The notes under the pieces: generated by a model
The model's database searches: none
Seen by the model: only the letters and a program-made list of their open reading frames with translations
Told to the model about the DNA's origin: nothing
Shown: positions 1-64,000 of the stretch, piece after piece
Layout: every line of letters begins with the position of its first letter
Numbering within the stretch: position 1 is the first letter of the stretch
Program-made: the position numbers and the translations under genes
NCBI GenBank assembly: GCA_028753945.1
Contig: JAPNXP010000002.1
Coordinates: 5,394,001-5,458,000, forward strand
Reading direction: 5' to 3'
Source of the DNA: Hexactinellida sp. DTS-2022
Lineage: Eukaryota > Porifera > Hexactinellida
DNA: 64,000 nt

Positions 1-541
1 AAACAAAAAAATGATGATTTAGAGATAGTAGTGTTAGGGATATGTATTTGTCGTATAGTAAGTTCATCCAAATATATTATTGGTCAAATGAATACATATT
101 TGCTTCACTATTCACACTAGAGATACTCGGTTGTGGGAGGTACATGAAGGTGTAGGGTTGCGGTGTGAAGTGAATTTTAATTCCCTTCACAACACAATTC
201 CCTTTCTGTGGGAATTCCCGAGTATTCTCACAAGTTGGTTTCTATCTGGATTCCCATAGGTTAAAATAATTTCAATTCTAATATATATTGGAAATCCCAT
301 GGGAATTCCAAAGGGATTAACATACACACGGAAGCCTTGGCTATCTGAGAGGTCCGGATGTTGGATTATTGAATGTTTAAACACTAGGTAATTATAATTT
401 TATTCGATGTTGATAATATTTGGAAACGCATCTACTGGTTTAATATGTGTTACTATGAGAATGAACCGGTTTTTTTACGCGATTTCGTTTTACGCGGGGT
501 TTTCAAGGAACGCATCTACCGCGTAAAAAGAGGGATACCTG
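1..541 (-). mobile_element. Tigger/pogo-like MITE T1, copy 1 (cut by window edge)
   Basis: This is a reverse-oriented, left-truncated copy of the element at 9,051-9,798. The two match through the GGGAATTCCC-rich middle and the CGCGTAAAA-rich terminus. The visible terminus reads CAGGTATCCCTCTTTTTACG on the minus strand and is followed by TA at 542-543, as expected for the pogo/Tigger branch of Tc1/mariner. No transposase is present. The ORFs inside are by-products of the palindromic GGGAATTCCC segments. Confidence 0.8.
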
Positions 542-556
542 TACTCAATAGTACTA

Positions 557-887
557 CAGTACACCCTCGCTAATCCGAACAGAGGTGTTCCGATTCAAAA
601 GAATTCTGTTCCGATTAGTGAATTCGTTCGGATTAGTGAAGTAATGCATTTCCTATGGGCATCTATAAATGAGAATCTCGATAATCCGAATAAAAATTGT
701 ACAAACCTTGTTAATCCGCTCTAAACATCTATTGTACTCCTTACTCAGACTTATTTTTGATATTTCCATTACAATATACCAATATTCACGATTTTTTCCC
801 ACTATTATTAGAAAAATATTTTAGTATCCCCTGTTCGGAATAGCGAGGGTTCGGATTAGCGAGGTTCGGATTAGCGAGGATGTACTG
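557..887. mobile_element. Tigger/pogo-like MITE T2, 331 bp
   Basis: Both ends carry the inverted repeat CAGTACACCCTCGCTAATCC (one T/C difference), flanked by TA at 555-556 and 888-889. The TIR-adjacent unit CGGATTAGCGAGG is repeated at the right end. It is a non-autonomous TA-target element and contains no coding sequence. Confidence 0.85.
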
Positions 888-2315
888 TATAATGAATACC
901 ATAGAATATATATTACATAAGCCTACTGTCTGCTAGATACTGACATCGATTAACGGTTAGAGATTTATTAATCAGTTAGCCGGTTTGTTGAATATCAGCA
1001 GATTTATTGAGAAATCAATGTATAAAGTATTAAATTTTTTTGAATTTTATCAGAATATTTAGTCCTAAACCCATTTCTCATCACAACTTATTAAATCTTC
1101 TTAGACAACAGTGATTTAAATCTACCTAAAGGACGAAATGTATCAGTTAATATGCTTATTCGCAGCTGAGTCTTATTCTGTAGTATAATCAAGCACATAG
1201 CAAGAGTATGTAATTCTGGGGGCAAGTTTTATGTTGGGGGATCAAGTGCAGGGAGTCGGGGGAGCAAGGGGGGACGAATCACTCTTTTACTATAAAGAAC
1301 ACTTTCTAAATTCTCTTGAGAGGGGGGGCGAGAAGTACCTTTTTTTCGGAGGGGCCAGTCGCCCCCCCTCGCCCCCCCCCACCGTAGCTACTTGCATGGC
1401 CACTAATCAAATTTTTACAATGGATTTATTGTATTGAGTAGAATGGGCGTTTAACCGGTTAACCGTTGCGAGAAATCGAATTGTAACCGTAGCCTCGGAT
1501 CGGTTAACCAACTCCACCCTTGGTGAATATGTGTTTCATTCAAGTGCAATAAAACTCTTTGAAGTTGGAACATTTACAAGTTTATGATGATGTCAATACT
1601 ATTATTCAAAATAGTTACGTAAATACTACAATATTCATAATTTCTATTTGTAATAATTAATCTTTATTTAATTTAAACATTTGAAGTCTTCACAATACAA
1701 ACATTAATTTAATTATATTACACTAGGATGAAATGTAATTTGAATATTGAAATTCTAGTCAAATTAAACATTGGGGAGGTGCAATTAGAAGGAGCACACT
1801 CCCATCCCTCCTATGAGGGGTTTTATTAATAGGTTCACATACTTTGCCTTCCAAATAACAAATACTGAAATTAATTAACATAATTCTGCACTATTCTGTT
1901 AGTTTATGAGTCAAATGAGTTCAGATTGCGGAAAATAGAAACTTTTTCGGTCGCCGGAGCCTTAAATAATAATAATTGGCACAGAGAAGCAAAAATGACA
2001 AATCTGCGACGTTGAACAATATCATTAGATATAGTTGAAGCACTGTAGTGAATTAGAACATTCTAGAACAAGTATAAGCAAGTTAGGTAATTTTTCTTTA
2101 CGCTGTTATATAGGATGGACGCAATAATTCTATTTTTAAAATAATCAATCTTCATGCAAATAATTTACTTCCACAATGAAATTACAATATTTCTAAGCTA
2201 TATTTTCAATTGCAGACCACAGGATCAGGAAATGCACATTAGAATATCTCCATAGGAATGAAAATATTGCTTGCGTGGACACCGTTATAGAATATATGTT
2301 GCAGTGTGGAAGCAA
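888..2315. other. No recognised gene; G- and C-rich homopolymer patches
   Basis: The stretch is AT-rich and I see no gene. A G-rich then C-rich patch at about 1,215-1,385 creates a short spurious ORF. I see no family resemblance to the other repeats in this window. Confidence 0.5.
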
Positions 2316-2443
2316 GTTTGGTGTGTGTACACGTACACCGGTGTACCTGTAAGTAGACCAACTCGTTGGTATGCGTGCACTTCACCAGTGTACCTGCAAG
2401 TACACCAACTTATTGGTGTGCGTGCACGTACACCACTGTACAA
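2316..2443. repeat. Short tandem repeat, ~47-bp unit, about 2.5 copies
   Basis: A unit built from GTGCACGTACACC, GTGTACCTGYAAGTA and ACCAACTYRTTGG recurs about every 47 bases. Each part is itself nearly palindromic (GTACAC/GTGTAC, CCAACTNNTTGG). The overlapping ORFs are produced by this repeat and are not genes. Confidence 0.7.
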
Positions 2444-2942
2444 ACAAGCTTACCACTAAACAAATGTTGTGGTTACTTGACAATAAATGTTTTAATTTCA
2501 CTTGATTTTAGAATCTTATATTGTAAATTTCTAATGATATTATTACCTACATAGCTCTTTGATTACTTTAACAAGGTTACAAATTGTTTATAAGTTGTAC
2601 ATTCAACAAATATTACAAACAATTTATTCTGTTCATACGATATCTAAAAGATTATTATATGGATTATTTGAATTAGTAAGTTAAGCAACAAGTCATCTTA
2701 AAAATTAGGTTAATTAATAGGAATACCCTGCGACACCGGTGTTTATCAAATCCAAGATTGGTTTCCATTCCTGAATTTGTTTCCATTCCTACTGAATCAG
2801 AATCCTGATATACATGCAAAATAAATTATAACGTATAAATGTTGTAATCAATTTAATTAATTGAGTTACTACTAATTATTTTCAGCAACCTATTAATATC
2901 TAATTATAATGGAAATACTAATATTGCAATTCTATACCTTAA
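2444..2942. other. No recognised feature
   Basis: AT-rich sequence in which I see no coding signal, TIR or tandem structure. Confidence 0.5.
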
Positions 2943-3143
2943 CTAATTTTCAATGTTATGGATGGTTAACTGTTTATTTAAACAAGATTTACCATTATGA
3001 CATTTGGTTGTGCAGAGTCGAGAATGTTTTCTGCAAGGACATCGCGTTGTGTTACATTTCTTACATTTGCATGCATTTGGCCCTATTCCAAGCGAGTTTC
3101 TTTGCATTACAGCCGTCTGAGTTATTTGTTGTGGAGGAATCAT
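2943..3143 (-). pseudogene. Cysteine-rich C-terminal exon of an unknown, probably transposon-encoded, protein
   Basis: The minus strand encodes 66 residues ending in a compact cysteine array: CKCKKC, then CPCRK, then a C-x3-CH-x4-C cluster. The arrangement resembles cysteine-rich zinc-binding tails seen at the C-termini of some transposon-encoded proteins and, more loosely, CXC/tesmin-type domains. The ORF ends shortly after the last cysteine, as a C-terminal tail would. An acidic 62-residue minus-strand ORF at 3,557-3,745, also ending with cysteines, lies upstream in the same direction and could be another piece of the same relic. I cannot name the parent family. Confidence 0.35.
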
Positions 3144-4200
3144 TGATGGAGCTAGAAAGTTACCTGTGGATATTTCAAACTAGTCTCGACTGTAACCTAT
3201 TGATATTTCCCCTTCTAAGGTACCGATAGCATATATATCGTAAACTTCGCCGGTAATACAGCTAAAAATGTTACTAGGACAAATTGTTTATAGTTTGTCA
3301 GGCTTCGAAATTGGATAATAAAGTTATCCCAATTTCAGCTGGTTGGAACCTTTTTCGCTGGCATTTAACATTCTTTGGTGACATTTCTCTTGTGAGCGTC
3401 TAATATTTAAGCGCAACGTAGTGCTCTTTTCATTTTTAGCTCATAGGTCGCACGCAGCACACCACACATTGCTTACATAGCCTTTTTACCAACTAGCCTC
3501 CCACAAATTGCATGAATTAATTTATTACACCCAGGACACTTATGTGCCGCGGTCGTTTAGCAACCACAAGCGATGCAATCCTTCACGGGATTTGGACTAT
3601 CTTGAATTGGAAAATGTGATTCTGAAGTGGAACCTAAGTAAGGAGTCAAACTATTCCTCGCATGAAGACTTGCATATTCTGTAAACACTAAAATACCTTC
3701 TGGAGGTGGTATTGAAATCTCTTCTTCATAGCTATCACTAGTCATTGGTGGAAACTTAGAATAAGGGTCATGAAAATATGTAAATTTTGGTCTAAGAAAG
3801 ATGGCTCTTGAAAATTATATTCATCCAAGGTTGACTGATGTGAATTCTAAAGAACATCAAGGTATTAACTTAAAACTTTGATGTTGCAAAGCAAACTACC
3901 AAACCGTTGGTTAATTATTTGCCACAGACAATACAGCAAATGGAATTTAATCTGCATTTTTTGCTCCTTTTATATAATCAACAACAGATATTATTATAGA
4001 AATAATTTATATGAGATTTGCAAATTTGATATATGTATTCATTGTTACTCGCGTAAATTTACGGTGAAATTTGAACTTTACCAATAAATTTATTTAAACA
4101 AAGATGCAATTAGGTTGTTGATAACTACTTACACCGGCCGCGAAGCGACCGGTGGACTCATAATTTTTCCGTACTATAATATTTAATACTTACCTCCAAT
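3144..4200. other. Unassigned; possible upstream pieces of the cysteine-rich relic
   Basis: Apart from the weak minus-strand ORF at 3,557-3,745 (acidic, ends DCIACGC), I see no gene. A GC-rich inverted motif around ACCGGCCGCGAAGCGACCGGT sits at 4,132-4,153, just before the reverse-transcriptase element. Confidence 0.4.
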
Positions 4201-5617
4201 AAATACAGACATGGGCCTACATTATATATTCCCTCCAGTCAGAGTCCCGACTCCACCATCACAACACTGCCTAAAGATAGCGAGTTGCACTCTCTGCAAG
4301 AAGCCGTCATCGAGGCGTGTAGACGACACGATATTTGTTTTCAGTGTGGTCGTTCCGCAACAGCATCCGAGGAGCCGCATGCTCTCTCCAGTACACTTCC
4401 ATACACTTGTCCACTCCTTTTAATTCCTCCCTGCCAAGGGCACAGCTGCCTCCGACACCCCCCAACACAAACAAGCGTCTATATGGACACAGGCACACTA
4501 TTTTTGGCCCCGCATACGCCACCCACATCCTCTCCATCCATCCTTTCCCTCCTCCTGGATCTCCTCCACCGGATGTTTACCAGAGTATTTACTACTATGC
4601 CACTTTTGGCTATCCTCCCTTTCACCTTACCTCGGGCTACCCCTCACCAGAACCCTAGATATTTTCAAACACACTCTTGCACAATCTGCGATGCGTATTT
4701 AAGCCCCACCGAGAGGTCTAAATGGCACATTCATTTACAACAACTGGCGCAAGAGGCGAGTTTATCTAAACCACCACCATCCCAAGAGCGCAGAGTGACG
4801 CCTCCTCTACCCTTACCCCAGCATTGGGTGCATAAATTGCCTCCCATCTACATCTACACCGCCAATCAAAGACATGTTTCCGCAATCCACGATATCTACT
4901 CCTACAAGCGCAGGAGCTTCCTACATAGTTTGGGCGGTACCAGAAGCGATTTACCCAACCCGCTTACTTACCCTGAGGGACGGACTAGCTGGTTAATCGA
5001 CACAGCTCAGATAACTCAGCAAATCTTATGTATTGGCCAAGATTTTCAGGGAGAACCCAGCGAAACTCCCTTCCTCACCCCCTGGGAACACATCTTAGAA
5101 TTAAATCCCAACCGAACTCCACCTCTAGAGACTATCCCTCTCGCCAAGAAAAACAGAATCATTCAGGAAGAATATACGCGCCTCATCAATATGTTGCAAG
5201 AGCGGATGAGGAAGGGCGATCTTGCCCTCCTCAGAGTCGATAAGGGTCCCGGGATGGTTCTCATTCCAAAATTACATCTCAGGACGATGTACAAACATTA
5301 TCTGGCGGACGCTGCATCCCCTCCCGGACCATGCACGGCATCTACCTATTTGATGTCACTAAACGCACTTAAAAATTCCCTAATCAACTCCGATCCACGC
5401 GTCACATTTGGCTCCTGTGACGACAAATGTCCTAAACTGTACTTTAAACTGAAGTCGCATAAGTCGACATTTCGTGAATCTATCCAACACACATGGGCCG
5501 AAGAAGTACACATTTTCTCAATACCATCACAACTCCTGACGCCTCTCTTGCTGCCCATAGTGAACCACGCGAACAGCATCACCAGTCTATGTTCAAAATA
5601 TTTGCGTGATGTAATAC

Positions 5618-6854
5618 TTAAGGATGCTTGACGCCAAATTATTCGGTATTTAACTTCAAAAATTTAAGTGTCGATTATTGTGAAATAACATGCAAAAATA
5701 ACCTGGAATTCTGTTGGAAGTGCAAATTTTCAAAAATCTAGAATATTTTTGCTCAAAAGTGCATTATTAGTGACGTCATTTTTGATGACAACGGTGATTA
5801 TGTGAACATTCCTCACATTTATCACCATTGATTGTTATTTATGTGCATTTTGATACTAATATCAGTTCATATATAACTAATATGTATCAACTGCACGGTG
5901 GAAAGCATATGGAGAATGTATACTTGAGGTTATGGGTTCGAATCTCTATGGTGACCATCTTTTTAATTATTCTGGGATATAAAGCAATTCAATTGAAAGG
6001 TTCCACAAATATACATCGTGCATGTACATAGTAGTTCAAAACATTGCTGGAATGAACTTTCTGTTGAATTTAGAACAATTCTCACAGCCAATTACATCAA
6101 ATTCCTTTCCAGCTGGTGTCCCAAAATAAAGTGGACTTGCATAAATGGATAAATATCAAGTCATTTAGTTACGAACAATGACTGAATACATGTAAAGCTT
6201 ATCGTACGAATACAAGCTTACATACTCCTTCCATACCGGGATGAACACCAATTGAAATGTATATATTATTAGTGGGAATAACCTGGTAAACTTTGAACGC
6301 TTGTATCTCAAAACTCATTTTTTCGACCTTCTCGGGATTAGTTGAGAAAAAATATTTAGCGGAATGACTAAAAAAACTCAGATATACTTGTATACACTAT
6401 TGTCAATAAAAATGACTAGCTTGGGAGCGATTGTACAAGAACTAAGTGTTCTTTGAACCAATTTGGTGTAAAATTGTCAAATTTTGACCGATTTTTGAGA
6501 TAACAAGGGTCAAGCACCCACAGGATAGAAAGTAGGAACTCTACACTACCAAAGCTAGTCATTTTTTCATTCCTAGTTGTGGGGAATATGTACAAAACTT
6601 TTCAGAACTTGCGCCACAATATTACACTCTGGATAATGCCGAGAAGTTTTGATTCTATAGTATTACGGGTATGAGAAGCCAAAAAAATATTTTCACCCTC
6701 CCTGACAAAAATATAATTCCAAAAAATGATCTCAAGTGCTAAATATCTTAGTTAGGATAAAGGATCTTATGTTTATAGTGATTTACCATTGTTTGGACAA
6801 AACTATGGAAACTGCCCATTACAGCTAATGTTAACTCGCGTTCAGCATCCTTAA
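5618..6854. mobile_element. TTAA-flanked non-autonomous element D (piggyBac-like ends), copy 1
   Basis: It is bounded by TTAA at 5,618-5,621 and 6,851-6,854. Terminal inverted repeats are GGATGCTTGACGC on the left and, on the complementary strand at the right, GGATGCTGAACGC. TTAA target duplication is the signature of piggyBac-type transposition. The element lies inside the reverse-transcriptase gene, and the last residues of the upstream ORF (ILKDA) come from its TIR. It encodes no transposase. It contains a tRNA-like segment near 5,885-5,965. A diverged relative lies at about 55,005-55,415. Confidence 0.75.
5885..5965 (+). other. tRNA-like / SINE-like segment inside element D
   Basis: A good RNA polymerase III B box (GGGTTCGAATC) at about 5,933 follows a plausible A-box region (around CACGGTGGAAAGC) by about 40 bases. 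The flanks do not form a convincing acceptor stem, so this is not called as a functional tRNA. The same arrangement recurs in the related element near 55,270. Confidence 0.4.
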
Positions 6855-7029
6855 TTAACAAGTATTCCGAACACGAATTTCGCGTTTATAAATTTTTTAT
6901 ATGAATATTTGTTGTTGTTGAATACTATTTACCTTTTTGAATAATTATGGCGAATTGCATTGCAGAGCCAGATGACATCGACGATTTATCTAAATATCAA
7001 TTGGAGGATATTTTGGATGATTGGGACCC
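6855..7029 (+). other. Unexplained insert with short acidic ORF at 6,948
   Basis: Between the right end of element D and the point where the RT reading resumes lie about 175 bases that are neither. They contain an ATG at 6,948 opening about 31 acidic codons (DDIDDLSKYQLEDILDDWD). These run to a possible splice donor, GAG|GTTTGT, close to the RT junction. The composition resembles acidic N-termini of some DNA transposases, but it is too short to identify. Confidence 0.35.
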
Positions 7030-8615
7030 AGAGCCAGAGGTTTGTTATATTCATGGCTGGCTGCACTGATTGAAAATAATCCCTACCTCACAAAGGATAT
7101 CTTTGAAACATTAGCATGGCTGCAAACATACGGCTCACCCGGCTTTATATACACCGGCGACCTGGTAAAATTTTATCCATCTACTTCGCACATCTCCATC
7201 CTGGAAGCATTTCAATTTTATTTCCCGGAAAAAGTCAGGAATATCAACTGCTGTGCGCCATCCTTTCGCGACCGATGGTGAATGTATATTCAATTTGGGC
7301 CCCATCGGAATACCCATGGGGCTTCCCCTTGCTCCTGAATTAGCGCGCATGGTCACCTGCCACCTCCTCCGAAGTTACCAACCACCTCCCGGAGGAATAC
7401 TAATCCTATACTTTGATGACATCTCAACAAATTACCCGATAGACACCACCCTTATAGAACTTCGGCATTTAGATAAAATCACAGATACCCCCGCCAATTT
7501 GACACAGGATGCGGAATACGTCCCATCAAGAGAAGCCTGAGTCCCCAAGATATCCCATGTGCGTCCCCCCTACCAATTTGTTTCCGTCAAGGATCCAGAT
7601 GGCGCACGCGTACATGGGGGCAGGGCATAGGATTGCCCAAATCGCCACCTACCCAGCAGATGCCCTTCAACATTTACTTACCTAATACTTACCCGCCCTT
7701 GTTTTCGAGGGAGAAGAACCCATAAATAATCATAGAGAAGTTTGTAGCTATCTACTATTTCCCTGAACCAAGAAAAATATCACCATGTCCAACCAAAGGG
7801 AAGCCCATTGTGAAGTATAAGTATGCAACCCGCCGACCAACTTATGCCAGCATCAAACCGCATATCAAGCCAGCCTTCCTACCGCAGCCACGGATCTTAC
7901 ACTATAGTGTCCCCCTAGACCACAAATCTCGTACACGCCCAAGTAAAGTTACCCAGTTTCGTCTTATGGGCAAAATGGGCTTGGCGAAACTGCCCGAGTT
8001 ATGCGCCTACAATTGTTCCCTCCTACGAGGCTACTACCCATCCAACCCACACCCAGAACACCCCGGCGACGGTAATACCTGCGAGGGATCTTCAGACTTC
8101 CACCGCAGCCACAAATGTTTGGAGTCTTGTCGCTAACTATTCATCGCCTTGCCAGGGCTAAATTAAACACTCAATTCCCTCGCAACAAACATAGATGTGC
8201 ACCTAATACAAACTTCCCAGCCTGTGCAATGTGCACAAATTATCGTGAATTTATGACAGTGGCTGTTACAACACCGATAATTCCCTGTACCTATCTGACA
8301 TGTATCTACATGTTGTGTTGGAAATTTCCAAAGAACCCTCGCGAGCCAGCACATTTTTATATAAGTACTGGGAATGTGGAGGGGGGTCTACTGAGGGACC
8401 TCCTAAATTGTACAGTTATATCACGCGATGTCGCCACCGAAAGATATTACTGGCAAATAATAAATATATATCATGGGAAGTACCTGTTTGAATTTGGCCA
8501 ATGTGTCAAGATCGTGAGTAGGTGGATAGAAAAATTATACATTTCCTACCCAGACGCAGTCGTTTATTATCCGCATGAATTGGCAGAAGTTTATCTCCAA
8601 ATAAAACACTTATAA

Positions 8616-9048
8616 GAGAACGGGAGACGTCGAGAGGGATTACTGCTAAGAAAATAAACACAACTATTAGTATTCCTATTTTGTATTTACATAGCTGAAT
8701 AGCCAGCTCATTAAATAATGTTTGTTTTTATGTGTATTACTTTAATATACAGGGCCGGATTACCGCATAGGCCAAATAGGCCATAGCCTAGGGCCCCGCG
8801 GTTTGGGGGGCCCGCGCCTTTCGGGACTCCGTGAGTTTTTTGAAAATTATTGAAAATGAGGCTTCATGCATTGGGCTGATGGACTCATTGTGTCAAGCAA
8901 GGATGATAATATTTATATTGGGTGCGTTACTATCGGATATACTCTACAAATTATATTATATAAATTGTTATTTGTTCTTGCAAATTTATACTATTTAATT
9001 AGAGTGAAACCAAATTCAATATACGTTTTCACAACATTTATATGTTTG
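8616..9048. other. Intergenic; contains a hAT-type terminus at 8,750-8,830
   Basis: A CAGGGCCGGATTA motif followed by GGCC-rich sequence at 8,750 looks like one end of a hAT (Tip100/ZMYM-type) element. The same motif occurs at 11,909 and, reversed, at 49,655-49,730. No partner end is visible here. The rest is AT-rich and featureless. Confidence 0.4.
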
Positions 9049-9050
9049 TA

Positions 9051-9798
9051 CAGGTATCCCTCTTTTTACGCGGTAGATGCGTTCCTTGAAAAGCCCGCGT
9101 AAAACGAAATCGCGTAAAAAAAACGGTTCATTCTCATAGTAACACATGTTAAACCAATAGATGCGTTTCCAAATATTATAAACATCGAATAAAATTTTAA
9201 ATACCTAGTATTTAAACACTAAAAATCCAACATCCGGACCTCTCAGATAGCCAAGGTTTCCATGTGTATGTTAATCCCATGGGAATTCCCATAGGATTTC
9301 CAATATCGTCTTGAATGGAAATTATTTCAACCTATGGGAATCCTGATAGAAACCAACTTGTGAGAATACTTGGGAATTCCCACAGAAAGGGAATTGTGTT
9401 GTGAAGGGAATTAAAATTCCCTTCACACCGCAACCCTACACCTTCGGCCACCTCCCACAACCGGGTATATTTAGTGTGTATAGTGAAGCAGATATGTATT
9501 CATTTGACCAATAATATATTTGGATGAACTTACTATATGATTAATACATATCGCTAACTATCTACTATCCCTTGAATAATCATTTTTTGTTTTTTTGAAA
9601 TGTAGAACCGCTTTGTTACCACTAAATCTTAAAAATTATCGAAAATATCCATAAAAAAGAGAATTAATTGTATGAAAATCATAGATAAACCGCATAAAAC
9701 GAGTTGAGGATCGCGTAAAAAAAGTTTTGGTCATAAAAAATTGTTCCGCGTAAAACGAAAACGCGTAAAAAAAAACCGCGTAAAACGAGGTATTACTG
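9051..9798 (+). mobile_element. Tigger/pogo-like MITE T1, copy 2 (complete)
   Basis: It begins CAGGTATCCCTCTTTTTACG and ends with the inverted counterpart, CAGTAATACCTCGTTTTACG on the minus strand. TA lies on both sides (9,049-9,050 and 9,799-9,800). Repeated CGCGTAAAA blocks fill both terminal regions and nested GGGAATTCCC palindromes lie in the middle. It is about 750 bp, non-coding, and matches the element at the window start in the opposite orientation. Confidence 0.85.
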
Positions 9799-9800
9799 TA

Positions 9801-10531
9801 TAATTGTATTTCATTAAAGTATTCATACATTCTTTATTTATTCAACGTTCAAACCAGCAAAGTTGTTCTCATTCCCTGGAAACATTTCTAGAGTCTCGAA
9901 TTGATAAAATTTTTAGCTCGCTCGCTATACTCGCTCGATTTTCATCACAACATAAATAGTATTACCAAATATCTCGAATTGTAGAATCGCTGCACCAGCA
10001 AATAGCAAAATAAATTTATTTACACCATTTGTGATAATTATTTCGAAAAGAATAACATTATTTGTAATACATTACTTGTTGATTAATGGGAATACAGTAT
10101 AAGCAAAAATAATTTCAAAAAATCCCTGGATAGTTTGTAATGATGACAAGTTCATCGTAGCTCCATTGTTTTCAGAGAAATTCTGACAGATGAAAAAGCT
10201 TCCCCCATAAAAAATTGGCCGCCGCTCAATGCCTTCCAGTTCGATAAAGCTGGCGCCGCGCATGAGTGTAATGATCCATATATCTAAGAAAATAGTAAAT
10301 GATATTTATTTATCTTAAGGAAGTGTATATATATATAGTAAAACTGTATTATAATATAAATAATCTGTAAAAGTTTTTTACAGTAGAGTCGCACCCACTC
10401 GCGCTCACAGCCCAAAAAATTCTCTCAAGTATATATTGATTTTACTGTTGAGCATTATTTAGAGGATACCTGTAGATAACCTGAAGCCATGGAATAAGTT
10501 TCAAATGCTTCAAAAGAATTGTTATAAGCTT
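9801..10531. other. No recognised feature
   Basis: AT-rich sequence with a CTCGCTCGCTATACTCGCTCG patch near 9,917. I see no supported gene or TIR. Confidence 0.45.
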
Positions 10532-11259
10532 TTAAGGTTAAATTACCCCACGGGAATGAAATCTCTTGTATTAATCTGTAATTGTTAGAAATAGATCAAG
10601 GTACGATACAAAGCAATAAACAAAAAAGAAAATGTCTCAATATATTATACTTTTTATTTTTTGTCGGTTTCAATATTTGGCTAATACAAATCTCCCATAG
10701 GGCGATTTCAAAAAGTGGTGGTCGATATTATAGTGTAATTTGGCAATGCGGCCATCAATGTTTGTTATCAGAATCAATATTGAAAGATTATAAGCGTACG
10801 GAGTTGGTAGTCGGTTTACATTTTTGAATTATGACTCTGAAATTATTTTTCAAACATTTTATCAAATATCTCATAAAAAACATGACCTTTTTAATGATTT
10901 CTTTAGTTCAAAAGGTCGCAACTTTTTTTATTTAGGTCAAATCAAAATTCTAAACCAGTCACCTACAGCATATAACGATGATCTATGTGATATATCGCAC
11001 ATAATATGTCTTTAGCTAATAATGATCTTGAGATCGACACACTTATCAGGTGGAGTCTGAAGAAATCCCCCTATGGGGCTTTTGTATTACCATAAAACTG
11101 CACGCCCCATAAAATCGAATTTATTCAAAATAATTCGATTTCGTTTTCAGTTTCGATATAGCTATAATGTCTTCTATTATATATGTGAAAATTAAACATC
11201 TTACTTCAAAACGAAATTTATGTGTTTTTTTACATGAATCTGCCGTAATTTAACCTTAA
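10532..11259 (+). mobile_element. TTAA-flanked MITE family B, copy 1
   Basis: It is bounded by TTAA on both sides and has the terminal inverted repeat GGTTAAATTAC. At 728 bp it is almost base-for-base identical to the reverse copy at 61,128-61,855 (one difference seen in the parts I compared) and similar to the copy at 46,079-46,806. Short ORFs inside are identical between copies but have no protein-like features, so I treat the element as non-coding. The target sequence suggests mobilisation by a piggyBac-type transposase. Confidence 0.85.
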
Positions 11260-11908
11260 TAGAAAAATTGCAAAATAATCATGAATCATAGTGAGTTTTC
11301 ACTTTCAATACTAAAAATTCTATAGTAAGCATTTAAATTGACTATCCTATGGCTTAGCGATTTACACTAGTATATGTATTGAATAAATAAAGATAGATCA
11401 GCAATTAAACTTCTGTGGTTTTTCTAAACTACGGGCGCGAATATTTTCAGTCAGGTATAGGAATTTATTATTTGGTAATATGGAACTAAACTCAATCACT
11501 CGAGCAATATTATTCGAATTTTATTTTGATTGCGGATTTATTACCATTATAGATAAGGCTAAAACTGATATATCTATGCATTTGAGGGGGACGTTATTAG
11601 TGAAGGTGTGGGTCGAGCCTTATCCAGAAATAAGTTGCTTTAATAATTCTCAGCTAGTTTTTACTGCTATTAACCATACTTCACGTTTAAAAGTTCGGTC
11701 TTTCTCCATTCTAAAGATAACTACTTGTATTTGCCGGGTTTTTAATCCATAATACTCGCTTTTGCTGTTTTTAGTTCGTTACATTATTCATATTTAAGTT
11801 TGTTAGGTATTTTGTTATTTCTTCTTATTGCAAGTTGTTAAGTTGGATAGTTAGATCTTTATAGTTCCATAACTTACCAAACTCTCATGTTGTTTTTTTG
11901 TATATCAA
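11260..11908. repeat. Unassigned; carries a dispersed repeat shared with 39.2-39.5 kb
   Basis: The segment at about 11,440-11,640 matches the reverse strand of about 39,250-39,460, including CAGTCAGGTATAGGAATTTA, AATCACTCGAGC and GGGTCGAGCCTTA. This is a dispersed repeat of unknown class. The copy at 39 kb adjoins an open reading frame, which may be its coding part. Confidence 0.5.
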
Positions 11909-11975
11909 CAGGGCCGGATTAAGACTGTGCGGGGCCCTAGAGCATATATTATTTGTGGGCCCCTTAAAACTAAAA
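11909..11975 (+). mobile_element. hAT-type element terminus (solo)
   Basis: CAGGGCCGGATTAAG followed by GGGGCCCTAGAGC and GGGCCCC resembles the ends of hAT elements of the ZMYM/Tip100 type. Only one end is seen. Confidence 0.35.
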
Positions 11976-12861
11976 AGTAAATACATATTAACTCGCACAT
12001 AACACACAGTTTATCTTGTGATCTATATTTCGATTCATTCTTTCGAATATAATTATTTTCAGAATTATTATCTCCGTAATTAGTGCCTAAAGAAGGATTC
12101 AGGGCTTCATTTAGGGGATGGCGAGGGAAGGCTCCCGCCATCCCTGGGTTCTAATTCGCAGTCCTTGTTCTCCTTTGATATTGTGACACTCGACGACCAA
12201 ATGTTTTGATCGCATATTTGGATAGCACTAACTATTCTAAGATATCCCTGGAGATATTAGATTTCTACTATGTTATATACCTAGTTACGAACTAGACAAT
12301 GTCAATATAGGCCTAATCCATACTAGCCAAAGAATTACAAAAAAATTTACGTTAGTTTTTAGCGCGAAAAATGTCAATTATAAATTATACCTGAGTCAAT
12401 ACTCAATGTTTTCAATCAGACCAAAATATGCTTTTTATTTAATCTACTCTATGTTATTGTCATTTTTGTGAAATTAGTAAAAAAAAAAAAACACTTTTCT
12501 TCATTAAAAGTATACTAATTCAATTTCTTTGTATTATAATGCCAAAACAACCGCGATTGAAATCATGCGCCTACATTTATTGATTATTTTTAAAAAAGGT
12601 TCGACCTTCCAAGATAAAATCTCAGTTTTTCCATCATTCTGCCGAAATTGTCTTTTTTAGAAAAAAACTGTTTTTTTGAAAAATGGCCATGTATGGGAGT
12701 CGACGTCATATGTTTGTAAATAATCATCTTTAGATGTATTTTTGGGAAAAAAAAGTCATGGGAGTCAATCAGTATATCATACAGAGTATTCCTGTAAAGA
12801 AATATTTTCTCAATCAATTCCCCTGAATATCAAGGGGTAACAACTTAAATCCTTTTCTCTC
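11976..12861. other. No recognised feature
   Basis: AT-rich sequence with poly-A/T runs. I found no supported gene. Confidence 0.45.
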
Positions 12862-13076
12862 GTATAGTTTATGGGTAGATCTGTGATTTGTCGGGTTGTA
12901 CAAGCTTTTCTATGCATTCTTCACATTTTATGACCTATTTGGGACGAAATTCCAGGAAAATCCAAGAAAATAGGCTTTTTTGTACGATTTTTTTCTAAAC
13001 TTTCAAAAAAAAATACTTCTAAATTTGATAGTGCTTATACAACCCGACAAATCACAGATCTATTCATGAACTATAC
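12862..13076. mobile_element. Long-TIR MITE family E, copy 1
   Basis: The ends are inverted repeats of about 45 bp, including GATCTGTGATTTGTCGGGTT. The outermost bases are GTATAGTT. The same family recurs at 26,002-26,211. A hAT element starts exactly at the right end. Confidence 0.8.
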
Positions 13077-15051
13077 CAGGGGTGGGAAAACTTTTTGCTT
13101 CGCGGCCCGCATTTTATGCGGGCCGTATTCACCAACGAGGCTACGACTACGTTCCATGTGGTAATTTATTAGAGAAACTTAATAGCTAATTGTAAAATAA
13201 ACAATAATCATAAATAATAATTTTTCTAATAGTGTTTAATGAGAGCAATGCAGTTGATTCTGCATTTTTATTAGTTTGTCAAAATTTGGTTCTTTTGGTG
13301 ATATAGCAATTCGCATAAGCTGATCAAGGTGTTCATCTGTCATTACAGATCTTGATTTATCCTTGATGAACTTCATCCTGGAGAAAGCCTGCTCACATAC
13401 ATATGTTGAACCAAAGAGAACAAGAATCTTACGAGCCAGAGATTTTAAACGTGGAAATGTGGCATCATTCAGGGATGCATAAAAACCTGAGAGTGACATC
13501 TCCCGAAAATTATCCCTGAGTAAGTTGTCACTTTGCAAATCTATAATTTCCATTTGCAGATGAGTGGGTATTCCCTCCACTTCAACTGAAAAAGGCCTGG
13601 AAACAATGGACATATCTACATTTACAAGATCGAAATCTCCGAATCTTTCGGAAAATTCCTTGTGCAGATCTTGAAGCTTTGACGCCTAGTATCCCAGCTT
13701 GTCACCACAAACTGATGTCTGCTTGAGTGTAGGCATATGGTCGCAGTTGCCTTTGTTAATTTCTGGATAAATGAGCTGCAATTTGGCTTTGAAGGCCTCC
13801 ACCTTTGCATGCATATTGTGAGCCAACATTTCCTGGCCTTGCAAGTGGGTATTTATCTCGTTCATGAATTCCATTATGTCAACTGCAAATGTGAAGTCAG
13901 ACAACCACTCGCTATCATTTAGCTCAGGAAAGTCTGAAGCCTTATCTTTCATGGTCAGGAAGATGTTTATTTCTTCCCTCAACTCCCAACTCTTTTAAAT
14001 ATTTTTTCCCAGACTCAACAATCTTACTTTCGTATGATAGGGGACTTCAGCATATGGTGCTTCCATGTCTAGCAGAAAAGCTTGAAACTGCCTATGATTT
14101 ATCCCTCGAGCTTTGATGTAATTGACAACCTTTGTCACTACATCAGAAACATTCGTCAAACCAAGAGCACCCTTGCATAAGGCATGCTGGTGGATAATAC
14201 AGTGCAAGAATATTATATTTTGGTCCGGATTCTCAATGTGGAGTTGATCCTGAAGCTTTTTCAGTAATCCAATATGTTTTCCTTTTAGGTTGGGGCTACC
14301 ATCAGTTGTGACGTTCACTAGCTTATCCCACGAAATTCCCAGTTTCCCGATGCACTCATTAACTGCCTTTAACAAATCTGGACCAGTATTTGTACTTTTC
14401 AATGGCTCCATTGACGCGAGCTCTTCCGATATTTTAAAGTTAAAGTCAATAGTGCGAATATATATTAGCAGCTGGGCTGTGTCCTTGATATCAGTGCTCT
14501 CATCAAGTGCCAAAGAGAAGCAGATACAGTCTCTACATTCATCCTTGACTTGATCATGTAAATCTGCTGAGATTTCTTCTACTCTGCGGGTAATTGTTCT
14601 TCTGGAAAGACTGACACAGTCAAATGTTTTCGTCTCTTTAGGACAGAGAATATCAGAGCATGCCAGCAGACAGTCCTTCACGAGCTCTGCTTCACTGAAG
14701 GATTTACTCTCCTGAGCAATTTTATGAGTTACTACAAAACTAGCTCTGGTTACTGCCTCATTGAAAGGTGTCTGAGTTGTGAACACTTGTTGTTCATTAA
14801 GCAAAGAATGTGTCTGTTTCTCAGCTAATGCTTTCTTCTCTAACTTTGACATGTTTCTGTGAGCTCTCGCATGTTGTGTGTTATAGTGACGTCTGACATT
14901 ATACTCCTTGTATACTTCCAGACTCGCTTTACAAAGCAAACAAACACATCGGCCATTCACTTCTGTAAAGAAATATTTTCCTCCCCACTCTTCATTGAAA
15001 ACGCGACATTCCTTACTCTACCTTTCTTTTCTTTGAAATTTTCGAAGCCAT
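13077..15051 (-). mobile_element. hAT (Charlie-type) element with one terminus
   Basis: The left end has the classic terminus CAGGGGTGGGAAAACTTTTT, followed by a hairpin of GCGGCCCGCAT/ATGCGGGCCG. The transposase gene occupies most of the element on the minus strand. No matching inverted terminus is seen beyond 15,051, so the right end has been lost or lies in an unrecognised rearrangement. The element begins exactly where MITE E ends, so it appears to have inserted into the edge of that MITE. Confidence 0.8.
13236..15051 (-). pseudogene. hAT transposase, GTF2IRD2/ZBED5-like lineage, nearly whole
   Basis: The likely start codon is at 15,051 (MASKISKKRKV). One frameshift near 15,012 separates it from ECRVFNEEWGGKYFF, after which one frame runs to 13,236. 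A BED/zinc-finger-like segment (CVCLLC, then RRHYNTQHA) lies near residues 40-70. It is followed by the RNase H core (LALDESTDIKDTAQL, VTTDGSPNLKGK, FLHCIIHQHALC). The C-terminal hAT dimerisation segment includes STYVCEQAFSRMK. The main frame contains two in-frame stops, TAA near 13,996 and TAG near 13,686, so about three lesions inactivate a roughly 600-residue protein. The lineage also gave rise to vertebrate domesticated genes, but here it is plainly a transposon. Confidence 0.85.
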
Positions 15052-15323
15052 ACCAAGATAAAGTACTATTAATAAAAACTAAACAAATTTATTAATAGGT
15101 CAGGAAAGAATCTCGGAATCTCGCCCACAGAATTATCGTAATTTGAAATTTTGTCCGAGGAAATTTCGTCCCAAACAGAATAAAAACTGAATGTCTATTA
15201 CATATATACTAGCTTAATGTAATTTATAAAGAACATAAAAAATTGACTCAAGAGAAAATCAAGTTCTCATAAAATTCGAGAAAGACGTTCACTTTGGGTC
15301 AATTTATTCGTATCCTAGATCAC
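15052..15323. other. No recognised feature
   Basis: AT-rich gap between the hAT transposase and a TTAA MITE. No TIR for the hAT element is found here. Confidence 0.5.
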
Positions 15324-16031
15324 TTAAGGTTCAGGTATACTCTACAAATTTCGAATATTTAGATAAAATCCAAATCATTGTCTATTTCTCTTTTATTGCA
15401 TTTTGTGATTGTATTGATACCAATGAGTACTCTCAAGAGATTTCTAAGAAATATTCCGATTATTTTTCCAGTTTGACACACTTATGTCACCTCAATTTAG
15501 GAATAATTGCTGTAAAATTTTTTTTAAAAAAGCCGCTATCTCAAAACTAACATTTTCAGAATTGCGGAAGAAGTCATTTTGTCAATTTTGGTCGTAGAAT
15601 CAAAAACTCAACGGTTTCGGAGAGATCTCGTAAAGATACAACTTTTCAGTGCTGCGATTTACCCTAATATGAATAGTTCATCTGTTTTTTTGATTTTGGA
15701 TAAGGAAAATCTTCATTTGAAAATAGACATCACATAAAAGTATTTGAAATCCAGAAAAATGTAGATATTCACAATTCCTGTACTCAAAAGTTATATTACA
15801 TCCAGCTAAACACATTTTATCAATAATATTCTTGGTATTGTTTATCTTTTCTGATTGATCTATTCCGCAAAAATGGTATAATTTAGAAAAAATTTTTTCC
15901 TCCATTAGTTTATTTGCCAATATTATTGTATTTTTGGCATCCTGAGGATGAAGTAAATCCGCTGTAAAAAAATTAATTCATTCGGGTAAATACTTATGGT
16001 AGAAGTACTCTAGAGGATACCTGAACCTTAA
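15324..16031. mobile_element. TTAA-flanked MITE family A, copy 1
   Basis: TTAA lies at both ends and the inverted terminus is GGTTCAGGTATACTCTA (right end GGTTCAGGTATCCTCTAGAG on the minus strand). At 708 bp it is very similar to the copy at 51,342-52,049 and non-coding. The internal ORFs are conserved only because the copies are young. Confidence 0.85.
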
Positions 16032-16679
16032 TCAAATTTTCCATGGGAAGTTATCTCCGAAAACGTAAATGTAAGGAAGAGTAAGACAGTTATCATATAA
16101 TTGGAGCACTCAAATCTCAAATAACTTAAGGAGTCAGGAAGTTAAATATGGCCAGTTTCTATAGAACGTCTCTATAAAGTTAATCAGAACACTTCAATTT
16201 TTATATCAGCATGACTGGAAGCACATAAAAGTCATCACAAAATTTTTTAGAAGATTCTAATGTATATTCTTGTCCGGAAAGTACAAAACGTCCCAAAGTC
16301 CGTCTGAAATTCGGTCAAAAGGACACTATACCACGTTGCACCGGTCATTTATAACGGGACTAAATACCTTTGTTATATAATCATAATCCATATAAAGAAG
16401 TCTAAAATCTGCCGCTGTTAGAGTCCGGAAGTTAGAACTAAGCTCTAACGAAGATTTTATTTTTGCTTACGTCATCAAATTGGGCCACATGACACATCCA
16501 TATATGGTAGACAAAATCATAGAATGTAAACTACAAGGTATGCATTCCCAATTTGTTGCCCAGTGAATTTGTATTGATTAATTGACATCGTAACATGGTT
16601 AGAGCTAGTCGCAACGACTTCTCATTCGTGACATAATTAATTGCTCCGTCATCAAAAGTGGCGCATCCTTATGAATATA
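16032..16679. other. No recognised feature
   Basis: AT-rich. I see no supported gene, TIR or tandem structure. Confidence 0.45.
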
Positions 16680-17220
16680 CAGTGTACTCCGCTTAATTGG
16701 GACACCGGTTAATCGGGACAGCCGCATAATTGGGACAACAGCCCAAGAACCGAATCCTTTCCATAGAAGCTAATACTTAAAATTTCGGTTAATCGGGACA
16801 AACTCCGCTTAATTGGGACAAACTCAACAAATTGGGTTCAAAATTGTGCTCATTTATAATAGAAAATTAATATTGATCAAAAAATGTAATAATCTTGGTC
16901 AATTCGGATTAAAGCATGACAAAATAACTAAATAGGGCCAATTTTATTATTGAATTCCGTAAATAAGAAATTAACCATGGATTATGAACTTTGGTTCATG
17001 CATAGTTTAAAACGGTACACAGAATATTAAGGGTCATACTATGGGTTTGAGTTTAATCAGGTGTCCACAGGCATTGGAGGAATCGTTGTAACATGTTTAA
17101 AACTAAAATTGTTGTAATTCGTAGGTAGATCACTACTGTACATAATATTTTCGGTTAATTGGGATCTCCGCTTAATTGGGACAAGAGGCCTGGAACAAAA
17201 GTGTCCCAATTAATGCACAC
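16680..17220. mobile_element. Tigger-like MITE T3, copy 1
   Basis: It starts CAGTGTACTCCGCTTAATTG after TA and repeats the unit CTTAATTGGGACA near both ends. The right end is diverged compared with the complete copy at 40,842-41,388. Non-coding. Confidence 0.75.
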
Positions 17221-17732
17221 ACAATATTCATCCGGTAACTTATTAACGGCTATCTAAACCACTTTGAAATGACTATAAATAACTTATTATAGATATACAT
17301 ATGAAATATTGTGATTTCAATTAATTTTAGAAAATTTTCACGAAGTGGCATAAGTGTTTCTGCCACGTGCCACTTGTGGCATAAGTGGCACAAATGGAAA
17401 TGTGGCTGTATCACAGTAGAAAATATTCGGATTGATTTGAAATTATGCAATTACAGTAATTTAACCTTGTGGAATTCAAATCTACTATCATAATTAATAT
17501 ATTCACATTGCATCTTAATTATCACAAATTAATTATATAATGAGCTAATTATATATTTAATGAGTTTAACGCCTCCATAAAAATGTAATTCGAAAATTTT
17601 GCTGTTTTAATATACTTTACATTTGGTTTGATGTAAATAGCCATTTTGTAGAATCTACTATTCTTATAATGCTGGTAAAAACTCAATTGTCTGAATACAA
17701 ATTATTGCTGTTCAAATCCTTTTGGCCAGTTA
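17221..17732. repeat. Dispersed repeat with GTGGCATAAGTGGCAC motifs
   Basis: The segment around 17,255-17,445 matches 29,990-30,155, including AAATGACTATAAATAACTTA and TGGCTGTATCACAGTAGAAA. A cluster of TGGCATAAGTGG and inverted TGCCAC units sits near 17,345-17,395. The class is unknown. Confidence 0.5.
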
Positions 17733-18410
17733 GTGTACTCTAATAGTAGCCCCTATTCGAATAATCGCCTACCTCCAAAAATAGGCCCCACAATTAGTAA
17801 ATACAAATTTACTACCGGTACCCTGAGTAATTTTCTTTATCTAATATTAGTCGCATTACGATTATCAACCGAATACACTAAATAAATTGTATCAATATGT
17901 GATATTCTCGGAAAGTTACAAAGATTACACTACACGACAAATATATTTGTTTTAAATGTACCCTTGGAAGTTTAAGTTGTTTTTAACTGGATTTCATGCC
18001 CTAATTTCAAATTTCAACTCAGATCTTCTCTATCACGTCAATTTTTTTAGATACCAACATGATCATATTAAATACATTTAAGAATTTCCTACTTTTTTAG
18101 AATATAAAATTCAAGTTGAAAATATTCTATGCAATCAAAATCCAGGCCACTATGTTAGAAACAATGCTAAAGCAAACTAGTAAGTGAATATAATAACGTA
18201 AGTGAATATAATAAAAAATATTCTAATAAATTATTTTCAAAATCATGATGTGATGGAAAGGATTTGACTTCAGATTCGGACTCAGAGGAGATGAATACCA
18301 ATAAAATTTTCCTCGATACTAGGGTATCAAATATTTGTTGTCAAGTGTTATTTGTCAGAAAATGGCATCGAAAATAATAATCGCCTAGGCTACTATTCGA
18401 ATAAATACGG
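17733..18410. mobile_element. Tigger-like MITE T4, copy 1
   Basis: The right end (minus strand) reads CCGTATTTATTCGAATAGTA. The left has the related TACTCTAATAGTAGCCCC. Both continue into ATTCGAATAATCGCC and its complement. A TA follows at 18,411. The interior is longer than in the 265-bp copy at 50,753-51,017. Confidence 0.7.
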
Positions 18411-18590
18411 TACTTACAATACTTTCCGAAAGTATTTAATCGTATAAGGCTGAAATTCATAGGGAATCTTATACATGTCATTTGCAATAAATGCCAGCAC
18501 TTTCAGTATTAACAAACATCTTCATCATATGATCAGGACAGTGGAGGTGGGAAAAGTACATAATTTGGTACGTTTTAGACATGTATATAT

Positions 18591-18679
18591 TGCAGTCCAA
18601 GTGCGTTTCAAAGCCAAACGCGTTTGGCGCATTTTAATTTAGCCAAACGCGTTTGGCGTTGAAACACACTTGGACTGCA
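18591..18679. repeat. 89-bp near-perfect hairpin
   Basis: Arms begin TGCAGTCCAAGTG and include GCCAAACGCGTTTGGC. They are separated by a 13-base A/T-rich loop. The block GCCAAACGCGTTTGGC is itself a perfect palindrome and occurs once in each arm, so the DNA can fold in two ways. No coding content. Confidence 0.85.
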
Positions 18680-18941
18680 ACATATACACCAATATCATCG
18701 CTGTTGAGAAATTAGCATTCTAATACACCCTCACACAGGTTGCTTTTTTAAGTTTACTTACTTTGAATATACACAAGAATATTTGGAACTTGAGGTTAAA
18801 TAGTATCTTACATAATATTCTGCAAAATCTCGAACTTTAGTATTACGCCTAAGGGAACCAATATTTAACACTATTGAATCGCATTCCTAAAATATTTTCT
18901 AAATAGCTTTAAACTAAAATCCAATTACCTTAGATGTTCGA

Positions 18942-19475
18942 TTAAGGTTCAGCTATACCTACAAAATCCCAAAATTTCGATAAAATCCGAAACTATGGTA
19001 AATCTCGTTTTTATTCCATTTTCGGATTGTGTGGATACCCATGTGGACTCTAACGAAATTTCAAAGAAAAATTCCAATTATTTCTCCAGTTTGACATACT
19101 TCGAGTTATGAAAAAAATATTGGGGTTCTGGTGTTGGTTGCAGGATGCAGTATACCATAGAAACTTCATAATTTCGCGACATTGCCGCATATAGGTCTTA
19201 TCTTATATTTGGATAGAACAGCATATATCGCATCTTAATTTCAAATGTTATGGAAAAATATTGAAAACTTTCAATGATACACACTTTTTAGTGTCCTCCA
19301 CCTAAGCCCCTACTATAGGAGACAATTTTTTTCAAACCTCGCTATCTCCAAACTCAATTATTGCCATTGCGGAAGTCATATTATGACTCATGTACTACCT
19401 AGAAACAAAAACTCAACGGTTTTGGACCGCTTTCAATTAGTTCTATCATATGAGTGCAGCGATTTCATTTGTAAC
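18942..19475. mobile_element. TTAA MITE family A (long subtype A2), truncated
   Basis: It begins at TTAA with GGTTCAGCTATACC and matches the reverse of the copy at 24,755-25,637. Similarity stops near 19,475, just after GAGTGCAGCGATTTCATTTG. The missing half suggests a deletion before or during formation of the adjacent P-like region. Confidence 0.7.
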
Positions 19476-19736
19476 CTTTATCCGTGACCTACGTAATATA
19501 TGGCCTAGGCACAGAAAAACCATGGATAGATTAAAAGGATAATTTTATATTGAACCATAATATTGATTTCTGAAAGCCTACTTATCACACATCTACCATT
19601 TATGTCTATTTTTAAAATTCCTAGAAAATTTCGTTGACTATACCCCGAGTTTATTATAATTTTCATGTCCATCTACCCTCTCTTATTTTCTTTTCTTTCT
19701 CACTTGAATATTAGCCAGTTTTTTTCTTCATTATCA
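19476..19736. other. Flank of P-like copy 1; no TIR seen
   Basis: AT-rich sequence upstream of the first P-like transposase. The 75-bp TIR of the element at 41.7 kb is not present here, so this P-like copy belongs to a different family or has lost its end. Confidence 0.5.
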
Positions 19737-20166
19737 ATGCCCAATACATGTTCAGTTCCCAATTGCAGAAGCAACTACAAGGCAGAAGCTTATACACCTG
19801 TTTTTTTCTTTACCTAAGTCTCAAGTAATAGCGGACAAATGGCGACGAGCTATTTGTAGAGAAGGAGCATTTGAATTAAAGTCCGTCTATGTCTGTTTTA
19901 AGCATTTTCGCGAGGAAGATATCCTAAGAACATTTGAAATTCATCAAGCCGACGGCTCAATACAGCATATTGAACGTTCAAAACCCAAACTATTAGACAC
20001 TGCAATTCCTTGTATCCTACCTGAAAGTCCGAAATACTTATCTTCCAAAGCTAACAAACCTTCCCGCCTCTCGTATGAGTCTAAGGAACAAGAATTGTTT
20101 GATGAAGCGGTGAGAGCTAGCATTGGCGAACGACTTGCCGAAGAAAAAAAATTCAAACTACGTGAC

Positions 20167-21562
20167 TTAAACCGTAGACTGCGGTTGTGATTTTCAGGAA
20201 AATAACTTAAGGTCCAGGTATACTCTAGAGCACTTCTACCAAAAGTATTTACCCAATTTAACTCAATTTTTTACAGCGTATATGCTTCTTCTTCAGGATG
20301 CCAAAAATACAATAATATTGGCATATAAACTAAGAGAGGAAAAATCTTTTTTTTAATTTTACCACTATTGGGTAGAAGATCAATCAGCAAAGATGAACAA
20401 GACCAATAATATTATTGATTGAATGTGTTTAGCTGGATGTAATAAATCTAATGAGTGCAGGAATTGTGAATATCTGGATTTTTCTGGATTTCAAATACTT
20501 TTATGTGATGTCGACTTTCAAATGAAGATTTTCCTGATCCAAAATCCAAAAAGCACATGAACTATCCATAATAGAATAAATCGCTGCACTCATTAGTTGT
20601 ATCTTCACGAGATCTATCCGAAACCGTTGAGCTTTTGATTCCACGACCAAAATTGACAAAATGACCTATTACACAAAACTGAAAATGTTAGTTTTGAGAT
20701 AGCGGCTTTTGAAAATAAAAATTACAGCAAATATTCCTAAATTGAGGTGACCAAAGTGTGTCAAACTGGAAAAATAATAGGAATTTTTCTTAGAAATCTC
20801 TTGAGAGTCCTCATTGGTATCAATACAATCCCAAAATTCGATAAAAGAGAAATAGACAATGATTTGGATTTTATCAAAATATTCGAAATTTGTAGAGTAT
20901 ACCTGGACCTTAACCTGTAGTTCTTTGTATATAATATGTAGAACCTATAATTTGAAATCCAACAAGAGCAGAACAATATATTAATATTACGAAATTTTTG
21001 TAAAGATTTATTCGAGGATTTAGACAAAAAGTGATGACACATTCTTTCTCTTTAAATCGATATAACGCCGTTAATATATAAGTAATCCTTTGTTTCTAAA
21101 CAGAAACATATACGACTATCTTATTTGTTATCAGATCTCAAAATTTGAACAATTCTGCATCAGGAAACTAAAGTTACGTCATTTTCATAAAAATGATAAA
21201 TCTGTATTTGATGAACCATGGATTACGAAAATATACATATATTTGAGTTATATCTGTCACAACTCTATATTAGTCCACCCAAATTTCCTAAACAGATAAG
21301 ATTAGTCTAATATCTTCTTATGGGTATCCCCACGGTGAGATTTTAACATTTCTTATCTGCAAAAAGTAAGAGGGTGGCAAGTGGAGCAGTTCACTTTTAT
21401 GCTACGTCATCATAACAAATTCTGAAAATTTTGATTTTTTGATTGAAATCGATTGAGAATACAAAACCTTGTTTAAATCCGAATTTTCTCGAAATTTGAA
21501 TGATTAGATCGACATGTTTCCCTCCTGACACAACGTGTATCAGTTAGGCAGTATACAGTTAA
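20167..21562. mobile_element. TTAA-flanked element family X, copy inside the P-like gene
   Basis: TTAA occurs at both ends with terminal inverted repeats of the type CCGTAGACTGC (left) and CTGTATACTGCC (right, minus strand). It interrupts the transposase after KFKLRD. It is itself interrupted by a family A MITE at 20,207-20,913. Other X copies or fragments lie at 29,168, 46,803 and 59,930-60,647, and related ends at 37,235 and 48,087. Confidence 0.75.
20207..20913. mobile_element. TTAA MITE family A, copy nested in element X
   Basis: TTAA-flanked, with both ends reading GGTCCAGGTATAC instead of the usual GGTTCAGG. The substitution is present symmetrically at both termini. Removal of the MITE restores continuity with other X copies (…TTTTCAGGAAAAT then CCTGTAGTTCTTTG). 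Confidence 0.85.
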
Positions 21563-23209
21563 GGACCTGATAGAAAAGCTTCCCTCATTATCTTTACCTG
21601 ATAACTGCATTCAATGGTACTCTGATGATAATATCCTTCACTTAATACGACTTTCGTTTACTGAGCCCTCTGTATCAATCGACTCAACTCTGACCATTAT
21701 CAGTTGTCTTAACGTCCAGCCCTTTCGGAGGGGGAAGTTATAAAGATTTATACGGAGGTTATTAATGATATCAGACAGATTGAAACAATTTTTCTTGAAA
21801 TAAATGACAAACAGAGAGTTCTAGAAGTTCCATCCAACAACGCGTATCAACATATTGCTAAGGCCTCAAATCACATCGAGCAGTCTATAGAATTGCTTGA
21901 AGAAGCTATTAATCGAGACACAGATTTAGAACCTAATTCAATGTCGACTGATTCGTCTGATACACGTTCACACATTTCTCGTTTACAGTTTGTTTTGTGT
22001 CAATTAAAGAACGCAATTGTTCCTTAGAAAAGACGGAGGTATAATATTATCACACAGGTAGTCGCATTAAAATCTCACCTCATCTCACCAATTTGCTACA
22101 ATTATCTACAATCTCTAGACTGTTTTTCCCTCCCCACCATAGGAATATCCAAAAATTATTCTCAAATGTCGGGATAGATAACGACTATTTTGTATACCTC
22201 AAGCAGGCTACAACACAATTACTCCACAACAACGTAACGTCATAGTACTGATGGACGAGATCCATGTAAAATCTGAATTAACATACAAAGCAGGAAAAGT
22301 TATTGGTTCTTCGAGGAATTTTAACGAACCAACTCGTACAGTCTTAGCTCTAATGGTTTCAAGCTTACACAAGAAATGGTCCACCATTGTTCGTCTTATT
22401 CCCTGCTCTACGACATCAGCTGAAACTTTATTCCCTCTGGTTAAGCGAATTATCTGTGATATCGAACTGTAACCTTCAGGTTAAAGTGCTGTGTACTGAT
22501 AACTACCCTCTGAACGTTAGTATCTTCAAATTATTCTCAACTTCTAAAACTTTGGATGCTGCAGTCCCACATCCTTGTGATTCTAGTCGTTCATTATTTC
22601 TAATGTTTGATTTCGTTCATATCCTGAAATCTATTCGCAACAACTGTCTAAACCTTAAAGACTTCAATAAGATGTTTAGATACCCTCAGTTTGAAAATTT
22701 GGACATTACGGAAATTGCATCATTCGAAGATGTACGTTTACTGTACAAATCTGAGCAGAACAGCATCATTAAGTTAGCTCCGCGCCTTACAGTGAAATAT
22801 TGTTGGCCATCAATATTGGAACGTCAGAATGTCAATCTTGCTTTAAGAGTATTTTGCGACTCTACTGCAGCTGGTCTAGTTATCCAGAATTCCTCCAGGA
22901 AGAGCTTTATCTATCAGACTTCCGATTTCATCTGGTTAATTAGCATTGTTTGGAAAATATTTAATGTAAATACTCCTGTGAAAGGAATGCTCCCTTCCAC
23001 TTACCAACAATGATGCCAGATTTAGTTTTATTAATCACCTTGTCGCATGGCTTGATCACTGGGAACATTTTCCAGTAAGTGGAAAATTAAGCAAACAAAC
23101 ATTCACAAGTTTCAGACATTCATTAATTTCCCTCGCCAAAATAGTCAATCACTTAAAACTGAGAGCTGTGGTTTCGATTATGTTCTAACCTATTTCCTTC
23201 AAAACGATC

Positions 23210-23841
23210 CCTTAGAGCAGTGGTTCCCGACCTTTTTGTGCAGTCGGCACCCTTTTACAACGTATTCGTTTCAGCGGCACCCCAAATCTGAGATTGAGGC
23301 AGACCAGTTAACGCTAGTGTTATAATTAAAAGAACTGTAACGGAAATTTTGGTCCCTTACGATAATTGTCTAGAGGGAGCAAAGTTTACTGGAAATTTGG
23401 TCCTTCTGTGGAAAATTGGTCCCTCTGAGGTTCGTGTTTATTTAGTTACCGTATTTACTAGAATAGCCTAGGCGATCTTTCGCCATATTGGGACCAAAAT
23501 CTTTTATGAATAAGTATGTCACTTGAAATTGGGCCCCGAAAAATTGATCCGGGACCAATATTCCTTGGAAATTGGACTAGGACCAGTTTTCCATGGAATA
23601 TTGGTCCCCGGACCAATTTTCCAGTGACAGAACTATAAATACTATAATAATATAATACTAATTGAATGCGTCCTACAGTTAAATAGTTAATTAATTATTA
23701 GGAAAATTTAGATCATTTACTAAATATCAAAAGTCACAAGATCAGTAAACAAGTATAATGGTAAGTCTGCGGCACCCCTAAAGGAAGCGAACGGCACCCA
23801 AGGGTGCCTCGGCACCCTGGTTGGGAACCACTGCCTTAGAG
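23210..23841. mobile_element. hAT MITE with perfect 8-bp TSD inside P-like copy 1
   Basis: The element proper is 23,218-23,833 (616 bp), with inverted termini CAGTGGTTCCCGACC and CAGTGGTTCCCAACC (minus strand). It is flanked by CCTTAGAG at 23,210-23,217 and 23,834-23,841. The 8-bp duplication and CAGTGGTTCCC ends are diagnostic of hAT (Charlie-type). It splits the transposase exactly at the DPLEHHFG block. A GGCACCC-rich segment lies at each end. Confidence 0.95.
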
Positions 23842-24754
23842 CATCACTTTGGTCTCTATCGTATGATGGCTGGTGCACACTATCATATAACTTATTGCCA
23901 GATTCTCGAAACAGATCATCGGTTGAAACTAGCAAGTATATTGAAATTATTTACAAATACACCGGATGCTGGTAAACTTCATTGAAAGATTTTCTAAAAT
24001 CATTTTCTTCTTCTGTCGAAGAGCATTCAGAGGCCAGCTTTAATCTAACTGATTACATAGAAGATCTGAACGATTTTGGAACATTCACTTTGATGTAACT
24101 ACTTTGCAAAATTAGCTTTTGTTGCTGGTTACTCAGTCTATTCTTATTTGAGACACTCGAAGTGTGACTCATGTCTTAAAATATTATCTGAAGCTAAAAT
24201 TCTTGAAATCGAAGAGGATGTGGACAGTAAGTACACATTAATATCATTGCTTGACCGAGGCTCTCTTATATGGCCCTCTGATCGCGTCCTAGAGTCTACT
24301 ATCTATCTCTGGAAATTTCTTGTTAGAATTGAACAACAACAGTTCTTAATGGAAAAATTGATATCTGGACCTTCTCGTAAGATCCTCGTTCAACTAGCTC
24401 TACAGTTAATCGACGAAAATGAAAGTGAGGCATGGAGAGAGAGATGACTAGAACGTGATACATTGGGCTGGGATGTGTTGCGAAAGTTCATTACTTCAAT
24501 CACTAATTGCATATTATCTAACAGAGTCAAAAACATGAACGCTTTAATTAGATCGAAAGGAGAAGAAAAGCGAAAATTAAAGAAATTAAGATTAGATTAA
24601 CTTGTATTTATTAGTTATTTACTGTGCATAAATGTATCATACATTGCTGTAGGTAGTGTACAGCGTACACATGCCATTTTCACATAGTTTTCTCTACCTA
24701 AAATAATAACTGTTCTCGTTACTAAATTGATTGATCTTATAACTCTGAGTGATT

Positions 24755-25637
24755 TTAAGGTTCAGGTATACTCTAGAGCACTTCTACCAAAACTATTTAC
24801 CCGAATTAATTAAATTTTTTACAGCGGATTTACTTCATCTTCTAACCAGCAAAAATGCAATAATATTCGATCTAGGTAACTCAGTTAAAAAATTTTATTC
24901 TATAAAATCGTAATTTGCGGAACGGATAGGTTTTTTCCTGCTAATGATTAGGAGTAGATTGTTGTTGCTTTGTATTAAGAAACTCCTAAACTATCATATG
25001 AGTGCAAGAATTCTTTTAATCACTTATGAGTCAAATTTTTCATCAATAAATGTGGACATCACTTATTTCATCATCAATATATTAAATAAAAATAAAAATA
25101 AAAGTTAAAAATGAAATCGTTGCACTCATATGATAGAACTAATTGAGATCTGTCCAAAACCGTTGAGATTTTGTTTCTAGGTGGTATATGAGTCATAATA
25201 TGACTTCCGCAATGGCAATAATTGTGTTTGGAGATAGCGAGGTATGAAAAAAAGTGTCCCCTATGGCAGTGGCTTAGGTAGAGGACACTAAAAAGTCTGT
25301 ATCATTGAGAGTTTTCAATATTCTTCCAATATATTTGAAATTAAGATGCGATATATGCTGTTCTATCCAAATATAAGATAAAACCTATATGTGGCAATGT
25401 CCCGAAATTATCAAGTTTCCATGGTATACTGCAACCGGCAACCAACACCAGAACCCCAATATTTCTTTCAAAACTCGAAGTGAGTCAAACTGGAGAAATA
25501 ATTGGAATTTTTCTTTGAAATTTCGTCAAAGTCCACATGGGTATCCACACAATCCGAAAATGCAATAAAAACGAGATTTACCATGGTATGGGGTTTATCG
25601 AAATTTTGGGATTTTGTAGAGTATACCTGAACCTTAA
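24755..25637. mobile_element. TTAA MITE family A, long subtype A2 (883 bp)
   Basis: TTAA at both ends with GGTTCAGGTATACTCTA termini. The interior differs from the 708-bp subtype. It matches the truncated copies at 18,942-19,475 and 58,175-58,420. Confidence 0.85.
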
Positions 25638-26001
25638 TGACATATCATTGCTAAGTAAGATCAATAGGAATTATTGGAATAAAAATACATACTGCCCTTC
25701 TGATGCATCCATAGTCCAAAATTTCATTATTGTACCCAGGCCTTATATTACGTAGGTCACGCTTTATGGCTCATCAATATCAGCAAAAAATTATGGTCTC
25801 AGCTTATCCATTGTTTTACTATAGAACACTTATACATAGTATATAATGAAACAACCATTGAAATTTCCATTTGACAAATACTTTTTTTGATTTCAGATTT
25901 TTTAGATTTCGCTAATGTTAAATTCCTATACCCTACAGGGTTTGCGCCAACATTCCCACAAAGGTGTATATACAAGATTTCAAGTTGAATGTTATTCTAT
26001 C
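25638..26001. other. No recognised feature
   Basis: AT-rich gap. A TTAAATTCCTATACC motif at about 25,919 echoes the dispersed repeat at 11.4 and 39.4 kb. Confidence 0.4.
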
Positions 26002-26211
26002 GTATAGTTCATGAATAGATCTGTAATTTGTAAGGTTGTATAAGCTCTATGAAATTTAGAAGTATTTTTTTTTTGTTTAAAAAAGTAATCAGACAAAAAA
26101 CCCCTCTATTCTTGGATTTTAATGGAATTTCGTCACGAATAGGTCATAAAATGTGAACAATGCATCGAAAAGCTTATACAACCCGACAAATCACAGATCT
26201 ACTCATTAACT
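26002..26211. mobile_element. Long-TIR MITE family E, copy 2
   Basis: Same inverted ends as at 12,862-13,076 (TAGATCTGTGATTTG type) and the same internal GACCTATTYGTGACG-like motif. The sequence immediately to its right (26,207-26,292) matches, in reverse, 31,870-31,955, revealing another dispersed repeat. Confidence 0.75.
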
Positions 26212-27020
26212 GAATAATGCCGAAAGCTTTTTCATAAATTTCAAATTCACTACAATTCTTTTGAATAAAAAGAATGAACTTTTATAATTGGTGATTTGGT
26301 CCCCATTAGGAGAACCAATTAAATCACAAAATATGTTAGCCAATTAAATTCGAGGGTTTGTAAGTATGGATTAGCAGATTTCATCAATTAGTATAAATAG
26401 ATTGTGCATAATAGAAATATTTTTTGAGGCTGCAATTGGATTGATTTAAAATAAATTCATTTAACCTATCAATCATTTGTCTATTCTATTGCCTGTTTTC
26501 TTTTAGTATTATTTTGATTCGAGCTTTCTATCGTGCAATTGAAATTTATTGAGCTATTAAAACTCATTATTAATGTGATTGCTTTGGGGAGGGAAAGGCC
26601 GCAAAGCGCCCGTTAATTGTATCGCGTAGAGCCTAACACGAACGAACAAAAGTCGCTTCGTGAGAGAGTGATCCGTCGCGAAGCGCCCGAGACCGAAGGG
26701 CTCGTATATTAAAAGCGGAATTGTTGTCTGTGTGTTTGTGTGGATGTTTGTCCGTAATTGATTGGAAAGACTCGAGTCACAGAAAGCTGAAAATTGGCAT
26801 GCAGAGGTAATTTTGTACTGCGACAACGATCTATTGGTTTTTGAAACAAAATAACGGGATTATAACGTCACAGTTGGGAAAAACAGATATTTTGTACTAG
26901 CTTCCCAATAATGCTCCGATCTGTAGAGAATTCAAATCATTAGACGTACACTAAATTTCTACACATGATAGCCGTTCACGAATTCCCATTTTTCTTCTGA
27001 TTGTGACACAGTTAAGAGGG
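26212..27020. other. Dispersed repeat pieces and a GC-richer patch
   Basis: At 26,212-26,292 there is a segment shared in reverse with 31,870-31,955 (GCCGAAAGCTTTTTCAT). At 26,575-26,760 a GC-richer patch contains CGCGAAGCGCCCGAGACCGA and then GTGTGTTTGTGTGGATGTTT, a style seen in repeat termini. I cannot assign a class. Confidence 0.4.
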
Positions 27021-27163
27021 TGTTGCAATTGATCAACTCTGAGGGTTTGCAATTGATCAACTACGGTAGGTTTGCAATTGATCAACTAAGGTTTGCAATT
27101 GATCAACTAAGGTTTGCATTTGATCAACTAAGGTTTGCGATTGATCAACTTTAATTGATCAAT
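27021..27163. repeat. Minisatellite, ~20-25 bp unit, about 7 copies
   Basis: The unit AGGTTTGCAATTGATCAACT is repeated with small length changes. Each unit holds the palindrome TTGATCAA. The units are contiguous, without unique spacers. Confidence 0.9.
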
Positions 27164-27497
27164 AGAACAAAAAAGTGCATTGGTTAACTAAGGTTTCCTT
27201 TAGTTCATAAATGTGACGAGTGTGAAGTTGGCTTAGTATTCGACCAGGGTCACTTCAGTCACATATTTGACTCACTTTTAGTGATCAGATTTGAATAAAT
27301 TTACTATCATTGGAGAGAGGAGATACGGAGGTTTACTGTAATATGATTAATTATAAAAAAAAATAGTTTTCAGTTAGTTATTTTTATCATACAATTCAGG
27401 GTTGGTATTTCATAAAAAATCACTATCTCAAAATTTGTTTACAATTCTGAAAAATTGTAATCATCCTTTGGAGAAATGGAGGTTTATGTGATTTAAG
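27164..27497. other. No recognised feature
   Basis: AT-rich. No gene or repeat recognised. Confidence 0.45.
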
Positions 27498-28234
27498 GCT
27501 TCCCGTCCCCAAGGAATTGGCTACTTGACCCCTGAAAAAAAATTCTATTTAATATTGATTAATCGTATTTAACATATAAGCTATATTTTTGTAACAGAGA
27601 GCTTGTCTCTAGCTATCCTACTTTTCTTATTTCAGCAGTTATTGTGTAATTGGAACCAAAATGCTTCAATGAGAAAACAATATTAAACTTCAAATCTGGA
27701 GATTTGTATAGATCAATACACTATACTTTGAAATGCGTTGATTTGAAGTTGATTTGAGCCTATACTAACTTAGTACATACTATTGCACATTACGTGACAG
27801 ACTCACTTTATTGAATTCATGTTTTCTTTCAATACTACGGGAGTGACTATTTGGAATTTTTTCAATATCATGACATTTCGAAATTACTCAAGCATTCCTA
27901 TTGGTTTCAAAGTTTATATCGTAATCGACGTCTGTCACGTAATGTAAACTAATATGGACTAAGTTAGTATAGGCTCAAATCGACTTCAAATCAACGCATT
28001 TCAAAGTATAGTGTATTGATCTATACAAATCTCCAGATTTGAAGTTCAATATTGTTTTCTCATTGAAGCATTTTGGTTCCAATTACACAATACTGCTGAA
28101 ATAAGAAAAGTAGGATAGCTAGAGACAAGCTCTCTGTTACAAAAATATAGCTTATATGTTAAATAAGATTAATCAATATTAAATAGAAATTTTTTGTCAG
28201 GGGTCCAGTAGCCAATTCCTTGGGGACGGGAAGC
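27498..28234. mobile_element. Foldback element: two ~305-bp inverted arms
   Basis: The left arm (27,498-27,804) starts GCTTCCCGTCCCCAAGGAAT. The right arm (27,930-28,234) is its near-perfect reverse complement, with a few substitutions and small indels. The loop is about 125 bp. Arms this long relative to the whole are typical of foldback or solo-TIR MITEs. There is no coding content. I could not establish a clear TSD. A hAT C-terminal fragment begins just to the right. Confidence 0.9.
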
Positions 28235-28244
28235 ATATATTAAG

Positions 28245-29075
28245 TGAGATGAATAAGGATTTAATGATGACTTTTCTCATCCGCTTATGGCAGGGATTTT
28301 AAGTTGTTTGCCAGCTAGCAAAGATTTATTAAAATACGAGTCACTTAAATTTCTTGCAGAATCTTATTGTATCAATACTTGTTCTTTGTTATCAGAAATA
28401 GAAGTATGCATGAACATAATTAATGCAACTCCCCAAAAACCTGATTCAATCTTGAGTATTATGAAAATTCTACAGCCACCTACGGGTTTTCCTAGTTTAC
28501 TTCGAATCTTCCAACTTGTTCTGACGCTACCAATTGCCAACGTAAGCTCTGAACGTTCATTTTCATCTCTACGCAATCTCCGGTCTTTCCTTCGGAGTTC
28601 AACTAGCGAGGAGAGACTTTCTGGTTTGGCTCTACTGAACATATAAAATATATTGTCACGAGAAATTGATTTGGACAAGGTGGTCGACATTTTTTCATCT
28701 ATCCCGATATTACGTCAAGCGCAAACAACATTTCTATCTGAGGGCAATTAACGTAAAATTATATTATAGCTCTCCACTAAACTGCTGGGATTACAATATA
28801 TGTATAGGTAGATATAGTGTATTAGTGATAATATCATATAGTTTATTAGTTAGGGTGTTTTACTTTAGACATCAAATCTGCCCTAGATTTAGTTCAAGAT
28901 TAACATAATAAATTAAAAACAAATTAGAGTATTTTGTTCCAAATTTACAAAGTATAAATATAATCCCATTGTGGCAAATCATTATTCAGGTTGTAGCTCT
29001 GAATGTTTCTTCCGAAGAAGAATAAGCTCCAAGGGCTAAAGCCCCATCACAAAGTTAAGGCTGGCCTCGCCCCTG
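28245..29075 (+). pseudogene. hAT transposase C-terminal fragment plus right terminus
   Basis: An open stretch at 28,287-28,646 encodes the hAT dimerisation domain, with LPIANVSSERSFSSLRNLRS, RSSTSEERLSGLALLNI and a preceding Leu-rich segment. About 430 bp downstream the sequence GGCTGGCCTCGCCCCTG ending at 29,075 matches a hAT right terminus (CAGGGGCGAGGCCAGCC on the minus strand). N-terminal and core parts are absent, possibly lost when the foldback element or a rearrangement arose. It probably belongs to the zf-TTF/DUF4371 lineage found nearby. Confidence 0.75.
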
Positions 29076-29167
29076 AACCTCAATCTACTATATTGGGGTT
29101 TCTGCGATCAACCCCGTGTCGTCACTTTTTGTAAATACAATATACTGAGAACGAACGTTTCAAAGTA

Positions 29168-29858
29168 TTAACTGTAGACTGCCTAACTGATACACGTTGC
29201 AACAGCGGGAAAACACGGTTAATCAAATAATTCAATTTAAAGAAAATTCAGATTTAGAAATGGTTTTGTACTCTCTATCGATTTCATTCAAAAAAATCAA
29301 AATTTTCAGAAATTGTTATGATGACGTGGCATAAAAGTGAACGCTCCACTTGCCTGCCACTTGCATTTGTAAATTCTAAACGTTATAATTTCATCGTAGA
29401 AATACCCGAAATAAGATATTAGACTATATCATATCTATTTAGTATATTTGGTTTGGCTAATACAGAGTTCTGATAGATATAACTCAAATATTTGTATTTT
29501 TTCGTATTCCATGGTTCATCGAAAACAAATTTGTCTATCTTTTAAAAATGATGTAACTATCGTTTAGTGAACCGGATTTATCAATTTTTGAGATCTGAAA
29601 ACTAATAAGATAGTCGTCATTGTTCAAGTTTAGAAACAAAGGATCACTTACATGTCAATGACGTTATATCGATTTAAAGAGAAAGTATGTGTCATCACTT
29701 TTTGTCGAAATCCTCAAGTAATTTTTTTCAAATATTCTAGAATATTGATATATTATTGTGCTCTTGTTGGATTTCAAATTAATAGGTTCTAATATTTAAT
29801 TCAAAGAACCACAGGGTATGCTATTTTTCTGTAAATCACTCCGGCAGTCTACGGTTAA
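29168..29858. mobile_element. TTAA-flanked element family X, copy 2
   Basis: TTAA at both ends with termini CTGTAGACTGCCTAACTG (left) and CCGTAGACTGCCGGAG (right, minus strand). The interior matches the X copy at 20,167-21,562 once that copy's nested MITE is removed. Non-coding. Confidence 0.8.
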
Positions 29859-30729
29859 CAAATTAGTTATTTCCGTATGGATAGTGATATTATCTTTATC
29901 AGTTATCGGATAGGCGTCAAAATGGATAATTGATATGACTAGCAAGTTAGAGCTGAGCTCTAGCTTCATTTTATATTTCAAGATTAACCACTATTTGAAC
30001 TTCTTTGAAATGACTATAAATAACTTATTAAAGATATAGATTCCAAAATATTCTAATTTAAATTCAATTTGGCAAATAATCATTTAGTGGCATAAGTGGC
30101 ACAAATAGAAATGTGGCTGTATCACAGTAGAAAATTTTCGGATTGATCTTTAAAAATGATTTAAGGTAATAAGTTATAATGGATGTTTGGATTTAGAATG
30201 TAGTTTATATATCCTAAATTTAAATAAATATGCACGTGTTAAATACTAGAATGATTTCTAGACCAACCATCTGCATCTAGATATCTGTATGTATATGCAA
30301 TTAAAAATGAATTGGGCAAACGTATAAATTTTGGAAATTAGAATGGAATTCGGAAATCCATATGGAATTGCAAGTTCTTCTGGATTAGGAAATCCGTATG
30401 GATTTGGAATCCATTAAGATTTTTTTAGAATTTAAAAATCATCAATGGAGTTTCCAATTGTATTACGTATTTACGGATTTTAAATCCATTATTTACGGAT
30501 ATGGAACGGATTTGGAATTTTTATTCGAGATGATATGGATTAGGGAGCGGATATGGATACGGGTCCCGATCCAATCAGACCCTCTGGTCATGGCAGAGTC
30601 CTCCAATAAACGAAGGAGGAGGTCCACAATCTCTAGGTCTTGGTACTCTACCGGTAACAAAGTGAATTTTCTGCCTCTCGCGCGACTGTTTGGTATTGAA
30701 CAGCATAATATGTAACAATTAGCTCTTAG
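29859..30729. repeat. Dispersed repeat and GGAATCC-like low-complexity region
   Basis: The first part (29,990-30,155) matches 17,255-17,445. From 30,295 to 30,560 the sequence is built from short near-repeats such as GGAAATCCATATGG and GGATTTGGAAT. No supported gene. Confidence 0.5.
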
Positions 30730-31400
30730 GTCACATGTTGTGTTGCTGTTTGATGAAGGCGCGTCCCGTGGGCACGTCCGATACGAGGCAAAACTGGAAG
30801 GTCAAGTTGTAGTTCTTCAACTGTCAGCTGTTTTACGAGTGGTACAGGTCGGTGGCTTTCTCGACATTATTCGATCCATCCGCCGTCAATATGAGAGCCA
30901 GTGTGTTAACTCACCTCTGATATCTCCAGTTGTCGACTTTGGCCCTTGGCACATCACATGTACACGTTGTACAATCTGCAAGAACTTTTGAACTACACGC
31001 AGACAGAAATAGCTTTGAAAGGTCACCAAAGATTGTAGAAATGAATCAGCTTCTCCTCTGTTCTTGACGGGCTCAGATCTATCCTCCTTATAATCGGCTA
31101 AGAAATCGATAATTGTATAATAGTGACTCAGAATAGCATCTATCGCGGGCAGGCGCATCATCTAGCGAGTGGGACAAAGGGCCGTATCGAGTGGTTGTCG
31201 TGAGTGAAGTTGGAAGCTTCATTCTCTTGCTTAGAAACTTCAAGAATTTCCTTGAATCTCCCTATTTTTTGGGAGAGTTCCTGATAAACGTCAAAACACC
31301 ATTCATACGCTCAAGAGCAATCGCGACTTCAGGAAGTGCACTAAGGGAATCTTGAAACATCAAGTTTAAATACTCGATCGATTTCGATCATAAAAAAGAT
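30730..31400 (-). pseudogene. hAT (zf-TTF/DUF4371-type) transposase fragment
   Basis: On the minus strand, reading from about 31,310, one sees LSQKIGRFKEILEVSKQ, RPFVPLAR, MMRLPAIDAILSHYYTIIDF, then a block with SFLQSLVTFQSYFCLRVVQK and VHVMCQGPKSTTGDIRG. This parallels, segment for segment, the plus-strand hAT near 34,270-34,620 (CPTRWVMKLASVDTFMQHY; FDTYFGMRIFQKLL; IQCQGRSVTVGDVRS). It is therefore an independent copy of the same lineage. It lacks the N-terminus and the dimerisation end and contains stops. Confidence 0.7.
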
Positions 31401-32964
31401 TTTTTTGAAATTTCAAGATGATGACATAGCATAAAAGTGTCATCCGCCACTTGAATGCCACCTCAATTAGAAATATTAAAATGCAAACTTTGGCTGTGCA
31501 AAACATGTTAGTTATGGAATTCAATGTATAAACCCTTTTTTGAATGTTTTACTCGTATATTTATAGTGTTGTGGGACCTAACGGAATTTGCTAACATTTT
31601 TTCGTCATCCATGGTTCGAAAATACAAACTAGATGTTTTAATATTTGATGTAGATTTAGTAGTTTGCGTCCGAATCGTTTGAAATATGTTATCCAAAATG
31701 GAATATTATGGCTCCACATGATGTAGTTTTCAAAGTAAGACTAACTTCCTTTATTCTCAGGATATTTCTTTTCAAAGAAAAATTGTTTGTCACCATTTTT
31801 TGGACAAAATATTGAACAAAATTTTGCAAAAAATTTTGAATGTTGACAAAATATGATTGTCTTGATGAGTTTTTAATATAAAAGTTCATTCTTTTGATTC
31901 AAAAGAATTGTATTGAATTAGAAATTCATGAAAAAGCTTTCGGCAGTATTCAGTTAAATACCCGAATTTTCCAAAATACTACTTGGTGGTAGCGTTAATT
32001 GTAAAGCCTGAACTCGGGTTGTGAATCTTCATCAAAGATGTAGTCTTTGTCAATGGTCAAAAGATCAATGCAAACATGACATGGCTGAGTTTTTAAAATA
32101 AATTCATGTACTGCATAACAACAATAAAAGCTAATGACTGAAGAGTCTGCAAACTACATTCAATGGATCATAGGCGTAGAGTATGACGGGGCGGCTGGGG
32201 CACGCCCCGTCAGCCCGTATGCATGACGGGGCGTAGGCCTCTTCTCCCCGTCAGCTTTCAGTTAAAGATTCCGGGGAATATATATGTACAGAGTAGGAAA
32301 TCACAACTATTTCAATTGAGAATAACTATACTTTCCGAATATTTTAACAATAATTTACTGTACGAGTATACCAATTGTGGAATCCCGCTTAAATACCACC
32401 TCAGAATAACGATCATCTCGATTTTTCCACTACTTTATATATTCTCGTCAACCACCTATTAAAATCAGTATAATTGATTTTGGAATTACGACCATAGGCG
32501 CCGAAAGGGGGGGGGGGGGGGGGTCAGGGAGGGTGTCACCCCCCCTGGCCGAGGAGAATTCAGGGGTAAAAAATGGAAATAACGAGTTTGTATAAATATC
32601 AGTTGATGATGTATATATCTTTACAATTATGCCCATTAAACATTGATTTTATCCCCATAAGCATTGTTTTTTGAACTTTCACATTAGAATATTACGTCAC
32701 ACTCCCCCTAGCGTTTGAGAGTTTCGGCGCCCATGAATAGGACCACCCCTCTATTCTAAATTTTGGCCATTGTTTTATGAACTAAAAATTATTTTCAAAC
32801 ACAGAATCTCGACCAAATTTCTAATAACAATCTATTCTTCAAAGATTCTAAATCTTGATCAATAGAAAACAATGCTAATTTGACAAATCAATAACAATCT
32901 AGATCAAATGGTATTTAATCTAAAAAAAAAGAAATAACGGTAATACTGCATCATCTCATTTCAG
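31401..32964. other. Mostly unassigned; contains one small MITE at 32,493-32,733
   Basis: At 31,870-31,955 there is a segment shared in reverse with 26,207-26,292. At 32,180-32,250 GACGGGGCG-rich sequence is duplicated. At 32,493-32,733 the inverted ends ATAGGCGCCGAAA and ATGGGCGCCGAAA enclose a G-run and C-run, forming a small MITE. Otherwise AT-rich and without genes. Confidence 0.5.
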
Positions 32965-34810
32965 GTCCTCAGCACGACTTTTCAGATCTTCAGAACCGCA
33001 AAACTTCTGAGCAGTATACACTGCTTCCGTCTTTTTCCAACGTAAAGAAGACTAAAACAACGTCAGTTGAGGATGTTGCTCCTCAGAATACCCAGAATAT
33101 ATCGGTGTCCACGACCGATGACGCTGATCCTGCTTGTTCCAGCACTGGTGCCATATCTTTGGAGGTACTTCCAGTGCTACAAAATGTTGATGATTTACCA
33201 CTGGTTTTCCCATTCATTGTCGGTACAGACGGGTATCCGAGGTATTTACAGAAACAGTGGTTTGTTCTATTTCCATGGCTCAAGCTTTGCCACGACGGAA
33301 AAACTTGTTTCTGCTTCGTGTGTTATTGGGCAATAGACAACTAGCGCATTCTACAAGGGCAACGAGGAAATTCTTTTCTAAATTCTAAGTGGGTGAAGAT
33401 GGAGGATGCGTGGCAGAGATTCAAACAAGGGAAAAGTCACTTAAGAGATCATGATGCTGGAATTGATCACACAAATGCTTGGAATGTATACCAAATGGAA
33501 TTGAACAAACAGCATGTAGAGGTCAAACTTGGGATTCGTAACAACAAAGTGATCGAAATAAACATTGCTGGTTTTCGCGTAACTTTTGATAGCATTTTAA
33601 TACTGTCTTGGACAACAAGGTTTAAATTGTGCCCAAAACAGTACACCCACAAAGCTCGAGGATTTTCTTGCCTGACCCTTGTTTGTAGACCACTCTCTTT
33701 ACCACTCATACTCGCAGCACCGTCATATCCTTGACCTCGTTAGTTGCAGAAGGGTAGATGCAGTTCCTCCGGAACACTTTTCAGAATATCGAGTAGCGAT
33801 CCTGCATCAGTTTTTTTCGCATGATAGAAGCCAAAGAATATTTCTGCTGGCTGAAGTTTAGAGTCCACATACCGAAGACATAACTGACTTACTCACTACG
33901 CCGTATATCTTGAGTTTCGTCCATAATGCATGAGAAGAAAAACCTTCCCTCTTTCTTGGCCTTCCCAGTAGTAGATTCCTCACAGATCTTATTGAGAAAA
34001 TAATGCTGCAATTTGGAGCTCATCAGACCCACGATTTGGTTATTCATCTCGGGAGACAAAAATTTATACTTTTCTTCCTTTGAAGAAAAGAACGAATCGC
34101 TATTACTGTTAAATCGAGTGACGAGATGAACAAGATTCACTAGATTACCGATTTCCTTTTCGTCTCGGTGACCACGTAGGGAAATTCCTTGTGTTGCACA
34201 AGTTAAGAAAAATCCTAACAGCGAGATGGAAAATGCCCTTATAAAGATGCAGAGCGTGATAAACTTCATCAAAGGGTCTCCAAAACGCTACGAAATCTTT
34301 AAAGAAATGGTGGAACAGGCTGAACATCAAAACAAGCATGAGTTGCGGCCCCTTTGTCCTACTAGATGGGTCATGAAACTCGCCAGTGTAGACACTTTCA
34401 TGCAACATTATCCCACTGTTCGTGAACAACTTGAATACACCCAAAAACGATCGACAGCTCACATCTGAAAATCGTGCGGATTCCAGAAGCTATCTTCGTG
34501 CTTTGGAGGAATTTGACACTTACTTTGGCATGCGTATCTTCCAAAAGCTTCTTTCCATCACCAATCCAGTTCATATACAGTGTCAGGGCAGGTCAGTGAC
34601 TGTTGGTGACGTGAGATCGTGGGTGACCACTCTAGTTTCCATTTTGTTGAGTCAATTTTCGGATGACCAGATTGCTATCGACTTCTACCAAGAAGTAAAG
34701 CAGGGAGGACATTATCTGATGATTGACCAACCACAGCTTCCACTCATTCCACGCTCTAGTAGGATTCTTCATGAAACCTTGAACGCTGAAGCCAGAAACA
34801 CATTAATAGA
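32965..34810 (+). pseudogene. hAT (zf-TTF/DUF4371-type) transposase with an inverted middle
   Basis: The plus strand starts after a good splice acceptor (CTCATTTCAG|GT at 32,964). It gives LQKQWFVLFPWLKL and CFCFVC (TTF-type zinc finger), then WVKMEDAWQRFKQGKSHLRD. From about 33,550 to 34,225 the coding sense switches to the minus strand: GISLRGHRDEKEIGN, FLSPEMNNQIVGLMSS, CIMDETQDI, GQGYDGAASMSG and YCFGHNLNLVVQDSIK. From about 34,226 it returns to the plus strand: IKMQSVINFIKGSPKRYEIF, CPTRWVMKL, FDTYFGMRIFQKL. The inverted block therefore holds exactly the segment that should lie between the two plus-strand parts. Several stops and frameshifts make it non-functional. Confidence 0.8.
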
Positions 34811-34849
34811 TCAAAACATTCAAGTTTGCTATGTAATTAAATACAAACA

Positions 34850-35945
34850 GATAGGTACAAACTGCTACATTCTTTTATTAAAGGGTAATTGTCGGTAGAA
34901 ATAATCTGTACTTTCAACCCGCAAGACTCGATATCCAAAATACAAGACTTAATTAATGGAAAGGTATTCAGCAGATATAGATGCTCAAGGTATCAAACGA
35001 TAAATACAGGACCATTTTTTGTGTGAACTAGAAACCATGATAGCAAATACAGTGCTTGTGGGGTTGTCAGGGGATAAGTTAGGACCAAATATTTTTCCAC
35101 CCTAATATGAGATATCATACTTAACGTGGATCTCATCCATCTAAATAATTACCTTCTTCTCTTGAGAACTAAAAGAAGAAGTTACCTGGCTAAGGTAAGT
35201 ACAAGTAAGTTTTCCAGCCCAAAAGAAGAGTACAACTTTTCTATTGTGTGAACATGTGGAAAAGAAATGCATTCTGAACTTTGGAGAAATTTGTAACTAG
35301 CAGGAGAAACCAGATGCGTTTCTATGGCCAGAATTCGTGTAATAACATTATATCTCCTTCTCTTCTTGTAAATACCCACATTCTCTAGTTGGCCAAGAAT
35401 AAATTGTAATCTTGGAAAATCGGAACAATTGGATTATGTTTCATCACTATCTAATAGATTACATATGTACTCCTAACCAGTCAGTTGGGATTGTTATCAT
35501 AGCTAACTTATCTCGTCAACACAAAACTTCTCCATTTCTGTGTTCTCTGATCTCAAGCTGAGATTAGTTGCTTGGTTCAATAAATCTTCCTCTTTGGAGT
35601 CGTAAGAGAACCGAGTTGGTTTGATTCTAATTGAAGGGGTAGAGGAATAATAAGACGGACAACCTGGAAGGAGATAGTGGACAGAGCAAAGGATTTAATT
35701 TGGGTCTTCCTCACGGGACCTCATAGGATGTGCCATCTCTGGGTACCGTGTGAAAATATTGAATATCTTCCTTCAAAAATGATTAGCACACACATACACC
35801 ATTTTGAGGTCAGAAATATCCTCACGATGGAGAGCAGGTATCCAGGCATGCCGTAACTCAGGTGGACCATCTGGACGTTTAAAAACTGGGACGCGCTTTC
35901 TGGGATATAATTACCAAGAACCAGGGGCAGAACAGTTCGGTATTG
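34850..35945 (-). pseudogene. P-element-like/THAP transposase, copy 3 (minus strand)
   Basis: From about 35,943 the minus strand reads PNCSAPGS, VPVFKRPDGPPELRHAW, VYVCANHF (THAP finger) and LPGCPSYYSSTPS. Then at 35,379-35,182 comes RRRYNVITRILAIETHLVSPA, equivalent to GRRYNILTQVFGLKIHGISPA in the 42-45 kb element. Further on are MDEIHVKYDISY, FAIMVSSSHKKWSCIYRLIP and TDNYPL. The order matches a P transposase from N-terminus to the second catalytic aspartate. The rest is missing at the junction with the hAT relic near 34,850. Several stops are present. Confidence 0.75.
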
Positions 35946-36744
35946 AGAATTTTAAAAAAATCTAACTATAAAGAGAAACGAAATCAAATATAGTACTAGG
36001 AAGTGCCTAAAATATCGGTGGAAGGAGAATTGTATTAATGAATTACTAAATTAACAAAAATCAGTAACAAGTTAATCCAACTATTTTTAAAATATTTCTA
36101 ACTGTACAGATATAAATGTAAATAACTATGGGTCAACAATAATATCGTACACTACTTCATCCTTGGTGCAAAATATCAGCTTTGATGGTAGTCCTTATAT
36201 AGAGTAGGCTATGATGTAGTGTATTTGAACACTGGTGAGAAGCAGAATTTTAAATTTCCAAATTTAACCCAAGTGGTGTATGTTTAAAGTTCGATTAGTA
36301 GAAAAATTAACGAAAAATTCGTTAAAATGAGAAAAAATCAATAAAAGGTCCGATGCAAAAATCAGAATTTATCAGTCACCTATCTAAGTAATTTGAATAC
36401 ACTCAGAACTACGTACTTGAATATAACAACTGAAGTCGGTACAATGAATTTCATTATGAATCCATACTAATAATAACTATGTTACAGCCTATGGTGGTCT
36501 AAAACAAAATTCCAAAAGTATCTGATTACATCACTTAAATCAAAGATTTCTGACAATAAGATAGTTCTATGAATCTCATTTAAGAGTACTTTTGAAGTAG
36601 ATTTATTAGAGTATGTATAAGGGCAGGATTCTACCAATAGAAAGAGCAGATTTCATTTCGGGAATACCGTTAACTGCCTTCTGGCATTGATAGCAAAGTT
36701 TAATCCTGATGATTAAAAATATTTTTATTCTGAGAATAAAGTCA
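35946..36744. other. No recognised feature
   Basis: AT-rich. No gene recognised on either strand. Confidence 0.4.
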
Positions 36745-37190
36745 AGTTTATCTCTCCTCAGACCCAAATGAAGTGCTCAAGGACCTGGCTCATACTCTCC
36801 TACGAGGACTACTTGATCGCTTCCGGGCTGAGTCGATTGGGGTTAACAAGAAATAATCCGTATTCTCGATAATTTTCGACGAGACATCGAATATTAACCG
36901 AAACGAACAAGTATCTGTCTGTCTTAGATTTATCAACTCGGAAATGAATTCTGTAGAGTTGTTCCTCGGATTTCATTTGATAAAGACAACTACGGCCGAT
37001 GCTCTTATTTCCCTTCTAAAAGGTTCGCTGACAGCCTTCAATCTTCTTTTTCTGGAATTAGGGGTCAAGGTTATGATGGAGCTTGAAACATGACCGGCCG
37101 AAATAACGGATTACAGGCCAAAGTTGCACAGAAAACTTCATGGCGCTGTATCTATATTGTTTCGGACACCAATTAAAAACATGTTTAAAT
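36745..37190 (+). pseudogene. hAT (DUF4371-type) transposase core fragment
   Basis: The plus strand shows FSIIFDETSNINRNEQVSV (first catalytic region), FLGFHLIKTTTADALISLLK and GIRGQGYDGA with NMTGRNNGLQAKVA. These are the conserved blocks of DUF4371-type hAT transposases. A plausible splice acceptor (CTCTCCTCAG) precedes it. It is broken by frameshifts and has neither the zinc-finger end nor the dimerisation end. Confidence 0.7.
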
Positions 37191-37234
37191 CTGAAATCTT
37201 TTGAAATTTGGAGTTTATTTACTTCTTTTTTTGG

Positions 37235-37274
37235 CACTGCCACACTGTGTGGCGATTAGGCAGTCTACGGTTAA
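37235..37274. mobile_element. Right terminus of an X-related TTAA element
   Basis: GCCACACTGTGTGGCGATTA followed by GGCAGTCTACGG and TTAA matches, inverted, the left terminus at 48,087 (CCGTATACTGCC, then GCCACACAGTGTG). Its own left end is not identified. The hAT core fragment lies just to its left and may be inside it. Confidence 0.5.
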
Positions 37275-38394
37275 AAATCAATTTTTATTTATTTTAAATA
37301 ATTGTAATACTTCGGAAGGCACAAGGAATCATTTCTAATTGATAGCGAAGTTTGATTATACTTAGTTACATTACCTGTAACACCCCTTTGTTACAGTTTT
37401 TGTTAATATATTTTTTTGTCAACATTTTCTCAAAATATTTATATTGACAAACTTCATCATCTTCAACAATTTTTAGCTCGGGGATCTATAAAGTTAGAAA
37501 CTAACAAATTGGTGTCTAGTTACTATACATATACATCAATATTTTCGTGGAAGGATTTTCGAAAATATCTGATATTCTGAATTTTGTAACATTTAATTTG
37601 TCAAAAAAGCTGGAATTTCGGCCAAAAGCGGCGGAAAATACCTTTATAACCCAAAATTGCGAAGAATATTATTTTATTGAATGATAACAATCGATAGGGT
37701 TATAGATACTATAGTTTTAATTGATTTCCATATCTAATATTAAGGCTGAATGTCGAAATATCAATATATGTATGTTGTATTACCGTAACTTATATCTAGA
37801 ATAATCAAAAAGCAGTATGTATTTCAAATGGTTGAATTGTCAATTTTAATCAGTATTCATTAGCATGATATAGAGAATAGAGCGATGTAAATTTTTAGTT
37901 TTCAGGTAAATAATATTATATTACAGTTTCTAGTTCAATGGATTCACATGTACGATTCCTTATACACTACTTTGTAATTGTAAACAATAATAGAATTGGA
38001 TAATATGTATAAATTTCGAGAGTTATGTTTACCAGAATACACAATCAAATTTAGCACTGGGTACGTACAGTATATAAATACATGGCTTTCTATTCGATAA
38101 TAACGCTTTAAATATTACAGTTAAGCCTACGAAATATCGTTTGGAAGATGGAAAAAATGCTCAGTCAACAAATTTGGTCACACCTATATGCCAATATATG
38201 GTAAATAAAAAACGATGATAGCTAGGTTCTTAATTATTATTTCTGTATTTTTCCATATAGCCATACCAATTGAAGTATCATATCTTTATGATAATTATCA
38301 TCTTGATAACCTATATCGAATTTGTCGATTTTGCTAGAATCGACTTACTTCCAAAACTCTGCCCAGGGAATCTCTTCGACAACCACCTTCGCAA
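37275..38394. other. No recognised feature
   Basis: AT-rich. I see no gene, TIR or tandem repeat. Confidence 0.4.
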
Positions 38395-39180
38395 ATGATT
38401 TCTAAAAGAGCTCAGAAGTTCTACCAAATAAACTTTGAATCAGAGATAGCTGATCTCAATAAGCCTAAAGTTATTTGTAGCCTTTGTCGGGCTCGATTAT
38501 CTAGCTTGGAAACAGGCAAATTAACTCTTGACAAATGGGGAAAAGATCGCCCAAATGTTGAGTTTCTACTAACCATCGAAGAAAACCTATGTACTACTCG
38601 GAGTACTTTGGGATGTAATTCAGAAAATCGATGTCAGATTTGCCAAATATTTGGTTCTACCCTCAATAATTACATCCTCAAGCATAAAAAACAAGCTCCT
38701 AGACCTGGTAGACCTTTAGAACAGTCACCATGTAGACCCATGTGTAGTAAATGTGGAAGATATATGGATAATCACTCGGATAAATTTTATCAAAGCATAA
38801 TGTTGCATCCCCAAAGCTTTTCAACCGCGGGCGCACTTTTTGCGGATAGAGTAGAAGCTCGAGGTTTCACAAGTTCGGTTGCTGCAAAACACATTAAAAA
38901 CACACTAATGCAAAAAGAGACTGCTCTGTTCCCAATTATTTTGAACCATCCTTATGATTCCAACCACGGAATTGTAGTATCTACAGTTGGGTATGAAGGG
39001 AGGGAATGTGTCAACAAAAAATTGAGAGTTGAAGCTGCTCGAGATATTCAGAGATTAGGCCATCTAGGTATTGGCAAGCATTCATACTGGAAATTAGGCC
39101 GAATTCTGCGTAGAGAAGGAATTACGTTTCCTACTGGTGGAATTAAAGGGGCCTGGGATGAAAAATGGTCCATTTTTTGA
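38395..39180 (+). CDS. Open 261-codon zinc-finger-like ORF, unknown (probably transposon-derived)
   Basis: This is the cleanest unassigned coding stretch in the window, with no internal stops. It has paired cysteines ICSLCRARL (residue ~25), a C-x8-C-x5-C-x2-C run ending CQICQIF (~75-86) and CRPMCSKCGRYM (~112-123), suggesting two or three zinc-binding units. A basic GRP-containing linker (HKKQAPRPGRP) follows the second. The second half is mixed alpha-like sequence without a motif I can name. It ends at DEKWSIF. The layout resembles cysteine-rich N-terminal regions of repetitive, uncharacterised proteins abundant in aquatic invertebrates. The 3' flank is part of a dispersed repeat also at 11.4 kb, which supports a mobile origin. 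Function unknown. Confidence 0.5.
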   Translation: MISKRAQKFYQINFESEIADLNKPKVICSLCRARLSSLETGKLTLDKWGKDRPNVEFLLTIEENLCTTRSTLGCNSENRCQICQIFGSTLNNYILKHKKQAPRPGRPLEQSPCRPMCSKCGRYMDNHSDKFYQSIMLHPQSFSTAGALFADRVEARGFTSSVAAKHIKNTLMQKETALFPIILNHPYDSNHGIVVSTVGYEGRECVNKKLRVEAARDIQRLGHLGIGKHSYWKLGRILRREGITFPTGGIKGAWDEKWSIF

Positions 39181-40841
39181 ATTATTTTTACTCCAGTTGC
39201 TCTTCAGATACACCGCGAGAATATGATTATTCCACGAGAGCCGACACCATTTGGTTTTTTGCACAGACAACGAATATCTTTTAAGGCTCGACCCCCAAGT
39301 TGAGATTTTTTGTTCCATTCGAATCCATAGTTATATCAGTATAAGCCTACACTATATTGATAACAAATCCACCATCAGAATTGAATTCGAATAATACTCG
39401 CTCGAGTGATTGATTATAGTTCCTTATTGCGTAATATTAAATTCCTATACCTGACTGAAATATGTGGGCAAGTGTAACAATTATACCACAGAAGATTAAG
39501 CGCTCATCCAGCAATATTTCTTCAATAGATATACTAGTGCATAATCTAAACCTCTAATACTCTCAAGTTGATGCATAAACTGTGAATTATTAGTCTTGAA
39601 AGTGATATCTAGTCATGACTCATGGCTATTTTGCATTTATATGATTCAAATTCTTATATAATGAATTCTTTTAATGTTTTGAAACGTTGTTCACAGGCTT
39701 GGGTTAACTACAAGTATATACTGAATAATGCTAAATCCAGAAAACATGTAATAATTAATGGAATTTTTCTAGGCTTGCGCATGTTGCCATCACTTTGACT
39801 AAAAAATTATTTTTTAAATCTCTACATTAATATGGAGAAGAATGTACTTCAGGTGTTGATATTTTCCAAAGTATTTGGAATTTCTGAATGAAACTTTCAG
39901 TGAATACTATAGACTTATGGAGCATGGTAAATATGAAATTAAGGACTCCCAACTATACTTTGATATACTATAAATCCAATTCCGAAAGAAAAATTTGATT
40001 CGGACATTTTTTTGACCTATTTGACGTCACTAAAGGTCAAAATCGCCGTTATTTTGTATTAAAGAAAATTCCGAAAGATTTTCTCAGAGTGACCATTGTA
40101 TCCTTATATGTATCTCAAAGAGTATAAGTCGTAGAGAAAAAAATTATCCCTCAAAAATCATCTTTGTCAGTTATTCTTGGGATTATGTCGTGTCGATTTT
40201 CAACTTTAATACAAAAGTAATTAATTATATAATGCCAAAATTCTGATAAAATCGAGTGATTATTTGAAAATCCATAGAAAAAAAGAATCAAATCGATATC
40301 AAAAATTCTTTGTGGCATAATCCCTTGTACTAATGTAGTAGAGTTAAACTTGCACTATTATAGAACTTGCGCCAATTAGAGTAAATAGCTAGAATTTATA
40401 ATGACTAGTATGGATTCACTATTAGGCTAAACTTTGACTATGAATATCTAATTCAAATTTTTCGATTTAAGAAATTCGGAGCATCATCGTCCTTCTTAGA
40501 ATACTTAGTACTGTTTGAAAACGCAATAATAATTGGAGGTTATCGGGTGTTGAAAATTTGAGGCTCTATCTCCTTAAAACCCCCGCTTTTTGGTAATTGT
40601 TTATATATTAGATTTTATGATAATTAAGTAAATAACCGGATTTGTTTAAATTATTCACGTAATTAGTCAACTTTTCGACCAACAAGTATTTGAGTTTTCG
40701 TTTTTTTCAAGTTTTTTAGCTACAGTTTTAAATTTTTTTTTTTTTCGAGTGCCAAGTTTTTTTCAAACTGTAGATATCAAAACATACTAAATAATCATAT
40801 AATATAGTTCTATTAATTATATATTTTTTTAAATGTATATA
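39181..40841. repeat. 3' flank with dispersed repeat, then unassigned
   Basis: About 39,250-39,460 matches, in reverse, 11,440-11,640 (GGTATAGGAATTTA on the minus strand, GATTGATTATAGTTCC). From 39,500 to 40,840 the sequence is AT-rich with no feature I can support. Confidence 0.45.
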
Positions 40842-41388
40842 CAGTCTACTCCGCTTAATTGGGACACCGGTAAATCGGGATAGCCGCTTAATTGGGACAA
40901 CGCCCCAGGAACAAAATCCTTTCGTAAGAAGTTATTACTAAATTTTCGGTTAATCGGAACAAACTCCGCTACATCGGGACAAACTAAACAAATTTGGTTC
41001 AAAATTGGTGTTCGCTCAATATAAAATTCATATTGATCAGATCAAATTCTAAAAATCTTTGTCAACACTGATGAAGGCAGGACAAAATATCTAAATATTG
41101 TCTATTTCTTATTGATTTCCGTAATATCGAAATTTACCAGAGAATATGACCTTGTGGTTCTGGGATATATCAAAAGTTCCAGAGAATATTACGGCTCGTT
41201 CGATTGGGTTTGAGAAGAATCAAGAGTCCGCAGGCATTGGAGGAATTGTTGTAACAGGTTTAAAACTAAAAATTGTGTAAATCACAGGTAAATCACTACT
41301 TTACCAAAGTTTTTCGGTTAATTAGGATCTTCGCTTAATTTGGACAAGAGTCCTGGAGCAAACGTTCCCAATTAAGCGGAGTAGACTG
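40842..41388. mobile_element. Tigger-like MITE T3, copy 2 (complete)
   Basis: Inverted ends CAGTCTACTCCGCTTAATTG and their complement are flanked by TA on both sides. CTTAATTGGGACA units occur near each end. Non-coding, 547 bp. Confidence 0.9.
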
Positions 41389-41739
41389 TATTTTGAGTCT
41401 CCCGATTTTCTCCCGAATTTTCATCTTCAACCTCCCGCTATTTTGTTAAGAAGCTAGAATCTAAGCTAAGATACATAAGTCCACTAGGGATGTCTGTAAT
41501 TACCACTTTCGTCAATAAAAAATGCAAAAAAGTGATATTTTTGCCCTTGATTGCAGAGTAACCGTGTACGGCGTACTGTACGGTACGATACGGACTCATT
41601 ACGCTGATTATCCTTCCGTACCGTACATACGCACTCTGTACGCACTCGGTACGTACTTATTTAATGATAGTATAGAATCTTATCTTTTAGCACTTAATTA
41701 TTTTTTTAAATCGAATAACAAGTTTGGTAAAATTATCAT
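41389..41739. other. No recognised gene
   Basis: AT-rich apart from a GTACGG/CCGTAC-rich patch at 41,560-41,655. That patch is weakly palindromic (GTACGGTACGATACGG against CCGTACCGTAC). Confidence 0.45.
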
Positions 41740-41746
41740 GATTAAC

Positions 41747-41821
41747 CATAGCAATCTATATACTAAGGCAATGGCAGTCTATTGAATTTATGGACCATGG
41801 ACTGCGAAGTAATGCTAATTT
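41747..41821 (+). repeat. Left 75-bp TIR of the P-like element
   Basis: Starts CATAGCAATC and ends AATGCTAATTT. Includes the palindromic ATGGACCATGGACTGCGAAG segment. It matches the reverse complement of 45,591-45,665 without a difference that I can see. Confidence 0.92.
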
Positions 41822-42232
41822 TGAATTACATTATGGAGGCTGTTTTAGCTAATATTTTATATAAAACTAACTAACTAGAGTATATTTAATCATCCCTATC
41901 CTATAAATGCATTTACTAATGGTTCTGACAACATTCAAAAATATCATATTTCGTATCACCGGAATCTCTCAACTAAAATTATGTTGAAGAAGTAAAAATT
42001 GTCATAAGTTATAATAAAAAACTCATAAATACATGCTATACTTAGTTAGTAAACTTTAGAGTCCTATCTTAGGGCTACTTTTTGTGATATAACCAAAGAT
42101 GCGCATAATAACTATCATTTTATTTCACATCATAGCAACCCATAATTGTTATTTACAATATTTATTATATATTAGCAATTTTGAAAATATTGTTGTTTAT
42201 TCTACTAGTGCTTTGAATACCATTCTAATAAG

Positions 42233-45200
42233 ATGACAACTTGTATTGTACCTGGTTGTAATTCCAACTACCATAATCAAATGAAGTTTACTTCTATCTT
42301 TTCTTTTCCTAATGACATCGTTTTGCGGAGAAGTGGTTCCGAGCGATACCTAGGCCGCGAGAAGATTATGAGATGAACAAACATTTAAAGGTGAACTTTT
42401 TATTATTACACAATTTGAATTTGATATTCCTTATATTCATTTATATTTTAAGGTTTGTATACACCATTTTCATGAGGAGGACATTGAGAGAACGTTTCTA
42501 TTCCATGATGGGACTAAGATGGTGGAGATGGTAAAGAAGAAGATCACTCTGAAGAAGTCCGCAGTACCATCTATCTTCCCAAACTGCCCTAGTTATTTGA
42601 CAGATGTGGCTACAAAACCCCAAAGACTCTCATGGCACGATAAGGAGCAGAAAAGAGTTCAAGAAGCTTGCGAGAAAAGCCGCATTGATCATGGAGAAAC
42701 TGAGGCTAAGTTTATCGTTTCTACTCTTAGATGCATTTTTAGTAAATTGTATCTAATTCAACTACCTAATGGTTGGCTTACCCATCAACCCAATTTCAAT
42801 ACCATCATATTTCTTAAAATTCAATTTGATAATAACGTATCAACCATCGACCGTTCTATTATTGTTGATGAAAATCTATTTTGCAAAGCTTTTTATAGGC
42901 AAACTTATAAGATTGAGTTATCTTGTCATACTCTCAATGATATTAGGTCATTAGAAAATATCATACATGAAGTTGAATTATTTGAAATCAGCCATGATAA
43001 CCATAATTACTCCAGTTCTTCAGCTACGCCTTTGATAAACCACATCGAAAATGCAATTCACAACATTTCTAGTGCTATTGATACATTAGAGCCCAGTAAT
43101 TCCTCAGATTTGGAAATCGAGAGGGATTCTATGCGTATTCGTCTTAATTTTTTGCTAGATCAGTTGAAATACCTAATTGTCGATAAACACGGTCGCCGTT
43201 ATAACATCCTCACTCAGGTCTTTGGATTGAAAATTCACGGAATTTCTCCAGCTTGTTATCGTCTTATTCAAGGTTCTAATTGTCTAATTCTTCCACATGA
43301 GCGTAATTTATTAAAGATCAAAAATAGCATTGGCTTAGAAAGTGAGTATACTAAAATTCTTAAAGAAGTTGCTACCACATTTAATGATTTAGAGCGCCAT
43401 GTCATTCTTCAAATGGATGAGGTTCACATTCGTAGTGATGCATCTTATAAGGGAGGTAGGGTAATCGGGTCGATTGACAATCCAGATGATCCACATACTA
43501 CAGTCTTTTCGATTATGGTTTCTAGTTTATCGACCAAATTTTCACTATTGTTCGATTAATTCCTCTAGGTTCCTCTTCTGCAGAAACATTGTATCCAGTT
43601 GTGAACTCCACTATTCGTGACATTGAATCTTGCGGTCTTTCTGTTGAAGCTGTGTGTACAGATAATTATCCATTGAACGTGCGTCTATACAAATTGTTTT
43701 CAGCTGATTCGAAATTAGAACCAAAAGTACAACACCCATGTAACCCACAAAGAAGTTTATTTCTGTTTTTTGATATCGTTCATATCATCAAGTCTATCCG
43801 GAATAATTGGTTAAATCTTAAGGATTATGAGAACACGTTCATTTTTCCAAAATTTGATGAATGTCAATTCAGTGCAAGAAAAGTCGTCTCCAATAAAAGT
43901 TTAATTGTTTCTATCCCGACTGCGAATATATCAATAGATCATTTTACCTCTAGCTCTACCTATCCTGTACTATGTTATGCACCCTTTCAAGACATCCGTA
44001 ACTTGTTCAAATCCGATAAGTTTAATATCCTAAAACGAGCACCCAAATTGACAGCTAAAGCGTGTTGGCCCTCTAGGTTAGAAAGACAAAACGTCAGTTT
44101 AGCACTGAAAATATTCCATGAAACAACATCTGCAGGTTTATTAGCCTTGAAATTGGAAAATAACATAGTGGATACCACTCAAACTGTAGAATTTCTTGAT
44201 ATAATGGGCAAAGTGTGGAAGATATTTAATGTAAATTGGGTCGGAAAGAATATTCGCTTTAAGGATGATTATTTAGCTCCAATTTATCCAGCAGATTTCC
44301 GTTTACAATATATAAGTAAAGTTGTCTCTTGGTTAGATAATTGGGTAAATCTGCCATTTATATCGGGAAAGTTAACTCCGCAAACTTTTACCAGTTTTCG
44401 ACACACATGTGAGGCGTTACCACTGCTGGTCAAACAACTTATCGAGAACTGCGGGTATAAGTACCTTCTCACTGCGAGGATCCAAAATGACTCTCAAGAA
44501 CACCACTTTGGTTTATATAGACAAATGTCAGGGTCTCACTATCACATTTCATATAACCAAATCTTAGAAAGCGAACGAAGACTTCAACTTTCGAACATAT
44601 TAAAGGTGTTTGCTATAAAATATGGTTCCACTAACACTGAAGACAGTGTTTCCTTAAAAGAATATCTTGCTCAATTTTCGGATGATGTAGATTCCATAAG
44701 CGACGAACAACTCAGCTTTGATATTGAATTGTACATACATAAATTGAATGAAATTTTTCTCCCAGACTTCGAGGTTTCTCAGAATGAATGTCTGATCTAT
44801 ATAGCGGGATATGCAGTCTTCTCTTACTTTAAAAAATCTAATGGGTGTCTATCTTGTCATAATTTCTTAACAACAGATAAACCTCTTGAAGTTAATAATG
44901 ATGTTGGGTCCCAGTATACCTTGATTGATCTGGTGGATAGAGGCTCCCTGAAGTATCCTTCTTATCATGTGGTAAAATCTCTTTTTATATTGTATGAAAC
45001 TTTTGTAAAGATTGATAACTGCGATTGCTTGAAAAAAGAATTCTATTCTGGACCATCCCGAAACTTGCTGGTAAACATATGTATGAACATTATTGCAGAG
45101 AGGAATAATAACGTGTGGAAAGATTGGTGCATATGTAATGTTTGGAACTGGGATATTCTCAAAAAGCTTTGTGTAACTTGGGCAAACATAATCTTGTCAA

Positions 45201-45268
45201 AGAGGGTTCGTAATTACAATGTCGCCGTTTTAAAAAGGGATAATACCAAACTTAAAAAATACAACTAA
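42233..45268 (+). pseudogene. P-element-like THAP transposase, two single-base frameshifts
   Basis: Exon 1 starts at ATG 42,233 (MTTCIVPGCNSNYHNQMKF…FPND). Near 42,327 a missing base shifts the frame; the expected AEKWFRAIPRPREDYEMNKH lies in the next frame. Exon 2 (from 42,453) continues VCIHHFHEEDIERTF and SAVPSIFP, completing a C2CH THAP domain with its AVPTIF-type tail. The core has MDEVHIRSDASYKGGRVIG, a second lost base near 43,545 (before TIVRLIPLGSSSAETLYP), VCTDNYPLNVRLYKLF, SLFLFFDIVHIIKSIRNNW and NDSQEHHFGLYRQMSG. These carry the D, D and D-x2-E positions expected of P transposases. The C-terminus has DRGSLKYPSYHVV and ends KKYN. Total length would be about 990 residues, within the range of P/THAP9 proteins. 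Confidence 0.9.
42391..42452 (+). other. 62-bp intron in the P-like transposase gene
   Basis: Donor AAG|GTGAAC and acceptor TATTTTAAG|GTTTGT lie in phase 0. Splicing joins NKHLK to VCIHHF inside the THAP domain. The intron is AT-rich and contains stops in the coding frame. P-like copy 1 at 19.7 kb has no intron at this place. Confidence 0.8.
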
Positions 45269-45590
45269 TACTTAAGTAATTATTTGTTTCCTCTACATAT
45301 ACGTACTACAAGAAGTTTGTCAGTGTTTAGAAGATGGTGTGCAAGAAGTAGATGATCCCTGGCTGCTACGGACTGAATTTACTATGTTTTGTACTTATTT
45401 GTGTATTAATATGTGTAGTAATATTGGTATTTGTTGTTAAGAGTTTCCAATTAAAATCTACATTTTTCCAATTATATTTATTGTTAATATTGAGCTGGAT
45501 ATTACTATAAGTTGAACGTGGAAGAAAGTGCTATAATTCAGGAGCATTTAGTTGTATTAATAGATTAAGTAGCAACATATGAAAACTTTG

Positions 45591-45665
45591 AAATTAGCAT
45601 TACTTCGCAGTCCATGGTCCATAAATTCAATAGACTGCCATTGCCTTAGTATATAGATTGCTATG
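45591..45665 (-). repeat. Right 75-bp TIR of the P-like element
   Basis: Reverse complement of the left TIR. Ends GATTGCTATG immediately before the flanking GATTAAC. Confidence 0.92.
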
Positions 45666-45672
45666 GATTAAC

Positions 45673-46078
45673 TATCCATTATTAGTAGAAAATTCAACTT
45701 GCCTTTGTATTGGTTTGAACTTTGTGGTCTTTAAATTATATTTGGGTTCTGTATTTTCTATAATAGATTAGATCCTTGTTTATTAATTATTTTTCGAATT
45801 ATAGAAATACTTGTATACAGTATTGTTAATCGAGTAAAAAGCGCGTTAACATTGAATACAGTACTATGGATTAGTAATTCAAAGCTGTAACTCTCTCAAT
45901 GTGATAAATTGTCTTGATTCTGGTAAAATCCGAAACTTGGTATCCGTCAGGAATGTCCCAGTGACTTGATTTGATATCGAGGTTGACATCTGCTAGTTAA
46001 TTGGGTCTATGAATGCCCCCATGTGCGCCTACAAATTGTATTATTCGAATGCATTCCCGTGTTGTAAAAAGCGGCGCT
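45673..46078. other. No recognised feature
   Basis: AT-rich gap between the P-like element and a family B MITE. Confidence 0.45.
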
Positions 46079-46806
46079 TTAAGGTTAAATTACGGCAGAT
46101 TCATGCAAAAAAACACATAATTTTCGTTTTGAAGTTAGGTGAATGATTTTCACATATATGATAGAAGACACTATAGCTATATCGAAACTGAAAACGAAAT
46201 CTGATTATCTTTTATAAATTTTATTTTATGGGGCATGCAGTTTTATTGTAATACAAAAGTCCCATAGGGGGATTTCTTCAGACTCAACCAGATAAGTGTG
46301 TGCTTTGCAAGATCATTATTATCCAAAGAGATATTTTGTGTGATCTAACAGAGAGATCATCGTTATGGGCGGTTGGTGGGCGGTTTAGAATTTTGATAAA
46401 ATGTACATTAAAAGTATTGCGACCTTTTGGAACCAAAAAATGGATAAAAAGGTCTTCTTTTTATGAGAAATTTGATAAAATGTTTGAAAAAAATAATTCC
46501 AAGTCATAATTCAAAAATGTAAACCGTCTACCAACTCCGTACGCTTATAATCTTTAAATATTGATTCTGATAACAAACATTGATTGCCGCATTGCCAAAT
46601 TACCGCATAATATCGACCAACACTTTTGGAAATCGCCCTATGGGAGATTTGTATTAGGAAAATTTGGAAACCGACAAAAAATAAAAAGTATAATGGATAG
46701 GGACATTTTCTTTTTGGTTTATTGCTTTGTATCGTATAGGTATCTATTTCTCTCAATTACAGATTAATACAAGAATTTTCATTCACGTGGGGTAATTTAA
46801 CCTTAA
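46079..46806 (-). mobile_element. TTAA-flanked MITE family B, copy 2
   Basis: TTAA at both ends with the GGTTAAATTAC terminus. It is similar to, but more diverged than, the pair at 10.5 and 61.1 kb. Its right TTAA is shared with the start of an X element, so one of the two inserted at the other's boundary. Confidence 0.85.
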
Positions 46807-47185
46807 CAGTAGACTGCAGGAGTGATTTTCAGAAAAATGGCATACCCTGTAGTTCTTTGAATTTAATATTTAGAACCTATTAATTTGAAATGCAACAAGA
46901 GGACAATAATATATCAATATGCTAGAATTTTTGAAAAAATTTACTCGAGGATTTCGACAAAAAGTGATGACACATACTTTCTCTTTAAATCGATATAACG
47001 CCGTTAACAAGTATGTAATCCTTTGTTTCTAAACTTGTACAATGACGACTATCTTATTATTTATCAGATCTCAAAAATTGAACAAATCCGATTTACTATA
47101 GGAAAGTTAGATGATTCTTAAAAGATCGACAAATTTGTTTTTGATGAACCATGGATTACGACAAAATACATATATTTGAGCATGA
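46803..47185. mobile_element. Element X, truncated left part
   Basis: Starts TTAA-CAGTAGACTGCAGG and follows the X consensus through CGATATAACGCCGTTAACA and ATGGATTACGACAAAATACA. It then stops near 47,185. The right terminus is absent. Confidence 0.7.
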
Positions 47186-47549
47186 ACTACTATAGATAAG
47201 GACTGGAAACGACAATAAAAAATGGACCATGGATGAACTAGAAGTGCATTGGATATGTTTGCTTATTACAATTGGTTATGAACTTTACACATGAATTATG
47301 TTGTTTTTACCTGGATTTGACTCTGTAAACTAAGTATGTAATATTGTCATATATTTGACATCCATTCATTGTAGAAATTAGTTATCCATTAACATACAAG
47401 CAATATTATAAGTACTCAAATAACAAAATGTGAAATGAAAACAGAATTACTATGCACATTATTTGTTATTAAATAATTGATTTCAATTTTCTTCCGAATA
47501 TCTTTAGGTAATGTGCATTTAGTGGATATTAGTACTAAACATCCTCCGA
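47186..47549. other. No recognised feature
   Basis: AT-rich. No feature recognised before the P-like relic. Confidence 0.4.
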
Positions 47550-48060
47550 ACTCTACAACTATGAGAGATATTCCTTTAAGCAAGATTTATCAACGAATAC
47601 GTTTTGAGCTAGTCGAATTCGCACTTTTCTAGAAGGCGGGGGATATGATTGTTTTTTAAAGCATGATTTTAATCAAACTTGATTGATATCTCCAACAATA
47701 CCACAATTAATTCAGTTTCAATATCTGAATGCCATTTAATAGAACCACGATCAATATATACATATCTTACAAGGTCATATTTCGTAGCCTCTGTAATCTC
47801 AATATCCTTGTTTCAGTAAGTAGTTGATCGTTGAATATAATGATGGCAGTTAGTGGTTTCAAGATGATAAGAGCAACCACAACAGATTGGAGAACATGAA
47901 TGTCGAGGTTGATGGAGCTTAGATCATGAATAACTTCAATATCCTGGTCGCAGGAAAATGAATTATTTACATCTGTTGTTGAAGAAAGTGTGGATAAATT
48001 GATTAAGAAAAATTATAGGTTTAAGCAGAACTGTGGAGTAGATGGATTTGTCAAATCCAT
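47550..48060 (-). pseudogene. P-element-like transposase C-terminal fragment, copy 4 (minus strand)
   Basis: Read on the minus strand from about 47,900: a cysteine-containing SYHLETTNCHHYIQ segment, EATKYDLVRYVYIDRGSIKW, HSDIETELIVVLLEISIKF and PSRKVRIRLAQNVF. This follows the C-terminal order of the intact-like copy (SYFKKSNGCLSCHNF; SQYTLIDLVDRGSLKYPS; GPSRNLLVNICMNI). Frames change more than once and stops are present, so it is an old relic. The N-terminal two thirds are absent. The right side abuts an X-related TTAA terminus at 48,087. Confidence 0.6.
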
Positions 48061-48086
48061 AACTGGGTTTAGGCCAAGTTGACTCT

Positions 48087-48192
48087 TTAACCGTATACTG
48101 CCGAATTGCCACACAGTGTGTCAGCACAAAGTATAATTCGTCAACTGTCCATATACGTCTGAAATTTCAAGTTAAGGAGCTAGGTCCTCAAA
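48087..48192. mobile_element. Left terminus of an X-related TTAA element
   Basis: TTAA then CCGTATACTGCCGAATTGCC and ACACAGTGTG. Inverted counterpart of the terminus at 37,235-37,274. It is interrupted about 100 bp in by a family A MITE. Confidence 0.5.
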
Positions 48193-48432
48193 TTAAGGTT
48201 CAGGTATCCTCTAGAGTGCTTCTACAAAAACTATTCAACCGAATGAATTAATTTTTTACAGCGGATTTACTTCATCCTCAGGATGCCAAAAATACAATAA
48301 TATTGGCAAATAAACTAATAGAGGAAAAATCTTTTTTAAATTTTTTCCATTTTTGCGGAATAGATCAATGAGAAAAGATAAACAATACCAAGAATATTAT
48401 TGATAAAATGTGTTTAGCTGGATGTAATTTAA
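48193..48432. mobile_element. TTAA MITE family A, truncated
   Basis: Begins TTAA-GGTTCAGGTATCCTCTAGAG and follows family A to GTTTAGCTGGATGTAA, where similarity stops. The other end is missing. Confidence 0.75.
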
Positions 48433-49654
48433 AGGTTTGGCTGGAGTTCGGGAGGATTGGAGAAAAAAAGGCAAAAATCGGGAGGGTTGGCATACATGGT
48501 AATATGATATGTCCACAGAATCGTGATGTACAACGGTCCTTATTAATGTAATACTGTAGAGTCTCGTTAATACAAACAGGGATAAGGCAGACATATTAAT
48601 TTCACCAGCCTATCAAATTAATACTAATGACTTTGGTTTAATTTATACGAATTTATGTTATTGCGAATTAAATCTGACAGTCTCCTAAGCATAATCTGAC
48701 ATCCCCCTAAGGAAACCTGAGTTTACAGTACTGTAACTATTTCCACTTTCCCTCTCAATAATGTCAATCGAAAGCGACATTCTGGCTCTCCAGCCCTACT
48801 GAGCAAACTCGTTTTTAACTGTTATTCTATGACTACATCATATAATGAATCTATGAATATTCTCACCTCAACTTGCGAATGCATACCTTTCCCATAGCAT
48901 CAAATACAAAAATAGCACTATATGGAATCAATACAAATATCCATATAGTTATTTATACAGGTTACTTTGCGATTATCTGCTATGGTTATATATTAAGTCA
49001 ATATGCCTATTGATCAATTGTATAAAGTATCCAGGTAGGGAGCTATGAAGCCAGATTCACAAAAATGCTTATAACTTCTTTTATAACACGTCATCCCTTC
49101 GGAATTTTCGATAATTTGGCTATCAAACATTTATCATGTGCCTATTTTATTAGTGTTACACAAGTTTATGTTTTATTTTTGGAAATAGCTCTCCATTGCT
49201 CCCTACCTAATACATTTATCTATTGATTACACTAAAGTTCATAGCTCTACTATGGACACAGTTCTTAGCAACTTTTATGAATTGGGGTCACGTTTTGCTG
49301 ATCCCCGGAATTTTTCTAATGAGATTTCTTCATTATGTAAACTTTGGCTGCCCATAATTTGTTTTTTATCGAATAGAATTTGCTCAAACTTTGCAGAAGC
49401 ATTTAGCCATATATTCTATGCAACATTCAGGAAAGACCTCGATTTTTCGAAAAATTGGGGGGTTTCAGGGTTCAGTAGGGCTGAAGAACCTTCAAGGGAT
49501 ATCGACTTCTCGACAATTATTTAACATTTGCATGTCAAAAAATCAGAAACGTTGCAGTTTGAAAATTAGATATGCCAATTCTAGTGACCCTTATAAAAAT
49601 TATTTCCAATAAACAAAATACCCTCTATATTTCGGATGATTTTTTGTTTCATAT
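48433..49654. other. No recognised gene
   Basis: AT-rich. A CTGTAGAGTCTCGTTAATAC motif near 48,554 resembles a Tigger-type end but has no partner. The 90-codon ORF at 49,252 has no features that support it. Confidence 0.4.
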
Positions 49655-49730
49655 CTTGAATTGGGGCGCCTGAAGCTTTGGGGCCTGGGGCACTTTCTCC
49701 CCATCGTGTCCCTTGGTTAATCCGCCTCTG
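49655..49730 (-). mobile_element. hAT-type terminus (solo)
   Basis: On the minus strand it starts CAGAGGCGGATTAACC and continues GAAAGTGCCCCAGGCCCC, similar in style to the termini at 8,750 and 11,909. No partner end seen. Confidence 0.4.
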
Positions 49731-49735
49731 CCAAT

Positions 49736-49948
49736 TAGGTGGATTCTGAAGAAATCCCCTATGGGACTTTTGTATATGCATAAAACTGCAGCCCCCATAA
49801 AATCGAGCATATAGAATATAACTTGATTTCGTTTTCTGTTTGGATCTAGCAATAATGTCTTCCATCATATATGTGTTAGAATAAAACACCTAACTTCAAA
49901 AAGAAATTTATGTGTTTTTTTGCCAGAATTAGCCGTAATTTAACTTAA
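49736..49948. mobile_element. TTAA MITE family B, truncated
   Basis: Matches the last ~215 bp of family B, from CTGAAGAAATCCCC to GCCGTAATTTAAC and TTAA. The rest is missing. Confidence 0.75.
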
Positions 49949-50161
49949 ATTTTGGAGTACTAATATATTTATTTATGCATTGGCATGTGATCTTCTAATT
50001 TAATAAAATATTTGTATTTATTGTTTTGTTAAGATAATTCTATTTGCACATGAATAGAAATAAAAAATAAATTAAAATCCCTTCCGCCGTCCGTATTTAG
50101 GAGAAAATCCAACTGATAAACTATTAATTTATTTTACATGTCTAATCTATGCTTTTTTAGT

Positions 50162-50752
50162 TACTGCATAATCCGGGATGAGGTATCAGTACCCAAACCT
50201 ATTCCACCCAAGCTCCCGGAGCTCCCGGAGCCCCCGAAGATCCCGGATTCCGCCGTTGGACCCCCGGATTCTGCTGCTCTACCTGTGCCTCCCTCTCTCA
50301 CTCTCCCCCTATCTCTCTCCCTCTCTGCTCTATCGACTGCTCCTGCTCTATCGTCTGCTACAGCTCCATCTCCATCTCTTCTTCCCTCTCCCCGCGTTGC
50401 ACCCTATGTCGTAAGTCCCGAGACATCTACTCTATATTGAACACCTCAACCAAGTGCCTCAAGTCTCGTCACAGAGCAGTATTCATCAATATCCCTCGTA
50501 CAGTCCATGTGTTCTCAAGTTACGGACTCTCTCGTTAGATTCGGTTCACAGATGGAAGGGCTTGAGAATTCATTCGCTGTGCTCGAAGCCAACGAAGTTC
50601 GCCGGCAGGCAAAGAATGCAGAACGTGACAAGCAAATTGATCTACTTCAAGCAGTGTTGGCAAGTTTGAAGTTGCATCCAGAAGCCAATTCTCCCTATAT
50701 GAGTTCGACTTTGGCCAGTACTAGGTCTCTTCCAGTAATCTACTCCCTACTA
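50162..50752 (+). pseudogene. Pro/Ser-rich plus coiled-coil reading frame of unknown origin, broken
   Basis: A good splice acceptor (TGCTTTTTTAG) at 50,150-50,160 precedes an exon-like frame. It gives KPIPPKLPELPEPPKIPD, a long Ser/Pro/Leu-rich tract, and after an interruption a helical, coiled-coil-like segment with MEGLENSFAVLEANEVRRQA and RDKQIDLLQAVLASLKL. Its 3' end is cut by the Tigger-like MITE inserted at 50,753. The Pro-rich-then-coiled-coil plan could be a host gene exon or a retroelement first ORF. I recognise no domain that decides it. Confidence 0.4.
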
Positions 50753-51017
50753 CCGTAAATACTCTAATAGTAACCCCTATTCGAATAATCGCCTACCTCC
50801 AATAATAGCCCCCCCCCCCACCCACCAAATTAACAAATACAAATTTACTACCGGTACCCTGAGTAAATTTCTTCATCTAATATTAGTCGCAATACGATTA
50901 TCAACCGATTATACTAAATAAATTGTATCAACATGTTTCTCGAAAAGTCACGAATATTATTGGTCAGAAAATCCTAAAAAACAATAATCGCCTAGGCTAC
51001 TATTCGAATAAATACGG
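50753..51017. mobile_element. Tigger-like MITE T4, copy 2 (265 bp)
   Basis: Inverted ends CCGTAAATACTCTAATAGTA and CCGTATTTATTCGAATAGTA (minus strand) are flanked by TA on both sides. A C-run lies inside. Non-coding. Confidence 0.85.
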
Positions 51018-51341
51018 TATTCATAATTAGACTAGTAATATTATCCATTTAGTATCAGCTTTATCCATTGTCATTATTGCCACCACTATTCAGAACTAAA
51101 ATATAATACTATTAGTATCAGCTTTAGCAATTAACGATATCGACGGTAATATTCAAAATTAGGGCTGAAACGAATATACCGAATATTCGAATATTCTTTA
51201 GAATAATTGAACGAATATTCGTTTGAACGAAAATTTTATTGAAACGGATATTCGTTGACTACTTTTGGACAACAACACAACAACATTATATCTTGGAGAA
51301 ATCGTAAATATAAAATCCTACCTGAACTAGCTGATTATTAG
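51018..51341. other. Unassigned; ATTCGAATATTCG-rich patch
   Basis: At 51,165-51,260 many GAATATTCG palindromes follow GGGCTGAAACGAATA, a pattern common at ends of some MITEs. No partner end or gene. Confidence 0.4.
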
Positions 51342-52049
51342 TTAAGGTTCAGGTATACTCTACAAATTTCGTATATTTAGATAAAATATAAATCATTGTC
51401 TATTTCTCTTTTATTGCATTTTGGGATTGTATTGATACCAATGAGTACTCTCAAGAGATTTCTAAGAAAGATTCCAATTATTTTTCCAGTTTGACACACT
51501 TTGGTCACCTCAATTTAGGAATAATTGCTGTAAATTTTTTTTTCAAAAGCCGCTATCTCAAAACTAACATTTTCAGAATTGCGGAAGAAGTCATTTTGTC
51601 AATTTTGGTCGTAGAATCAAAAACTCAACGGTTTCGGAGAGATCTCGTAAAGATGCAACTTTTCAGTGCTGCGATTTACCCTAATATGAATAGTTCGTCT
51701 GTTTTTTGGATTTTGGATAAGGAAAATCTTCATTTGAAAATCGACATCACATAAAAGTATTTGAAATCCAGAAAAATGTAGATATTCACAATTCCTGTAC
51801 TCAAAAGTTATATTACATCCAGCTAAACACATTTTATCAATAATATTCTTGGTATTGTTTAGCTTTTCTCATTGATCTATTCCGCAAAAATGGTAAAATT
51901 AAAAAAAAGATTTTTCCTCTATTAGTTTATTTGCCAATATTATTGTATTTTTGGCATCCTGAGGATGAAGTAAATCCGCTGTAAAAAAATTTAATTCATT
52001 CGGGTGAATAGTTATGGTAGAAGTACTCTAGAGGATACCTGAACCTTAA
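51342..52049. mobile_element. TTAA MITE family A, copy (708 bp)
   Basis: TTAA at both ends with GGTTCAGGTATACTCTA termini. Nearly identical to the copy at 15,324-16,031. Confidence 0.88.
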
Positions 52050-52720
52050 TTAACTTGTGTTTAATACACGTTGTAACTATTAATAAACCATTGTAACATT
52101 AACGCGCGTTACTATGTTCAAGTTGAGGTAGAGTTGCTCGAGCTCGCTGAGGCGTCTTTGGGGTCCTCTGTGGGGTCCGGCGGGGCGTCCACAGGGGGGA
52201 AGGATTGGGACAGGGGAAGGGGGCCTGGGAACCCTTGAGGGTCTCCTTTGAGTCGGTACGGGTCTGTTTCAGCCCCAGACTAGAGACCACTACTGTTGTA
52301 AACTTCTTGAGTCTCGCGTTTAGTTAATTTGTTGGGCTGCTAAAGAGAGAATCCGTCCGGACGGAATTCGACCTCTGGGGCAGGGAGGTCGGGCCGTAGA
52401 GCTGTCGGGCATTCTGCAGCTGCTGCTCGAGACTGCCCGAGGTGGCCTGGGGGAGGGTACCCTAGTCATATAGTGAAGCGCTGACTGAGTGCTATGATCC
52501 CATTGGTCAATAAATAAAGTAAACAATGCTGCGCGTATAGCGGACTAGCAACTCCTTATAATATATGTAAATAGCAAGTTTGCGGATCATAATTAGGTAA
52601 TAGTAATGACAAATTTGTCATTACGTGATATACAGTTTCTAATTTGAATTTGCACTTCTTATTATTTTGATAATATTCGACCTCACATCGTGCTCACACA
52701 GAGCGATTTTCAATTGTTGG
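52050..52720. other. GC-rich island of unknown nature
   Basis: Between 52,120 and 52,480 the sequence is markedly G+C-rich compared with its surroundings (GGGGTCCGGCGGGGCGTCC, GGGCAGGGAGGTCGGGCCG). I see no coding frame with recognisable features and no paired repeats. It could be foreign DNA or a relic of a GC-rich retroelement. Confidence 0.35.
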
Positions 52721-52724
52721 CTGT

Positions 52725-53344
52725 ATGAATATAAATAATTGTAGAAATGAAATTAAAACAGAAATATTTTATGGCAAAATTTCTAAAGATTATTTGTACG
52801 AGTACATCATGGGGATACCAGCACAAGGCCCAGATTGTCATTGGATCGATCACCGCTTCGAGGCCTTCTCCAACTGCCTCATTGAGATGCGGAAGTTGTG
52901 CAGAGGACCGTGTGACGATGAGCACTAATAAAGTATCTCCGGAATGTTACAGCTGAAGAAGGCTGTCACCATCAGAGTATTGAGCAGAAAGGCACCCTGG
53001 GTAGCCTGGAGACATGCACCCAAGAAGTTCGAGCGGCGCATTAGGACGATGCTCGCGAACGGTGCTGTCGCAGAAGGCACTCCAGTGCTTAGTGGGTGTC
53101 CCCGTACCTTGTAAGCTAGTCTGTTTGTCGTGGTGATTTTCGTATGACGGACTTTTGTCCGGATCTTGTTAATCACCACAATGTTTGTGTTAGTTAGGTG
53201 TGCCATCCAGGGCTGGTCTGCCCTGCAGATGAGACCTAGGTGGGTCGAAACGGATTTTGAACTAAATACCGTTAATTTGACATTCTTTTTAGACAGATCT
53301 GATATATCATCAAGGCGAGACATTCTTTCAAACTGCAACTCCAT
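52725..53344. other. Coding-like but unidentified segment
   Basis: Codon-like composition and moderately long frames occur on both strands. The plus strand has, after an AG acceptor near 52,952, KKAVTIRVLSRKAPWVAWRH and FERRIRTMLANGAVAEGTPV. The minus strand has a 139-codon frame ending at 52,925. Neither carries a motif I recognise. A relic of a host gene is possible. Confidence 0.25.
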
Positions 53345-53492
53345 ATTTAGCTGCTGTTTTCATTTGACAAAGTGTCAGAGCCATTAGGGATGTTCCTCTT
53401 GAAGATCAAATAAAATATGCTAATAGCTAGCATCTAGTGTTCCATAGACCAACAAAATTACGGACAGGACCAGACCGTCCTAAACAGGATTG

Positions 53493-54840
53493 GGACCAGT
53501 GTAAGCGCGTTTTAGGTATCCAGCGATTTAGGGATCCAAGTCCCTATATCGCTTGCGTTCTAGGGACCCCTTGGACTAAAAAACGCTAGCGATATACGTA
53601 GGAATCAATTCAGTGAATTAGGGATCCCACCCAAGGCCACCGATATATAACCTATAGGCTCAAGGAATACTCTTCTATATATAGCCCAAATCCTTCATTA
53701 TCTTTAGTTTTTAAGTGAAAAATAGTGAAAAATAGTGAAAAATAGAAAGTTAAAATTTTTTATAAGTTAAAATAGAAAGAGGATAGATATATTTTGTAAT
53801 GCCCTACTCAGGAAGGAGGCAAAATGATACAATGTGCAGATTGACAATAATATTTTCACGAATAATGTATGCGGATCCCGATACTGGCGTGGAGAGAAGT
53901 AAACTATAAGTGGGCGTGTGAAATTTTCAAATAAATCTAGTGTTAGCTAGTTAGGCCTACCGTAGGAATTATAGTTACCTATATATATATCATCAAGTAG
54001 TCACATAATTAGGATACACTCACTTTATTTAAACTTAGCTCCCTAATCTCTAGTAGTTTAGGACAGTGGTTCTCAAACTGTGGTACGCGTACCACTGGTG
54101 GTACGCGAGCTCCTTTCTAGTGGTACGCGGAGGGCGGAGGAGTCAGGGGAAGGGGGAAAGACTTTTTTTCAGCCATTTGAATTGTTGGTAGTTTATTGTT
54201 GATATTATTCAACACCGTCAATATCTTCAATTCTCTAATGTTGCTAGACTACACTTTCTAAATCAATTGGATTTTGTTTTAGTTAGCAAACTATGCTTCC
54301 TGCATGTAGATTAGTAGTTAACATTAACTCTGCAAAAAAATCCTGGGGGTATACTCCCCAAACCCCCTTAGGTCGCTCGCTACGCTCGCTGTTGTTCATT
54401 TAGCCGCGCAGAGACTTTCCCCGAGCTACGCCCTTGAGAGGGGGTAGATCATTATACTTTAAAAATGCATCAAAATTTAAATGTTATTAAATACAATGGA
54501 ATTGTACTTTAGTACGATTTGCTGTACGTCGTATTCAGGGGTGTATTTAAATATCGATCATTATGGTGGTACACGGAGACCCTGATATTTGATGAAGTGG
54601 TACGGGCTGTGAAAAGTTTGAGAACCACTGGTTTAGGGCACAGAAACGAGGATACCAAAAGCACTGGCGTACCTGTATCACTAGCAATTTAGGGACCCCA
54701 CGACCACAAAACTCTAGCGAATTGGGGACCCCCGATAACAAAACGCTAGCGATTTAGGGATCCCCGTTCCCATATCGCTAGCGCTTTAGGGACGGGGATC
54801 CCTAAATCACTGGATACCCAAAACGCGCTTACACCGGTCC
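53493..54840. mobile_element. TIR element with GTGTAAGCGCGTTTT ends, carrying a nested hAT MITE
   Basis: The left end GGACCAGTGTAAGCGCGTTT and the right end (minus strand) GGACCGGTGTAAGCGCGTTT are inverted repeats that continue into GGTATCCAGYGATTTAGGGA. Several GCGATTTAGGGA units recur near both ends. Removing the nested MITE leaves about 780 bp. No transposase. I could not fix a target duplication. Confidence 0.7.
54056..54638. mobile_element. hAT MITE with 8-bp TSD (7/8 match)
   Basis: The element proper is 54,064-54,630. Ends are CAGTGGTTCTCAAACT and its complement, typical of Charlie-type hAT. Flanks are GTTTAGGA on the left and GTTTAGGG on the right. GGTACGCG units recur at the left, and CGCTCGCTACGCTCGC lies in the middle. 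It sits inside the GTGTAAGCGCG element. Confidence 0.9.
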
Positions 54841-55004
54841 TGACCGCACCACACAATAACCTTATTAATTCAAAGTGAACAAAATTAATCGTATAAATCA
54901 TTTCATAAATATAATTTGGCTACAATATAATTCTATTAGAAAATTAAATAACAAATAACTTAGATATATAAGTGTAACTTATGTTCGGATGTCGTGCATA
55001 TTAT

Positions 55005-55413
55005 GTTGAGGATGCTTCGACTGAGAATTTAGGTGCTTTAGTTGCAAAATTGAAAAGCGTGTTTATACATTGAAAAGAAGCGTTATATCATAGAATTATT
55101 TGAGAAGTGAAAAATCTTTGAAATGAATTCTCCAAAGTCTTCAGTATGCCAATTTATGACGTCATTATTGATGATTCAGCATTATTCATTATCGAAACTG
55201 ACATTCTTTGATATTCTAGGTAATATATCGTGCACTTAAATAATTATAACATATAAACTAATATTTATAAGCTCATATATCTCGTTGGTTAGCATTTATA
55301 TCCAACAATTAGGTGATCATGGGTTCGAATCCCTGATCTGCATATATTTTTCATTTCATATTGCTTTATCAACAGACTGATTGACTATATGATATATTTC
55401 AAATCAATTCTAA
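55005..55413 (+). mobile_element. Diverged, partial relative of TTAA element D
   Basis: It shares the layout of element D: GAGGATGCTTCGAC near 55,008, GACGTCATTATTGATGA near 55,158 (D has GACGTCATTTTTGATGA), CATATAAACTAATAT, and then a tRNA-like segment at the same offset. Similarity between these landmarks is weak. The right half is cut by the Tigger insertion at 55,416. Confidence 0.5.
55271..55342 (+). other. tRNA-like / SINE-like segment
   Basis: An A-box-like CTCGTTGGTTAGC and a perfect B box GGTTCGAATCC are about 35 bases apart. The acceptor and anticodon arms do not pair well, so I treat it as a tRNA-derived segment rather than a working tRNA gene. Confidence 0.5.
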
Positions 55414-55873
55414 TACAGTGCAACCTCTATAAGTGGGGGAGCTTGGGACGGGCAAAATTTGAATTGCCCCCCATTCCCCAGTTATAATTTTAAATGGATA
55501 GACACTACATATGGTCATATTATGAAAAATATACTTATAACACATCCATTAATGTAAATTCTAGTCAGTATTTGTATATTTTGACAATTTAGTTATATTC
55601 TGATCCACTGCAGATGATTTCTTAAAAAACATCATAGTAGAGCCATCAAAAATATTTATTCTGTAGAACTTTAGAATGTATTTATTAGAAATCCAGCATA
55701 ATTTAGAAGTACAGTGGAACCCCTCGTTTTGGGGCAGTCGGTTGGGAATTTGTTTTTTCCCATTAAAAATAACCCCGCGTATCGGGGCGCCATTCACTTA
55801 TCGGGGCACTCCACCGAAGATTATTTCTCTTGAGTAACATGCTTTACTTTTGAGCAGCTTAGTATTCTTTGTA

Positions 55874-55951
55874 ATGGCCGCTAAGCGTAACCCACTCACG
55901 CTAGAGACTCGTGCTGAGGTAATTGGGGGAGTTTTTCAAAAAAAAATTGTG
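55874..55951 (+). pseudogene. pogo/CENP-B-like transposase N-terminal remnant
   Basis: An ATG opens MAAKRNPLTLETRAEVIGGV, which matches the start of the CENP-B/pogo helix-turn-helix (the KRK-x-LTLE-x-K-x-EVI pattern). The frame ends after 26 codons. This supports the pogo/Tigger assignment of T6 independently of its TIRs. Confidence 0.65.
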
Positions 55952-57037
55952 TGAATATCATAGATTTGTGACTCCTAGTGTAGTTAAGGCCAAACTATAC
56001 TGCAAATGGGGAAATGAGTTTAATTCGTTTTCCTGTTTGTTTCACACTGGTAGATAATCTGGCAAAATTTTTTTGAATTCTGAGTAGATTTGAAGTCAGT
56101 AGGGCTCTGTGACCCAGTAATTCCCTGTTATATAGCCAATTTCGGACGAAAATTTAAATTACGGCCCCACAATGCTCGTCAGATAAATTGAGATTCGATT
56201 GTTTTTGGATAGTACCCTGTAAAGTATAACTACATTTCAAATTTCAGGTGAATCTGACCTATAGTTTTGCTGTAGCGACCTTTATAAGATCCTGGAATGT
56301 GATGGACATCATGGAGGGTGACTTTTTCAAATGGGTTAAATGGTTTGTAGGCTCGCAATGCCATAATTTACTATCAATTTCGTTGTTATTCATCCAATAG
56401 TATCTTTGCATATATACTTAGGTTCTAAACCAAAAATTTCAACATTCTAATCAAAAAATTCTGAGTTATAGTCATTTAAAGTCAGATTTGGATTGTCAAT
56501 GTGCCAAGTCAGACTTCAAAGGGCTGGAACTCTGAAAGTTCGCATTGTAGAGTTTAGATCAAGGGTCATTCCCAAATTGAATATATATTCATTAGTTTAC
56601 ACTTGGTTTCAAACAATTAGGATAAAAACTGTGAAAGCTCAAGCAATTAAAACTTTCTCACCTTTCAACTCATTGGGTGGTCCTTTCACTTTTCTATTTT
56701 GAATCTCAGTAACCCGTAGACCAATAAATAAAATTTTGAGTGCAAAATGATCCCAATACCCGGTTTACTATCCCTCAATAATACATTTTGAGACCCTAAC
56801 TCGCACAATTTTTCCAAATGACCATATATGGGCATAAAGTGTGCCCATTTTTATGATTTAGCAAATATTTTTCTCGAAAACTATAAACTCTAGAGCTTAG
56901 CACTAACTTTGTATTCACATCTATGTACTATTACCAACTCATATGAAAAACGGATGAAAGCATTTGCAAAATTGTTATAAACATATAAATTCACTTGATT
57001 TGAGTCAAAATAGTGGTGTATGTAAAAACCTACCATT

Positions 57038-57375
57038 ATAACTTTTGGTCTAGATTCCACAAATTTGGTTCAATATGTTCGAAACCAAGTTTGAATGAAT
57101 GAATACATATGTTCCATTATAGAAATACGTTTTTTAACACTTCCGACAAAAACTTTCAGAGTAACAGCCCATTGAAGTCAGTCTTTGACTGCCAAACATC
57201 GAAATGTTATAGGTTGGCGGTAGAAATCTGACTTCAAAGTGCTGTAACTCTGAAAGTTTATTTCGGAAGTGTTAAAAAACGTATTTCTATAAAGGAACAT
57301 ATGTATTCATTCATTTAAACTTGGTTTCAAGCATATTGAACCAAATCTGTGAAATCTAGACCAAAAGTTATGATC
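57038..57375. repeat. Internal inverted repeat in T6
   Basis: Arms of about 145 bp (57,038-57,184 and 57,224-57,372) include AACTTTTGGTCTAGATT, ATACATATGTTCC and CTTCAAAGTGCTGTAACTCT with their complements. A third, diverged unit lies near 56,505-56,610. Confidence 0.75.
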
Positions 57376-57973
57376 GTCCATTTGAAAACTGAGCTTTTGA
57401 TGATGATGCATACATTCCTAAGCTCTAAAAAGGTCGCAACTTCGAAAGTATGAGTCAGAAACAGCTGAAATTTTAAATGCTGGTTTATTTTATAGGGTAC
57501 TATCCAAAAAGATCATAATCTCAATATCATTCTTGAGTATAGTTTGGCCTTAAAGTATAATGTGAAATTGTAATGTGTAGTACTGCATAAATATCACCCT
57601 TAACTCTAGGTTTTGAATATATGTGTATGATTTATTGTGTAGGTGCTAACTTAATTGTTTTAACCAAACATATTGGAGTTTTCTTAGAACCCCGCGTATC
57701 GGGGCACTCCCTCGTATCGGGGCGCTGAGCGCTTGGACGGAGGTGCCCCGATACGCGGGGTTCCACTGTATTATGATATAATTTGTCCATCTTCCCCATT
57801 TATAGAGCTCATTTTCTATGGGGATACTAATTCCTTTATAATTAAGGTCCCCCATTTCCCACTTCCCCGCTTATAGAGGATCATTTGTATGTTACTGAAG
57901 GAATATGGAACAAAATTCCCCCGCTTATAGAGGCTCCCCAATTATAGAGAACCCACTTATAGAGGTTGCACTG

Positions 57974-58174
57974 TATATATTTAGTATATACTTATAGTGG
58001 GGTCAAAAATTAAGGTTCCGTGACCAACCTCTGGCTAGTTAAGCTTTATGCCTGACTCTGATACTTCAGGATATTACTCGCAATTTAAGCTCCCATGCCG
58101 GCCGCTCTGGAAAGTTTGGGCAAACTTTTTCATTGCGACAAATTCAAAGGGCCTCCGGCAATCATTTTGAAAAA
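57974..58174. other. No recognised feature
   Basis: Short AT-rich gap. Confidence 0.4.
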
Positions 58175-58420
58175 TTAAAGGTTTAGGTATACTCTAGAGC
58201 ACTTCTACCAAAATCGAATAGAATCGTTTTTGCGGAACGGATAAGTTTTTTCCTGTAAATGATTAAGAGTGGATTGTTGTTGCATTACATGGAGAAACTT
58301 CTATTCTATCATATGAGTGTAAGAATTCTTTGAATGACTTATGAGTCCAATTTTTAATCAACAACTGAGGACATCACTTTTTTTATCATCAATAATTTAA
58401 ATAAAAATTAAGATTAACAT
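58175..58420. mobile_element. TTAA MITE family A2, truncated
   Basis: Starts GGTTTAGGTATACTCTAGAG after an altered TTAA and follows the 24,755-25,637 copy with a deletion. It stops near 58,420 (AATAATTTAAATAAAAATTA). Confidence 0.65.
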
Positions 58421-58680
58421 AAATAGCTGAAAAATTCTACATGTGCGTACTAAAGTATCAACATTGCTATTTCACTGGGTATACACAATTATTATTTCTA
58501 AATCTGCTAATAATAATGCATATTTGAGCCATGGAAACGAATTTTATAATTACAGCCTAAATTTCAACTCAATTTTATACTTCATTTCCGATTACATATA
58601 AGAATTCTGCATAATGAAATACCAATTAAACTTACCATACACGATGCAGCTAGGTAACATATACGTTGCAAGTCGACTAT
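58421..58680. other. No recognised feature
   Basis: AT-rich, no gene. Confidence 0.4.
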
Positions 58681-59094
58681 GTTGCAGGCAAGGTTGCAAC
58701 CGAATAGTTGACCGAATAGTTGCTTGCCGATTAGCTAAGAATCGGTCGCTTACCGAAACCCAGTATTATTTGTCATTTTGGACGGCATATATATCCATGT
58801 CGACAAATACAGGTATTTGCAACACCTGACAATGATATTTTGTTGAATACATGTTAGTATTCGGTTGACAAATTGTACTATCGGTCAACCGAATGATACT
58901 ATTTGGTCAACCGAATACTAATATCAGATCAGCAAAATATTATCATCATGTAAGTCAAATGCTTTTATTTGATGAGCTAAATACATCAGGGTTCATATAA
59001 AACCAATAAAACAGAATTTGGGTAAGCGAGATATTCTTAGCCAATCGGCAAGCAACTATTCGATCAACTATTCGGTTGCAACCTTGGTTGCAGG
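58681..59094. mobile_element. hAT-type MITE with perfect 8-bp TSD
   Basis: The element proper is 58,689-59,086 (398 bp) with ~66-bp inverted ends starting CAAGGTTGCAACCGAATAGT. It is flanked by GTTGCAGG at 58,681-58,688 and 59,087-59,094. The interior has several TATTCGGTTGAC/GTCAACCGAATA units. The TSD length indicates hAT-type mobilisation. Confidence 0.93.
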
Positions 59095-59526
59095 GAATTT
59101 TGATTTCAATATGAACACTATTTCAGTCCACTTCAAATGCTTTTCATACAAATGATAATGATTAATACGATTTAGGATAAGGGAAAAACATTTAGACAGT
59201 CCATTGGCGTTCGCATTAATAGACATAAATTCTAATTGTAAAATTATATATTGAGAACCAATAGTGAGAAAGATAAAAAGTGTATTAATAATGGAATAGG
59301 TAAAACAGTCATTTCAAAATAAAAAATTTACCACAAAGATTCAAAACAAAAATAATAATTTCAAAAAGTCAAATAATGAAAATGCTAGAAATTATTTAAT
59401 TTATACTATTTGAAATATGCAAAATCCAAACACGATATAGAATTGAAACCTAAGACTATAGATTTTCAATAAATAAAACAATCGCAAGTTGAAACAATAG
59501 ATATGATTCAACAATTTGAATCAATA
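59095..59526. other. No recognised feature
   Basis: A-rich, no gene or TIR. Confidence 0.45.
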
Positions 59527-59690
59527 CAGTAGAACCCCCCGTATCGGGGTACCTCCGTCCAATCGCTCAGTGCCCCGATATGAGAGAGTGCCCCGATATC
59601 TTGGGTTCTAAGAGAACTCCAATTTGTTTAGTTAAAACAATTAGGTTAGCACCTACCCAACAAATCATACACATATACGTAGTCAAAATC
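59527..59690. mobile_element. T6 half copy
   Basis: Starts CAGTAGAACCCCCCGTATCG after TA and matches the T6 right end in reverse for about 165 bp, then diverges. Confidence 0.7.
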
Positions 59691-59929
59691 GAGAGCTATG
59701 GCTGATATTTAAGGCTCCAAGCTCACCTTCAGGACGGAGACCCATGACATTCAATAAATATATATTATTGCATATTCCGCATGCTCTATAGATGGGGTAT
59801 CACAGAAATTTTCATTCGGAAATTCCAAATACTTTAGGAAATATACCACCTTGCGCCACTTTGCGCCACTGAGGTAATACAAAATTTGGTGGGGATTTCG
59901 TCACAATTTATAGCGGAATTATATAATTT

Positions 59930-60647
59930 TTAATGCTTAACATGTAAATAATCCTTTGTTTCTAAACTTAAACAATGACGACTATCTTATTAGTTATCAG
60001 ATCTCAAAATTGAACAAATCCAATTTTGTAAACAAAGGTTGGAACATAATTAAAAAATCGACATATCTGTCATTGATGATCCATGGATTACGAAAAAATA
60101 AGAATATTTGAGTTATATCTATCACAACTCTGTATTTGTCAAACCAAATATACTAAAGATATTATTTAGTCTAATATCTTCTTTCGGGTATTTCCACGGT
60201 GAAATTATAAGATTTAGAATTTACAAATGCAAGTTGCAGGCAAGTGGAGCAGTTCACTTTTATGCTACGTCATCATAATAATTTCTGAAAATTCTGCTTT
60301 TTTGAATGAAATCGATAGAGAGAACAAAACCATGTCAAAATCCGAATTTTCTTGAAATTTGAATTAGTTGATCGACCTGTTTCCCTCCTGTTACAACGTG
60401 TATCAGTTAGGCAGTCTACAGTTAAAACAAAGGATTACTTACATGTTAACGGCGTTATATCGATTTAAAGAGAAAGTATGTCTCATAACTTTTTGTCGAA
60501 ACCTCTAGTAATTTTTACAAAAATTCTAGCAAGTTGATATTTTATTGAGCACTTGTTGGATTTCAAATTAATAGGTTCTAAATATTAAATACAAAGAACT
60601 ACAGGTATGGTATTTTCCTGAAAATCATTCCGGCAGTCTACGGTTAA
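59930..60647. mobile_element. Element X, rearranged (left arm inverted behind the right end)
   Basis: From 59,930 to 60,425 the sequence follows the right ~60% of X and ends GGCAGTCTACAG-TTAA. From 60,426 to 60,647 the left ~40% follows in reverse and ends GGCAGTCTACGG-TTAA. The two parts meet at ACAAAGGATTACTTACATG, which is also present inverted at 59,942. Confidence 0.65.
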
Positions 60648-60654
60648 TATTTCG

Positions 60655-60895
60655 GAGGGTGGAAAGTAGCCCTGAACCTTAAGGGCTTAAGCCCGGACTT
60701 AAACTCTAATTATTTAGAATACAGTACTTACCATATTTTATTGAATAAGTGCCTTGAAAAGAGCTTGAACCTCATCTAAAAGGGCTTAATTCCATGTCCG
60801 GACTTAAGCCCTTTATTAAAGGAGTACATAAGTCCGGGTTTAAGCCCTCTCTAAAATGGTCTTAAGCCCTTTTGGGCTTGGCCCCATGCCTCGGT
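60655..60895. repeat. Cluster of CTTAAGCCC palindromic units
   Basis: GGGCTTAAGCCC, GGACTTAAGCCC, GGGTTTAAGCCC and GTCTTAAGCCC recur at irregular 20-60 base spacing, in both orientations. Not coding. Confidence 0.75.
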
Positions 60896-61127
60896 AATAG
60901 TATATGGAAGTTCATATTGTACACAATACTTGTTACCTTTATATCCTGTTTAAGAAGTCTAGTAATACAACCTAGGTGAGAAGAATAAAAACAAGATGTT
61001 ACCTATTGACATGAGATAATTGACTTTATTCTTCTCACTTTTTGGATATATAATATGAAGAATAACTTAAGTTCGAACTTATGTACGAACTAAAATCTGA
61101 GTGAATACCAATCTAAGTGAATACGAC
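60896..61127. other. No recognised feature
   Basis: AT-rich gap. Confidence 0.4.
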
Positions 61128-61855
61128 TTAAGGTTAAATTACGGCAGATTCATGTAAAAAAACACATAAATTTCGTTTTGAAGTAAGATGTTTAATTTTC
61201 ACATATATAATAGAAGACATTATAGCTATATCGAAACTGAAAACGAAATCGAATTATTTTGAATAAATTCGATTTTATGGGGCGTGCAGTTTTATGGTAA
61301 TACAAAAGTCCCATAGGGGGATTTCTTCAGACTCCACCTGATAAGTGTGTCGATCTCAAGATCATTATTAGCTAAAGACATATTATGTGCGATATATCAC
61401 ATAGATCATCGTTATATGCTGTAGGTGACTGGTTTAGAATTTTGATTTGACCTAAATAAAAAAAGTTGCGACCTTTTGAACTAAAGAAATCATTAAAAAG
61501 GTCATGTTTTTTATGAGATATTTGATAAAATGTTTGAAAAATAATTTCAGAGTCATAATTCAAAAATGTAAACCGACTACCAACTCCGTACGCTTATAAT
61601 CTTTCAATATTGATTCTGATAACAAACATTGATGGCCGCATTGCCAAATTACACTATAATATCGACCACCACTTTTTGAAATCGCCCTATGGGAGATTTG
61701 TATTAGCCAAATATTGAAACCGACAAAAAATAAAAAGTATAATATATTGAGACATTTTCTTTTTTGTTTATTGCTTTGTATCGTACCTTGATCTATTTCT
61801 AACAATTACAGATTAATACAAGAGATTTCATTCCCGTGGGGTAATTTAACCTTAA
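61128..61855 (-). mobile_element. TTAA-flanked MITE family B, copy 3
   Basis: TTAA at both ends and nearly identical, in reverse, to the copy at 10,532-11,259. Two internal ORFs of 81 and 63 codons are identical at the protein level in both copies. Confidence 0.88.
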
Positions 61856-62255
61856 ATTCATAATAAAAAGTAAAAAATAAGCCAAAAATTCCTTTTATAG
61901 CGTATCAAAATATCACTGTATAAATTCTAATAGCACATCCATGGTTTGCTAATACAATGTCTCAAAATCTCACGCATCTCAAACTTAAATTAAATTCATA
62001 ATAAAAAGTAAAAATAAGCCAAAAATTCCTTTTATAGTGTCTCAAAATATCACTGTATAATTTCTAATAGCACATCCATGGTTTGCTAATACAATGTCTC
62101 AGAATCTCGCGCATATCATTCATGAATTAAATTCATATTAAAAAGTAAAAAGAAGCGAAAAATTTCCTTTTATAGTGTCTCAAAATATCACTGTATAATT
62201 TCACATAGCACATCCATGGTGTATTTAGTGTATCACATAGGCGTCTCAAAATATC
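61856..62255 (+). repeat. Three direct ~134-bp repeats upstream of the MULE gene
   Basis: The unit contains AAATTCATAATAAAAAGTAA, ATTCCTTTTATAG, AAATATCACTGTATAA and TAGCACATCCATGGTTTGC. Units start near 61,857, 61,992 and 62,126. The third is the most diverged and ends about 25 bases before the transposase ATG. They could be subterminal repeats of the MULE or its promoter region. Confidence 0.85.
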
Positions 62256-62278
62256 ATGCAACAGAACTATACAATTGA

Positions 62279-64000
62279 ATGGCCAGTCGAGATACTCTGT
62301 ATAGACCGCCTTCCAGTAGTGACAGCGACGACACGCCACCCGAAACCACCTGCTCACAGATGAGCCTGTCCAGTGTGGGGTCTCCGATGACACCGTCCCT
62401 CAGCCAATCCTTAGGGGACTTCACATTCGCGACACCGCCGCCAATACAATCTCCGTCGCTGCGAAATTATAAACCGAGGAGGAAAAGATCCCGATTCTAC
62501 GGAAATCAATTCTCAATGAAGAAAGGGCTCTCTGCGAAGAAGTTGAGAGTCGGAACAACAACGCCCGAAACAATACACGTTCCGCATAGCTCTAAAGACA
62601 CCGCAGCATCGCGAAAGTTGGACTTCCCGGATCACTCATTTCTACCTGCGATTCAAAATATCAGGGTCCGGAGTTCTGAAGGAAAAGTTGAGGAAGTAGA
62701 TGTTCTTCCAGTGACAGGTAATGTTATTCTAAATGTCGAGTCTTTTGTTTCAATTCTAGGTGAAGTAGCTGTGTGCAGGAATTGTCAACTTGGTACATTA
62801 GAGTTGTATCAGAAACCATACCACCTGTCCTGTGCCACGCAGCTCATGTTCCGCTGTAAACAGTGTCTTACCACCCGAACATTTTGGAGCGTGAGCGGCT
62901 ACTTCAGGTCAAGTATTGAGCTCGGAGAGAAGAAGATATCCAGATGCAATGATATTATGTACAGCAGTGTCTTGGGAGGTCGACTTTGTGGAATTGGAGA
63001 ACCCAACCTCCGTTTGTACCACGCCTGCATGAACTTGCCACCGCCACCAACAGGTCCCTCCTTCCAAAGAATACAGAAAGATCTGCTAATTGCTAGCGAG
63101 TATGTTGCCAACAATACCATGATGCAAGCGAAGATCGGGTTAGAAACAATCCTTGGCATCAATCCCCTAACCAACTGTGTGCACAGTGTGGTCTCCTATG
63201 ACGGCGCCTACCAGATCAGGTCGAAGAAAGGCGGAGGAGGTTACAGCCCGTACTGCTTCGCTGCAGCTATTTCAGTAGACACCGCGAAGGTAGTAGCTTA
63301 TGATGTAGCGTGCAACATCTGCAGACAGTGCAACATGTATGCCAGTAAATTGAGAGATAACGAGATCACAGAAGAAGAACATCACAACTGGCATATTGAA
63401 CACAAAATCACTTGTCCTGCCAAATATTCTGAGTACGCGTCCGTTCACTTAGAATCACTCTTAGCGCCTCTCGTAGTACAACAGGCATATGACCGAGGAA
63501 TAATATTCAGTGGGGTAGTTTCTGACGGGGACAATAAGACAGATGCAGCACTGAAGGATGCAGATATTTATAACAGCTTGGGATTTGACTTGGAGATCGG
63601 GAGACTGGAGTGTCTTAGTCATGTCCTAAAGAGGATGAAGACCAACCTGTGTAAGAAACAAGAAGTGGTGCTGAAAGATGCGAGAACTTCAAAGAAAGTC
63701 TATACTAAAGAGCTGATAAAGAAAGGCAAGAGTAAGAAAGAGGCTGCTAAATTACTATCAAAGGATTAGCAGGGAAGTCTACGAAGAGTTTCAAAGAGCA
63801 GGGAAAGTTGGAAGAGTTCTGAGACACCCGTTGAAATCAAACATCTTTCTGAAGCGATGTGCGGGCAGATAGCAAGCTATTATCGTCTTGCTGTACAACG
63901 GAACAAGGGAGACACCGACGCCATAATAAAGGCAGTGAAAGCTATACCTTACCACCTAGGGGCTAACGACATCAACGCAGTAGAATACCACCGATACTGC
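62279..64000 (+). CDS. Mutator-like (MULE) transposase, runs off the window; one in-frame stop
   Basis: The ATG at 62,279 opens a Ser/Pro-rich, then basic N-terminal region (KPRRKRSRFYG) likely to act in DNA binding or nuclear import. A zinc-binding cluster follows: CRNCQ near residue 165 and CKQCLTTRTFW near 200. The catalytic domain shows VVSYDGAYQIRSKKGGGGY (first Asp near 306), CNICRQCNMY, HLESLLAPLV, VVSDGDNKTDAALKDADIY (second Asp near 416) and LECLSHVLKRMK. This is the pattern of the Mutator-like transposase domain (PF20700 type). A TAG at 63,767 ends the first frame, yet the same frame continues to the window end with HLSEAMCGQIASYYRLAV and KAIPYHLGANDINAVEYHRY. This looks like one mutated codon in an otherwise open gene, unless a splice removes it. 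The C-terminus lies outside the window. Confidence 0.8.

Follow-up and report, generated by a model that had tools for sequence, protein, structure and literature searches.

A 3,919-bp element with perfect terminal inverted repeats (TIRs) lies at positions 41747–45665, on the forward strand, of the 64,000-nucleotide stretch of the Hexactinellida sp. DTS-2022 genome analysed here (hereafter the window). It begins with CATAGC, ends with GCTATG and carries a single two-exon gene on the forward strand (42233–45268). Self-comparison of the window returns a 76-nt inverted repeat with 100% identity (41746–41821 and 45591–45666); because one of these 76 pairs is formed by target copies that match by chance, the TIR proper measures 75 bp (41747–41821, forward, on the left and 45591–45665, reverse, on the right). 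Each TIR contains an inner block, TGGACCATGGA, at 41791–41801 in the left end and 45611–45621 in the right. The 28-bp terminal block is found in the window at the two element ends and nowhere else when up to three mismatches are allowed, against an expectation of zero from shuffled sequence. The element is flanked by a 7-bp direct repeat, GATTAAC (41740–41746 and 45666–45672), and the interval 41740–45672 singled out in the earlier note corresponds to the element plus both target copies.

The element is an insertion into one copy of an older repeat that is empty elsewhere. We joined both flanks with one GATTAAC and queried the host genome with the resulting sequence: of the 41 listed places, 38 extend through the join, and the other three are the window's own flanks (two) and one partial match. 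Seven of the 38 empty sites were aligned base by base, and each has GATTAAC just once, at an ungapped junction. Since the empty sites carry a single GATTAAC, the ends are exact and the duplication is 7 bp, not 8 bp. The earlier note had described a 3,919-bp element with identical 75-bp TIRs and GATTAAC on both sides, which the perfect inverted repeat and the empty sites confirm; it had also considered that genome copies might place the true ends elsewhere, and the empty sites put them at 41747 and 45665.

Four near-full-length sister copies elsewhere in the genome (L009, L010, L011 and L013) are 99.3–99.5% identical to the window copy, and further copies at ∼93–98% are fragmented or truncated. 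A 32-bp end sequence occurs 87 times in the genome with at most two mismatches, while its reversed control does not occur at all. The intact siblings that the earlier note expected do exist: L009, L010 and L011 are open in both exons (53 + 938 codons around a 62-bp intron), although the right end of L010 lacks its final bases and borders directly on other sequence. Of the five near-identical copies, the one in the window has the largest number of private differences, 18 in 3.9 kb (14 substitutions and four single-base deletions), compared with one each in L009 and L011, four in L010 in addition to its lost right end, and seven plus a 4-bp insertion in L013. The insertion in the window is thus young, as proposed, but not the youngest of its group. 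The near-identical open copies mark a recent spread of P-type elements, which may be continuing. In L013, the 4-bp insertion falls just before the intron and creates one 1013-aa frame that is open through the THAP domain (1231–1345 of that locus).

The window gene is damaged. Exon 1 (42233–42390, forward), which would encode the first part of a THAP finger, has a single-base deletion near 42327, and exon 2 (42453–45268, forward), which would encode the remainder of the finger and the catalytic core, has another near 43545. In both cases the base is absent only from the window copy and is present in all four of the sisters compared. As assembled, this copy cannot make a full transposase. Two frameshifts had been taken to be its only lesions; both are indeed in the assembly, but upstream of the gene there are two further single-base deletions. 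It is unlikely, though it deserves some weight, that the two frameshifts are assembly errors in a copy that is in truth undamaged: sequencing error can leave single-base deletions, which make up four of the 18 private differences, whereas the 14 substitutions are what ordinary decay would give.

The two exons are separated by a predicted 62-bp intron (42391–42452, forward) inside the THAP domain, with GT-AG borders and phase 0. The position is conserved: of the 33 exon pairs that could be placed, 32 are separated by a GT-AG intron at one phase-0 point within the THAP finger, ahead of V/I-C-x2-H-F. Interval length varies between 55 and 644 bp across the placed pairs, and in-frame stops are present in 23 of the 33. 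The sole exception, L013, lacks a standard splice arrangement. This comparative support agrees with the earlier proposal of a 62-bp intron in the THAP domain and suggests that the intron is spliced; its retention would be expected to disrupt the DNA-binding finger. It is very unlikely that the intron goes unspliced and that the first half of the finger and the rest of the protein are made separately or by read-through. Such a reading could draw on the 1013-aa frame of L013, which is open through the intron region, and on the 62-bp introns of subfamily A, which have no in-frame stop, but it fits poorly with GT-AG borders at one point in introns of such different lengths, most of them closed by stops, and only splicing restores the C2CH residues in one frame.

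The product of the spliced gene resembles a P-type transposase, as judged from the open sister L009. Exon 1 of L009 matches the THAP family (PF05485, E = 9.4e-8, over the cut-off), and the C-x2-H-F motif at the start of exon 2 appears to complete the finger; its C and H are invariant in an alignment of seven subfamily representatives. L009 also matches the TNP-like RNase H N domain (PF21787, E = 8.4e-13, over the cut-off). A phmmer search against PDB sequences matched the Drosophila P transposase (6p5a) with a whole-sequence E-value of 1.7e-10. With the family profile the overall E-value is 1.9e-11, with i-Evalues of 9e-10 for the stretch that includes E531 and 52 for the stretch that includes D303. 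D303 and E531 are named as catalytic residues in the account of the Drosophila enzyme (PMC7776569). Alignment to 6p5a identifies two of the three catalytic residues. The glutamate of NDxxEHHFG (codon 44498–44500, forward) aligns with E531 (i-Evalue 2.1e-6), in the D-x2-E block that the earlier note had listed after two D blocks, and this block holds the third catalytic residue. The aspartate of CTDNYPLN (43661–43663, forward) aligns with D303, weakly when taken alone (i-Evalue 0.73). A third acidic residue, the aspartate of QMDEVHIRSD (43416–43418, forward), lies inside the PF21787 match, is unaligned to 6p5a and is presumed to be the first catalytic residue. All three acidic residues, together with a D-x2-H motif, are invariant in the seven representatives. 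The GTP-binding domain (PF21788) is detected only marginally, with 19.2 bits in L009, 21.6 in L038 and 24.9 in L033 against a cut-off of 24.8. An AlphaFold model from the seven-sequence alignment is too poor (pLDDT 47.6, pTM 0.39) to corroborate the fold.

The window element belongs to a large and diverse family. A protein search of the host genome gave at least 54 listed matches, with 50 of 4,234 candidates scored, and the more distant subfamilies share ∼72–79%, 59–60% and 56–58% protein identity with the window family, alongside decayed copies. These subfamilies have the same ends, intron position and 7-bp duplications as the window element. In the fetched loci, 19 of 35 exon-2 starts are open for more than 880 codons. 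The transposase is likely under purifying selection, as measured on few pairs: dN/dS is 0.12–0.16 in the six of 21 subfamily pairs for which dS could be computed, and dS exceeds 2 in three of them. PF21787 matches at least 150 scored places in the genome (928 candidates), and the subfamilies described here are only part of its P-like load. In the TIRs of ten copies (20 ends) from subfamilies A to D, two segments are nearly invariant, the outermost ∼28 bases and an inner block close to TGGACCAKGGA that lies ∼45–57 bases from the end; the bases between them vary. Three ends depart from this: one of subfamily A' has a gap of 6 bases in the outer segment, and two of subfamily D each carry one change in the inner block. 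No internal tandem repeat was reported in the 75-bp TIR. The conservation pattern suggests that the inner block may be the THAP binding site.

Superfamily assignment of transposons makes use of the length of the target duplication, which mirrors how far apart the two active sites lie in the transpososome. We scored duplications in 28 two-ended copies, which comprise the window copy and those at 26 of 40 loci, one of which contains two copies; the other 14 loci lack a scorable pair of ends, and three spurious pairings were dropped. The duplication is 7 bp, with varied sequence, in 25 of the 28. The remaining three have an identical 8-bp duplication within shared flanks and therefore look like one duplicated insertion. 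One more 7-bp pair, GACCCAG, joins L012 and L027, whose ends are ∼24 kb apart. Pooling the 7-bp duplications gives a loosely palindromic consensus, GTTNAAC. Among the 24 distinct sequences, 28 of 72 mirror positions are complementary where 18.2 are expected, a count reached in 41 of 10,000 shuffles. Members of two subfamilies, L011 (on C10) and L043 (on C8), share an identical insertion point, to the base, in a 366-bp repeat (92.6% alike). When the L011 site is joined, all 40 listed genome matches cross the junction (40 scored of 630 candidates), and the site in this repeat is possibly an insertion hot spot.

We conclude with high confidence that the window element belongs to the P superfamily, as the earlier note had proposed, and that it is a copy of a cut-and-paste transposon that was active recently. 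A THAP finger, a P-type core with the PF21787 domain and an alignment to 6p5a, a probable D-D-E triad whose first D is placed by conservation only, and TIRs all point to this assignment. A THAP finger alone is not P-specific, being carried by Kolobok elements too, but Kolobok targets TTAA and duplicates 4 bp, and the match of the core to PF21787 and to the solved P transposase, together with 7-bp duplications of varied sequence, leads us to reject Kolobok or another THAP-bearing DNA transposon superfamily as a highly improbable source.

Within the P superfamily, the window element represents a new family whose stagger is one of the less common ones. The ends of the P element start with CA, as do those of the window element, and both transposases have a THAP domain and an RNase-H core with D303 and E531 aligned. 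The Drosophila P element is described with an 8-bp duplication, 31-bp TIRs and a solved transposase (PMC7776569), whereas the window element has 7 bp and a 75-bp perfect TIR, in line with the earlier remark that its TIRs are longer than those of P. That note also gave 8 bp as the usual length, which is what is reported for P, without taking up 7 bp as a fixed trait of this family. Binding sites of the P transposase are placed at 53–63 and 41–51 from the two ends, and that of Galileo near 70 (PMC3688188); the inner block is equidistant in both ends of the window element and, by that description, unequally placed in P.

Galileo, compared here by its published description, is among the closest known systems. 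It is reported to make 7-bp duplications, rarely 8, at palindromic sites such as GTATTAC and GTANTAC (PMC4168063), with GTAGTAC given as the preferred site elsewhere (PMC2775673), and its TIRs are said to reach 1.2 kb with internal repeats (PMC3688188). Galileo and the window family are alike in a THAP-bearing transposase with P-type D-D-E and D(2)H motifs, in TIRs longer than those of P, in 7-bp duplications with rare 8-bp ones, and in a palindromic preferred site. They differ in that the TIRs of Galileo are long and internally repetitive, as against 75 bp here, and in that the preferred site here is GTTNAAC. The window element in effect combines the workings of a P element with the stagger of Galileo, on ends that are shorter. 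Zebrafish Pdre2/THAP9 is likewise P-type and has ends that start with CATA, as here, but its summary lists 13-bp TIRs, 12-bp subterminal repeats and 8-bp duplications (PMC10983969), unlike the 75 bp and 7 bp of the window element. The Anopheles gambiae genome, in the account available, resembles the host genome in having THAP-bearing P elements in several subfamilies, seven of them with full elements; these differ from the window element in their TIRs of 27–31 bp and 8-bp duplications (PMC1562414). In the titles and abstract openings that made up the literature searched, we recognised no P-superfamily element with 7-bp duplications outside Drosophila.

These features are compatible with the following scheme. 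The spliced gene would yield a transposase of ∼991 residues (the open sister has 53 + 938), and its THAP finger may recognise the inner block in both 75-bp ends. The RNase-H core, with its D-D-E residues, would then cut at CATAG...CTATG, and the ends would be joined to the target at points 7 bp apart on its two strands, at loose palindromes resembling GTTNAAC. The window copy, although non-coding, has perfect ends, and sister transposases could mobilise it in trans.

The more interesting aspect of this genome is that related P lineages differ in duplication length. The element L068 (C12:4896600-4900800) has CACAGCCTACGT as its ends and an open frame of 1002 codons in which the THAP domain is uninterrupted. 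Its protein matches PF21787 (E = 8.7e-15) and falls just below the cut-off for PF05485 (E = 2.4e-4, 22.3 bits, cut-off 23.9), and it shares 36% identity with the L009 protein over nearly the whole length. All seven copies examined (L068 and six others, drawn from L069–L080; a same-scoring copy at C1:3108674 was left out) are flanked by exact 9-bp duplications, no two alike in sequence; the three copies in or beside simple repeats (on C2, on C4 and one on C1) are less telling. One copy of a related element with CACAGAC ends has a 9-bp pair with one mismatch, and one copy of another lineage, with CATAGCC ends, has a 7-bp duplication. In the sampled copies, CATAG ends accompany 7 bp and CACAG ends accompany 9 bp, and a CCATGG-type inner TIR block is common to both sets of lineages.

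We think it probable that the P superfamily of this one genome is split by stagger, with 7 bp in lineages with CATAG ends, the window element included, and 9 bp in those with CACAG ends. In that case the stagger of the P transpososome can evolve, its length going with end sequence and clade, and is not a constant of the superfamily. Transposases of both kinds, partly intact and within one genome, offer natural pairs in which to ask what sets the spacing. The literature searched, as far as its accessible text goes, holds no 9-bp P lineage; the closest case there is Tetris, described as a Foldback transposon without coding capacity that makes 8–10 bp duplications (PMC4079207).

Several other features were observed in the window and the genome. 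A second P-like element, decayed and more distant, lies at 19746–23013 of the window and contains many stops; its THAP halves are at 19746–19860 and 19891–20043, and pieces of its core extend to at least 23013. Around it are 542-bp inverted arms, 92% alike (18941–19481 and 25098–25638). We considered these arms as long TIRs of the second element and rejected them: no matching flanking duplication was seen in the adjacent bases inspected, and a 21-bp end sequence of this type recurs nearby. A 496-aa ORF at 62279–63769 matches a Mutator-like transposase family (PF20700, E = 1.2e-32). On the reverse strand, a 321-aa ORF at 13995–14960 has a Spin-doc zinc finger and a DUF4371 match under the cut-off, and looks transposon-derived. 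Elsewhere in the genome, L035 (C1:15251500-15260800) is a large palindrome with two subfamily-C elements head to head; its flanks recur in L032, ∼120 kb away on the same contig, and the palindrome is either a duplication or an assembly fold-back. The terminal 400 bases at each of four contig ends hold no simple telomere repeat, and three of the four ends consist, by eye, of tandem repeats of ∼200 bp.
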